The notes under the pieces are model-generated. The model saw only the letters and a list, made by a program, of their open reading frames with translations. It had not been told where the DNA came from and did no database searches. A stretch of 64,000 nucleotides of DNA from Heterotrichella gracilis (lineage: Eukaryota; Sar; Xanthophyceae; Tribonematales; Xanthonemataceae), in contig JAULBX010024073.1 of the NCBI GenBank assembly GCA_032358255.1, positions 1 to 64,000 of the forward strand. Reading direction: 5' to 3'. A program made the translations under genes and the position numbers. Positions within the stretch are counted from its first letter, which is position 1; every line of letters begins with the position of its first letter. Shown one piece after another: positions 1-64,000 of this stretch.

Positions 1-21
1 CCCCCCCCCCCCCCCCCCCAC

Positions 22-1307
22 CTGCTCAAGCAGCTTGACCGTAACCCTCTCATCCGCGTGGCGCAGCTCAAACCTCACGCGCTGGAGCTGGTCGCGCAGC
101 AGGCGCATGTCCTCCTTCACGTCCTGGGGCAACTGCACCACAAGCTAGGGTTCAGCTAGGGTCAGAATATTGTTATGCGTGATTATTCTAGGGTTTGTAG
201 GGTTTAGTAGGGGTCGCGTGGCAGGCGCATGTCCTCCTTCACGTCCTGGGGCAACTGCACAAAATCCATGCTAGGGTTCATGGTTGAATTACATTATTTT
301 CACGGAAATAGAGTTTAATAGGGTTTGTGCGGCAGGCGCAAGTCCTCCTTCACTCCTGGGGCAACTGTGGAGCAACCACAATCTAGAGTTATGGTCGGAA
401 TTCTTCTAAGGAACTTTTCTAAGGTTTATGGTGGGGCGTGTTGGCTGGAATGCATGAACAATACATGTACATTATGAAATTTTACCCAAAAAAGGCAGAA
501 AAACGTGATATGGGCTACCTCCAGGCCTAGGTGCTTCCAGCCCATGACCACAGCTGCAACTTTAGGGTATAGGGTCATCCTTAGGGTTTAGGGTCCCTCC
601 AAGCCTTTAGGGTCACCTTAAGGTCCAGGTATTCCAGCTCCGCCACCGCCTTGGACAGCCCCAGTGCCAGCGCCGAGAGGTGCAGCCGCGTGTCCTCGGC
701 CGCCAGCACAGCCTGCAGCAACCCCTGGCCTCCGCACCCATCCACGGCGTCGCACAGGGCGCGCAGGGCATCACACAGGGCGGCTGCAGTAGGAGGGTGG
801 TGGGATACAGCTAAATTTGTTATAATGATACATTTACCATTTTATTACGTATTTCAATATTGCAATTTATAGTTTACTACAATGTACTAAAATACATCTG
901 TCGATTTAGCAAAATTGCAATAAAACCAGATTATTAAAATGATACAGAGCGCAATAACAAGGACCACTCCAGGCACTGTGGCCGCCTGCGGCCCCCGTAA
1001 AAGCACGCCTGAACACGTCCATTGTGTGCGCATGTGAGTGGTGGCGGCGGCAGCAGCCACTTGCACACCATTGTGCATGACAGCACCACACCAATGCACA
1101 TTTGCCCACATGTGACAGCCCCGGGTTCTGCAGCGCACCTTGTGCGAGCGGCAGCCCCGGCGCGTCCGCCCCTGCCTGCGCCACGGCTTCCGCCACCAGC
1201 TGCAGCTTGGATGCAAAGCGCGCCGCGGTGGCGCAGTCTGGCTGGTGCGTGTTGGCGGCAGAGGCGACGGCGCGCACCGCCCCGCACAGGGCCACCACCT
1301 CTTCCAT
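22..1307 (-). CDS. MLKL-N-terminal-like helical domain protein, 3' end outside window
   Basis: Three exons in phase on the minus strand: 1307-1139, 783-617 and 132-22, giving about 149 residues before the gene leaves the window. The start is the ATG at 1307, directly after a CCCTAAA-type repeat. The protein is all-helical in pattern: an ALCGAVRAV segment, then NTHQPDCATAARFASKLQLV, then a second ALCDALRALCDAV segment, then a charged helix with KEDMRLLRDQLQRVRFEL. The N-x4-C-x3-A spacing followed by heptad hydrophobics resembles the four-helix MLKL N-terminal domain found at the front of many plant and algal kinases and cell-death proteins. No kinase or other effector is visible because the rest is off the edge. 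The last visible donor leads into a run of C on the plus strand at the very start of the window. The exon chain is well supported by phase; the family call is only by pattern and could be another helical bundle. Confidence 0.5.
90..372 (-). repeat. Decayed partial copies of the third exon's 5' end
   Basis: The acceptor and first 35-40 bases of the exon at 132-22 appear three times: at about 135-95, at about 258-220 and at about 372-332. Each copy keeps the motif TCCTCCTTCA and the GGGGCAACTG that carries the acceptor. The two outer copies lie in the intron upstream of the real exon and are interspersed with TAGGG runs. They look like local duplications that decayed, or possible alternative 3' splice sites. 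Confidence 0.6.
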
Positions 1308-1458
1308 CACCCTAAACCCTAAACGCCGCACAGGGCTACCAGCTCGTCCATCGTCCTTTTGCATGCAGCATCTGCCTGCAGGAAGGTTACGTGTGGGAGT
1401 GAGGAGGCAGGCGAGCATGCTGAGCTTGCCACTAAACCCTAAACCCTAAACCTTTAGG
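1308..1458. repeat. Interstitial CCCTAAA telomere-type repeats
   Basis: Two short arrays of the plant-type telomere unit CCCTAAA lie just upstream of the first gene's start codon: 1308-1324 (two units) and 1433-1458 (about three units plus a TTTAGG turn-around). More degenerate TTAGGG runs occur at 140-220 and 541-615 in its introns. Confidence 0.75.
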
Positions 1459-3143
1459 CAGGCATGGTCGTGCGGCTGAGGTGCAGGTGGATTGAGGTGT
1501 GTGTAGTGCCTGAGACGGCAGTGTGCATTGTGCTTTTGGCAAACTGTGCCGCACCTGAAGGGCTGCCAGGGCTGGGTATCACTCGGCATTACGAGATGCA
1601 TCGCCCAATGCTTCCTGTGGTAGTGGAATGCAATGCATGCATATAAGTCTTCTGGTAATGCGGTTTTATTATTCCTTTAAGAGCAAGATAGCACTTCCAA
1701 TTGATTTACTCAAAAGACCTGCAAAGGACCTAAGACAGTCTTTCAGGTGTGGATGACCACACCTCCGTTCGAGCGCAGGTTATTGACAACTCACTTTCAT
1801 TGCCGCACGCTGAACTAAGTAGCAAGCCTCAGATCGCCACCGTGCATATACTGTGTATATTGCTGGTGTAAACCATACTATAGCTTTCAAGACAACGCAG
1901 GATACGCCTGTTCCGACGGTGCGTGCATCGACAATGCTAGACACTCTCGATGACAGGTGTCAAAATTAAGTCTCGGACAAAGCGCAAGAATCGCGGTTCG
2001 GAATACCAAGCTAGGATATCTTTCTGGTGTATTGACTTCGAAGAAGTGCTGCTACTACAGTACTGTATCGTGAAAAGGCTAGTTCGTTGGCCCCACCTGC
2101 CAGGTGGTGCTGGTGGCACCAACATACGCAAGAGTGCAGCCTACGTGAACCTTCCTAGACGCTCTTTGTACGCCATAGGGGTGCATACCTGGGCCTGTCA
2201 AACCACTAGTCTTAGGCTGTACAGCCAGATCGTGTTGAGTTGATCTAGGTAGCCACTGCAGGCACCTCAATGTGGTCCCCCTGACGAGCTCCCCAGCGAT
2301 CTGCAAATATGGTTGAAGCACAGGAAGTGGTTTGAAAGGAGGTGCGGCTTGCGGGATATGTTAGCACCGCGTGCTTCGTCTGCGTTGCCTTTCACAGGAA
2401 GACTTTCCAGGAAAGTTTCCTAGGCTGCACGAACAGAATCGCCTTACAGGTCAGCTTGCGCGCGCACAGCACGAGGTGTCAAAACCCTAATATAGGATCG
2501 GTGAGACAGTGTTGCCAGGTGACCTTCGACGTGATCACTGAAAGTGATTTGTTTTCAGCCAGCAAGCTCAGCTCGGTCGGACCGCAGCGGCTGGTTTTGT
2601 GCCACAGTAAAGCGTCTGCAAATGGCCCACGAGTATCGCCAGTGACAATGAAATTGCAGATTTGTTTCTGAAATGCGAACCATTTGTGTGGCAATGCATG
2701 CCGTGAACTTGACACGTTAGTCCGACTAACGTGCCAAGTTCAACATCGGATGTTGCACAGTTTGGACACACGACGTCCACATATCATTGCATCAACCATC
2801 TGTGGCAAGTTGTAACAAGCATAGAATTAAACCTGAGTTAAACTCAAACACGTGACTGTTCCTCAGAGAGAATCTGTTCCCGGACTGGCAGACTGCCAAC
2901 TTGGGAGGATGGCCATACTCGAATGCACCCTGCCTTGTACAGGGGGTACAGCTAGGCAAAGTCTACATAGACAGCCAGAAGTGCATATACGTTACAATAC
3001 ATGCTTGACCCCAGAGGGGTGCATCCATTGAAAATAGCCAAACGCCATGCACTCCTGTCCAACACAATACGCTGCCAGGTGCCAGCCCCAAAGAGACCTC
3101 TAGCAATAAGGTCCCTCTTATTGCAACGCTGATACTGGCAGTG
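1459..3143. other. Intergenic, no supported gene
   Basis: No open frame here has splice partners, family motifs or coding-like composition. The stretch is closer to even base composition than the genes. It holds two adjacent hairpins (listed separately) and a small ACCCC-AGA-GGGGT stem near 3005, and is otherwise featureless to me. Confidence 0.5.
2704..2755. repeat. Two adjacent hairpins
   Basis: Bases 2704-2722 pair with 2724-2742 around a single C, with 19-bp arms and one mismatch; the core is GTTAGTC/GACTAAC. Immediately after, 2741-2755 forms CAACATC-G-GATGTTG with perfect 7-bp arms. Loops of one base favour a DNA cruciform or a repeat end over a normal RNA stem. No gene is adjacent. 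Confidence 0.6.
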
Positions 3144-3436
3144 CAGGGTGCGGGCGCGGAAACCGGGCGCGGGGCGCGGGGCGCGGGGGGGCGCGCCCGG
3201 GGTGCGCCCGGCAGGCCCTAAAGACTGGGGCGCGGAAATTAATTAAAATGATTTTTATCTTTAAATAAATCGTATTAAAAGCATTATTTTATGGTTTATT
3301 TTTACAAAACCATTAAAATAATGGTTAATTACGTAATTTATGGTAATTAAAATGATTTAAATTAAATTAAATGGCATTATCCCGCGCCCCTATTGCGCCC
3401 CGCGCCCCCCTCAAAATGTCCGCGCCCTGCACCCTG
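3144..3436. mobile_element. MITE-like element with GC-rich terminal inverted repeats
   Basis: The left end starts CAGGGTGCGGGCGCGGA, and the reverse complement of the right end reads CAGGGTGCAGGGCGCGGAC. Both continue inwards into GGCGCGGGGCGC-rich sequence, giving imperfect inverted repeats of about 40-50 bp. Between them is a very AT-rich core of about 150 bases (TTAATTAAAATGATT type). There is no coding capacity, and I could not find a clear target-site duplication. CAGGG-type ends occur in hAT-like non-autonomous elements, but the superfamily is not settled. The right end abuts the LINE remnant, so the element probably landed in it or ended it. Confidence 0.55.
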
Positions 3437-4040
3437 ATAATCATACTGCATACCAGGGTTGCCAACCCTGCCCTTCCCTTGGATCTTGGAATGAAAAATC
3501 TGCCTAGGAAGCATAGTGTCAGACATGCGCATATCGTGTCCAAATCACCGAAGCCGCTGCACCCTAAGCAGATCGGAGATGCTGGTCTGATCATCACACT
3601 TAATGAGAACGTCGCTGTAAGTTACTTGGTCCATCCTTGTGACACCCAGAATAGTGCGCAGGCAGCGCATCATAAAGACATTTAGCCGTTGTGTTTGTGA
3701 GTCAGTTATCGCCCATGTCTCACAGCCGTACAGAAGCGTGGGCAGCACATACACCCTAAACATCTCCATCTTAAAGGGCATGGAATGGTGCTTGGTCCAT
3801 AATTCTTGCGTTGGTGAAAGGCATACGCTGCAGCCGTAATCCTATGGGAGAGCTCAAGGTCTAGCCCCCCGTCCCAAGTCACCACACTTCCAAGATACAT
3901 GAAGCTGCTCACGCGCTCGATGACACAGCCGCGCAACACAATAGGGGCCATATCGCTGCCATCTCCACCAAACATCATCACTTTTGTCCTGGCGGTGGAC
4001 AGGTCCAGAAGTGCAACAAGCAGGAAAAGGCCTAGATGAA
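3437..4040 (-). mobile_element. LINE reverse transcriptase C-terminal fragment, dead
   Basis: On the minus strand, from 4040 downwards, a frame reads LLDLSTARTKVMMFGG, followed by SSFMYLGSVVTWDGGLDLEL and RITAAAYAF. After a frame change comes VLPTLLYGCETWAITDSQ, then MRCLRTILGVTRMDQV. This order (KTKVM, F-YLGS, LLYGCETW, R-ILG) is the region after the reverse-transcriptase palm in non-LTR retrotransposons, the endonuclease-RT type common in animal and algal genomes. The usual RLRWFGH motif reads RLR-stop-FGH here (TGG to TGA). With the frameshift near 3780 and loss of the 5' part this is a 5'-truncated, non-functional copy. Its 3' side stops at the MITE-like element. Confidence 0.85.
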
Positions 4041-4500
4041 ACGACTAAAGACGGAAACGACTAACAAATAAATCTAGTGTGCTGTCAGCCGGATTAGCTC
4101 CATTGTGTGTGAATTTGCAGTGGCCTGGACACATAATACTATAGCGTAAAAAATGGAAATAAAAGCAGGCAACACCAATCCAAAATTCAACATACATACC
4201 ATTGACAATAAACCACTGGAAATGCGTTGTTTCCCCTGTAAAAGTGAATTGTACATACCACTGCCAACCATGATACAGGCCCACGCAGGCTGCAAGCATA
4301 GGCACATAACAGAAAGCAAGCATCAGGCATGGTGGACAATCAAAGCACTGGTCATGAAATTAAACTAGGACACCCTCTCATGACCTACAGCCTGCCTGCC
4401 AGCCCTTGAGGGTTCATGCAACCACCTGGGCACCAGTGCTCAAGTTGAATACTGTCCTCTAGCGGTGCATCCAAAGGCACATGAGCTCATTGCGCTCCCC
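4041..4500. other. Short intergenic stretch between LINE remnant and K+ channel gene
   Basis: AT-richer sequence that should include the 3' UTR of the minus-strand K+ channel gene. The hydrophobic open frame on the minus strand at 4323-4045 has no family signature or splice partner, so I do not call it. Confidence 0.4.
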
Positions 4501-7500
4501 CTATTCGGCGTCTCCAGCCGTGCTTGCGCCAGCTGTGCCTGCCGCCAGCTCAGCAAGTTTGCCCTGCACGCATGGTACCCATGGTCAGAATCAACTCCAG
4601 CCAGTACAACATCAAAATTGGCTCCAAAGCCGACGTTTGCCATGTCATGTGGTCAAGTAATGCCACACTGTTGTGCTGCAAGAAAGCCTATGGTGCCTAC
4701 TAAACCTTTTATTGTTCTTCTTTCTTACCTCGAGATACTCCACAGCCGGGTTGGCTCCCACTGTCTTGGCCTCATCCAGCGGTGTGTGGCCCCAGCGATC
4801 GGCTGGTGACAGGTCAGCATGCCCCTCCTCAATAAGCACACGCAGCTGCAGAGCGGCACAGGGGGTGACGAACAGAAAACATGCGCATGTGCTGGCCCGG
4901 CAGGCACAGACGTCATGGAATGGGAGTCAAAAAGAGGGGGGGATTGGCCCTTTGTCCACACTGTGCAATTACCACGGGCTGTCAATGCCACCACATTGAG
5001 AGGAAGAGCCTAGACAGCATGCATGGACCTTCATGAGGGCCACTGCCACAGCAAGTCCCAGCCACTGGACACTGATGCAGCTGGTCTATACAATGCATCT
5101 GTGGGTTCAACCACCTGGCAAGGGGAACTGCATCTGCGCATGCGCCAGTATTCGCTGGTTCGTTACCAGCATTCCACCACCCTCATCTGTACTATGCCCC
5201 CCAAACCCCAACGACACCCCAACCCAAATTCGGCCCAAACGTACCATGGAGACATTGCCCTCGGACGCCGCAATGTGCATGGCTGTGCGCTTGTCGTAGT
5301 CGCCTGCGTTGACATCCGCGCCCTGCCCAATCGCCCTGCGCAGCTGCTCCACATCCCCCTCGTACACAATGGTGCACAGGTTGGCGGCCTCCTGATCGGT
5401 GGCGGTGCCGCGGCTCTTGCCCTTGAGAGTCTTGTTCATCTCCTGCGTGGGTTCAGGGTTTAGAAATAGGGTTGGATTCACCAGCGTGACTGCGGTTGTA
5501 GCAAAGCTTTTGCCCCTGAGAAAATTGGCAAGATACAGAGTGGCGTGGCGCCATAAACCATTTCCGTGTGTATGAAATGGTTATGTGCATTAACAGCGGC
5601 AAACATGATGTTCAGTGTTTCCTGGCTTTCATGCGCTGCACCTCACCTGCAGGTACGTGATAGCTGGCTGCGCCTTGACGCGTATGGCTTCGTCCATGGG
5701 GATGCTGCCCCAGCGGTCCAGAGGATCAATTTGGGCATGGCCCTCCGCCAGCAGGATTTTGAGCTGCAAACGGAATAAAATGTGTCATACCGCTGAGGTC
5801 AGGACTTAGGTGGTGTGGAGGGGGAGTGACCAGGACTCCTGGCAGGAGCTAACTAATTAATTGTTGGATTGCCAATAATTTTGCACGAATCGTCCCCATG
5901 CAATCATTGCCATACTGTTTGCCACCTCTTAACCAGGTATGCACTGCTTACTATATGAGGGTGCACCCAGAGCCTTGTGGATATGAGTTTTACTACTGAA
6001 ATTGTATTGTGTTACATCCTTGTACATTTGACTGCTGGGGATAGTGAAACGTACATGCACTGCCAAACAAATGGGCAGAACTGAGTTGCATGATTGTACC
6101 TTGCTGACGTGTTCCTGACAGCTACCTTGGCAATGGCAGGTGTGCAGTGGTCCCCTCGCACCATGATTCGATGACAGTGCTCATAACCCTACATGTCCTG
6201 ACCAGTCCCATGGGTGCCAGGGATTGGGATGCACCCACTCACCATGGTGACACTGCCTTCCGCTGCAGCGATGTGCATGGCTGTGCGCTTGTCGTAGTCG
6301 CATGCGTTGACGTCCACGCCCGCCTTGATGAGGCGCCGCAGCAGCTGGCCATCGCCGTTGAATACGCACGTGCACAGCGCTGCGGCGGCAGCGATGGAGT
6401 CCATGCCAATCCTGCGCACGCACATACAGTGGTAAAGGACTGACCCCATGTGCTTGCTGAGTATCCAAAGGGCCCTTAATGTCAGACACTTTGCCCAGCC
6501 AGCAACCTGACGATGATTGCATGTCCCTCATGCCTCGCGGCTTCTGCATTCAAACTCTTTCTGCTGTGCCCCTGTCCTAAGCTAATAGGGATATGCTAGC
6601 TTGGAGCAAAATTTCATAGTTATCCATCGTATGCATTTCAGGCCCTGAATAATCATGCATTTGTTTTTGTTTACTTACTTCACATCCCTCTCCTTGAGCA
6701 GCGTGATAATTTCATCCTGCCCATGCTTGCATGCCTCCAGCATGGCATTGCCCCCCAGCGCATCCTACAGCAACAACGGCCACAGTGGGAAACAGACCCA
6801 AACCATGAAACACTATAAATCAGTGTTTTGACGCTGCATTATGTAGTCGGCACAAATAAGATTCGCGCCAGTTAGCAAACTTCAAAAACGGCATAAGCAG
6901 TGTTTTGACAGGCCTGCCTGGCGGCATGGGTATATGGCTGACTGCTTACACTTTGATAGAAACTCATGTGAGTAAAACAAAAATAGAAAACATGGCGCTC
7001 ACCTGCAAGGTAGGATCTGCCCCTGCCGCCAGTAGGGTTTTTGCCACATCCAAGTGGCCCTTTGCTGCCACCAGCATGAGCGCTGTGCGCTTGTCGTAAT
7101 CACAGCTGTTGACGTCAAAGCCCTGCTGGATCATCTGCATGGCAGGCAACACACCACACCTCAGGGCAGTAGGGTGCAGTGCTTGCACAGTGCTGGTGTT
7201 TGCAGTGCTGGTATTTGCAGTGCTGATTGCATGTCCTGAGCACTGCATTTGTTTGCACATGCGCCAAAAGCAATAGGTGTACATAGGCTGGGGCATGTAT
7301 GCGCATCTACGTATGTACTGACTGGGTTGACTTAAGTTGGTATGTGCTGTATGGGGCCATCAGGTCAATACTGGCGCATGCACCTTACCTTTGCCACATA
7401 CTCGGTGTCGCCCCTGGCTGCTGCGCACAGGTACTCAAACACGCGCTCCTCGTCGTGCTTGGCGATGTACTGGGACACCATGAAGCGCACGCGCAGCATG

Positions 7501-10500
7501 TTGCCAAGAACCTGCGCACCAGCAAATCAAGTGATCAATTAAGAAATTACTTTACTTTTGTTAATATTGAAATATTCATGTCACGACTAGATCAATCATT
7601 TTTAGATGCACGGTGAGGGGGTGGGCTCAATCTACATGCAAAGTTGTAACCACCCAAACAAGAAGGTCACACAGCCCGGAAAAGAAGGGAAACATGATCT
7701 GTAGACACAACCTGGTGGGCCCGAACATCCACGTCACCCTGGTCTAAACGTGAGGCGTTTTTGCAAGTACAGGACATTTTCATTGCTATATCAGAGTATA
7801 TAGTACAGGTACAAAAGAACCAGGGGATAGGATCAGAACAAAGTCAAACAAGCACCTGCTCCTGCTGTGGCCCCAGGCCCTGCAGGATGCCGCTGGGGCT
7901 GCGCCGTTGTATGTCGGCAACAGGCGACTCCTCGCCCACCAGCTCGGGTGAGGCCTGGTGGTAGCGCAGGCTCTCGATGTTGCTGGACATCATGACCTAC
8001 AGCGATGTGAGCAACCTCAGATTTCAACACAAAATTCAGATTTCAACCTCTGGTGAGGACCGTGTCAACATGGACCTGCTTGGCGCTGCATGTGCAAGGC
8101 TGACTGGCTGGATTGCTGGGATGAATGGGGCTACCCAGCAGGAGAGTAATTAAAAAGGTCTATGCACACTGGCTATCCTGCCATGCAGGTCGCGGTGATG
8201 CGAATAGGTCCCCCGCATTGCCATCCACAGCCATGAAACCCGCGCCAGGGGTATACTAATATTACTAACTATACCCCGCCCACATGTTAATATAGTTAGT
8301 ACACCCCTGCCCGCGCCAAACCATGCACATGCACATGAGCTCACCTCTGCTCAGGCTGAGGTATTATTTATTTTATCGTGCATAATATTGTCCAGAAGGT
8401 GATATAATTGCATGCATTTAAGGCCTCTCACCACACTGGCTACCCGGCCCTGCACGTTGCGGCGATGCAGAGAGCAGTCCAAACCGTGAAACAGGAGTCA
8501 GGCCATACCAAGGGTAGTAAGATACATGATAAGAATAATACTTATGGTATTCCCCTTGGCACTATGCGCGCACCTCTGCCAGCTGCGCAGAGCCCACTCT
8601 GCCCCGGAACGCCCGCGCAACCTCCGTCTCCGCACCATGCAGGAGCGCATCCAGCACTGCGCGGCCGCCTATGGGGAAGGACGCCACCACCGACTGGTAC
8701 ATGGGCCGCGTGATGACCAGCATGCGGCACACAGTCAGGCTGCGCACAGTCTGCGGCAGAGCACAAAGGGTGTGTACGTATGGTATATTTATGCTCTGAG
8801 AGGGGGGTGTTTGTGCAAACGTGCTGGAGGAGGGGCGCTGGAATAGTCATGTGAAGCGCCCAGCTATGCATGAGTATTTGAACAGCATGTTGGAGATATG
8901 TGTCTAGGGCACAACTAAGTAGGCATTGCTGGCTATGCATCATTTCAGTTCACCAGCCACGGTCGTCAAACCACAGTCCCCAATGTGGCAGTTGATGACC
9001 AGCTGCTGTGCCACTCATTGGACTTCCATCCTATCTACTTTAACCATTATCTGGACACCGTTTGTTATGCTTTTTGAGGTATAATTTTCACTATTTCTAG
9101 GTAATTATTGTGGGGGACTCCCCCATCATTTCTATCTTCTTCAAATTGAAACATATGTAGCAATTCTTTTCATTTCGATTTTTCATTGTATAATCTACCC
9201 CGTCCGTACCTCCATGGTGGCCACCTCGGTGAAGAACGCAATGTCCCCAAAGGACTCCCCGGTGCTGGCAATGCGCCGCCCCCCGCCCCCATGCACTGAC
9301 ACATCCATGTCAATGTGCAGGTCCTCAGACAGCTCATCCTTCACCTTGAGCACCTCCACCATACCCGCCACCACGATGTACAGCTCATTCACAAAGTCAC
9401 CCTCAGTCATGACCTCCACCTGCAGTGGGAAAGTGGGGCGTCAGCGCATGCGGGCGCGGGCGTGGGTTGCGCTAGGGCACTGTACTTCCCACATTCTCCA
9501 CCCATGCTTCACCCAAACCGTTTGCGATGACCACCACGTAACCATTAACCTTCATGCTTCACCCCTGGGCAGGAGATGGCTGCAGCACCCTTGCCTGTGC
9601 TTATTGAGGGGTCCCATCCATGACGCATGGCTCACATGCACGGCAAACCATTAACTGACCCATGCCTCCACCCACCAGCTAGTCAAGCTTGCGCTGGTGA
9701 TTCAACCTAGCAGTGCACAGCATGTGATGGGTACGACGAAGGTATGCACTGGGTACCTTTGGCATGTAGAGCTCCACGCGCGCCACCGCCAGCACTGCGT
9801 CCACAAACCTCTGCTTGCACTCCTTGAACAGGTAGCAGCTCTGCAGGTTCTCCTGGTACAGGTAGCGCAGCAGGCGGCGCCGCACGGTGGTGGGGTAGAT
9901 GGCAAGCACCTGCGAGTTACATGCATGACAGTCAGGATGGACCCTAAAGCGTAAACCCTAGACGTTACATGGTGACGTACATTAGTACAGCACAAAGGGG
10001 GTAAATGGGGTAGGTCCACGGCCACAAGGGCTGGCAAGCAGACCTCAGATCGCGCAAGATCAACACATGGTATAACGAGTGCCAAAATGTAACTGCTTGG
10101 CGGCGCATGTGCAAGGCTAGTGTGTGGCTGTGTTGCTGGAATGGCATGTGCAAGGCTAGTGTGTGGCTGTGTTGCTGGAATCGCATGTGCAAGGCGGGTG
10201 TTGGCTGTGTTGCTGGGGTGGCATGTGCTTCAACCAACCTGCTCGTCAGATGCCTGCTCGTTGTGGAAATGGAGCTGCAGGTGCTCCTGCATGGACTCCT
10301 TCAGGTGCTACAGGAGGGAAGAAGGATGATTCAGGGCACAGCTGCCAATAAGGAATGAAGTGGGATGCAGGAGGGAAGGAGTATGATTCAGGCACAGCTG
10401 TCATTAAGGGATGAAGTGAGGTGCAGGAGGGAAGAAGGATGATGCAAGGCACAGCTGCCATTAAGGGAAGGATGAAGTCGAATGCAGGGAGCTGGCAGCA

Positions 10501-13186
10501 AGATGGCATTGAATGACAGCATTGAACATGCCCGTTAGTGCTGCTTCCCAAGCGTAGCAAATGGAGATATACAGCGCAACGCGGTGTATCCTTCCAACAT
10601 ACCGGTGGCAGGCGGTTGAGGTCCGAGTACTGAGTCAGGTTGTAGGACCGCTCCCTGTACTGGCCTGCCTGTTCATCATGCTTGCTGACAACGATGGTGA
10701 TTGTACCGATGATGTACGCGCCAATAGCAATGTCCACAGTGATGTAGATGATGGTGAATATCATTTCTGCAGTGTTGTATGCGTGGAAGTCGCCATAGCC
10801 AACTGTGCCGAAGGTGACCATGGCCCAATACACCGATGCCACGTACCTGCAAACAAACATTTGTGTCACAATTTATTTTAACAATTTTGCTTGATTGCAT
10901 GCATTCTGAAAAGCCATATTACCAATCAGCCAATATGAAGCACCATACAGGTGGACTGGCATTGTTGGGTCACAAAACGAGGGCATGGGTAGCCACGAGC
11001 ATACCAAGCCAAGGTGTGCACAGCTGCAATTATATTCACATAGCTGCCAGTGATGTGTGCACTCTACAGCTTGGTTTATGATTTAGGGTTTTAGGGTATG
11101 ATGACCCACAAAAAAGGTTACATTCTCATCACAGCGTCCACAAATCCTGCATTCTGAATCCCATGCTGCTGGTCAATGAATGCAAGTTGGGCTGACCCAC
11201 AAACATGCAACACTAGCTCCCAAAAGAGTGGTCAAACTCACAGCTCGAAAGTGGAGCGTCCCAGCAGCAGCGCATAGTTGTTGCCAATCCAGGTCGTCTC
11301 GTTGAATCCATACTGGCGATTGATGAAGTACATGATGCAAGCCGCCCAATGGACGGTGAACAAAGCATACTGCAATAGGCACAGGTCAGTAATCCTTCAT
11401 TTGCAACTTTCAATGCTGCACTGGCATCAAGGACAGGATGCATCAGCATGGGAGGTGTGCACACAGCTAACTTGTGTACCATCATAGGGTGGCCATTGGG
11501 TACATGAAGGAAAGCACGGACACAACTGGACAGCCTTGTCTTACCGTGAGGTTGCGAGACAGTGTGGACACCATGAGGCTGACTGTCAATTTGAACTCCA
11601 AGAATTTGAAGAACTCAAAGATGCGGTACCCACGCAGCTGCACAGAAATAGAGGCTCAGTTGCGGCCTGCCATCGTCACTAGACATACAAAAGCATGCGT
11701 GCGACTCCACAGGTGTTGCATCAAGCTGGTCACAGGTGCAGGTGGCACGCTCAAAAAGCTCGTCTTAGGGTTTAGGGTTACCATGCTCAGCAGTCGCAGC
11801 AGGCCGATCCAGTGAGCCGTTGTCCCAGTGCTGTCAATGTCTCCAGAGATTGCGAGGAAGACAACGTCAAAGGGAAACACTGACAGGAAGTCAACGATGA
11901 ACCGGGTCCTGCACATCCCACAGCGACATCACCACATGTTTATTTTCCCTTCCTTCTTGTCTACTAGCAAGTGATGCCATCAGCAACAGCAGTGGCTGAG
12001 TACCAGTAAAATAAACAAGTACATACTTTAGGTAGTGGATGGCGATCTCCTTCCTCTCCACAACCAGCACCTCGTTCCGGAAGTACGCCAAGTTGAAAGT
12101 GAACACCATGTCCAACACAAATGCCGCCCACAAGAAGTAGCTGATCAGAGCAACAGCGTTGTCGGGCGTCCTGCAGGCGGCACACAAGGGTGATAAGGTG
12201 AGATAACACACAAGGGTAAGCAGTACTGCAAGGATTGCAGCCATGAACTGCTGCGAACTCCCAGGCAGCACTTACTGGAACCCTGTGTCGTCTTCAAACG
12301 CGGCCAGGTATGGCTCCAGCCAGCAGGTCACTGCAGCCAGAAACACCATGAAGAGCCACCAGTATCCATACCTGCAAAAAGGCACAGTAGGGTTTATGGG
12401 TTAGGGTTTGGGGTAAACTCCAGCCATGGCAAAGACATGTGCACTGTGATCGCCATGCTGCCCTGATGACCACTCACCAGTGTGAAGCAGGGTGGATGAT
12501 GCTCTTGGGAAAATCAAAGTCTTCATCTGCTTGGAACTTGCGCCCCAGCGATGACATCAGTTGCTGCGCACACGTGACCTTCTTTCAGATAGAGTGCCCA
12601 CAAGGGCGTGCAACTTGATGCTGCAAGCAGAGCCTGAGCAGACACTAGTGGCTGGTGCAGTTCCACACACTGAACAACAACTGAGCTTGCACACGACACT
12701 AGACAGTGTACCTCTTCTGCAGGTTCTTGCAGCAACCGCTCATAGTAGCGCTTTTGCCTTGAACTAATACTGTTCCGCTGAAAGTTTGGTATCATTTTGG
12801 GCTGAGTTCTACTAGGCACACTCCCTCACGTTGTTGCTAGACAAAAACTGGTCCCCTCACTGCGGGGACAAACACAGTCTTGCTTCAGGTCCCTTATGTA
12901 GCAACCCATTGGGACACCAGCCAAAACCCACCTTTGACACAACAATACTGGCGGACTGCTGCCTCAGCGCGCTGTCGTGTGACATGATGTCTTTTGTGGC
13001 GCCACCCCTCATGGATGCCAGGGAAGGCCTGCTGCCTGTCATGCTGGTGGAGGACTTGCCCAGTGTCCCGGCGTCGAACTTCTTCATACCGTTCAGCATA
13101 TTGTCGTCTTCTTCCAACCCAAGGTCATCGTCGTCGTCGTGGTGTAGAAACTTCACAGAGCGACTGGCTCGCAGCTTTTCCTCCAT
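4501..13186 (-). CDS. Voltage-gated K+ channel with cNMP-binding-like and ankyrin domains
   Basis: A six-helix potassium channel of the plant Shaker/EAG-related kind. I trace 22 exons (997 aa): 13186-12932, 12777-12712, 12563-12478, 12371-12276, 12170-12027, 11908-11782, 11637-11545, 11369-11242, 10846-10603, 10307-10239, 9909-9757, 9419-9210, 8750-8574, 7996-7856, 7511-7389, 7134-7003, 6764-6679, 6411-6243, 5763-5647, 5442-5245, 4845-4729, 4563-4501. All junctions are GT-AG and phases fit throughout. S1 begins near residue 137 (WWLFMVFLAAVTCW). S4 is lightly charged (GLLRLL, LRGYRIFEFFKF). The selectivity filter is TVGYGD at about 346-351. A linker and cNMP-binding-like fold follow (GDFVNELYIVVAGMVEVL, GESFGDIAFF), then ankyrin repeats from about residue 664. 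In the phosphate cassette the arginine that contacts cyclic nucleotide is not evident, as in plant channels. The protein ends soon after the ankyrins with no KHA domain. Probably plasma-membrane or vacuolar K+ transport. Confidence 0.92.
10105..10226. repeat. 39-bp tandem repeat in a K+ channel intron
   Basis: Three full copies and part of a fourth of a unit starting GCATGTGCAAGG begin at 10105, 10144, 10183 and 10221. They lie in the intron next to the short exon 10239-10307. A related single unit sits near 8085 in another intron of the same gene. Confidence 0.8.
10311..10486. repeat. 56-bp tandem repeat in a K+ channel intron
   Basis: Three diverged copies of a unit starting CAGGAGGGAAG begin at 10311, 10368 and 10424. 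They start four bases beyond the exon at 10239-10307, so the repeat supplies the sequence right before that exon's acceptor on the minus strand. Confidence 0.8.
11764..12418. repeat. Telomere-type runs at K+ channel splice junctions
   Basis: At 11765-11781 the minus-strand donor itself reads GTAACCCTAAACCCTAAG, so the 5' splice site is fused to CCCTAAA units. At 12388-12418 a degenerate TAGGGTTTATGGGTTAGGG run lies some 15 bases upstream of the acceptor for exon 12371-12276. Single units also occur at 9943-9961 and 11076-11098 in other introns. Confidence 0.7.
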
Positions 13187-14100
13187 AGTTGCTAACCTAG
13201 GTTACCCAGGTGGCACACGCCTGCGGCAAAAGAGACGGGTGCCATGACCTAACGGCCTTGAAAAAGACGCAGTCCACATGTTACACGCGAGGTTGTTGCT
13301 CGTCTCGAGACCTGGTCGAGGCCAAGAGGAGGGGGTGTGCCCATGACCTAGGGTTGTGTCCCAAACAGACCACACCGTTTAGCTCCCAACACCCATCTAT
13401 TTAGCTTCCAACGGCTCGATGCTGCTCAGCTGCCTTTTTGTATTATCCTATATACTATGGATGTCCTGCCACAGGTTGATCTTGTAAGCACGGTAGCACA
13501 GGGGTACAAAGCTTTACCTTTGTGGGACTACGCCCCTGTCCGAGTCCGCATGCCTCCTGCCCTGTCACAGCTGTTTGGCCAACGTTGGCTTGTACGCAGC
13601 TGCCCAAGAAGCAGAAAAACCCAAGAGGATCGGGCAGACAGTTTCGTCAAAAGCTGTGTTTGAAACGAACTGGTTCGCAAACGCTCCTGCGCACCTTTCA
13701 AGTGGCGCTTTCATGGTCCCGTGGCCCCCACTTGATGACCCACATGGATCAGGGTGAGTACAATAATGAAACCCAAACCTTTCCTGAACAATGCATGCAT
13801 AAGGTTGGTTAGACTACACACTACATAGATACAAACCACCCCGACGCCCTTTGAGCACTGACGCTTATGATACTTATGATTTACTGCTTTTACACGTAAA
13901 GCTCCTACATGTAGTGGTTTGATTATAGGGACGACGTTGCAACAACTTAAGGTGCACCTAGTGGGGTGAAGGTGTACATGGATGCTACTGTTTACACCAT
14001 TCAATGACGCAATACCGTCACTGATTCGATATAGTCAGTTGTCTGGCGAACAGAAGTTCTCACCTTTGCCGATGGCGTAGCCATGGCGGGTGAACAGATA
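13187..14100. other. Divergent upstream region of K+ channel and F-box/RCC1 genes
   Basis: This 0.9-kb stretch should hold both promoters. A TATATACTATGG box-like run ends at a potential start codon at 13457. From there one open frame runs 68 codons. An overlapping second frame (about 13570-13757) ends at a good donor (GG|GTGAGT). Neither joins in phase to the F-box gene's first exon and neither matches a family I know. It could be a small gene or a 5' leader exon. Confidence 0.35.
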
Positions 14101-17100
14101 ATGGCATGCCAATCCAGTATGGCATGCACAAATGCCAGTGCACCACTAGTGGCTCCAGAAGGGTTCAAGGCAGGGCTGCCCCACACACATGGGAAAGTAT
14201 CCGTGCTGACTGGATACCTTGGCCTTCTACCCATGGAGGTGCGCCTTGCCAGGCAACTTTGAGACCACGTCCCTCACATGTTCAACCATGCTTGGAAGTT
14301 GAGGCGTGCTTGGCAGCAGCATTGACCTTACCCTTGACCTTGTAGCAAACTACTTTCCAAGATACTGCTACCTAGTTTCTTGGCATGTGTCGTAGAGACT
14401 GGGCTCAGCCGCAGACAAGTAGCTACACGTTTTGCCACTGTACATGTACAGTGTACCTTGAGCCTGGCCAGCTTGAATGGCCATGGGACGGTGCAGTTTC
14501 CTGCAGATGTTTCAAAAGACCTCTACAGTCGCCATGTACAACATCCTACCAGCAAGGCCTTGAAGCCGCTAAATCAATGAGCAGCACCTTCAGTCAGTCA
14601 AGTCGCTGCAGGTTCTTGAGGACGTACTGTGCCGCTGCGAAGCCCCTGCCCTGGCTTCCCTTGAAGCCACGTGCAGATGGTTTTTGTCTTCCCGCACTTG
14701 TCGGGCTGCTGCACTAGGACACCTACGGAGTGTACCTCATGCGCATGGTTTGCTACCCATACGGTGCGCCATGCCTCGCCGCAGGCCAAGGTTTTTATTT
14801 TGCATGCGCGGATACCCAGGCTAGCTATCAATACATGCCACTTTGTTGGTAACCTGTTCAGCCACATCTGTACAGTCAACCATGTCATGAACTTGGTCAC
14901 CAGTACATGCTTAAAATGTGAAGATGCTGTTGCTGAAGGCTTTTTATTGTTAATTGCAGGAAAAGAGAGACTTCGATCACATTGCAACACTTTGTCAAAA
15001 ATCAGTCCCATGCTGCTGCTCAGGTAATGCTCCCAGGCCTGTAGCACTTTCTATTTACATTGGCCCTGCCACAGACGATGTAGTGCATCACTGATGGCAT
15101 GGCATGGCATGGCCCATGTAGTACCACCAGCATGATTTGCATGTGGAACCTAAAGGGATCGCCAATAAAGTACTTCCGCAAGTGCGCTACAGGTGGAGTT
15201 TAGACCTGCAGTGGTGGTCTCAGAATGTTCGTTTTGCAATCATTGCAGGCCATGGCGCTGGATGTTGGAGGAAGCTTCTCATGTGCATTGCTTCACCGTG
15301 ACATGGAACCGAGCACCAGCCATAGAATGTACTGCTGGGGCCGAGGTATGCACACGTGTTTCGTTTCTTTGGGGGACACAAGTTCAGTCTGCAAGCAATG
15401 CCTTCCAAACCCGTGCACTGTGGCTGTGCTGCTGTGCAATTTTTAATCAAATGTCACCCTGACTATACAGAAATGTTAACTGCGTATGGTGACGCATTCT
15501 GTGTTGCTGTGATGATGTGCAGATTCGCACGGGCAACTTGGCAATCCCGGTACATGTCAGCGAAATGATATGGCTACCAAAAGCCTGGTTTTAGTCAAGG
15601 CCACTTGGGGTGAGGATGAGGATGCTGGAGTAGACCTTGGTGACAAGGTAAGTATATATGTGATGCGTGTGATCATGTCTCATCGATATATTTATTATTG
15701 CAGTTGGTAATTGTTGCGCTTGCTCAGCTAATTCAGCAGTTCTGGCTGGTCAGGGAGGCTGGAGCATCACCCCTCTTTGCATGTCATCCATCGGCAGCAT
15801 TTTTGAATCCAACCCCTGGCTACGGCACAGTACACATGCACTTCAAAACAAACTTTATTATTACCAGATACTCACAAGCCCGCATTTACGTCTGGGTCTC
15901 CTGTACCCTGAGGGCGCTCTAGCAGTTGCGCCCTTCAAATACTCGAGAAAAAATGATTTGCATGTGCACGCAACAGGTAGATGAGCAGTCGGAAGGGCAC
16001 CAGAAACGGCCAGCTGCACCACCAGCGGCTGTAGCCTGTGGAACTCACCATGCTGCAGCACTGTCCAAGCGGTGCGCACCTTTGACTGATGCAATGACTG
16101 AGCAATCTGCGTTGTCGAGCACGACCAGTACCTCATGGACCATCAGCAAGAGGGTCAGACCTTTCTTAGTCGTGGCATTTGTGAATGTCATTGATGAATT
16201 CCCAATGTTTCCAGTGTGGAAGGAAACCTGCAGCCTTGTTTCTTACCCTCCCAATATTACACAGTGGTGGCGTTGCAGGTATGAGTTTGTCACATGGGGT
16301 TCCAACAGCAGTGGAGAGCTCGGACGAAGTTGGCAAAATGGTTGCTATTTTGACCTCGTTAATCCAAGGCCAACCAGTCTAATGCTACCTCAAAGAATCA
16401 TCTCTGTATGTGCTGGTGCCAACTACACACTGGCCTTATCGAATGTTGGCCAGGTTTACAGCTGTGGAAGCAACACAATGGGAGAGCTTGGTTTGGATGA
16501 CATGGTGAAGCGAGCGTCCATGACCCGCGTAGATTTCGAGGGGTGAGGAACAAAAATCTGCATATGTATGCTGCCGCGTCATTGGTGTCATCATGTGGCA
16601 TATTGGTAATGTGGCTCCAATAGGCATTTTGTATTTGCACTTGCCTTACATACCTTCGTGCTTGTAAATGTAGGTATTTCCATCTGATCCCTAACTGGAT
16701 CTCATGGGATGGTGGGTGCGGGTCAGCTAGGTCTAAACCTTGTTGTGTTATCGGTGTCAATGGTTCTGAGTATTGCTTATATGCACAGGTCACATCGAGT
16801 TGTCGCCATAGCAGCTGGAAAGGCACATTCACTGGCCCTATCAGCAAATGGCAGGGTATTTTCATGGGGCGATGGGCGAAATGGCCAGCTTGGTCATCGG
16901 GCACTCAACATTGTTCTCCTTCACCCAGCCGGTGCGCAGCCCATTGCAAGCGCCAAGCCATTTGCCATTGACCACGAACTCAATCCTGACAACTATACAG
17001 CAAACAGGTATGGGCGTAGCCCATCAGCAGCTGCGGAATCAAAGCGCACTGCTAGTGGGTGAACACAGAAGTTGAAGTACATTGCCAATGTATCTGAGCA

Positions 17101-18334
17101 ACTGCTGGCACCGCCATGCAACGAGCTCTGAAGGCACAGCGCCAGTGTAGCTATGGCCGTGGCACCATGCGCCATAATGGACTTGCATTGGCCGGTGCCC
17201 TGGTGCGAACCAGTGGGCCCTAAACTATGCCTTTGTGCGTCCCCTTTCTTTCTTTCTTCTTGGCAGCTATTGGCCAAAATCTGTAACGTATAATTTTCTT
17301 AACAATGTCAATTTAGCCTTTGTATGTTGCAGGGTGGCCGCCATTGCAGCTGGAGGGAATCATAGTGTGGCTATCACTGTCTGCGGGGCAATGTTTGCAT
17401 TTGGCTGCAACCGGCATGGGCAACTGGGGGATGCACAGCTCGAGTCACACTGGTTCCCAGTTGAGGTGTGGTCAGAATCAGGTTGCATGAGCAGGCAGTG
17501 CCACATTAATCAGATCCCGTTAAATACTTTATGTTTTACCTGTCTTCATACTTTCCAGGGCACAGCCGGATTTTGCCCCTCTGGAATGTTGTCCAAAGGC
17601 ATGGCATGTGCATGTACTTGCAAATTTCGTGAGTGAAATATACTATGCGTGGCAAGCGGGACTTGCATATATCATACTGCTTTTGTGGGCATCCTTCACC
17701 TTGGTAGTATCCCAGTATGCCCTGCGCCAATGGTGCCATTCTGGTATGCCAATGCCTCGTGGGTTGCAGGTACAGATTGGTGGGGGAATGACTTCCGGCA
17801 CGAGAACCATTCAAGTCAGTTGTGGCAAGCACCACACACTTGCCTTAGCACAGACGGTTGGCAGAACACAAGTCTACCGCACCGGTGGGTAATCAATATC
17901 CCTGGTTGTGCTCACTGCGCACTGCTTGCACTGGTGCTGACCTGTTGCCACTGAGGACATGTAGCTCCATGGCTTCACCTCACCCATAATTACTTTCCAA
18001 ATATATGTTGCCAAGATTGCAACGCGCCTGACACGGTGGTGTGCCTATTACAACCCTAGGAGCCAACTGGAGTGGTCAGCTTGGCCACGGGGATCAACTT
18101 GCGTGCTGCACCTTTACCCCCATCCCAGGGCTGGCCAAGAAGAAGGTAGGGGCAGTGCGATGCGGCGATGAGCATTCAGCTGCAATCACCATGGAAGGGG
18201 ACTTGCTCATGTGGGGGCGAGGGGATGGAGGACAGCTGGGGCTGGGGAAGGAGAGGGCGTACTGGGAACCACAGCCATTGCTGGGATACAAGGTGCTGCA
18301 TCCTGATTGTATGCTGCGTCCTGCGTGCAACTGA
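14101..18334 (+). CDS. F-box protein with seven RCC1 repeats
   Basis: Eleven exons (558 aa): 14101-14238, 14612-14763, 14960-15023, 15249-15345, 15523-15647, 15977-16071, 16279-16542, 16789-17007, 17333-17465, 17770-17884, 18060-18334; all phases agree. Exons 1 and 2 join to give LLPMEVLEDVLCRCEAPALA then LEATCRWF, a clear F-box (about residues 43-75). Seven RCC1 blades follow, each with a glycine/His-Ser-leucine strand and a WG..GQLG turn: MYCWGRDSHGQLG, FVTWGSNSSGELG, VYSCGSNTMGELG, VFSWGDGRNGQLG, MFAFGCNRHGQLG, VYRTGANWSGQLG, LLMWGRGDGGQLG. Seven is a full propeller. By family knowledge an F-box binds SKP1 in an SCF ubiquitin ligase and the propeller would recruit substrate; this is inferred. 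FBXO24 in animals has the same layout. The start could also be the in-frame ATG at 14119. The end is set by a stop at 18332; a weak donor at 18293 leaves a short extension possible. Confidence 0.85.
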
Positions 18335-19636
18335 GTCAGCCTCTAGCGGTGCTTTGAGCGGCTTACACAGCAGATATATCATATGAGATTAGTTGTACTC
18401 TGGGCACTTCAGATGCAAGCAACCTAAATCCATTGTCAAGGCACTGGCAGCATTTTGTGATACGCATTGGCAACTTCGGTTCTGATTCTGCAAGCCAATT
18501 CTCTAGATCCAGTTTTGCCTCAGGCTTTTGCGTTTTGTGGGTCAACTCGACAGTTTTCTAGAAAATACTTCAAATCCCCGGACATGGGTGCGAGTCACGG
18601 TGATTTCAGTGGGGATTGCAATTTTGGATGATGGTGGGAAGCTATCTGGTGAGCAAAGCTTTCGTCGTCCAAGCGAAACTTCTGCGGCAGTCTTTTGTGG
18701 CAGAGCCCCGAGCGTTCAATAACCTTGTTGCAAATCTGGGATGTCGGACCTTGTGTAGCAGTCACTGCAGTGACTCGCACACCGATCGGCTGACATGCAT
18801 GCGCAACTGGGCAGGCAGTCCGGCACGCCAATGCACGCATATATGGCAGGTTTCTTCTACGGCTGAGCAAGCTTCAGGAAACATACTTCCATATCGATGG
18901 CCACTTTAGCTGGGCCCGGGAGTCACTCGGTGAGTCGCTTATTCAGTAGAAAACACGTTGTGGGTGTCGAGCAAGGCTAGCCAGCTCCTTCAGAAATGCA
19001 ACTATGATATAATCTGTGGCAGGCCTCAGAGGAGAGCCTTAACGGAGGCCGTAGGCTGCCATTGGCATATTCAAGTCCATGTATTACACAGCCAGTGGGG
19101 CCATGGGCATCAGCCTGCCTGGGGTCAGTAACTCCATTAGTGCTCTGCATTTATAAGCATGAAATAGCCTCTAATAGTCTTGAAAAGAGTCTGCGGAGTC
19201 AGTGTTTATGGTGGCGTGACCTGCGTCACTCATGCTGTCAACATGCATGCATCCATATGGCAGGTGTCACACAATTCAAGCAGCATGTTTGGGCGTGTGC
19301 TCGTGTTCAGTCATTGAATTTAACCACGCAGGGTGCAGGCAGTTTCATTACCGGATTGGGTGCAAGTACATGGATGTATGTGTGACGCAGGAACTTGTGA
19401 CAAGACGCTGGCATAGTGTATACAAGGGGTGCTGCCATGTCATGATTGATGAGGCCGCCACACTCATAGCACGACTCCAATCCACCTGGAGGATTGACCA
19501 GCGCTCGCAAGGCACACATGTAGTGTGGGCCAAGCACTGTGGCAGCCACTGAGTTGTGTGACCTTGCCTTAAAGTCTACCGCCGCGGCGGCGCTGAACCA
19601 CACCCCATTCTGGTTTCAAAACCCTACCTTTGCCAC
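18335..19636. other. Intergenic between F-box/RCC1 and two-module membrane gene
   Basis: It contains the 3' UTR of one gene and the promoter of the next. A segment at about 18857-18925 resembles an exon (acceptor, open frame, donor GTGAGT), but I could not attach it in phase to either neighbour. No family motif was seen. Confidence 0.35.
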
Positions 19637-22600
19637 ATGGAGACCACAGACATGAGCCCTGCAGGCGCCCCATCCCCCCAAACCCCAGGCCAACAGTACG
19701 CCAGGCGCCCTGAGGCCCTCCACATCCCCGCCACATTTGACCACGCCCTGTTCCCCAAGTCTCCCACCACCATGTCGGAAGCATCCATCAGCGAATCTGA
19801 GATGGCAGCAGCCATTGACAGCGAGCACATGATTGAGGCTGCCCTGTGGACACCCTTCAAAAAGCTATACCAGGTAGGGTTAATGGTAGGGACAGGAGTG
19901 GAATTTTTGCTCTAGAATCACTGCACATCCAGGTAGGCTTCGTGGTAGGGGACAGGAATAACTTATCTGAGATCTTCACGCCAGAATTTAAATGATCACT
20001 GCACTGCATGCGTGGCCAGGGGGTAAGGGTGGGCAGGAGGAGGAGATCTTCCGGGTATGTCTGTTCCCTGACCGATGCTTCCCAGGTCTGTTATTGACCC
20101 AGTAATGTAGTAACAAAGTGTGTGGTTCACCAGATGGGCAAGGCTGCGCTGCTTGCGTCCAGGCGCCGTGCATTGGAACTCATTTTTGCCTTCAGGCTGG
20201 TTGAGGTGAGTCAGCGCCACTGCGGAAGGATTTGGTTGCAGCTGGTTCATAGCAATTTAGTGGCAAGCTTGCGAGGCTGCACAGAATTTGCATTAGGCTG
20301 CACAGAATTTGTATTAAAGGGCATGGTGGAGTTCCATTGTGCACGATGCACCGATTGCCCACTGAAGTCTCGCATCTGCCATGGCACTGCGCTTGACAAC
20401 AGTGTTTCAGACACAAGTACATGCTTGCCCTTGACAGATAGGTGGTCTGACAGCTGCTAAACAAGTTTTAATGACAACCTTGTCCTTACTACTTGTTCAA
20501 CGGCTGCCAGACCATATTATCTGTCAAGGGCATGCAAGTACAGCTTGCATGTAGGCATGGCCTTTGCCATATAAACTGTTTATACAATTATGTTGTGAAC
20601 CACGGTTTGTGTTTGCAAGCCCAGCCTTGTTGTGTACATATCTCAGCACCACTGCAAGGATGCCATGTGGCATCCAGGACTCCTAAATGTGCAAGTACAT
20701 GCTGCCCTTGTCCTGTGCAGGCTGGCAGGTCGCTGGACATGCTCCCAGAATGACATATTTGCTCATGCGGCATAGAGCCATGCTTTAAAGCTTTAATCTT
20801 ATTTTTTTCATTTGCATGCAAACCCAGCCTTACTGTGCTAGCGCTGCTTGCAAGGGCGCCACCTTTGCATGTGCCCTGCGCAGGCTACCCTGTGCATCAC
20901 CTGCATAGCCCTGACTACCGAGAGTGACAGCTGGAACGATGTGCCTGCCTTCATCTACCTCATGGTGGCTACAGGTGAGCCTCAACCGCACTGGGTGACA
21001 GGGACCTTGAGTATGAGACATGATTGCCTTTGGGGGACACGGAGCGTGGCTGCTAGGACCGCTGTACGATTACAACTCAATATTGATTTTTATAGTATTT
21101 TACTTGACCGTAATCTACGAGAGAAGAAGAGCTAAGAACCTCAACGCCACCGTCTGCTTTGAAACAACTGTAAATTGCCTGTTGGTTTATATATCTACCG
21201 CTTGGGGGAACACTGGTTCAGTCTGTGGCATTTGGGTGGCCATTCTGTCATGGTGGTGGTGCACACGCCCTGGTAGCGTATGGCACTTCACATGAAGCTA
21301 GATATTTATTTATATTTATATTGCCTCGCGTAAAGCAACCTGTGTCACTGCAGCAACTACATGCCCAACCCATACTCCTTGGGCAGTCCTGGTGATCCTT
21401 GACTTGAATCACATTTCAATTCTTTTGTGCAGTTATCACCCTGGCCAGCTCGGTGTTTATCACCGCTGTGGTTGGGCTGCAGCTGTTCCTGTCCCGACTG
21501 GCATTTGACACCACCCCCAGGGAGAGGCGCCCGCACCAGCGCACCCCCTCTGTGCGCTTCACACTGGCCCGAAAGACAACCACAGCAGGGGCAGTTCTAG
21601 CAATGGTGGGTTAGGGTTTAGGGTTTAGGTGACAACATATGACTACCACCGCAGGGCCGATCCTGGCAATGGTGACCTGCCCCCTTGTCCTGGATTCTGG
21701 ATTGTCCTCAACTGCATGTTAATCCCAACTTGGCAGCATGTCAAAGTTGGAAGATGGAATTGCTCCCTTCAATACATGTATAGATTCTGCATACCATTCT
21801 CTTCAGTTTCAATTCCAGCAGTGCATGTCATATGTCACTGTGGCAGATGCACTTGAATGGCACATGGACCCTAGTAATGATTTTCAACTCCTTTGAATGC
21901 TCAAACCAAGCGCAGTGGTTTCCACATGTACTACAACAATGCAAGCCTATGCGCGTGTCTGAGCAATGAAGTAGGAATTGGATAGTGCAGCTTCATCAAG
22001 ATAAAGTATACATGTAATGGTACACTAGTTAATGAAGTATACATATGACTAAAATGAAGTATTCTCGTAATAAAGTGTACCATTGTGAGATATTGCTCAC
22101 AATGTATGCCTTCACATGTTTCAGGTGGCAGGGATCCTCACCTACACATCCTCCTCTGCATCCCTGGCGGTGATCGTAGAGCGCCACACAATACCCCTCG
22201 ACTGCACCCTGCCTGCTGTCTCGGAGTCTGCGCCCAGTGGGCGCCAGGGGGGGTCGTGTGAACCGGTATCTGTGGTGAGGCATGGGTTGTACGCACTAGC
22301 AGTAGCTGTAAATCTCATTGCCTGCTTTCACTGTGCATCATGATGAAACCTTGCAAGGGGGTAAACCCAATTGGGTGGAAGGTTTAATTCTTCATGCAAC
22401 TAGGCTAGGTCAGCTGAATAGGATGATAGATGCCATTCATATTCTGTGCCTTTTGCTTCAGCACAGCTTAAATGGCCGCCGCCACTTGGGTGGAACCCAT
22501 CAGGAGATGTCAAGTCTGGCTTTCCTGTGTGTCCCCATCTGACAGGTTATACTATAGCCTGTCTGGTGGGGACACACAAGAAAGCCAATTTGACTATCCT

Positions 22601-25600
22601 GTGTTGGCTTCCACCCAAGTGGCGCCAACCCAAACAGTAGGCACATGTAACATTACCTGGTACATGTATGAAGTAGGATCCATTGCAACTTGTCTGCACC
22701 AACTGCACTCATGACTATGATGCAAATCCGTCCTGAGGCTGCCTCGTTGGCGCTCGCGCCTGCCTGACAAATTCCCCTAAACCCTAACCCTAAACACAGG
22801 CCGCCTCCTTTGCGCTGCTGCTTGGCTGCTGCCTGTGGTTCCACACATTCCTGTCGTTCCACGTGGTCAAGTACTACCGCCGCAAGGAGATCAAGGCAAT
22901 GCGCAGGGAGGAGAATGAGGTCAAGGCAAAGGGGAAGCCCATGTCGGCGGCGTATGTGGACACAGGTACAGGTGTGGGTGGAAGGAGAGGGGTTGCCTGG
23001 AACTCTAGAGTTCAGTGTGTGAGTATGGTGCTATCACAGCCTGTGGCAGTGAGCTTGTGCCGGAATTGCAGTGAATTTTGTATTTTTCTACGGATGGTTG
23101 TGCCATGACCTTAGTAGTGCATGCCTGGCAATGGCTCCCCCGGTCTTGCAGTGCACATGGACCACCACATTGCAGGGTGCTTATTGTTTTGCATTCTCCA
23201 TTGTTCCAAAGCCTGTCCCTCTTGAAAACACCCGTTTTGCTGACGGTGGTGTGTGCTGCCTGCACCAGACGTTGCGCCCTGTGTGCCTGGCCTGGCAACG
23301 CACCCCCCCCCACACCCATTGGAGAGGGAGGTCTTCTTTGACCGCCCTGGCAGCAGCAGCAGCGCGGGGAGTGCCTGTGCCCAGCGCCTGGCTTACCTGG
23401 AGTACAGGGGCCCTGCGCAGCACTGGGACGAGCCTGCAGCCCCGCGGGTGAGGACAAATACCCTAATGTGGGGTTTCAGAGGCTAAACGCCCTGCCGCTC
23501 TCGAATTTAATCTGCAGCGTATCCCCTCAACTACCTAAATCATAAATGATTGATAACTCTGACAAAGGCAGTTGCCAATGATTCTTAGCTGATCATATAT
23601 AGTTAATTTCATGTGTATAGAAAGGTGCCGTGGAATGATCATCAATACCAATTTTAAATGGTAATCGGGTCAGCATCTGTGATGTGCACCCCTTGCCAGG
23701 AAGATCGCATGATCCATTGGGCTGGGTTCCTGCTGAGTAGTCTAATGAGGCTACTACCACCACCACCATAATTGAGCAGACCGTGTGGCCTACTCCTACT
23801 GAGCTTGCCATAACCCTGGGTGCTCCACTTCACACTACCTGCAGGTACCTAAGCCCGATGCCCACGCCGCCACCCAACGCCAGGTACTCTCCCTCATAAG
23901 CTGGCCATACCAGCACACCACGCCAACTTGTAGGGAAGAAATGCCACCACCAAATACGGGGAGCCCAGGCACGCCATCCCGTGTGCAGTACCCAGTCAAA
24001 AGCCCTCCACCACCGATGGGGGGTGGTGCCTCCACCTCCAGCCCCCACACCTTACAGCTCCCGACACCCTCCCCCAGACTGCGCCAGCCATCACTATCCA
24101 GCACACCCACAGCACCAGCCACCAAATCCCCAGAGCTAAATCCCAGTCCCCTCAGGAGGGCCTCCCGGTCCCTGGATTTGAGCATCGGTGGAAGGGGCTC
24201 GGAATTTGCCTCAGGGGGACCAGATCAGACGGGATCTCCCATTACTCCTGCAGTGCCCACCCCTCCAGCGCAGCCCCAGGCCGGCCAACCACGCGGCAGC
24301 AACCTCCGCAGGTCATCAAGCTTCTCCCAGTTGTACCATTCCCCTCAGGCCAGTCCCAGGGGTGGCGCCACGCAGCTGCTACTGCCACACCCCCTCAAGC
24401 GGCTGAAGAGCTCCCCAAATCTGGCAGGTGTGGGCGCATCCCCGCCCCCCCCACCCACCATGGCACGCACAGCCAGCCTGTCCCAAACCCCCTCCCCCAG
24501 CTGGAACCGGGTGCGCGGGGTCATGAAGCTGGCAGCCATTGTGCAGTCCCCGGGGGCAGCGCAGCAGGCCAGGGAAGCTAAAACAGGCGACCGCAGCGGC
24601 AGCGGCAGGGCGCGGTGCGCTGCCAGCAGGCAGATGAGTTGTGGGGAGGAGCTGGCATGGGCCCTGGCTCGCAAGGCAAGGAGGCAGGCTGAGCAGAACC
24701 AGGAAAATGTGCCTGTAGGCAGGGGAGCCATGCTGACAGAGCCATTGCCAGCGCTTCTGCCTGGTGGGCGGGTGAAGGGACCCAACCAACTCCGTAGGGT
24801 GCACTATGCAGCGCCCAAGTCTCCCGTCACCCCTGTGTCATCCCCCACCAAGCCTGCACCACGTGGGGGAGTGCAGCGGTCTGCCCCCCCTGGGGGGTCA
24901 TCGCGCCCAAGGGAGGATGCGCATGGCGGGGCGACTAGGCATGCTGACGTGGCAAGGGTGGGCAAGGCGGGTCGGGGTGAGGCCTCGCGCAACCTGGTGC
25001 CTCAGCAGGGGTATGGTGGTGTTGTCCCCTCTGGCAGGTAAGGGGCACAACTGCACTGGTAGGTAATGCCCACCTATGTGCTCACTCTGCGTGGAAAATC
25101 TTATTTGCGCGATATTGTAAATCAATATACTTTCGTACTCAGTAAATTGAATTTCTCTCTTTTGATGCCTGCGCATGTGTAGGTTGCGTGAATGCCTCAT
25201 TAACTATATTATTGTGCCCCACTTCAAGCAGGGTTGCTGGCGGCAGCTCCAAAGGTGCACGGGTGGATGACCGTGTGGGGCGCACCGCCAGGGAGGAAGC
25301 CGAAGACCCTTCGCTGGACCCTAGGGCACCAGCGACAGTGCACGTGGAAGGTGAGGCCTGGTGCGCAGCAGGGGGATAGTCACTAATGGTGACGGGGGAT
25401 TGGAGTAGCTGGTGGCTGCCTTCAGAAGCTGCAAATGGATGGGATTCTACGAGGCATGTATCCATATTGTGAATTGCTGGGCTGCATGCATTACATCACA
25501 TAATGCTGGGCTGCATGGGGCCTTCTCCACATCATCCTCACAGCAACAACACACGCATGAGCTTGCCTGCAACCCACTGGCAACTACCGCACCCTCTCAC

Positions 25601-28101
25601 CCCCTACCCTCCCACCCCAGGCGTTACCACAGAGCGGTTCCCCGGCACCACCTCCCCGCGCTTCACTGACCCTGCCACGCGCACCCTGCTGCGCAACGAG
25701 GCTGCCCTGTCGGATGAGCCCATGCTGCACAGGGACCCCCTAAGCGGCCCGCAAGGGGGGGAAGGGGGGGAGGAGGTGTCGCTGGAGGAGTATGTGGAGG
25801 AGGTGGAGCAGGGTAAGGGGTGCAAGGGTGGAAAACCCTTGGGCAGGGTTTTGCATGGACGTGGTGCAGCATGAAGGGTACACATGTACATGTGGTGTTG
25901 TTTGGTGCACTGGCCAGTGGACCAAGCAGTACTTGTGTGGTGAGGTCGATTATATTAGTTTATCGAAAACATGGTATTTATTTCCAGGGTGACATTTTTA
26001 CTGAGTCAGGATTGTCAAGTTTTTTGTTGAGGATACCACTACTTGCCAGGACATTAAAGATTTGGATACAGGGTCCTAGCAAGGTTATCGATTTACCCTC
26101 CCCTGCCCCCCACAGGCCGCGCCCCCCTGCCTACTGAGGTGCATGCCCCCAACCCGCGCACACGATTCCCCGAGGGGGCTACGCGCGACGAGGGGAGGGC
26201 GGCGGTGCCTTCGCTGGTGCAAGGGGAGCACGAGGAAATGGACAGGGCAGCAGGGGAGAAGGTGATGGACATACTGCAGGTGGGTGCATCTGGCATGGCG
26301 GTGGAGGATGAGTGAGCTTCCTTCTCATGACTCTCGAGTCATGAATCATCAGCAGTGTCGAATCTCAATTGTAGTGCAGCCCATGTGTATGGCCCATACC
26401 CGCCTCAGCTGCATTGCAGCACACATGTATGACACCATTTGGAACCAGCGCCATGATGCACTTATGATAAGCTGTGGAGACGTACGCAGTGGCCACAGTG
26501 CAGGAGTGCAGTGACCAGGTGCATCTACAGCTAGTGTCAACATCAAGAGTATGCGTTCATTGATGCGGGCCTCTGTATGGATCCCCCCCTGCAGGTGACC
26601 CCTGACGAGGAGAAGCCCCTGCACATGGCCTTTGAGACCAGGTGGATGGCGTGGCTGATGGGAACGCTTAGGTGAGCACCATATCATGTCGCATTTCTGC
26701 AGTATTATAAAGTGTCAAGTGTATGGGCTGATCCATTCCACCCATTTGCCCAAAAACGCTTCAAGCTGGGCGTGATTACATCACACCATTAGCACACCAC
26801 CACTGATGGCATGCACAGGCCACATTTTGGTTGTGCATGCCCTGCTCGTGGCCCGTATATATGCCGTGTGGCGCTGCTACCTGTGGGATTGCTATGGCGA
26901 TGTCACCATGCATGTTCACCACTATATTATAGATTTAATTTATAATTAATCTATATGTATCTGGGGTTACCCAGATAGTTGTACAGCTTGTGCATGTTCC
27001 TGAGCTATGGTACCCTTTTGCGCAGGCTGTGGCAGTTTGTCTGGTCCCTCACCATCATCACCTACCTGCCCAACACAGCAACCTGGGGCGACTACGGCAC
27101 GCTGCTGTTCCTGTACATCGTGGCCATCATGCTGTGTGTGGGGTCCATCGTGCAGATACTGTGGGAGCTGGCGAGGCTGGCTGGCTACCGGCGCATGTTC
27201 TACGTGCACCACTCTTGGGCATGTGGGGCCATCACCTACCTGACTGCCAACACGGTGTTTGACCTGGTGGGTTGCGTGGGCATGGTCGGATGATGTTGGT
27301 GGTAGACAAATGTGTGGCTCATTGCATAGAAAATGCAAATGGGTTATTTTGCTGTCTTCTGTCCTGGCGCATGCGCAGTCATATCCAGGAGGGGAAATAT
27401 CTGCTACTGGAAAGCAAAACTGCAATTTCACATCCTACTGATCCAAGATCATGATCATTCGAATCATTCCATTATGGTGACAACCGCAGGTTGATGAAAT
27501 GCACACCGTGATTCCAGCCGCTGGCCCAACCCTCCCCTTCCCCCCCATGCAGATTTGTGTGCTGCTGGCGCTGGCTGCTGCCAGTGCGGGTGCGGGCTTG
27601 TCCACCTTCACCTACACCTGCTACAGGCAGGACAGCGAGTCATGGGGCTCCTGCTCCCTGCCGGACAGCGGTGACATCGGGCGCACGGTGCTGTTCATGT
27701 TCTTTGCGGTGTTTGGTCTGGCGACCTGCTGCTGCATCGACTGGTATGGGTGGAGGGAGACCAAGGCGGTGTTCAACCACTTCAGCAGGTATTGAGCCGA
27801 CCCCGGTGTGCTGTAACAAGTTGCCTTGGGCCCCACAGCTTGCGTCATGGGCAAGCCAGCCGCTTCCATATTGACGATTTGGAATGGCAGCTGAGGATGG
27901 TAGAAGCTAAAGTGTGTGGTGTGCAGTGCTGCTGCTTGCTGCATATGGTCATACTGTGTAAAGCTGTTGCTTGCTCCTGATTGGTTGGAACCATGCCGCA
28001 GGTACGGTGGGCTGAAGGCACGTGTGCGCTTCCCTAACCTGCCCCCGCCCCTGCCGCCACCGCCGACATACTGGTCAGGCGCACTGCACGAGCTGGTGTG
28101 A
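19637..28101 (+). CDS. Two-module tetraspan (MARVEL/CASP-like) membrane protein, unfamiliar
   Basis: Fifteen exons (1129 aa): 19637-19873, 20134-20205, 20884-20974, 21433-21605, 22125-22274, 22800-22965, 23269-23447, 23845-25037, 25232-25350, 25621-25812, 26116-26279, 26595-26671, 27026-27266, 27553-27788, 28002-28101. All are GT-AG with continuous phase. Two blocks of four hydrophobic helices are related. Block A (about residues 88-275) carries SWNDVPAFIYLMVAT, then LDCTLP between helices 3 and 4, and a basic exit (KYYRRKEIKAMRR). Block B (about 915-1105) carries TWGDYGTLLFLYIVA, then GSCSLP in the same place, and WYGWRETKAV. Between them lie about 640 residues rich in Pro, Ser, Gly and Arg, with acidic parts near the end. 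The four-helix layout with short N-terminal arginines recalls MARVEL/CASP-like proteins, but I do not recognise the protein. Both termini and the long loop should be cytosolic. Function unknown; a membrane scaffold is a guess. Confidence 0.85.
20275..20316. repeat. Short direct repeat in intron 2
   Basis: The 21-base unit GGCTGCACAGAATTTG plus tail occurs twice in tandem, with one change, in the second intron of the two-module membrane gene. Confidence 0.7.
20417..20541. repeat. Intronic inverted repeat, about 41-bp arms
   Basis: Bases 20417-20458 pair with 20501-20541 around a loop of about 42 bases. Both arms contain the shared block CCCTTGACAGATA, with GTAC at the outer ends. It lies in intron 2 of the two-module membrane gene. 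It could be a MITE, or fold as an RNA stem-loop within the pre-mRNA. Confidence 0.7.
21606..21630 (+). repeat. Telomere-type run at a splice donor
   Basis: The donor of the exon ending at 21605 reads GTGGGTTAGGGTTTAGGG and continues with another TTTAGG, so intron 4 of the two-module membrane gene begins with about three TTTAGGG units. The acceptor of its sixth exon is likewise preceded by CCCTAAACCCTAACCCTAAA (22777-22796), the opposite orientation. Confidence 0.8.
22474..22630. repeat. Intronic long hairpin, about 78-bp arms
   Basis: Bases 22474-22551 and 22553-22630 are near-reverse complements with almost no loop (centre GTTATACTATAGC). Conserved blocks are CGCCACTTGGGTGGAA, GGCTTTC, TGTGTGTCCCCA and GACAGG. 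I estimate roughly four in five positions pair. It lies wholly within intron 5 of the two-module membrane gene. Either a MITE or a small-RNA precursor; green algal microRNA precursors are often long intronic hairpins. Confidence 0.8.
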
Positions 28102-29013
28102 CACTCCGCTGCTACCGAAAAACACCGTCACCACCTGTTGTAGCCACAGGGTTGGGAAGGATGACTGGTACTGACAGGCTAGTGAGCAGGCCTATGATGG
28201 GTTGGTCTTGTCTGTTGTACTTGCCCTGAAGTGGGTTGTGGTTAGGAGGCAACGAACAGTATGTGTGACGCTGGCTGCGGACCAGACCTTGCAAGGTGCA
28301 ACGTTATTGCCAGTATGATTGTGCAGGGTTGCCCTCGTCTATCTGTCTGGCAAAGAAGTTATCTTTGTGTGATCTTACGGGTTGGCAACAGGGAGGACAC
28401 TACCTGCTTAGCCATCAGTGTTGTCCTCTCTGAGCTACACTTGCGCCAGAAATCCAGCTGTACACATGGCACACGGGCACAGGCAATCAAGCTCCAGGTT
28501 CTCGAGATATATTTCCTGAAAATAAAGGTGAACCGACACCAAGCACAGTTTGCAACTTGGCAATATTTTGCCCGTTGTTTAACCGTCGGAGAGCAGATGC
28601 ATGTACCAGAAATGATGCAAATAAGATGCATGCATGCATTCGTGTGCAGTGCATGCAAACATTAGCAAGCAAGCGGGGCGGTAAACAGGACAGGTGAACG
28701 TCAACAAGAACATTGTATCAACTTTTCGCACTGGCGCTGGTATATAGGAACTGGGAAGCCATATAAGTGCCCGTTGAGTGCATAGGGCGTACCACTGTTG
28801 ACATCGGTTGCTCAGTTGAATTGCCCAAGGTTGAAACGACATAGCCCAAAGTCTCAAGTTCAATTTACTCTCTAACGGGCTATTCAATGCTGCACTGCTT
28901 TATAAGTGCTTGTCTGGTGGCCCACAGACCAAGCTAGGTTGCTACTGTCCCTAACATGGCCATGGTACGTGTGGCAGGTGATAATAGCTGACGGTATTCT
29001 CAACCTATTCCCC
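28102..29013. other. Intergenic between two-module membrane gene and Maf gene
   Basis: Holds the 3' UTR of the upstream gene and the promoter and leader of the Maf gene. Runs of GCATGCATGC near 28627-28670 are a motif that recurs across the window. No gene seen. Confidence 0.45.
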
Positions 29014-29991
29014 ATGGCCACGTTCACACATAGATTTTGCAGCAGAGGCAGGACCACCACAGCACCTGCGCAGACAGCTCCTCGACTGCGCACTCCAGTC
29101 ACTATGCAAAGCAGCCTTGCCAGCATCAAAGTTGTTCTCGGGTCAGCGTCTCAACCGCGCAAAGGTGCGTACACAAGGCAACACCTTGCCCGCCTGTATG
29201 ATGTTGCAAAGCATACCTATTTGAGGCTCACTTTGCCTTGCACGTTGCAGCAATCATGCAAGAGGTGTCAGAGGAGCATGGGTTCAGCTATCAGGTGATG
29301 ACAGCGGACATAGACGAGAAGGCAATACGGCGAGCCACCGCGCCGGAGCTGGTAGTGGCCCTAGGCCATGCCAAGGCGCAAGCCATACTGCAACGCCTGA
29401 CAAAGGGTTTGGACGGGTACTTGGTAACCTGTGACCAGGTCGTGGATTGTGGGGGGAACATACTGGAGAAGCCAGAAACTGCTGAACAGGTGTGTATACA
29501 GCCGCCCTCACGCACATCTGCCTTGGTTTGTGCACCAAGCGCCCCCCGCCTGTGCAGGCAAGAGAGTACATCAGGGCCTATGCTGTTTCAGCGCCCTCTA
29601 CCGTGTCATCCGTTGTTTGCACCGACATAGCAACTGGTGAAGCATACGAGGGTTTTGATGTAGCCACGGTGCGTGTGTTTTCTACCAGCTCACACCACTC
29701 CAGTTGCACCCTGCCTGCAGCTTGCCCACACCGTGATTTTGATGCCACCTCATGCAGATCCGCTTCAGCCCTATTCCTTCCACTGTGGTGGAGCAGCTGA
29801 TTGACGAGTGCAGCGTGTTCACGTGTGCGGGGGGGTTGCAAGTGGAGAACCCCTTGGTCACGCCTTACGTGCAGCGGATAGATGGCACCATGGACAGCAT
29901 AATGGGCCTACCCAAGCACCTATTGTTGCAACTGCTGAGGCAGGCTGTTGGCAACCACACGGACCCTGTGCGTGGCTCGCGGCTTGGCTAA
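29014..29991 (+). CDS. Maf-family nucleotide pyrophosphatase
   Basis: Four exons (244 aa): 29014-29164, 29251-29489, 29558-29668, 29758-29991. Maf proteins hydrolyse non-canonical or modified nucleoside triphosphates to monophosphates, a housecleaning role. The N-terminal motif is KVVLGSASQPRK, close to the eukaryotic GSASKARR version of the Maf signature. It is followed by TADIDEKAIR, the LVVALGHAKAQAI helix, and the catalytic-aspartate strand VTCDQVVDCGG, then EKPETAEQAREYIRAY. The C-terminal half has VFTCAGGLQVENP and DSIMGLPKHLL. Length is normal plus about 35 N-terminal residues rich in Ser, Thr, Arg and Ala (MATFTHRFCSRGRTTTAPA), which could be an organelle transit peptide. The start at 29014 has a good CCCC-ATG-G context; the in-frame ATG at 29104 would give a cytosolic form. 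Confidence 0.93.
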
Positions 29992-31860
29992 CGGCTTGGA
30001 AATAAGTTGGCCTGGACAAATGTGTCCCATCCTGAAGCTGGGCAGGAACACATGAATTACCATCAATGAACCCTGCTGCCTCGGTATCGTTACCTGCCAT
30101 TTTACACTTCACTTAGCCCAATAACATACCTGTAACAAACACCATATGCTGCCCCAGCACCCGTCAGCAGCTAGAGCCTACACAGTGTGACAGACGGTGG
30201 TTCTTAAACCCTGTCAACAACTGGCTGACCAGCACCTTCCAAGGTTCAGCGCCTTGCAGTCCCTCAATTCTAGCATAGACGGCACACAAGTGTAGATGGG
30301 CAGCCCAGGTTGCGCTCCTACTGGTGGTACACTGGGATGCCCACCCAGTGGAGTGTGACACCAGATACATCCCTGTTGCTGGTCTAGCACAAGGAGCATA
30401 GGGATCTATATACCAAGAGGCAGAACAGGGTTGGCCTCCAGGGCAGGTTGGCGGACTGCCTTATCTGGGGCCAGGTCAGGACGGCGGCAGCTGCTCATGC
30501 AGCGGCTCGAATGCCTGGCGACGTCGCTCTTTCACATGGGGTCACGCAGCCCTCCACCTAGGCAAAAAGCGCCGCTGGAAAGCGCAAACGAGCAAAAGTG
30601 ACGCCATGCACAAAAGCATGATCACACGCGAATCCTTCCCGCCATGTTTATGTCATGTTTTCTGTACCGGGTGCAGCGGGATGATGATGACCACCGTATC
30701 TTGACCAGGATACCAGCAACAGAGATACTTCCTCAGCCCAACTTGACAGGAGAAGAAGAAAGCAACCGAAGCACCCAGGTTCATTCACCTCCGCACAGCT
30801 GTCGACGACCCCTCGCTATCGTACGCTTCCCCGCTAACAAAGGTGAGATGCTGGAACAGCACTACTTGTGGGCTCCCCCCCCCCATAACTCCAAGTGGGC
30901 GGCCATGAGGGCGACCTTTCCTCGCAGTGGAAGGTTGCACGTTATCTAGGTCTGTGTGTACAGCCCGCGTGGTTTGTGTTGGGCTCGAGGCTCGGTGTGC
31001 CGGCTTAGAACCCCGTCGGTTTGCTGGGGGATGGTGTTGAACACCACATCCCCTGACTCAACCTGGTCAGCTTTCCAGCTCGCCCCGTCGGTTGCCAGGT
31101 GTTGGCCGTTACTGGACTTTACAATCTCGTCAGCAACATTGTTCGGTGGCTAGGTGGACCACTGCGCCAGGCATGTCGCGGGGTAGTCGTTTCTTGCGTC
31201 CTGCACCATTTGCGTTGCTGGCTTGGCTTCCAAGTGGCAGGGATAGACGCCTGAAGTGCGGTTTGTGTCCAGATCGTGAGTTGACCCGCTTCTTTGTTGC
31301 GTTGTTGCCACTCAGTGTTTCGCACCAGCGATGATGCCGGTTTGTGTGTGCTATTTTTCTGCTATTTGGGGGACCCGTTTGTCATGGGCGGAATCCGCAT
31401 TGCCTAGCAGCTTCCGTGAGGTTGCTTTTGCTGCCCACTCAACGGTGTGCCCTTTGCTTTATGTATGGTGCCGGTTCCACCCGCGAACAGGTTCACAGTC
31501 TGTGTGATCGAAAAGGTGTGAAAAGTGCTTCACAACTTGTCAGCTTGTCCTGCGCCACCTCGCCTGGCAGGAAGGTTTCGACTATCCAGCTTCTTGCTCG
31601 TCTCGTGCCATCTTGTTGTGGGCTCTTGTTCATAGTGCAGCATACCCAGCGGTTGTGCTGATAGGAACCGACGTAGTTCGCTGCACTGGTGGCAGTTGCT
31701 GTATACGATAGTGCATGTTCAGGGTTCCAACCAGTGCCTTCCTTGGTTGCAGGTGCACACTTCCTGGACAGTCGCAGGCAACTCTCCTAGTGTGGATACA
31801 CAACAACGGGAGCACCAGTGCTCCAGCCCTGACAGCGCAGCTTCTTAAACACCCGCCACC
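29992..31860 (+). other. Maf 3' UTR, then probable 5' leader of the bZIP gene
   Basis: No protein gene is supported. A stretch at about 30640-30840 ends in a strong donor (AACAAAG|GTGAGA). An acceptor (TTGGTTGCAG) lies at 31742-31751, about 110 bases before the bZIP start. Joining them gives no continuing open frame, so I read it as an untranslated first exon with a 900-base intron. An upstream ATG at 30644 would make a leader ORF in that exon. Confidence 0.4.
30131..30135 (+). terminator. Putative TGTAA poly(A) signal, Maf gene
   Basis: A TGTAA, the usual chlorophyte polyadenylation signal, lies about 140 bases after the Maf stop codon. The assignment rests on motif and distance only. Confidence 0.45.
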
Positions 31861-33094
31861 ATGTGTCGCCTTCCCTACCCCATCCCAGCCAGGAACAACC
31901 TCATATCAGGCCTGGCTGGTATGGATGGGCTTTCTGCCTTTGATTACTATGATGTGGTGGACGATGATGTGTTTGATGACAACCAGTCCAGTGATGAGTT
32001 CGACTATGAGAGCACCCTGGCGCCTGAGATCAAGCCAGAGTCCTTGGTTGACATCAAGCCCGTATTCTCAGGCTCCGAGCTTTACACAACGGAGGAGGTG
32101 CCCATGGTTGTCCAGCCCACAGGTGAGCAGTGTACTGAGTGTTACACCTGGTTGTGGGTTGCTGTCGCTGCTTCTTGCAACCGGCCGGTGGGGCTGCAGT
32201 GCACGCACTGCTTGGGCCATCTTCTCCTTGACCTTGCTGAAGCACTGACCTGGGTCTATCTTGTACAGATCTGGAGCTGTTGGCTCTGTTCACCGACACT
32301 GGCGCTGGCAACAGGAGCAGCAATGCATCAGTGATGCAGACCAACAGCCCCCATAACAGCAGCTCAGATGTTTCTGGCTCAAATATGGATGCCCACACTG
32401 CTTCCGGTACAAACGTGTCCTCGGCCTCGCTCCGCCCCCCTAGGCCCACGTCAGCTGCTGAGACCCAATCTGCGCCATCGTTGGACACAATCCAGCAGTT
32501 TTTGGCACTGCAGCAGCAGCAGCAAGCGGCCAAGGACATGAACATGGCACCGTTCGCAAACCTGAGTGGCTTCCCCGGTGCCTTGCTGGCAGCCCAGCTG
32601 CAGCAGACGCAGCTGCTCCAGCAGTATGCGCTCGGCGGCCTGAGGAACAAGAACGGCAAGACCGCAGTAGAGGTTGAGCTGCAGCAGGAGCGCATCAAGA
32701 AGCGGCGCCGCGAGTCTGCACAGCGCAGCAGGGCTCGAAAGAACAGCTTCATGAAGACACTGGAGGTGAGCCACTTGAACGGTTGTGCGAGGTTGAACTT
32801 CCAAAGCTAGTTTTGTACTGCAAGTGACCTGCCCTGCTTGTTATGCTGCCATTCTATCACTGTGCAGCACAAACTGTCGTTTTTGTCAGTTTTTGACTTT
32901 GTGTTCCTGTTCGTGTGCAGATTGAAAACCACCACCTCAAGATGGAGAACCAACGGCTGAAGGATGCCCTGAGCAAGTACGAGGGCAAGAACGGCATCGG
33001 GTCAGCCACCAGTACCCAGCCGCCAACTGCCAGCACCGTGCCTGCAGCTTCGGTCACCCAGGTGCCTGCTGGCAACTTTGTCTGCGCTTCTTGA
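31861..33094 (+). CDS. bZIP transcription factor with atypical basic region
   Basis: Three exons (310 aa): 31861-32122, 32269-32765, 32921-33094. The start follows CACC. The N-terminal third is acidic (DVVDDDVFDDNQSSDEFDY), as in activation domains. A Ser/Asn/Gln-rich middle follows with a run of five glutamines and leucine-glutamine repeats. The basic region (about residues 238-252) reads IKKRRRESAQRSRARK. Canonical plant bZIPs read NRESARRSRxRK there; this protein has Arg where the invariant, base-contacting Asn should be, while S, A, R, S and R downstream are kept. The zipper continues across the intron as TLEIENHHLKMENQRL, with leucines at correct seven-residue spacing (three heptads), so it is short. 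Nuclear dimer by family. The Asn change suggests altered DNA specificity, or need for a partner. I cannot name an orthologue. Confidence 0.92.
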
Positions 33095-34534
33095 GCCTGT
33101 GGTGCTTCAAGAAGAGCTGGATATCAGAAGTAGGACAGTACCACTCAAACTTTTGAGTTTGTTGTATATGGAGACGCCCTGACAGTGTCCCTTTTAATTT
33201 TGGAAGGATTACACTAGCTGCATATTGCATGTGTGCCTAAGGCACAGCAGCACTTGACAGCTGGGTGTTCAAGCTCGGGTTTTTTCCTGCACAAAATATA
33301 TTCAGCCGCTTTTGATTTATCCTTTTGAACGTCAGCGGCACTTTATGTGCAGCTTATGCCTCCTTTTTCTGCTGCTTGAAATTGCAGCCTACCCTGGCGA
33401 CCAAGCTAGTAAGTCGCTGGTTAACGTATGACACGAAATTGGGTGGGTTGGGTCAAATCCACACTTTCCTGCTTTGCTTTTCCTTCTGCCAGAGTTTCTG
33501 GTTTTGCACAACCAGTTTCACAGTTGCCGTTTAAGGCTCCTGCAAGTTGCTTCGATAGTTGCACTTGCTTTGTACTGCAGAGTCTCACTTACCCCAACAC
33601 AACACCTGCTCTGTTTGCTACTCCCACAGCGCTGCCTGTGTTCATTTGTAAAGCTGTGAAGCATATCCCATCATTCCATGCACTGATCTGCGGGCGGTGG
33701 CACCAGATAGCAATCCTGAGTACTTACAAAAGCTTGACAGCCGACACTGGGCGTCACAGCGTGTGGTGTTGTCAAGTTCTGGTGAGGACTGTGCTATCAG
33801 TGACTGTGTGGGTGCAGCGCTGCTTGCCGTGTCACCAGTACTGTACTGAGTTCACTCTTTTATAGGCTGCAACAAGTGGTGGTGCCAAACAACAGCAACT
33901 GAGGTCCCATGCTTGGCTCTCATAGTTGGCAAGCCAAGTTGGCGTCCAGGTAGAACGAGGGTTAACACTCACTCAGTACTGCACGAACAATAGCGGGTCG
34001 TTTTCCCAGCTGCAGGGTGCACTACAGTGAAGGAGTTCCCAGGCTTCAAAGACAAGGTGACAAAGCTAGGCCCGCACTGCTGGTGCTGTGCACTGTCGGT
34101 GGGTGAGTAGTGCAATCCCTGTCGGCAAGGCAGGCTGCCCAATGCGTATGCGTCGCGATACAGGGTTTGGACGACACACAACCCATCAGATGCTGCAGCC
34201 AGTCTCCACAAACGCTGCATGCAGCATGACATGTTATGTGCCGGCAAACAACCTGTGCCAACATTAGGGCTGCGTTAGGGTTCACTTCAGAGAAGTGCCA
34301 GCGTGGCATTCCATATGCACCATCCACTCTCGTTCTCTGCCAAGAATGCAACTGGGCGGCCAACACCACCATCGATAGCGCTCCGACACATACTTAGTGC
34401 CACTGCCTGGACGCATACTTGTATGCTTTCACGGTTGTAAGCTTGTTGGTTGCCGCTTATCTGCAACCTGCGTAACTTCCAGCGTTCGGCCTTGTCCTTG
34501 ATCTGGTCACCTAGCGACACAAAGGCCCGCACAA
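33095..34534. other. bZIP 3' UTR and intergenic region
   Basis: A TGTAA at 33647-33651 could end the bZIP transcript. The stretch to 34534 should include the promoter of the plastid PDH gene. The open frames here are short and lack family features. Confidence 0.4.
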
Positions 34535-36543
34535 ATGTTTCAATTACTGGCAAGCGGATCAGGGCTGGCAGCCAGCACTAGCTGTTCGCAGCTGGGTTCC
34601 AAAGGCCATGTCGGCCGGGTCGCACCTCTGGGGGTGAAGCCCAAGCATGGTGAGTTGGGGATAGCATTGCTTGTGCAGTGCCCACTACCCAGTGCCGTTT
34701 CCGCGAGTGACACTCAGCGCTGTGTCGTGCAGTGCATGCGGGGAGGAGGGCGGTCGTTGCTAGGGCAGAGAAGAAGAAGGAGAAGCTCATGTGGGAGGCT
34801 CTTCGGGAAGCCATTGATGAGGAGATGGAGGCAGACCCAAAAGTCCTGGTCATGGGTACGAGACTGTAACCTGCTAGTTTGCTTTGCACTGACTGGCTAT
34901 GCGTGCTAGGACCTACTTTTCAATTGCCTTTGCTGCTTGGAGTCAAAGTACGCCTCTTCTTCCTGCTGTCCTTCGCATACATACTGACAACCTTGGCATG
35001 CCATGGCTGCATTCTAGGTGAGGATGTGGGACACTATGGAGGATCATACAAGGTCACTTACGGGCTGTACAAGAAGTATGGAGAGATGAGGCTTCTGGAT
35101 ACACCCATCTGCGGTAAGCAAGCACCTGACCATTGAAGACTGCTGTTAATATTTAATTGATGCGGGACCCACACTGAATACGCACACCCATGCAGAGAAC
35201 GGGTTCTTGGGCATGGGGGTGGGCGCAGCCATGACTGGCTTGAGGCCCATTGTGGAGGGCATGAACATGGGTTTCCTCCTCCTGGCCTTCAACCAGATCT
35301 CCAACAACTGTGGAATGCTTCACTTTACCTCGGGCGGGCAGTACAAGGTAATGCCACGACCCCAGAGTACCTTGAGCGATTGCATGCAACATGCCTCGCA
35401 TGCAGGATCTCCCGTGCAGCCATGACCTATGTTGGGTTAATATGGACTGCAGGGCGTATGGAATGTCTCCACCTGAGTAGGAGCGTCTAAACATGTTGCC
35501 CCATACGTGTGCATGCAGGTGCCAATGGTGATCCGCGGCCCAGGCGGTGTCGGGCGCCAGCTGGGTGCAGAGCACTCGCAGCGACTGGAGTCATACTTCC
35601 AGTCCATCCCGGGGGTCCAGCTGGTGGCCTGCTCCACCACTGCCAACGCCAAGGCGCTCCTGAAATCGGCAATTCGCAGCGACAACCCCATCATCTTTTT
35701 CGAGCACGTGCTACTGTACAACATCAAGGGTGCGCTGAACTTGAGCATGGTTCAAGCTGTCTTGCGAGCTGGTGATTTGTGGGAGTGTTGGCCACAGTCT
35801 GCATTATATGTCCCACCATGCCTGCTGCTGCCATTTGTTGACCCTCTGGAGGGCATGGCATCTCCGTGCAGCATATATTGCATCACCACCTCTCCCGCCA
35901 TTGCAGGTGAGACAGTGGATGGCTACTACCAGGATCTGGAGCGTGCGGAGATGGTGCGCCAGGGAACCGACTGCACCATCCTGTGCTACAGCCGGATGCG
36001 CTATGTGGTGATGCAGGCAGTGCAGCAACTAGAGAAGGAGGGCTACAACCCAGAGGTACGCATGCGCCATAGTCAATGCATGTTGATAATGTGACTGCCT
36101 GTGCCCGCATGCCTGCAACGCTCAAGCCTTATTGTAAATAGTCAAGGAAGCCAGCCGGTTTAGCTCTGTGCCACACACATGCTGGCTCACAGCCCATGGC
36201 ATTCTGCAGCACCATGTGGGTGACAGATGCAATCCTCGGTTGCCAGGTGATCGATCTCATCAGCCTCAAGCCCTTTGACATGGAGACCATCTCCAACAGC
36301 GTGAAGAAGACAAACAAGGTGATCATTGTGGAGGAGTGCATGAAGACAGGCGGCATTGGGGCCTCCCTGTCTGCGGTCATCAACGAGAGCCTGTTTGAGT
36401 ACCTGGATGCGCCAGTGGTGCGGCTGTCGTCGCAGGATGTGCCCACCGCATATGCCTATGAGCTGGAGGCGGCAACCATTGTGCAGCCTGAGCAAGTGGC
36501 GGCTGCAGTCAGGAAAATGGCAGGCAGCCCAGCATACGCCTAG
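34535..36543 (+). CDS. PDHB: Pyruvate dehydrogenase E1 beta subunit, plastid type
   Basis: Seven exons (380 aa): 34535-34649, 34733-34855, 35018-35113, 35196-35347, 35519-35729, 35907-36055, 36247-36543. With E1-alpha it forms the thiamine-diphosphate enzyme that decarboxylates pyruvate and loads acetyl onto E2, feeding plastid fatty-acid synthesis. The first ~50 residues are Ser/Gly/Arg-rich with no acidic residues and look like a transit peptide ([15 protein letters not shown], then [13 protein letters not shown]). The mature part starts [14 protein letters not shown], then [20 protein letters not shown] (with the ThDP-activating Glu), [54 protein letters not shown] and [15 protein letters not shown]. 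The end carries [17 protein letters not shown] and [15 protein letters not shown]. These match plastid rather than mitochondrial E1-beta. Length is normal for the family. Confidence 0.97.
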
Positions 36544-37494
36544 ATAGTGGGTCATATGCTGCATGCAAGCACCGCACGGGAATCAAGTGGTGCCACAGGT
36601 GTACTGTCCACATCACAGCAGAATTGAACTCGCAAGAATGCAGTCCTTGACAGGTACAAAAGTCAGTAAACTTTCCCTTTTAGGTCTGGCTTTCTGGAGC
36701 AATGTGTTGATATTGTAGAAATTACCATGCTGGCAGACTGCCGTTAGCTCCTCTTGCAGTCGTTTTAAGCCTCTAATACGATGTGATTGCAACTTCATTG
36801 TCCGGGTGTATATATCAGGCCATGCTCCTTGTTGCATGCACATGCTGTGCTGCTAGCGGGTTCTGCCATAGCATGTGCCTGCTCTATCCACTGACCTGAG
36901 TACAAGACCTCAGCTGCATCCTTTCAAGTGAAAACCGCCTTTGTTGCAAGTCTTGGTTAGTATACTTTATTGCATTCATTCCAGCTTGCAGCGCATTGAA
37001 ATTCAGTTATGGTTCCTGTAACAATATTACAGTTAGTTACTCCCCAATGACTGCTACCCGGTACTACAGGTGACCTTTCGTCCATGTTAACACCGGGCTT
37101 GCTAGGGGCGAGAGCAGATGTCTTCAATGTGTTTGAAACAAATTGCATCAGCTCCACGGATTTTTTGTCAATGTGTTTGAAACAAATTGCATCAGCTCCA
37201 CGGATTTTTGCACAGCCACTGACCTGCAAGCATGGCATACCCGGTGGGACTGCCTTAGCTGGTGACATGGAAGGGTTCACTTCGACCACAGTAGAGGGTA
37301 TTCAGCAGGGTGTCCAAGGGAGCGAAGCAGTATCTGGGACGGGGTGACGATGAAAAATTGAAAATAGGAAACTTGCCCTGGTGCATAAAGCCAGAGGCAC
37401 CGTTCGTTTCTACAAAGCCCTATCACTACAGATCTTGACGCCTTGACCTAGCCTTCCCACCTCCTGCTAGTCCATCGTCTCAACAGCAACAACC
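36544..37494. other. PDHB 3' UTR and intergenic with a 44-bp duplication
   Basis: A TGTAA at 37018-37022 is a candidate poly(A) signal for PDHB. The unit starting TCAATGTGTTTGAAACAAAT occurs twice in perfect or near-perfect tandem at 37124-37167 and 37168-37210. No gene seen. Confidence 0.5.
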
Positions 37495-39148
37495 ATGAAC
37501 TGCAGTGCTGCCCTCCGCGCCCCATTGGCGGTGCGCCCTGCCAGGTGCGCTTTTTTGAAATCGCTTGGGGCATCCAGTGATCTCAGTCCGATTGCGGGCA
37601 CCGCCCCCTGCCCAAGCTCTAGGCAACGCGCATCAACCTGTTATATTAGACCGAAGCGTGATCGCTATGGCTTGAGCTGCGATTTGCCGTGTACTCGTGT
37701 GTGCGCATCGTGCCCACCAAGATATCTTGGTGATCCTGGCTGGCTGGTGCATTTGAACTCCCTGCAGCGGGTTCAACGCAAACTCGCAAGCTTTACCCTG
37801 ATTCATCACCTTACATGGTCACGCTGCAGGCGTGCTTTGAATGGCGCTAGTGCCCAGACAGGCCACAGATGCACTATGCATGCAAAATGACTAAACATCG
37901 TTTGGTCAGCAACGCCGTTTCCGCCGGAGTGCTGCTGATCTTCCGTATGAAACGCCTAAAACTTGTGATTAATATGCAGGTATATCTCCCGCCGTGGCGG
38001 CTCCACCCTTTCCGGTGCTCCCAGTAAGTTGGGCATCCATTATATTTTCAAATCAGACAGGGTAGCAAGGAAAACTAGTTTGCAGTGGGACCCATCTTAC
38101 ATGCCTGTGTCTCAAGTTACCTCATTAGCTATTGCAGTTTTTATTGGCATTGAGCTGGATCTGAGGAAGCAGGCCCTGGCTGCAGCGCTGTTTCTCAGCG
38201 GCTACCTTGCGTATGTGCCTAGCTGCGCACCAAGCAAACTCCCCACTTTGAGCTCAGCTGTCAAAATTGAGTGGATGGACATGCAAACCATAACACTGTA
38301 GAAGTTCAAAGCACTTAGCTACAAAGAAGGAGCTTTTGCTTTTTTTTTGGCTGAACATGGGCTACCCGCTGTACATGCGCTACCCGCTGTACTGGCCATG
38401 GGCTCCTTTCATGGCACAGCATCCCTGACCTTGCCACAAGACTGACACCTGGTTGCTTGCAGGCACACGGAATGTGCGTGTGAACTACTTCAACAAGAAG
38501 ACTGAGGAGCCACCCGTCACCACCACACAGACCAACGGCACTGCAATTGACACCGAGGACATCAATGAGAAGCTCACCGAGTATGTGGAAGTTGCCAAGG
38601 TAAAGTCACAGATAGTCTCTATGCATTTTGATTGGGGACTACTGTGGCCCGTGCTACTGCACCCAAGAGCAGTGCACAGAGGGCAGTAGTTTTACTGTAG
38701 CATCAAAACCAGCCGATTTACATCCCAGGCAGTGGTTGACACTCGATGCCTTGTTTGTATGCAGGCCAAGTGGGACGCTGTGGAGGAGAAGCCTGCAGCA
38801 ATCGCTCTGACCGTGGCTGGTTTTGTCGGGGTCTGGGCTGCCAGCAACGTGCTTGACAGCATCGAGAAGCTACCTGTCATTTCGGGCCTACTGGAGCTAG
38901 TGGGACTGATCGTCACCTCCTGGTTTGTGTACCGCTACCTCATCTTCGGCCCTGACAGGTAACAAACCAATGTCATCGGACAACGGCATGCATCATAGCA
39001 TTGTTGATCCACCCGGCGAGCATTGTTGATCGCAAAGACCATATCCCCGCGAATGCACTGAGAGGTTGTGAGTTCATCTGGATGTGTCCACAGGGAGGAG
39101 CTGAAGTCAAACATCGACGCCTACTTGAAGAAGGTGACTGGCAAGTAA
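37495..39148 (+). CDS. CURT1: CURT1/CAAD-domain thylakoid curvature protein
   Basis: Five exons (159 aa): 37495-37544, 37980-38023, 38463-38599, 38765-38958, 39094-39148. CURT1 proteins oligomerise at grana margins and bend thylakoid membranes. The N-terminus (MNCSAALRAPLAVRPARYIS) is a typical chloroplast transit peptide. An acidic/polar linker follows (about 32-75), then AKWDAVEEKPAAIALTVAG, two membrane helices (ALTVAGFVGVWAASNVL and LLELVGLIVTSWFVYRYLIF), and an amphipathic C-terminal helix (EELKSNIDAYLKKV). The KWD start, ELVG and WFVYRYL motifs are diagnostic of the CAAD/CURT1 family. Size fits CURT1A-like members. Two small first exons encode only the transit region. The paralogue (A, B, C or D) cannot be told from this. 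Confidence 0.95.
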
Positions 39149-40314
39149 GCGCAGATGGCCATCTGTTGCCTGAGACGCCAAGGGAAAGTCGTGAGGTGCA
39201 ATGAGCTTGTAGGGAGAGATTTTGGGATTTGATCAACATGTTGCGTCTTTCATGTAGAGCGCTGGCCACCCAATGACATATTGTGCTGTTGTGTGGCGCT
39301 TTCATGCGCGCCAGCGGCCATGCAGAAGCCATGGTCATTCTATTCTTTATTAATTGCCACCCTAGGGAACTGTGCTCATAACAGGCTGTCCATGTGCTTA
39401 CTGGGTAGTGGGAGAGGTCAAGGGCAGCTCATATGCATAGCCGACTTGTTGTCATGCGCATTTGCTTGTAAACAGTATCACAAGTACTGTTGGATATTGT
39501 GAAAGCTGGCCGCCATTAATGTCCCTGGAATATGGTACCGGTACCGTACCTGACATGACGACATGTGGGACCGTGGTGCGCAGTACTGAGCAAGGGTTTG
39601 TATTACATTGCTATTCAGTGCTCATGTGCACATGGCGCTTTAGATGCATTTGACGATTAAGCAGTTGTTATTACTGTATAACTGTAAGAGTTATGATAAT
39701 CTTTGGAATTGCGGAAGTGCTTTCAAATCCGCAAACATGCTTCAAGTTGAAGCACATCACAAAGTCTGCCTTCGGGGGCACTTGGCTTTAAACTTTAATT
39801 TCAAGTTGAAATTCCAGCAATCACTGTTGAATCGATTGAGTTGGACAAGGTGAACAATGCCCCAGGATTATGATTAGGACCTGACAGGCAGTGTTGATGA
39901 TCTCTTCATGATGCACGGAATGTCATTGACTCAGGTCAAACTCTAACTCAGCCGATTTGGAATGGACAAAAGAATACATTCTTGGTACTGCTGAGTGTTG
40001 ACATACATGGAGGCAAATAAAAATTAATTGACCTCCTGGTCAGACCAAAGATTGCACAATGTGTCATGCTATGAACCACTAGCGTTGTATACCCATGAGA
40101 AACGCATGGCTTGTGTTTGCGTCCCTGACTCTGCATTCAATTTGCCCATTCCCTAACCTTGCTATCTAACATATGGGTAAAGCTCCCTTCAAGCCTCCCA
40201 AACTTCGCACATGCCAACCACTTCTCCCAGTTCCAACAAGCACACAGGCCCATGTCAGCTCATCATGTAGTGCTGGACCAGGAACCTAATATGCGCATGC
40301 ACCAAGTATCAAGA
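39149..40314. other. Convergent intergenic region, CURT1 and CRTISO-like
   Basis: Two genes end into this 1.2-kb stretch, so it should be mainly 3' UTR. A short dyad GGTACCGGTACC lies near 39534. No coding segment is supported. Confidence 0.45.
39467..39471 (+). terminator. Putative TGTAA poly(A) signal, CURT1 gene
   Basis: First TGTAA after the CURT1 stop, about 320 bases downstream; another occurs near 39681. Called on motif and position only. Confidence 0.35.
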
Positions 40315-43300
40315 TCAGAGGCCGAGCACCTCCAGGAGTTTCAGGTGCGACCCAAGTGGTGCAAGTGTGTTGGCCGTAATCATGCCACTAGCGGCAGCAG
40401 CTGGGACGCCGATCCCAGGCATACAGCTGTCCCCACATCGGTACAAACCTGCGTTGAAAGACACAGGTTTGTGTTTAGCCAGATTGCAATGCTTGTGTAC
40501 AGTACGTGTGCAGTTTGTTGTCGCCAGACAGTGCATTACAAGCAGTGCGTGGACGTGGCCTGATGCTACACATGCATGCGGCACACAGCTGCCCAGTGCT
40601 TGCGCTAGACATGCAGCGTGACCACTAGGGCCTACCTGGGATGGGTGTTTTGGTCCCTGGGAAGGACCCATTGCGTGCGCTGATGGCTGGCCCGTACGTG
40701 CCCCTGTGCCGCCGCAGGAAGGCCTCGTGAGTGAGTGGGGTGCCCACCAGCTCCACCTGTGTGCGCGCCCTCACGTCGGGGATAACTCGCTCGAGCCCTC
40801 CCCACAGAATCTGGGATCGCTCCTCCTGTGAATAAGCGCAGGCATTCAGAAGGGTTGCACTGGGACCCCTTCAATTGGAGGCTCACACACACCTTTCCTT
40901 CCAGCCCCCTAAAAACCAAGTTGACGGGTCCTTCCCACGATATTCTTTATTGTTATATTTTTGAACAGCAATTTGGTCTGCACCAGCTGACCTGTGCCAC
41001 ATTGCCAAGGATTATAAAATGCTCAGGAGGGTAGTAACCACAATTGTATCCCAATGTCATTGTACGTATATTTCCTGTTCCATGCAAGCCCAGAAATGGA
41101 TTGTGTTGTCTGGCTACAATAACCAATTTGAGCCTGTCTATATGGTCATGATTGCTCTGGGACTGGCATACCTTTAGCCTCTTGTACTCAGCACTTCTCC
41201 GATCAAGGCCTTTCCACAGGTCATATGGTTCATTCCCAGCTGTGTAGGCATGGATGGTGGCCTTCCCGGGAGGTGCAGCACTGGGGTCCATCACTGACGA
41301 AATGGAGATGTTGCAGATATTCTGTGGCGCATCGATTGCCTCCCAGTCATGGACCACCAGATGATGGATGTCGAGGTCATCAGGCAAGCCATTGGCATCA
41401 ATCCCCAGGTGCAAATGCATGAAGCTGCCTGGAAAGGTGGCAGGGCAAGCGTCCCATCTGAGGTAAGGAAATCTTGCATGCCCCATACAAGTGATGAGGA
41501 GATGCATGTCATAGCTGCAGGAGATGCTGTTAGCACATGCGGCACAATAGGTGGATGCATATGGGTGATCAACCCAGAAAGTCGCATACCTGTTTCAGGT
41601 GTCGCCATACATTCCGCCTTCCAGCTCTCAGGTGCAGCACCAGTCGGCAGTATCTTCTGAGTATCCCAGACAGACGCGTTGCTGATGACTGCCCGCGATG
41701 CGCGAATGACTTCTGCCCTGCTGCTGCGTGCGCGCGATTTCAGTACCACACCAGCAGCCCGCCCATTTTCCACCAGTATCTGCTCAACATGGGCCCTCAG
41801 CACCACCCTCCCGCCATGCTTCTCAATGCCCCGGATCAGTGCTTCAACAATAGCCTGCGACCCGCCGATGGGGTAGTCAATGGAGCTCTCCCCTGAGTTG
41901 CGCTCGTAGAACATGTATGCCATCTCGGCACATATAGTGTCCTTGGCCAGCATGCCACTGAGGATGAACGTCTCAAGATCCAGGAAATTCCGCAGCCATT
42001 GATTGGTCACCACCTTGTCCACAACGACAGAGAATGGGCCTGTCAAGGTTGGTGCCAGAAACCCAACTTTGGCCAGAGACGGTCCATACCTTGCTGCTGT
42101 CAGTATGATTCCTGCAGGGAGCACAGGATTGCATTGGTGCACCACTGGTACCCCGCAGCCTTCAGCACACCACTAATGCCCTGCCAGTGTCATTTCACCA
42201 TAAGTTGCAGCAAAATTTGATGGAAATTGACAAGAATGCATTCGCCTGGCGCAACAATCTGGATGCCATGGTACACAAAGTGCTGCATGTTGTTCCACCC
42301 ACCTAGATCACTGCGAATGGCAGCAGCCGGAAACAGCGCTGCCCCCTCTTGCAGCGGCAGCATCTTCTTCTGCAGCGCTTCCCATTGCTGCAGTGCCTCC
42401 GCCCCACCTTGCTGCAGCAGCATGGCTTTGTACTGCTGGTCATCGGCCACACAGGCAAAGCTTGAACCGTTGGGCGGATGCACTATCCACTGCAAGCACA
42501 TACAGCCATTAAGTGGAGGGAATGGGACCGCACTCCATGCTGGAGCGTGAATGTTTGATTGAAGTTATTTATGCCCAATTCTTTGATATGCACCGTGAAA
42601 GCATGCAGTTATTTCTGTGGACTGTCTGTCCCTGGATGATGGTGGCACATGCGGCTTTTGTGAGGTAATTTCATGACCCACCCTGTTGTAGTTTCGGCAC
42701 TCCACTTGCTCATTCACTGCATCCAGAACCTGCTTCAGTGGATTGGACGACTTGCCCTTTGGCCCAGATAGCCCAGCAAAGAAGGAAGGGCCACTTTCAA
42801 ACTGAAAGCCGCCTTTCTCAAACGAATGAGCTGCGCCCCCGGGCCGGTAGTGTGACTCGCACACAGTTACCCGATACCCGTAGTACGCCAACAGCGCAGC
42901 ACAGCATAGACCTGCACACATATCAAACACTTTAGGCAGGGGTGATATTGGACCGGGGTCCCCTACAGTAGGTACCACGCGGGCCTGCCTATGGTTCTAG
43001 ATTGTGGCGCTTGCAGACACCAACGCACCACTGTGCAATTCAGCCACAGTCACTATTGGTATCTGATCTCAGGGTGAGGACCAGGATGAGGGCCAGGCTC
43101 ATGAGGGCACTGGTGGGTGCCAATACCAAAATTGCTTGCAATGATCATGCCGTTAAAACACCCAGAATATTTTTGTTGGCAGCTATGTAAGTATGGCATA
43201 GTCTGTACTTGACAGTGACTGTCCAAGATCTGGAAACGCCAGTGGATCATATGGTGCATCGTGATGGGTGGCATGGTGATGGATGTAATGCGAATGGTTC

Positions 43301-43639
43301 ACCTCCTATCCCCGAGCCAATGACCACGAAATCAGTGTCGTGGCTCCTGTTGGAGCTAGAAGTAGCCCCATCTGAAGCTTCTGAGTCCACACCAGCGTCT
43401 TGGAGGCCTGCTCCTATGGCTAGGCTAGGTTGCAATCGTGTGGGCCTGCGTACTCGGAGTCCATGCCGTGCCACATGTCCTGTGAACGACTGTGGGCTGG
43501 CGCGAAATAGGCACCCTTTTCGAGGGATTCCACTGGCGTTGATACGCCTGGACAAAGCTGTGGCCATTCTGTTGGGGACACAGCTTAACAAGTCCTCCCC
43601 ACGGATGCCGCAGGGGGTTGACAACGAAGCCACTAGCAA
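40315..43639 (-). CDS. CRTISO-like FAD-dependent oxidoreductase, probably plastid
   Basis: Seven exons (618 aa): 43639-43303, 42911-42682, 42489-42303, 42111-41590, 41428-41172, 40825-40636, 40448-40315. It belongs to the carotenoid isomerase / phytoene-desaturase-like family. The N-terminal ~95 residues are Ser/Arg-rich with few acidic residues at first and could be a transit peptide; an internal start at MATALSRR is possible. The dinucleotide-binding site is split by intron 1: DFVVIGSGIGG, then LCCAALLAYYGYRVTVCE. Next come HYRPGGAAHSF and FESGPSFFAGL, then substrate-domain segments and IDYPIGGSQAIVEAL with GGRVVLRAHVEQILVENGRA. The C-terminal FAD motif is YRCGDSCMPGIGVPAAAASG. That last motif (GDSxxPGIGVPAVAASG) fits the CRTISO-like clade (Arabidopsis At1g57770 type) better than true prolycopene isomerase, so I do not use the CRTISO name. 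Reaction unproven; probably carotenoid or other isoprenoid redox/isomerisation. Confidence 0.92.
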
Positions 43640-44138
43640 ATTGCCAGGGATATATCAGTGGAGTTGACGTTGGTCTCACTGGAATCTTATTGGACCCAAG
43701 TGGTGGCTGAATACTTTAAAGCTGAGCCAGAATTGGGCATCACGAGTCCAGTCCATTTGCCTCGAGACCAATAAATAGTTACCCAATAAAGAGTTCGGGG
43801 CGCAGCCTGCGCAGGTTTTAACTCGTGATATCCCAAGGCAAACAGCACTTTGAATACCTACAGCAGCACGCCATGGAACATAAATCGTTGTGAGCACAAG
43901 GGCAAGCTGCTATGTGCCCCACTCTGCTTTTGCAGGATTCCAGTTCCGTGTGTATGCATGCATTGGAGCTGGAACCTTCTATGCACCAGTTGCTGTCTGC
44001 CGAGTGGTCTGAGACGTCGCGTCATCGTTGCCCAATGGCTGAAATGCTGTAGTATGTTTTGATATGCTGCCTCACCTTGACAAGGAGTGGTCTGGATGGT
44101 CAAACGGGACTCGCACATCGTCAGCAGTTTGGTGACAA
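43640..44138. promoter_or_regulatory. Divergent intergenic promoter region, CRTISO-like and MED14
   Basis: Only 499 bases separate the two start codons, so both promoters and leaders must fit here or overlap. I see no clear TATA box at either side. Leader introns could exist but none is obvious. Confidence 0.45.
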
Positions 44139-47100
44139 ATGGCCTCAGACCAGCAGCTCACAGGAGCTCTGAGGTTGACAGACCTAGGCCACATATTTGA
44201 AAACGTCATCGACTCCACCAACGCCAACCTTCAGCAGCTGTTGAGCTCTGCTCCGTCTCAGAAGGATGCAGACAGGTAGGGGTGGGCCACAGCCATGATA
44301 GTCAAGGCTACTGAGGGGTTATTACTGTGGCAGGACAGCATCGTAGTTGTTTAGTGGCAAGCATAGGCGAATGCCACTCAAGGCGAAAGTTTGCTCTCAC
44401 CTTGCGTCTGTGGCATCACAAGCACTCCACAGCCGTGCACGATTGGGAAGTTCTCTTTGGGGTGTTGGTAGTAGGTTTACTGAGCACTGCATATACCTCT
44501 GCGTATGTGTTGGTATGTTTGTTGCCACTGTTCTGTCGAGTGCGGCAAGTCCAGTAGAGCTTCATGACCAGTCACGCCTAGCCAATTACGTCCACCACCT
44601 GCATTGAGGCACGGGTCACTGATAAGTTGGTTTCCAGGCTGCCATAGTGGTCACGCGCTGTCAACTTTACGGCGTACATACTTTCAAAACCGATGTGCAG
44701 TGGGTTAATTTGGCGTGTCATCCTGCCGCATATGCATGCATATGCACAGAATGGCATGGCTTTCAGGTCTGCATCAAGGCTGCATCCCCAGATGCTGCTG
44801 CTTTGATACTGCTGTGTGCAACAGAGTCCACTGTGCACGGGCTTGGGAGAACCCCACAACCTGCACCAGGTCTAAGAGGGCTTTTGTGCCTTGCAACAGA
44901 AAGCGGAACCTGCTGTTGCTGCTGCACACCACCAGGCAACGGTTACTGCGGCTGCTGGTCATTGTGCAATGGTCGACAAAGGCCAAAGCAGTGGTGGAGT
45001 GTGGGCGGGCGCTGGAGGTTGCCGCAAACCACGCCAACGCATTTCGAGATGCCGCAGACCAGCTTGCATACCTGCATGGCGAGCTGGAGGGCTTGCGGGC
45101 GCCCATCTATGACGTCCCAACAGCTTTGGAAGTGCTGACCACAGGTACTTCCTTGCTGTTAACGTTTCACGACGATCATTCACCCGCAGCAGCAACATGC
45201 TGAGCATTGCAGTTGAGGTGCACATGCATGATTAATTGTTTATGGTTTTATTGTACATGCATGGTTGAACGTGTCGCGTATGCCAGCAGTCCGGTGCACG
45301 GGTACGCTTATGTGGTACTCCATTAATACTATTGCAGGTGGCTATAACCTGCTTCCCACAGTGATCGAGGACTTGCGGTCCCGGCCACCCCTCACAAACC
45401 ACCAGGAGCAGGCCAGCTTACGGCACCTGGAATATGTGCTGCGCTGCCAGCTGCTGGCGCACCCACTACCCAAGGGCACGTCCATGCGGGGGGTGCACAA
45501 TGGCAAGGTGGTGCTTCATGCTCAGGGTCTGTACCAAGTGGGGCTCACATTGGTACCCGCGCCACCCACGGCTGCTGTGCTGGCAGCATACAATGTCAGT
45601 GCATCCACCATTGAGCACAGGCAGCCCAGTCAGCTACCATCTGCAAAGCAGGAGGCTACCTGCCGTGTGGTGGTAAAACAGGAGGGACCTGCGCGCGTGG
45701 TGGTGAAGCAGGAGGGGGCAGTGGACCATGCGCCTCAGGTACGCCACCTGGTGCACTGCTGGGGCCATGGGGCAGCGAGTGGAGTTGGGTGCATGCTAGC
45801 ACATGATGGTGCTCACCTTGTATGTGTGCGTCAATCGTGAGGTGCAGGTGCCAAGTGTAAGCATGTACACTGCAATGGCGAGCATGTCTCTACTGAGCAG
45901 AGACTACTCTACTCTGATGATTTATCACTGTTTGTGAGGTTGTGCATCATCCTAATTTTTGCAAGCGAGTGGCTGCCATGACCTTGCCTACCGGATGTAG
46001 GAGGATCACATCACATCCAATGGCGATATCAGCATGGATGTTGAGGAGTGCCAGCCGAGCACAAGCGGGGATGGTGCTGAGGAGGAGGGATTAGAAGTAT
46101 CAGATAGCTGGCGGTGGAGGGTGCTGGAGCTCACGCTGTTGCCTGGTGAGATGTGTTTGAGCAAAATTTATTGTTCAAGTTTGTTACAGTTTTTTGCTAT
46201 TGTGCGGCGTTGTGGCAATCAATCGTGTAAATTGGTTGTCGCACTAAATCCTCATGCACCAGTGTGATTACTTGGGTGTTTGCAGCGCCTCTGGCATGCA
46301 CATGCTGTCTTGAAATTGCTCCCTTACAACCCTTTTCACCCATGCTTGTGATGAATGGCAGGCTATCCTGGTGAGCCACCAGTGAGCGCGAGGCAGTTAG
46401 CGGCCATGCGGTCGGCAGTGGAGTCGCGCATGTGGGCAGCAGCCGATGCAGCTGTGCTGGCAAAGCACGGTGCAGAGATGCCCGGCCCTTTGGAACGTGG
46501 TGCAGGTAAGGTGGCGTTGCTGGCGATGATGCAACAGGCTGTTTAAGACATCAACTGCCCTAGACCTACCTAGTCCCTTCTTATAATTTAGGTATGTACA
46601 GATAGGCAAAAATGGAAATGTACTTCAATAAAGATGTATATAACAGAAGCATGGTTTCAAGTACTTGCTTGACCAATAAGGCGAGTGCACTCCATGGCCC
46701 AATGCATAATTTTTTGGGCTCGTTTGCAGGGGAGGCAGGCGCCGACACGCGGCATGACCCTTTGGCCATCATGCACGCTGTGCTGCTGGATGTGGCAGGG
46801 CGCTTGCTACTGGATGGGGGCGTGGCATCTGCCAGGAGGATTGCGTCGGACAAGGGGCGGTGGCAGGGCCTGCTCAAAGTGGAACCATCTTCAATACTGC
46901 CCATTGGGACAAGGCACGTGATCATGCTAGGGCGCATGCATTCCATGCTGCACAAGCAAAGCCCACACAGCATGGAGCGAAGCTCACAGTGCGCGCATCT
47001 CATTTGCACCAGCTCAGTCGGTACCCTTCTTCAACGGTGTATTTCATCTACAGGCTATTGTACTGGCTGCATACCCCATACGTCACCAGCGCCCAGGCCT

Positions 47101-50100
47101 TCCCCCCGCAACAGCCCGGCGTTGCACCCCCCAGTCCCCCTGCTGTGGAGATTGGCCTGACAGCAGGTGGTGCGGTTGCCTGCCAGCATGTACCAGAGCT
47201 GCTTCACCCGCTGACAGGCCAACCCTTCCGACTCACCTTCTCAGCCAGCAAGCCAGATGTGGAGAGCTTGCTGTTGCAAGCTGCGGCAAACACTGCCTGC
47301 GTGCAACTTGGTGCGTGCAACCTGCATGCACTGTGTACTGTGGAGCTTCAATTGATTGGCGTTGCTGTTGCTTGCATCTCCCCCAGGGGTACCCGCAGTT
47401 CACTGCCAGTTGCATACACCTGCCATGGTGCCTTCATCATGGAAGCCTTATACCCAGGTTGATTTTTTATACATGTGTTTGCTTGATCGTGTTGCAGCTG
47501 CCCTGCGAGAAGAGCTTTTGCAGGACATCCAGTTGGGCCAAATGGGCGTGCAAGTGCAGCTGGATGCATCAGTGGGGGTGCAAGCGGTGGTGAAGGAGGC
47601 GGTGCTGCATGTGCGGCACGGTCAGGAGCTGCTGTTCAGTGTGGGCATGCAGCTGCATGTGGGGCGATTCGTGCTGCACCTAGGCGATGGATCCGCACTG
47701 GGGGACGGGCGGGAGAGCGCACATGCCATGCAGACGGTGCGCAACCATTCCACATTGCTCATGTGATGTCCATCTGTACTGGATGTGCATGGTCATGCCT
47801 CCAAGTCTGTACTGCATCAACCTAGCAATTCTGGCTGTCAGTCTGTTGCTGCCGCGTGCTGTCTCAGCCCGCTATGGTGCCAAAAGCTACTGAAATCTTG
47901 TAAACTACCGTATATAATAAAACAAAAGATGGAAGTGCAATTACCAACAAATATTAAACTTTGTCCACCAGTCTAAGCAATTTTTGTTGTGATCCAAGTA
48001 TAAAGGTTTTCTGGAATAGGTTTTTAAATATGATGAAAATGGTGTAATGTTTGTGTTACAATCAACAAAAAACACTTCTTTGGATGGTGCAGGAGAATCA
48101 GAAGGTGGCTAAGCTGCAGGCGGACACAGCTGCCTCGCCCCTGGCCGACCCCTCGCAATCCATTGCTCGTGTGGTCATTCGGGCTGTGGCGGGCGAGCTG
48201 CGGTCCTTTGCCATGACATGCATGCTGCGCACACAGTACAACCAGATGCGCGAGGAGGGCAAGCAGCACGGGCTGCTGTCAGGCACCCTGCCGCAGCACC
48301 TGCTCAAGTGCGTAGGACTGGCCCATGCTGCACATACCTTGCGGAAATATCACACCTGATATTGGTCATGGATCTGGCATGTGCTGCATGTACTTGCTGG
48401 CTGGCAAAGAATACACACTGCATTACAGATCCCCAGTCACAGGGAATGCAGATTCAGGAGGGGCCCTACTGATTTTTTTACCCCAAGCCCCTATGTTGCA
48501 GGGTGTACGCGGGAGAGCACAAGTCGGCGCCCACCGTCACATCCCAGCACTCGCTAGCATTTGCCTTCCCCAAATTCCCTGTTCCCGCTGCTGGCATTGG
48601 CCCCCCACTCTCCCTTGACCCCGCCAAGTCCTCGGCCCTCAAGGCGGACTTCTTGGAATCGCAGCGCAGCCGCAGCGGCGCATCTGCGGGCACCAGCGGG
48701 CAATCCTCGCTCCTTTTCCAGCTAGCGGTGGCCATTGAGCACACGGGCCAGCGGGGCTTCATGACGCAGTACATGCTGGTGGTGATCGTCACCAATGACC
48801 GTGGTGTACCAGAAAAGGTAGATTGCTCTGCCCTGCCATGAATGTTTGCATGGAGGTGGTGCTGCTACCCCTCCAGGATTGCATTCTGTGAGCTGGTCTG
48901 CAGGGATTGTGCCGGTGTTGTGCCCTTCCAACGTGGTGCTGATTGCCCAGGGTACGTTTTCTTCCCCCCTCAATGCTAATCCCATTTTGGGTGCCACAGG
49001 TGGTGAATGTCATCAAAATCCCCGATTTGCTGCCTGCCGATGTGCGTGCTCAGCGCAACGACCAGCCCCCGCCCTTGGCCGCCGCGTTGTCAGCGTCCAT
49101 GTCACAAGGCTCATTGAGTGGCAAGCGCAAGCGGTCCATGGCAGATAGCATGGACCTCGATGCCCTGCTGGACAGCATACTGGTGGAGGATGGTGATGCA
49201 GTCATACCTGATGCTGCGAAGGTTTTGTTGTCGGACGTGCCCAATGTTGAGGTGCCTGCGCCTGGAGCTGTGCCGCGGCATCAAGCGGGGCTGGGGGCGG
49301 TTGTTCAGTGGTGCCTGGGGCGTATTGTGTGGGAGACGCTGCTGCTGCAGGTCAAGGTGCGTGGCAGGTCGCAAGGCAGTGGTCGCGTCACACTACAAGT
49401 CCAATGTGAATTAGCATCCTGGGACTGGGCAAGCAACATGGGAGCACAGCATGGGCTCTTGGATGTGGCGCATTGAACTTTGCTCTCCTTCATCAGCACT
49501 TGCAGGCTCCCTATGGGGCCCTGGTGTGGCGCACTAACTTTTGCCCATAATCATGTGGACCACTTGCAGGCTCTCCAGCTGCCATTCCAAGAAGAGTACG
49601 TCATACCCTCAAAGGCTGGCAGTGTGGGTACCTTGACAGGCACGCTGAGCACGCTGCGCGGGGCCGCCCCTACCCCCCCTCAGCCGTACTGGTCCGCCAC
49701 CATGGGCCCTGTCAAGCCGCTGCTGCGCCTGCAGTGCTTCTGTGAGCTTGAGACGCTTGACAATGGGCCGTTGCTGGAGGCGCTGGGGCTGACGATGGGC
49801 ACGCAGCTGGGAGACACTGCAGTAGTGAGTGAGGCATGGCAGGGGGGATGGAGGGTCCGCTTGAAGTCAGATCCTGATCAGCCATGGGCCTAGATTTTAC
49901 ATTGTTTTTTTAATTATTTTTTCATTCTTTTTTAGTTTTGTTATGTTTAGAAATATATTAGAAATATAAAAGAGGGTGGCAATCATGTCTCATGAACTCA
50001 AGGGAAATGGCACTGGCTGGGAACTCCTAAGCTCAAACATCCTGCTTGCTGTGGCACCTTAGCCCGGAGTGGACCCGCATCATAAGTCCTGACATGCACC

Positions 50101-52306
50101 GTGCCACCCCACCACAGTACCATGCGCCAGCAGGCCAGCAGGACGCGCTGGAGCCTGGCGTGGTGGTGTATGTGGACGACAGCGGCACCAGCCAAGGCCA
50201 GTGGGTGTGCGAGGTGCACAGCCAGTACTTTGCGCACCTAGCCGCCCACTCGGACATCGGGGACCTGCACAATGTGGAGGCCACCTCGCATGGGCTGCGC
50301 ATGCACTACGCACTGAGCAAAGGTAATGCATGCATGCTGGAAGATGATGGGAGTGCCATGGGCCAACCTTGACCACAGTGGAGGGGTTGGCATGAGCATG
50401 ACCATTGCCTATGTTGTGTAGGTGAGAGTGTGTGGTCGGCTGTGGCGGCGGCAACATGCATGGTGCGGCTACATGTGTTCCTGCTGCGCATTGTGGCGCG
50501 CCACCCCTCGTCATGCTTCAGGCAGCACGCCTATGGCGAGGCGTGCGCTGTGTTCAAGCCCAACACCCCGCTGCTGGCAAATGGGGCGCTGCGCAGCGAG
50601 CAGTCCAGGCGCCGCATCGCACGCAAGGATCCGCAGCTGCTGGCCAAGCAGGAGCACATACACCAGAAGCAGCAGCCTGTCAACGCGCCAGGTGCGTACG
50701 AGGCATGCATGCATTCAATGCTGCACTTGCTTGATCACAGTCATCCTGTGCATTGTACGCATGGCCATGCAACAACACATGCTGCATGGTGTAAAGCATA
50801 CCACTGGTGCATGCATGGGCATCAAGGTGCTACAGCTTAGGATGTGCAGTTTGAAGGCCATGCGGATGCTGCATCCATCCGCTGACATGCATCCTTTGTG
50901 GGCCTGAAATTAGGCCCTGATGGTTCATTTGTTGTGCAGTCTCTCCTGACAAGCCGGGCTTGCTGTGGGAGGTTGCTGGTTGCAGCCAGGTGGTGCTGCA
51001 GGCGCTGTCCGCCACACGCGCCACACTGGAGCTGCAGCCACTGGCGGGGACAGGGCAGCAGGCGCAAGTGCCAGGTGGGGGTGGAGGTTGTGATCATTGC
51101 GTTGTGACTGAAAAGAGAGTTGAAGGTGCCAGTAGGGAAGCATCCGACATAATGAGGAATGTGATGAATGCATATATTGCTTTGCGAAGCAGATTGTTGA
51201 ATTGCATTCTAATAATTAGAATTTTTGCAAAGTACTGCATCTCCGCGTACGTTCATGTTTACACATGCATGAGGCTGCTGGTCAGGTAGGCATTGCCATG
51301 TGTTGCCTGCATGTCGACATGCCACCCCTCTCATGCCGCTACTATCAAATGTGTGCCAATAAGGTCTGGGTCTTACACTTCCTTGGTGCATGATTCTCAA
51401 TTCCATTGGTCGTGCATCACCTGCTCAACCGAAAATACCTGTCCTGCCGCAGTGGTGAGTGTGCACGTGGAGTGGGTGCCCACCCAGCCCTCCCCGTCGG
51501 CCCCCACCCCAGCCGCCAGTGGCCCCACCACCACCCCCTCCCCCAGCCCCCCAGCCCTCCTCCAGTGCCAGCTGACCTCCTCCCCCGCGCTGCCCCCCGG
51601 CACCCTCCAGCTGCTGCAGCACGTGGCGGACGTGGGCGACGAGGACCTGCTGCTGGACACGCTGTGCGTGTGCGCCTGGCCCCTGCAGGTGGTGAGCAGC
51701 CAGCTGATGCCGCACCAGCTGCGGGCGCTGGGCCTGGCTGCGGGCGACGTCAAGGTGCTGCCCGTGGCCTCGCCCTACCGCCTGCACCTCATGCTCATGC
51801 GCAGCAACCTGCTGAGCCACGTGGCGCTGCAGTTCTACGGGTACGGGGCGACGCTGGTGCAGCTGGAGCCGCTGCCGGACACAGGTGAGGTTAACGAGCG
51901 GTTAATGTGATGTGTCATGGCAAGTGCCAGTCCTTAGGGCGACAAAGGGAATGAATTTAGATGAGCGCTTAGTTGAAAAGGCAAATTATTAATTGCCACT
52001 TCTTTGGGCAACAAATGGAATGGGTTAGATAAAGTCTCAGTGAGCTGTGAAAGTTAACTGGAATTGTATGATAGCTGTCATTTACAGCAATTGCTGTGTG
52101 TAGGGTCAGAGCAGAGCAACGGCGTCGCTGCATTGGGCGCATTTGTGGAGCAGATGTCTCGCTTGGAAGGGGTGGCAGTGGTCCAGGACAGGACAGGGGC
52201 GGGCAGCGGGAAACAGCGTCAGCCACCAGGGCTGTGGGTGCACAACCACCGCCTGCAGCATGTGTTGCGCACGCTGCTGCAGAACTTCAGGACTGCGGAA
52301 CTGTGA
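44139..52306 (+). CDS. MED14: Mediator complex subunit 14 (MED14/RGR1)
   Basis: Seventeen exons (1379 aa): 44139-44275, 44900-45144, 45338-45738, 46001-46145, 46362-46505, 46730-46913, 47054-47310, 47498-47736, 48093-48307, 48502-48817, 49000-49356, 49570-49824, 50118-50322, 50422-50691, 50940-51074, 51453-51884, 52104-52306. MED14 is the backbone that links the Mediator head, middle and tail and bridges activators to RNA polymerase II. The N-terminal domain is diagnostic: RQRLLRLLVIVQWSTKAKAV, then ANAFRDAADQLAYLHGELEG and RAPIYDVPTALEVLTTG, matching the family's TKW and APIYDVPTA-VL motifs. The rest (beta-rich, with low-complexity SPSAPTPAASGP loops) is poorly conserved, as usual. Intron 6 is ambiguous: either GC-AG (46914-47053) or GT-AG with exon ends at 46917 and 47013, which adds 15 residues; both keep phase. 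Later exons were placed by phase alone, so single boundaries may shift. Confidence 0.88.
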
Positions 52307-53611
52307 CCCATCAGTCAGGAGCAGCAGCTGACCGGCCAAATTGGTGGGTGCGGCAATGCAGCGCAGCGGCGGAGTGGCAGGGACAGGCACATAATGGTGC
52401 AAAGCAAGCACTTCAAATGGGTAGCGGCCAGTTGGCTGCATATGTGTCATGCAATGTTCATTGGCAATACCGGCATGCAAACAGTGATGTATGCTGCAGT
52501 ACCTAGTGTGCCTTCAAGCATTGAGAGTTTACTGAGAGACGCGGTGCCTACATGTCCTTGTTTTTCTACTAGTGTTTTTTGTGTTCTAAAGGAAATTATT
52601 CAAACTGTGTTTTGCTGCATCTCTTGAGTACATCACATTTGTCCCAAATGGGATGCACCCCATACATTGAAGGTTTACATCCGTCGCCAGTGCAACATCA
52701 TGTTCTGGCGCAACAGGCTGCCATATATTTTTATATTCTTCCCATTGGCTGCCACTTTGGCAGTGAGGTTAATCACTGCCGTGGGATATGGGTTGCCAGT
52801 TAGTGTGGTTAATTGCCGAAGGGCCATCTACTAGGGTCCACCCCAGGTCTCAGACCTGGAAACGGCATGCAAGTATGACTTAGTCTAGGGACATGACATC
52901 ATGGTATGACATGACGTGGAATACATTGTGCTTGCATGATGTCATTCGGCAGTGCTGACTTTTATTTGCTGGGAACTGATTGGACCAGCTATATGAAAAG
53001 CGTGAGTAACAGCGGCAAACATTAAATTGTCAGACCCGTTATGGTGTACAATAAATTGCAAGTTGCATGCACAACCTGACCCTCGTGGTGCTGCCAGCCC
53101 TGAGGGACTGAGTCCCCCTAGCTTAATATTATGCTTATTAAGCATAATATGCAAATTGCGGGCCCCGGGATCCGGCCAAGTTAAAATTGCTTTCGAGGCT
53201 CAATTCGAACCATTCAAGTCACGGTACAAACTTCGTCTCATGAAGGCTAGTCCTCTGACGGCCGCCATCTGTTGACTTTTAATAGGCAGCTGCAGAATAT
53301 AAGTTAAACTGCAGCGAGTCATTCAATACTATTGCACAACTGCCACCATGGCGGTGCTTGGGTCACAAAACATTGCATTGCATGGTTGAACCTAGGGAAC
53401 AAAAAATTGCCCCAGCTAGGAGCATCATGCGCAGTCCTAATAAAGCACCCAGCAGCCTCCTGAGGATGACTTTTCCGAGGGTAAGCTTAATAAGATAATA
53501 TCTTGCTACAGCGCGCATGCATGCGGTGGGTAACAGCAATCAACATCACAGTGCGGAGCAGGCAATCATCCCAGCTGGACATGATCTGCGCAAAGCAAGA
53601 ATGGACAGCCG
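52307..53611. other. Convergent intergenic region, MED14 and NUP214
   Basis: It should hold both 3' UTRs. A perfect 25-base palindrome (53126-53150) and a GGGACT-G-AGTCCC stem just before it are the only structures I see. A GGTTCGAATT on the minus strand near 53200 looks like a tRNA B box, but no tRNA folds around it. Confidence 0.45.
53126..53150. repeat. Perfect AT-rich palindrome
   Basis: ATATTATGCTTA and its exact complement TAAGCATAATAT face each other around a single T. A shorter stem (GGGACT/AGTCCC) lies about 15 bases to the left and a GGGCCCCGGG run to the right. It lies between two converging genes. Confidence 0.75.
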
Positions 53612-56600
53612 CTACTTGCGTGGCTGCCACATGGCGCTGTTCTGCGATGCAGCAACAGGAGGAACTCCAAAGCTGCCAAAGCCGCCAGGCGATTGCTGCG
53701 CCATTGCAGCAAAACCACCACCTACACACAAGAGTTGCAACCAGTCACTGTGTGTGCTAAGGATATATGCATACATGTGCTGTTGCGGCAATGCTGCTTT
53801 ACACAGACCAGCAGCAGTAGATACGTGTTATCACACAAAATTGCCACACCTCAAGCTCACGTTGCCACACCATTGTGATCAAGCAGAGCAAAGTAGCACA
53901 ATAGAACCTCTTTTGTGCATGCTGTGCAACAGTGCAACATATTCCACCCCATCCTTGCAGTCCACTCACCCCCTTGAGCCAAGCCTCCAAATCCCCCCCC
54001 TTGCTGCGCTGCAGCTGCAAACCCGCTTGCCCCCTGAGCGGCACCAAAGGCGGCGAACCCGCCACCACCACCCACTGGGCTGGCAGACCCAAACGGAGGC
54101 GACGCGGCAGCTGCGCCAAAACCAGCAGGTTGGGCTGGGGTGCCAAATGAGGAGCTTGCAAATGACTGCCCTGCAGCGCCAAATGGGGTGGATGGCTGAC
54201 CAACCTGCCCAAAGGGAGTGCCACCTGCAGCAGCCACAGCATGTAACGTAACAACTAAGGAAGGGGAAAAGAGCAGCCACGGCATGAGCCGTCACCCCCC
54301 GCAATGCACCTGAGCAAGAAATCACCACTGGTGCAATTCAATGCGGCGGTACCACACCGGTTTTGCTCACCAATTGCTCCAGGTTGGCCAAACCCTGGTG
54401 ACCCTCCGCCTAGTGCTGCTGCCTGGCCAAAGCCTGCTACCGAACCAAAGGTTGATGTGGCAGTTGGTGTGGCACCAAAGCCAGGAGTGGCTGGAGCGCC
54501 AAAGCCAGGTGCTGGGCTGGATGCAGGTTGGCTAGCACCAAAACTGCTGAATGATTGGCCACTGCTGGCAGCTGTTGCAGCAGTGCCAAAGGGCGTGGGG
54601 GCACCAAATGCTGACTGACTTTGAGTTGATCCTGCAAATCATCAAACAAAAGTATCACACCATTGATGCCAGGGTGAGCCAATTTCTTTAGATTTGTTGA
54701 ACATGCATGCTCCCCGGCAGTCACCTATGGTTGCCACCCCCCATGCACCAATGTCCTTCTCAAGCCCAGCCAACCCCATATGAGCCGCTGTCAAAGGTGA
54801 TCATCACATCCATGCCATTCCACCATCGATGTCAGACGCCACAGTCGCCACTTACCAAAGCCAGGTGCAGGTGGGGTGATAACGAAATTGAGCCCCTTTC
54901 CAAAAGGCGTGCTTGCGGCTGCTGGTGGCGCGGCTCCACCAGCGCTGCCACCCAGTCCAAATGAGCCAAACCCTCCAGCCAGATTTGAGCTACTTGAGCT
55001 GGAGCTGGCGCCAAAACCTAAGGGAGCTGCAGCATGGCGATCCTCAGTAACCTTGCAGGCTTGCGTGTGCACAACTCCCCAATACATGAATGCAGTTTTC
55101 TTGCATTAAAATGATGTGTTCTAATGGCCGGGTGCAAACCGCGGGACTCATAAATACTTGAAAATGACCGTCAACCTTTCAGCGCATGTGGCCGCTATAC
55201 CTGCAGGCTGTGCGGGTGCTCCAAAGGGCGCCGCAGCTGCCGGGCCACTCCCGCTGGCCAGTGAAGCGCCAAACCCACTGAAGCTGAATCCGGATGGCCC
55301 AGTGGAGGCACCTGAACACAGTGCCCACATATCAATGGAGTGCTCATAGAGATGTGTGACCACCTCGCCACACACACTGGTACCCTGCACATCATGCGCC
55401 CCTGGCAAGCAGTGTCATTGAAAGGGTAGATAAGCCTCACCTGTGGCTGCATTGCCAAACAGTCCTCCAGTGGTGGGCACGGTACTGGGTGGTGCCAGTG
55501 ACAGCGACCCAAACACATTCGTCGAGCCGTTGGCTACAGGGGCAATGGGTGGCGGCATCGACAACAATGTGCCTGCTGCGGTGGCTGGTGTTGCTGGTGC
55601 CGACCCAAATGCACTAGGAGAGGCAGGAGAGGCAGTCGCTGGCGACGGTGTGGTGGAGGGCGTGAGGCCAAAGGGTGTGGTGCTGGCCGGGGCTGCAGTG
55701 GCAGTGGTTGCAAAGCTGAAGGCAGGGGCCCCTGTGCTGGTGGCCAGGCCAAAGGCAAGTGGTGCGGAGCTGGGCATGGCAAAGCCACCTGCAGGCACAT
55801 TGGTGGAGGCCGCAGGAGATGAGGATGGAGCGGAGGCTGGCGCTGCCATTGAGGTTGTAGCTGAGCTGGAGGTGTTGGGTAACCTCGATAGCCCACCTGC
55901 AAAACCCATGTGTATCAGCATTGAGTGACATTTTGTACCCAATGCCCAAACAGATGTCCAAGCAAGGAAAGGCATAGGGCTGCAGGAAAGATGAAGGGCT
56001 GAGCGAGTACCTGTTAGGGCACCAAAATTGAGGGATCCAAACATGCCTGTAGATTCTCTGCTGCTTGCTGCGGTGTCATTGCTGCTTGCCGACGCCACGC
56101 TAATGCTTGAGGCAGCAGGCTTGGTTGCTGCAGCACCGCTGCTCTGCCCAGTCACCCCAGCAAACTTCTCCTGCGCAGCTTTGACCGCAGCCCTTGACGG
56201 CATGGGGGGTTGGCTGGCCTTGGGCACTGAGCTGACGGCTGGTGCTGCAGGGCGGCTGGCTGCAGCCTTGGGCGCCGACCCCCCCAGTACGCCTGCAAAC
56301 GTATCCTGGGCTGCCTTGACCTGCACATGCGCAATATACACATGAGTGACGCGCCATGGCACAGCGCTCAGTGCGGTACGAGGCCAAGCAGCACATGCAG
56401 CTGCATTTCAGCCATACGCAATACATGCGCCCATGGGGCAAATACCGCCCACCCATCACTCATATATTATGGCATACAATCTGGCTGGAGCAGGCAGACG
56501 TGCACACGCATGGCAGTGGCCCACCTGTCCCATGGAAGGCACTGGGGGCTGCGAGGACTTGGCAGCAGGCTTGGCGCCAGTGACTCCAGCAAACTTCTCC

Positions 56601-59600
56601 TGCGCTGCTTTGAGCGCTGCACGCGATGGAACCGGGGGCTGCGACGCCTTGGACTTGGAGGGAGGGGCGGCGGCAGGGGCAGAGGTTGTTCCAGGTGTGG
56701 GTGTTGGCACCTTTGCAGCGCCAGTTGTGTCCTGCAACCCAACAGCCAACATCGCACCTTGCACCCTACAGTGTGTGCATTCAGTAATGGCATGCACTCA
56801 TCACAGGCAAAGCATAGAGTAATATCTTTCCCGCCTGCAAACAGACCATCCACACTCTGCAATCCAGTCATCGTGCAACATGACATCACCACACCTGGCT
56901 GTCTGGCTGAACCATCTGCATCCTGAATGCCTGGAAGACAGGGGCTTCTTGCTCACTGCTGCTGCTAGGGCGGCGCAGGGGGGATGCTGCAGTTGAGGCA
57001 TCTGATGATTGCCCGCTGCTGGCGAGGGAGAAGGCGCCACCAAAGTTGAAGCTTTCCCGTTTCAGGGATTTTGAATCCTTCTCCACAGGCTTGGTGGGGG
57101 GTGCCAGTGAGGTGGGCTGGCTGACAGCCTTGAGGTTGCCAGCTGCTTTGAGGGCAGACAGCGAGGGGATAGGTGGTGCCTTTGCCCTCTGGGGGGCCTT
57201 GGCACTGGACTCCACCTCTGTGCGCAGGGGAGCATGGGTGTGGGCATTGCTGTGGAGATCATTGATGTGCACATGCAGGGCTGCAATGCGCGAGGCTGCA
57301 ACTTTCGATGAAAGTGTATCGCTGATTATAACAGGCTGCACATGCTGGTGAAGCATACTGGAAATTGCCAAGCGCTTTTCACATGCTGTGAACACACACG
57401 CACACACATACACACGCCTATGGGCACGTGGTTGAGCGTTGATGCCTGCTTACCTTTCTCCACGGGCGGCTTGTCATGATAGTAGCCCAGCCCCTGGCTG
57501 CCCATCTTGAACACAAACCCTGGGCGGCCGCCAGCAAACGCACCTGCGGGTTGGAAGCTGACTTGCCCTTGCATGCCCTGGCTGTCCCGCCGTGCAGACT
57601 TGGCGGGCTTCTCCGAGACAGGCCGCGCAGGGCTGCCATTTGAGTCAGAGCTAAGAGATGATGGCATGCTGAACCCTGATGCTGCTCCAAACGTTGGTGT
57701 GGGCGCAGGTGAGTACGTGCCCCGGGTGGCATGCTTGTGTTGTGGCGGGAGGTGTGCGGGCTCCAGCACCACTGACTGCCGTGGTGGCGCTGCCAAGGGG
57801 GGTGAGGGGGCCGCAGGTGCTGGCGGTGGGTGGGCCTTGGTGATACGCAGCCCGCCTGAGCTGCCACCCACCTGCACCGCCAGCAGGTGTTTAGTGCAGG
57901 GATTAAACAATTCTACATCAATTTTCAAGGAATTTTTAATGCCAGGCGGATGCATTTCTAGGGGGCACGGATGTAACTGCAACTGTATAAAATGCACAAT
58001 ACCAGACAACACCTGGAAACTGCCCGCGGCAATTGTGTACGGCAATGTATCACCAGAAAGGGTTACGCACCTTGGCCAGCAGGTGGCGGCGCAGCGTGTC
58101 GGCACTGGGCTGCTGCCATGGGCTGGCGCCTGTGGGGATGTGGTCCCTGCTGGGTGTGTGGGCAGGGGTAGTCATCAGGTTGCGGGCTGTGCGTTTGGAC
58201 AGGGGGCTGTTGCGCACAGGCTGCCAGGGGCTGCGCTGCGAGTCGCTGGGCGAGGTGGGTGCGGGCCCGTCCACTGCGCCGATCATGCGCATGCGGTCAC
58301 GGAAGCCTGAGCCGATGCCAGGCGTCCCAAACAGCCCCTCGTCCCTGAAGCTGTGCACACAGGGAGATGCTTGGTTGCCGATTGTGATGATGGGTTTCAC
58401 TATGACAACATGCCAGCTTTAAAATAAATGCTGCCAATTGTGAGGGCATGTGACAATCCTGTGCAGGATAGTACGATGATTCACGTGGCACCATTAGCCG
58501 CCAGCCATCCCCCACCTGTATCCCCCCTCTTCATCATCATCATCATCATCGCCAGCCCCTTGCTCCCCCTCCACCAGGCCCATGTGTGAGAGGCGGGTGA
58601 TGATGTCATCCAGCGCCCCTGCCTGGCGCCTGCTCACTGCCATCTGTGCGTTGATGGCGTTGTACAGCTGCTGGGAGGAAGGCTGGGAGTGGGGGGCAGC
58701 CACAGGCGTGCGCCCCGACCTCCCCTTTGGCGCCTTCTTGCTCTCCATCTCCTGCGAAAGCAGCAATGCCAGGATTTGAAAGCTTCACAACCACCGTGCA
58801 TTGCCGCTGACAATGCAGACGCAGCATTGTGCATGGTGACCATTAGAAGCGCGGTAGCGTACTAGGATAAAACTCTCAGCATCAGAGGCAAGAAGTGCAC
58901 CCAGCATGCACCCACCACATGCTGTCAGCAATTGCCAGTGCACACAGCAAGCACACATGCCCCGGCCCCTTCCCCTCACCGTCACCACATCCGCTAGCTC
59001 CTCGGCCTTCCTTGAGAGAGTGGCAAGCTGCTCCCTGATTGCCTCCCGGATGCGCAGCAGCGCAGGCTCAAGCGGGGCGGAGGACACCAGGGCGCGCCAC
59101 GCAGCCGCTGCAGTGCCCTCTATCCGTGCTTCAGGCGCAAAGAAGGCAAGCGCAGCTAGCTGGCGGCGGTCATCCTGCAACCAACATGACATGACATGAT
59201 GCATCACCATGCCAGGCTTACAGTGACGAGAGTGCTGTCTATTCGATCCATTTGCATTCTTATAGGAATGGATGCATCAGTCTGCTCTGCATCAGCACAT
59301 GTGGCAAGTGCACATGCAGCAAAAGCACCCCCTCCTGTCATCCTGTACCTTGCCCCGAGGGGCTACCACCCAAACCTTGTTATGGCCATTGCAACGGGAC
59401 ATGGCGCGGCGTGGTCCATCCCCCTGCAGGCATGTGCACCTACCTTGAGACCCTCCTGCACCTCCCCCACTGCCCGCCGCTGCTCCGCCAGTGCCTGCTG
59501 CGCCGCCGCCACGCCACTGGCCGTGTGCCTGGTGGTGCGCTTGGCTGCCTTAAAGCAGCTGACCAGCGAGTCTGGGTCCTCCTGGCGCCCCACGCAGTGC

Positions 59601-62600
59601 AGCTTGGCTGTGAGGTCGGCAAAGAGCTTGCGCGTGTCGTGCAGGGAGCGCAGGAAGTCGGCTTCCATTGCGGCGGCCTCCTTGGCTTCGCCTGCACGGG
59701 GGAAGGGGGGTAGGGGGTAAAAGGGGACATATATACAACTACATTTCCACCACAGGTTTTTAAATACAAATCTGGATTTGCAATTATACCAACGTTTTGA
59801 CAGGGCTGATACAGCAACAGCACACTGGCAAGTATACTGAAAGTTCTGATTAACAGGCTGTGGCTGCAGGCCATACTCTGGCATATTACATTACCAAAGT
59901 CAGCGCCATGATGCCTGACATGGTATCTAGATGACGCTGGGATCAAGCAGCAGGGATGGACACAGGCCTAATTCAGGAAAGCGCCATGCCATCCCAAACA
60001 CATGTGGTGATGTGGTAGGTACCTTGCAGGCGTGGAGTGGGTGCCGGCACTACAGGCATGGCTGGAACAGACGCCTTGGGCACAGCCTGGGGGACAGCAC
60101 AGGAATTTCAGGTAATGACCCACAACACCACAGCATGATGCCCAGCGGGTACTACCAAACGAGACATGTGCTTCAATCCAAACGACGGTAGCACTCCATT
60201 TGCTCCTCTTTGGAACAACGAGGTGGAATTTCATTGTATTGCAATTATTGACATTTCAACACCAATGATCCATATGTTTATACCCACCTGGCCAGGAGCA
60301 TGTGCAGGTGGTGGCGTTTCTTGCGTTTCTTTGCGGGGCTTGGGCTCCACAGGTGGTGCAGCAGGGGCTGATGGGGCTTTGATGCTGATGGACAGTCCTG
60401 GGAAGGCAGGGCCGCTGCCAGTTGCCGGGGCGCCAAACGCAGGCACTGGAGCTGCAGCAAAGCTAGGGGATGGCACGGTTGATGCGAGGTCAGCAAACGC
60501 GACGGTGCGCTTTGGTTGGCTAGGTGGCGCGCTGGCAGGAGGGGCAACTGCGGGTGGCGCCGCGGCCCCAAAGGAAAAGCTGACAGGCTTTGCGGCTTGT
60601 CCCTCAGCGGGTGGCGCCTGCGTGGTTGCCTGAGGCAACATGGAGAACGTGATACCTGGCGATGCTTTGGGTTGGGCTGCGGCTGCTGGCGCGGTGGTGG
60701 TGGTGATGGTGAAGGTTGGACGAGATGCCGGCTTGGCAGGGGGCTGCAACAGTCCACAATACTGTGAGTCACAGGGTGCCGTACACAGTGCACACTCACT
60801 GGGAAACCCCTCCCCAGTGCACCCGATGCGCATGCTACATGTCGATCCCACACCCAACCGCACACAGTTAGAATTGCAGCAAATAGAGTCATGCCACGTG
60901 CCGCTCCCCTGCAGGCACTCAGGCACACCGTCTTTTCCTCCTCCTCCTCCTCCTCCTCCTCTTCTTCCTCCTCCTCTTCCTCCTCCTCCTCCAGCTCACC
61001 CTCTGAGGGCAGGGGTGCCTGTGCGGCAGCCTCCACCTCTACTGCAGGCGCTGCGGGTGGTGCGGCTGGGGCAACAAGGGGTTCAGATGCTTGCTGCACT
61101 TCCTCTTCCTCCTCCTGCAGTGGGATGACATCCACCTCATCACAGGGTGAGGATGCTACTACACACCACCACCTGTGCTAATTGAGCAGGACAGCACACA
61201 TGCAGCGCAGGCTCCAGGTGGGCGGTCCCTTTATGCAATTGTGTCCTAGAACGAGCAATTGCCTTTGTTCGCTTAGCAACAATAAATTATCCTAAAATTA
61301 CTATTATTATTCGTAGTCTTATTTTACTTGTCCTGTGCCTGACGGTTCATTCTTCTGCCTCTCTCATGTAATCCAGACATGCCATGCAATGAGCCACGCC
61401 ATGCCTACCTCTGACAGGTCATCCTCACTGGGCAGATGTGCCGCAGCCGCAGCCTCCTGGTCCAAAGCACCTGCCTGGGCCGACACTGCAGGCAGCACCA
61501 TGGCAGGGACCGGCAGCGGGTCGTGCACCAGCGTCGCTGCGCTGTTGAAGTTGCCAAAGGTGTAGCTGCGGAACACGCCGTCAGAGGTGGCCACCAGCAG
61601 CATGGGGCAGGGCGGCAGGTCTGGGGCGGTGGCATCCAGGGGGTGCTGCACGCTGATGGCGCTGGTGGTGTAATCCAGAGCAAGGCCTGGGGCAGGATCG
61701 GGTGCGGCACGTCAATATGCCTGGTGCCATGATAATTGATGAAAACACACTTAAGTGCAGCAATCTCAATTGTATGCATGCACTGCATTACCTGTCACGT
61801 AGTTGTCTGCATCCTTAGGGGCATTTGGGATCCTGATTGCTGCTCGGTCATCGGTGATATCAATGCCCTTGGGCAACTCTTCCCCTGATGGATCAAATTC
61901 TGCAAGAATTACACAGACAATATTTATTAGCTACCACATCTCCTGCCTTTCGCATGGCAATGTTGTGTTCACAGAGCCCTGCAGTGGCTGCTTACCTAGC
62001 ACACTGATGTGGCTGTCGTTTGCCTTCCTGTGGGCGTACACCACTGCATGCCAGTCCTGCACTTCCGCCACTTGCAGGTATGGCCCACCCTCTGGGAGTG
62101 TTGCAGCAGGGTCTATGGTTGGGGCAAAGAACTCCGCCACCTGTGACACCACAGCGCAATGTTTATGATTGTCCATGTCCCAGCATGACCACCATGCCAA
62201 TACATGTGCATCATGATAGTAAGACAGCAGCGCTGCTCCGCTATTGCAATTCCCAGTGTGCATAGCAGAGCTACCCGCAGCACACCAAAGCACTGGGCTC
62301 TGCATGCTCCTGCCCGTCCCTCCAACCCCATGGCTCTGCATACCTGCAGCCCCTGAGGTGCCTCGTCGCCTGACCAGGCGGTCCACTGCACCATGCACAC
62401 AGGCGCCACAGCGTCCTCCTCCACGTCGTCCACATCGTCCTCGTAGGCGCCCACCAGGATGCTGCTGCCCACCAGCACACAAGAGGGCCCCACAAACCGC
62501 ACAGAGTTCACCTGCAGCTGGCCACCAGCAGACTCCGCCTCCTGCACGTGTTCAGGAGCAGTTTACAAACTATTTTTTGTGAGCTGTGCCAGCGCTGTTT

Positions 62601-63619
62601 TCAACGGCATCTCCTTGCTGATGTATTTCACACCTCTGACTTGATGTGGACCTTGAACTGCGCCTCAGAGCCCCACTGCACAACTGTGACGACGTCGTCA
62701 TGTCCCAGTGCCAGGAGGGAACCTGCTGCAGACCAGGCAACTGTACGCACTTGCGCGCCGAATTCCAACTGCTCTGGGGCCGGTGCTGTGCTGGGACCAT
62801 GGAACACCTTGCCATCGGCTGTGACAACAGCACATACCCCCGGTCCACCAATGTCCTTGGGGTTGGCCACCCAGCACAACTGAAAGGATGCAAAACACAA
62901 CAGGGTCACTCCTTCAGGCACTAGACATGGGTGTCTTTACATTGAAACCAATTGCAATGCCATACCTGCACTGGGTCATTGGGTAGCTTCCAAGTGTTGT
63001 AGGGGCCGTGGTTGCCGTCGTTGACCAACAAGTGCAGCGCAAAAAAGCTGGCACTGTCAGCATTAGCCACTGCTAGCACTGTTTCGTCTGGAGAAAGCTG
63101 AATGAGGCTACATGACCCTGAACTGCTCGGTATGACGGCTTGACACACTGACGTAGCGTCAGTCGCAGGCAGCTCACTGCATGCACAACAGTGGCTTAGG
63201 AGGGGGGTGGGGTCCCATCCCTGCATATGCAAAGGCAAGACAACTGCCTGTCAACACTTACTTTTCGTCATCATCCCAAGGCTGCTGTTTCTCAATGAGT
63301 TTGTCGACCTTGATTACGTACGTCCCTACAAGTCAAAGCCGGGCCTTATATAGTACGTGATGTGCATATGCATGCATATGGCCACACCACAAGGTGAACT
63401 GATATCACGGTGAGCTGTTAGGAGAGTCAAGGTACCTTTGGTGTCTGTTAGCACTGCAATACCGAAACGCTTTGAAACAGAAACCGTGCTGCTGACGGCA
63501 GGCTCTCCCCTGGCAACCTCGCTGTACGGTGTGAAGCACAGCTCGCCCAGCCTCTTGAAGAAGTAGCCACTTTCTTCTGTTTGCGGAGCCTCTACCGGCG
63601 AAATCTCAAGCAAAGACAT
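53612..63619 (-). CDS. NUP214: Nucleoporin NUP214 (Nup159-like) with FG-repeat tail
   Basis: Twenty-five exons (1906 aa): 63619-63436, 63325-63262, 63176-62966, 62879-62634, 62541-62344, 62140-61996, 61899-61792, 61686-61409, 61114-60929, 60743-60288, 60086-60023, 59691-59444, 59174-58980, 58751-58516, 58350-58071, 57871-57454, 57217-56895, 56731-56525, 56320-56011, 55896-55441, 55311-55201, 55026-54856, 54631-54371, 54224-53970, 53721-53612. It sits on the cytoplasmic face of the nuclear pore and aids mRNA export through a DEAD-box helicase. Residues 1-478 form the N-terminal propeller (LIQLSPDETVLAVAN, VRTVAWSAAGSLLALG, LLVATSDGVFRSYTFG). An acidic poly-Glu run follows (479-540). Coiled-coil segments lie at about 714-900 (RKLFADLTAKLHCVG, IREQLATLSRKAEELADV). 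A linker has three copies of KAAQ-x2-FAGV. From about 1455 to the end the protein is an FG domain with many SFG, PFG and GFG units. It ends MWQPRK. Exon 9 may instead start at 61135. Confidence 0.93.
60940..61000. repeat. CTC/TCC-rich simple repeat encoding poly-Glu
   Basis: A nearly pure CCT/CTT trinucleotide run in exon 9 of NUP214 encodes about 19-20 consecutive glutamates on the minus strand. A shorter GAG/GAA run at 61098-61114 encodes five more. Such tracts change length easily. Confidence 0.85.
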
Positions 63620-64000
63620 TGTGACAACAACCCTCAACACGCAGCCTCAGCACCGTGGCGTTTATGACAACATCAAGGGCGAGACAGTCAATGCCATCAG
63701 GCTATCCTGTCGATCCTTTGCCACAGTGCACAGTGGCGATACACGGCAACGGCACTTAAAGAACACAGCGATTCAAGATCGTGTCACGCGAAAACCTGTC
63801 TATGTATGCGCACATAAGGGGGTTGGGACCCAGCAGGCGGTGATAACTATTGCTTATATTATAGTGCCGTATAATAATGCCTTGAAGGCTTGCAGGCACA
63901 CCCCGTTGGCCTATTGCTTGCACTATAGATACATTGTGGACATACCCAACTGCAGAAACCGACTTTGCTGTATATAGGCGACGACTTGCGACGTGTAGGG
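63620..64000. promoter_or_regulatory. Upstream region of NUP214
   Basis: 381 bases from the NUP214 start to the window edge. A plus-strand open frame covers most of it (63621-63977) but has no family features and overlaps the likely promoter, so I treat the stretch as regulatory. Confidence 0.4.

Follow-up and report, generated by a model that had tools for sequence, protein, structure and literature searches.

The window analysed here, a stretch of 64,000 nucleotides (positions 1-64000 of contig C241, in an assembly of 68.5 Mb and 903 contigs), carries on its plus strand a gene whose predicted product contains two four-helix blocks on either side of a giant linker. We rebuilt this gene from the raw sequence, choosing the splice sites by eye, and obtained 15 exons from an ATG at 19637 to a stop codon ending at 28101, encoding 1129 amino acids. 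All 14 introns are GT-AG and the phases are compatible at every junction. Length and coordinates are identical to those of an earlier note on this DNA, and the overall layout described there, two four-helix blocks around a giant linker, is borne out by the rebuilt model. In order, the product consists of a first four-helix block (the N-block), a Pro/Ala/Ser/Arg-rich linker, a second four-helix block (the C-block) and a conserved tail.

In the gene model, exons 1-2 (19637-19873 and 20134-20205) encode the N-terminal segment, with helix 1 of the N-block starting at the end of exon 2. Exons 3-4 (20884-20974 and 21433-21605) supply the remainder of helix 1 and then, as judged by hydropathy, helix 2, and exons 5-6 (22125-22274 and 22800-22965) supply helix 3, a loop with two cysteines, helix 4, a basic exit and the start of the linker. 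The Pro/Ala/Ser/Arg-rich linker itself is encoded by exons 7-11 (23269-23447, 23845-25037, 25232-25350, 25621-25812 and 26116-26279), and over this span (23269-26279) it shows Ser/Thr-Pro sites, a basic middle and an acidic C-terminal part. Exon 12 (26595-26671) holds the lead-in to the C-block (MAFETRWMAWLMGTLR), the counterpart of the end of the linker exon in two paralogs described below. Helices 1-2 of the C-block are found in exon 13 (27026-27266), and helices 3-4 with their two-cysteine loop in exon 14 (27553-27788). The conserved tail (YGG-x-x-AR...LPPPLPPPPTYWSG) and the stop codon make up exon 15 (28002-28101); in the alignment of the C-blocks, 13 of the 34 invariant columns fall within the last 26 compared residues (179-204).

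The gene and its surroundings have some further features. Intron 2 contains an imperfect inverted repeat (20417-20541), 79% identical to the opposite strand at the same place and resembling a small hairpin element. Telomere-like repeats of the TTTAGGG type lie inside introns 4 and 5 (21606-21630 and 22779-22797), and such runs also adjoin exons of the paralogs. Upstream of the gene, open frames at 16688-18334 contain what by eye are RCC1-like repeats (GQLG motifs), and open frames just downstream, at 28906-29991, resemble by eye a Maf-like protein (VVLGSASQPRK).

Helices were called from hydropathy with a threshold of 1.4. Seven of the eight helices of the window protein lie above this threshold and the remaining one, helix 1 of the C-block (LWQFVWSLTIITYLP), lies below it and was recognised by eye. 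Counted in this way, each block has the four helices of a MARVEL-type domain, near residues 95-113, 129-147, 191-209 and 241-259 in the N-block and near 939-955 (the helix below threshold), 964-982, 1015-1033 and 1063-1081 in the C-block. The paralogs L013 and L014 each have all eight helices above threshold. The loop between helices 3 and 4 contains at least two cysteines in all six blocks of the three genes, the window loops having two each. There are no Lys or Arg residues in the helix 1-2 loop of the window N-block, against eight in the helix 2-3 loop, and by the positive-inside rule both ends of the protein and the linker are probably cytosolic. Structure models of exon 13 alone and exon 14 alone are helical, with mean pLDDT of 69 and 64; at such low confidence they neither prove nor refute a four-helix bundle. 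A Foldseek search with the low-confidence exon 13 fragment model gave a best E-value of 4.3, with none of 15 matches at E<=0.001, and a search of the PDB by sequence profile gave no meaningful match.

The linker is of low complexity and comprises about 640-680 residues, and 677 residues separate helix 4 of the N-block from the following helix, among them 86 Lys+Arg and 66 Asp+Glu. In 60-residue steps, its net charge is positive from residue 349 to 768 and negative from 769 to 915. Across residues 289-915 we count 25 Ser/Thr-Pro sites, and 78% of the residues belong to a disorder-promoting set of our own choosing, in agreement with the disordered loop of about 640 residues noted earlier. The linker has no match in Pfam at E<=5, and all four matches returned by a search of its own genome with 512 linker residues at E<=0.01 were the linker itself. 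The coding support for the linker exons is mixed. A 412-codon open frame spans most of the linker, and the chance of a frame staying open that far at a given place is about 7e-5 from base composition. In exon 8 the model frame has no stops, compared with 4-10 in each of the other five frames. By codon usage the model frame is preferred in exons 10, 11 and 12 of the six linker exons, and not in exons 7, 8 and 9.

A search of the same genome with the C-block led to two further places, in contigs C452 (L013, E 7e-10) and C195 (L014, E 2e-4). The L013 model has 494 amino acids and the L014 model, which ends short of a stop codon, at least 478; both were read by eye, with the window gene for comparison, and their start codons are guesses. 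Their plan matches that of the window gene, with block, linker, block and conserved tail and with eight predicted helices each. The C-blocks of the three genes align with an hhalign E-value of 3.6e-14 at 28-30% identity, and on sequence they are clearly homologous. For the N-blocks, L013 and L014 give a good pairwise alignment (z 7.7), and the window N-block matches the profile of the two paralog N-blocks with an hhalign E-value of 9.2e-5, which is no closer than N-blocks and C-blocks are to each other overall (E 1.8e-4). The window N-block, used as a query against the genome, picked up neither paralog N-block and gave a weak match in C2 (E 0.195), where nothing was seen on the strand read. 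The searches with L013 and L014 cross-matched in the C-block only and found no N-block of another gene. In the intron following exon 2 of L013, on the minus strand at 7560-7440 and about 7015-6965, the end of that exon recurs in additional, degraded copies (SRGIQIDSPVEGKLTEV...), by eye a local exon duplication.

Taken at the level of their sequences, the double-block proteins look like a small family of three genes. The giant linker is confined to the window gene among these three, since the paralog linkers have 108 residues (L013) and 95 residues (L014). The giant linker and its extra exons may have been expanded in the window gene or shortened in the two paralogs.

It might be asked whether the gene model has falsely merged two adjacent genes, one for each block. 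The linker extends across six exons, three of them with codon usage against the model frame, and in-frame Met codons lie upstream of helix 1 of the C-block. We consider such a merger very unlikely. In both paralogs, helix 4 of block 1, the linker and the stretch leading into block 2 lie in a single open frame on the minus strand (5816-6250 in L013 and 5934-6344 in L014), so that the two-block layout is not a case of two genes run together. In the window gene the exon chain is open to one stop codon, and splicing exon 6 directly to exon 12 breaks the frame (phase 1 against phase 0).

Intron positions were compared across the six blocks under six MAFFT settings, two of which gave identical columns. 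All three genes have phase-0 introns in N-block helix 1 (one column in three of the six settings), before N-block helix 3 (six of six) and before N-block helix 4 (four of six). They also share a phase-2 intron before C-block helix 1, which follows exon 12 and lies inside an Arg codon, and a phase-0 intron before C-block helix 3, both in six of six settings. A phase-1 intron between helices 1 and 2 of the N-block is found in the window gene and L014 and is absent in L013. The intron after C-block helix 4 varies, being of phase 2 in the window gene, of phase 0 and elsewhere in L014, and missing in L013. Because L013 and L014 share the layout and several intron positions with the window gene, the two-block plan is most likely older than the three genes. 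Between the blocks, the phase-0 intron before helix 3 falls in one column for N-blocks and C-blocks, in six of six blocks and under all six settings. Our splice choices partly steered the agreement within the N-blocks and within the C-blocks, but agreement between N and C played no part in choosing, and a rough estimate of the chance of one such N-C coincidence is about 2%. The matching helix 3 intron column gives support for a relation between the blocks that is independent of residue scores.

The residue scores themselves come from profile alignment of the two blocks, a check that the earlier note had proposed and that gives a significant result. The hhalign score is 32.7 (E 1.8e-4, and 1.3e-4 in another run), compared with 24.1 for the best of 60 five-column block shuffles and 13.1 and 15.9 for reversed controls, and for every one of the three block sizes used it lies above all 60 hydropathy-preserving shuffles. 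In single N-C pairs, one of nine (p14N-wC) beats all 200 block shuffles and four of nine have z below 1. The paralog N and paralog C profiles align with E 0.0078 over 31 columns. The sequence similarity of N to C is modest, and above the level of shuffles that preserve hydropathy. The pairing first made by eye is recovered for SWNDVPAFIYLMVAT with TWGDYGTLLFLYIVA and for the register of helices 1-3. It is not recovered for LDCTLP with GSCSLP, where the local alignment stops earlier and the columns of the joint alignment differ; both motifs sit in the two-cysteine loop between helices 3 and 4.

A relation between the two blocks is supported by profile score and shared intron, and it fits an internal duplication, as first claimed, as well as a fusion of related genes. 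That the blocks come from the fusion of two different MARVEL-type genes is a question of origin that is compatible with our main reading, and we regard it as quite possible without favouring it. The paralog N-blocks fit MARVEL and the window C-block fits CASP_dom only, and when N-blocks and C-blocks are compared pair by pair their similarity is weak. The genome also contains a MARVEL-like gene with a single block (L040, contig C621, minus strand, E 0.033), in which an exon likewise seems to begin at helix 3, with an uncertain donor site, so that the helix 3 intron may predate the doubling. A fusion sits less easily with the common column of this phase-0 intron in all six blocks. L040, for its part, does not align with either of the block profiles (hhalign E 0.95 and 0.21), and one of its six single pairs (p13C-L040) reaches a z of 3.1.

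The placement of the blocks in the MARVEL/CASP superfamily comes from the family as a whole. For the window N-block and C-block no match to MARVEL (PF01284, cut-off 32.8 bits) is listed at E<=10. Against CASP_dom (PF04535, cut-off 26.2 bits), the window C-block scores 19.5-19.8 bits (E 6.8e-4 to 8.5e-4), in a match that extends from exon 13 into exon 14, and the window N-block 8.7-12.2 bits, all under the cut-off. The L014 N-block, trimmed to domain size, reaches 33.3 bits for MARVEL and 27.2 bits for CASP_dom, above both cut-offs and over nearly the whole of each profile. As a whole protein L014 stays under the MARVEL cut-off with 29.1 bits, as does whole L013, and the L013 N-block scores 24.6 bits (E 2.8e-5), also under it. 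The C-blocks of L013 and L014 match neither MARVEL nor CASP_dom. Since the window blocks fall short of the Pfam cut-offs and one paralog N-block passes them, the assignment is one of the family. The MARVEL/CASP-like character claimed earlier holds in the tetraspan blocks and in the L014 N-block, but the window blocks alone fail both cut-offs. An Arg in helix 1 and an Asp in helix 3 are described as marks of CASPs. These residues do not seem to be kept across the window and paralog blocks; at the start of helix 3 the window C-block has Asp and the paralog C-blocks have Asn at the same place, in alignments read by eye. The blocks might instead be tetraspans of the Claudin/PMP22 type or of some other unrelated kind, or belong to a transporter, which we consider highly improbable. 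The window N-block does match Claudin_2 (E 7e-4, profile positions 100-189 of 192), but this match is under the cut-off and is found in one of three N-blocks, and the L014 N-block spans MARVEL nearly end to end and above cut-off.

Searches with the domain profiles were extended to the genome. CASP_dom had no matches at E<=10, and MARVEL had four weak ones (E 0.005-0.33, all under cut-off): the paralog L013 in C452, L040 in C621, a bacterial-looking place in C1 (L039), and C875 (L038). At the last of these nothing clear was seen on either strand. Multi-exon genes are poorly visible to such searches, so these results do not show absence. The Pil1 profile (PF13805) had no match, but no control matched either, hence this search is uninformative. 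With the C-block alignment, 74 pattern matches in a viral collection and 83 in a prokaryote collection were obtained and none was confirmed. With 43 exon-level matches to the chlorophyll a/b-binding family, the genome is that of a photosynthetic eukaryote. On the minus strand of C1, L039 has long frames that by eye resemble bacterial cytochrome c maturation proteins, and the assembly therefore seems to include bacterial contigs.

The tandem-MARVEL layout, with two tetraspan blocks and eight helices in one chain, is present in all three gene models. The earlier note knew of no named family with such a layout, but two-MARVEL proteins have already been named, MYADM and PiMDP1/2. MYADM and MYADML2 have about 320 amino acids in all and, to our knowledge, no linker of the size found in the window gene. 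These animal proteins of the MAL family are described as single chains with two MARVEL domains and, like the window protein, eight predicted helices (PMC10216460). PiMDP1 and PiMDP2 of the oomycete Phytophthora infestans are described at the plasma membrane and in extracellular vesicles, and share with the window protein two MARVEL domains and eight helices, with their ends predicted on one side (PMC12457093). The likeness to MYADM and to the PiMDPs is one of layout as described in the literature. The same source sets the PiMDPs, with their two domains, against Nce102, a MARVEL protein of the furrow-like membrane domain of fungal eisosomes (PMC12457093). The CASP and CASPL proteins of land plants are, like the proteins described here, tetraspans of the MARVEL superfamily, the window C-block lying below and the L014 N-block above the CASP_dom cut-off. 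Roppolo et al. in 2014 reportedly catalogued single-block CASP-like proteins of green algae. The land plant proteins differ in having a single block of four helices, as described for the CASPL family, where GhCASPL1 is reported to contribute to the stability of cellulose synthase complexes (PMC11622535). CASPs are described as building wall-attached membrane domains that exclude other proteins (PMC10036488). Judged by titles and the beginnings of abstracts, searches of a partial literature collection turned up nothing on MARVEL proteins of algae.

We suggest that the window gene encodes an eight-helix tandem membrane protein like those of the MARVEL/CASP superfamily, probably the scaffold of an ordered membrane patch, and put the probability of this reading at roughly 0.62. 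The patch would lie in the plasma membrane or a late secretory membrane, and the protein may act there as a scaffold or fence. Within the membrane the two blocks would be packed and would associate, either with one another or with neighbours, and the outer loops might carry disulphides. With its basic and acidic parts, the long linker could recruit cytosolic partners or acidic lipids, under the control of phosphorylation. L013 and L014, with their short linkers, would provide the core function.

A more specific and unlikely extension is that these proteins form an algal tandem-MARVEL scaffold family building wall-facing plasma-membrane domains, for example eisosome-like furrows, with the giant phospho-regulated cytosolic loop of the window gene coupling the domain to the cortex. 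The furrow version assumes a green-algal host, and we know of no membrane protein identified for the eisosome-like furrows of such algae. Published work describes eisosome furrows from green microalgae (PMC12309347, PMC5753163), and Trebouxia and Asterochloris are among the green microalgae for which eisosomes are reported (PMC12309347, PMC9405249). Animals, plants and fungi all have specialised membrane zones that are shaped by MARVEL proteins. If our reading is true, the two-block MARVEL architecture would be found in a photosynthetic eukaryote, beside animals and oomycetes, and a family of three genes with one giant-linker member would be a target for tagging in studies of how algal membrane domains are organised.
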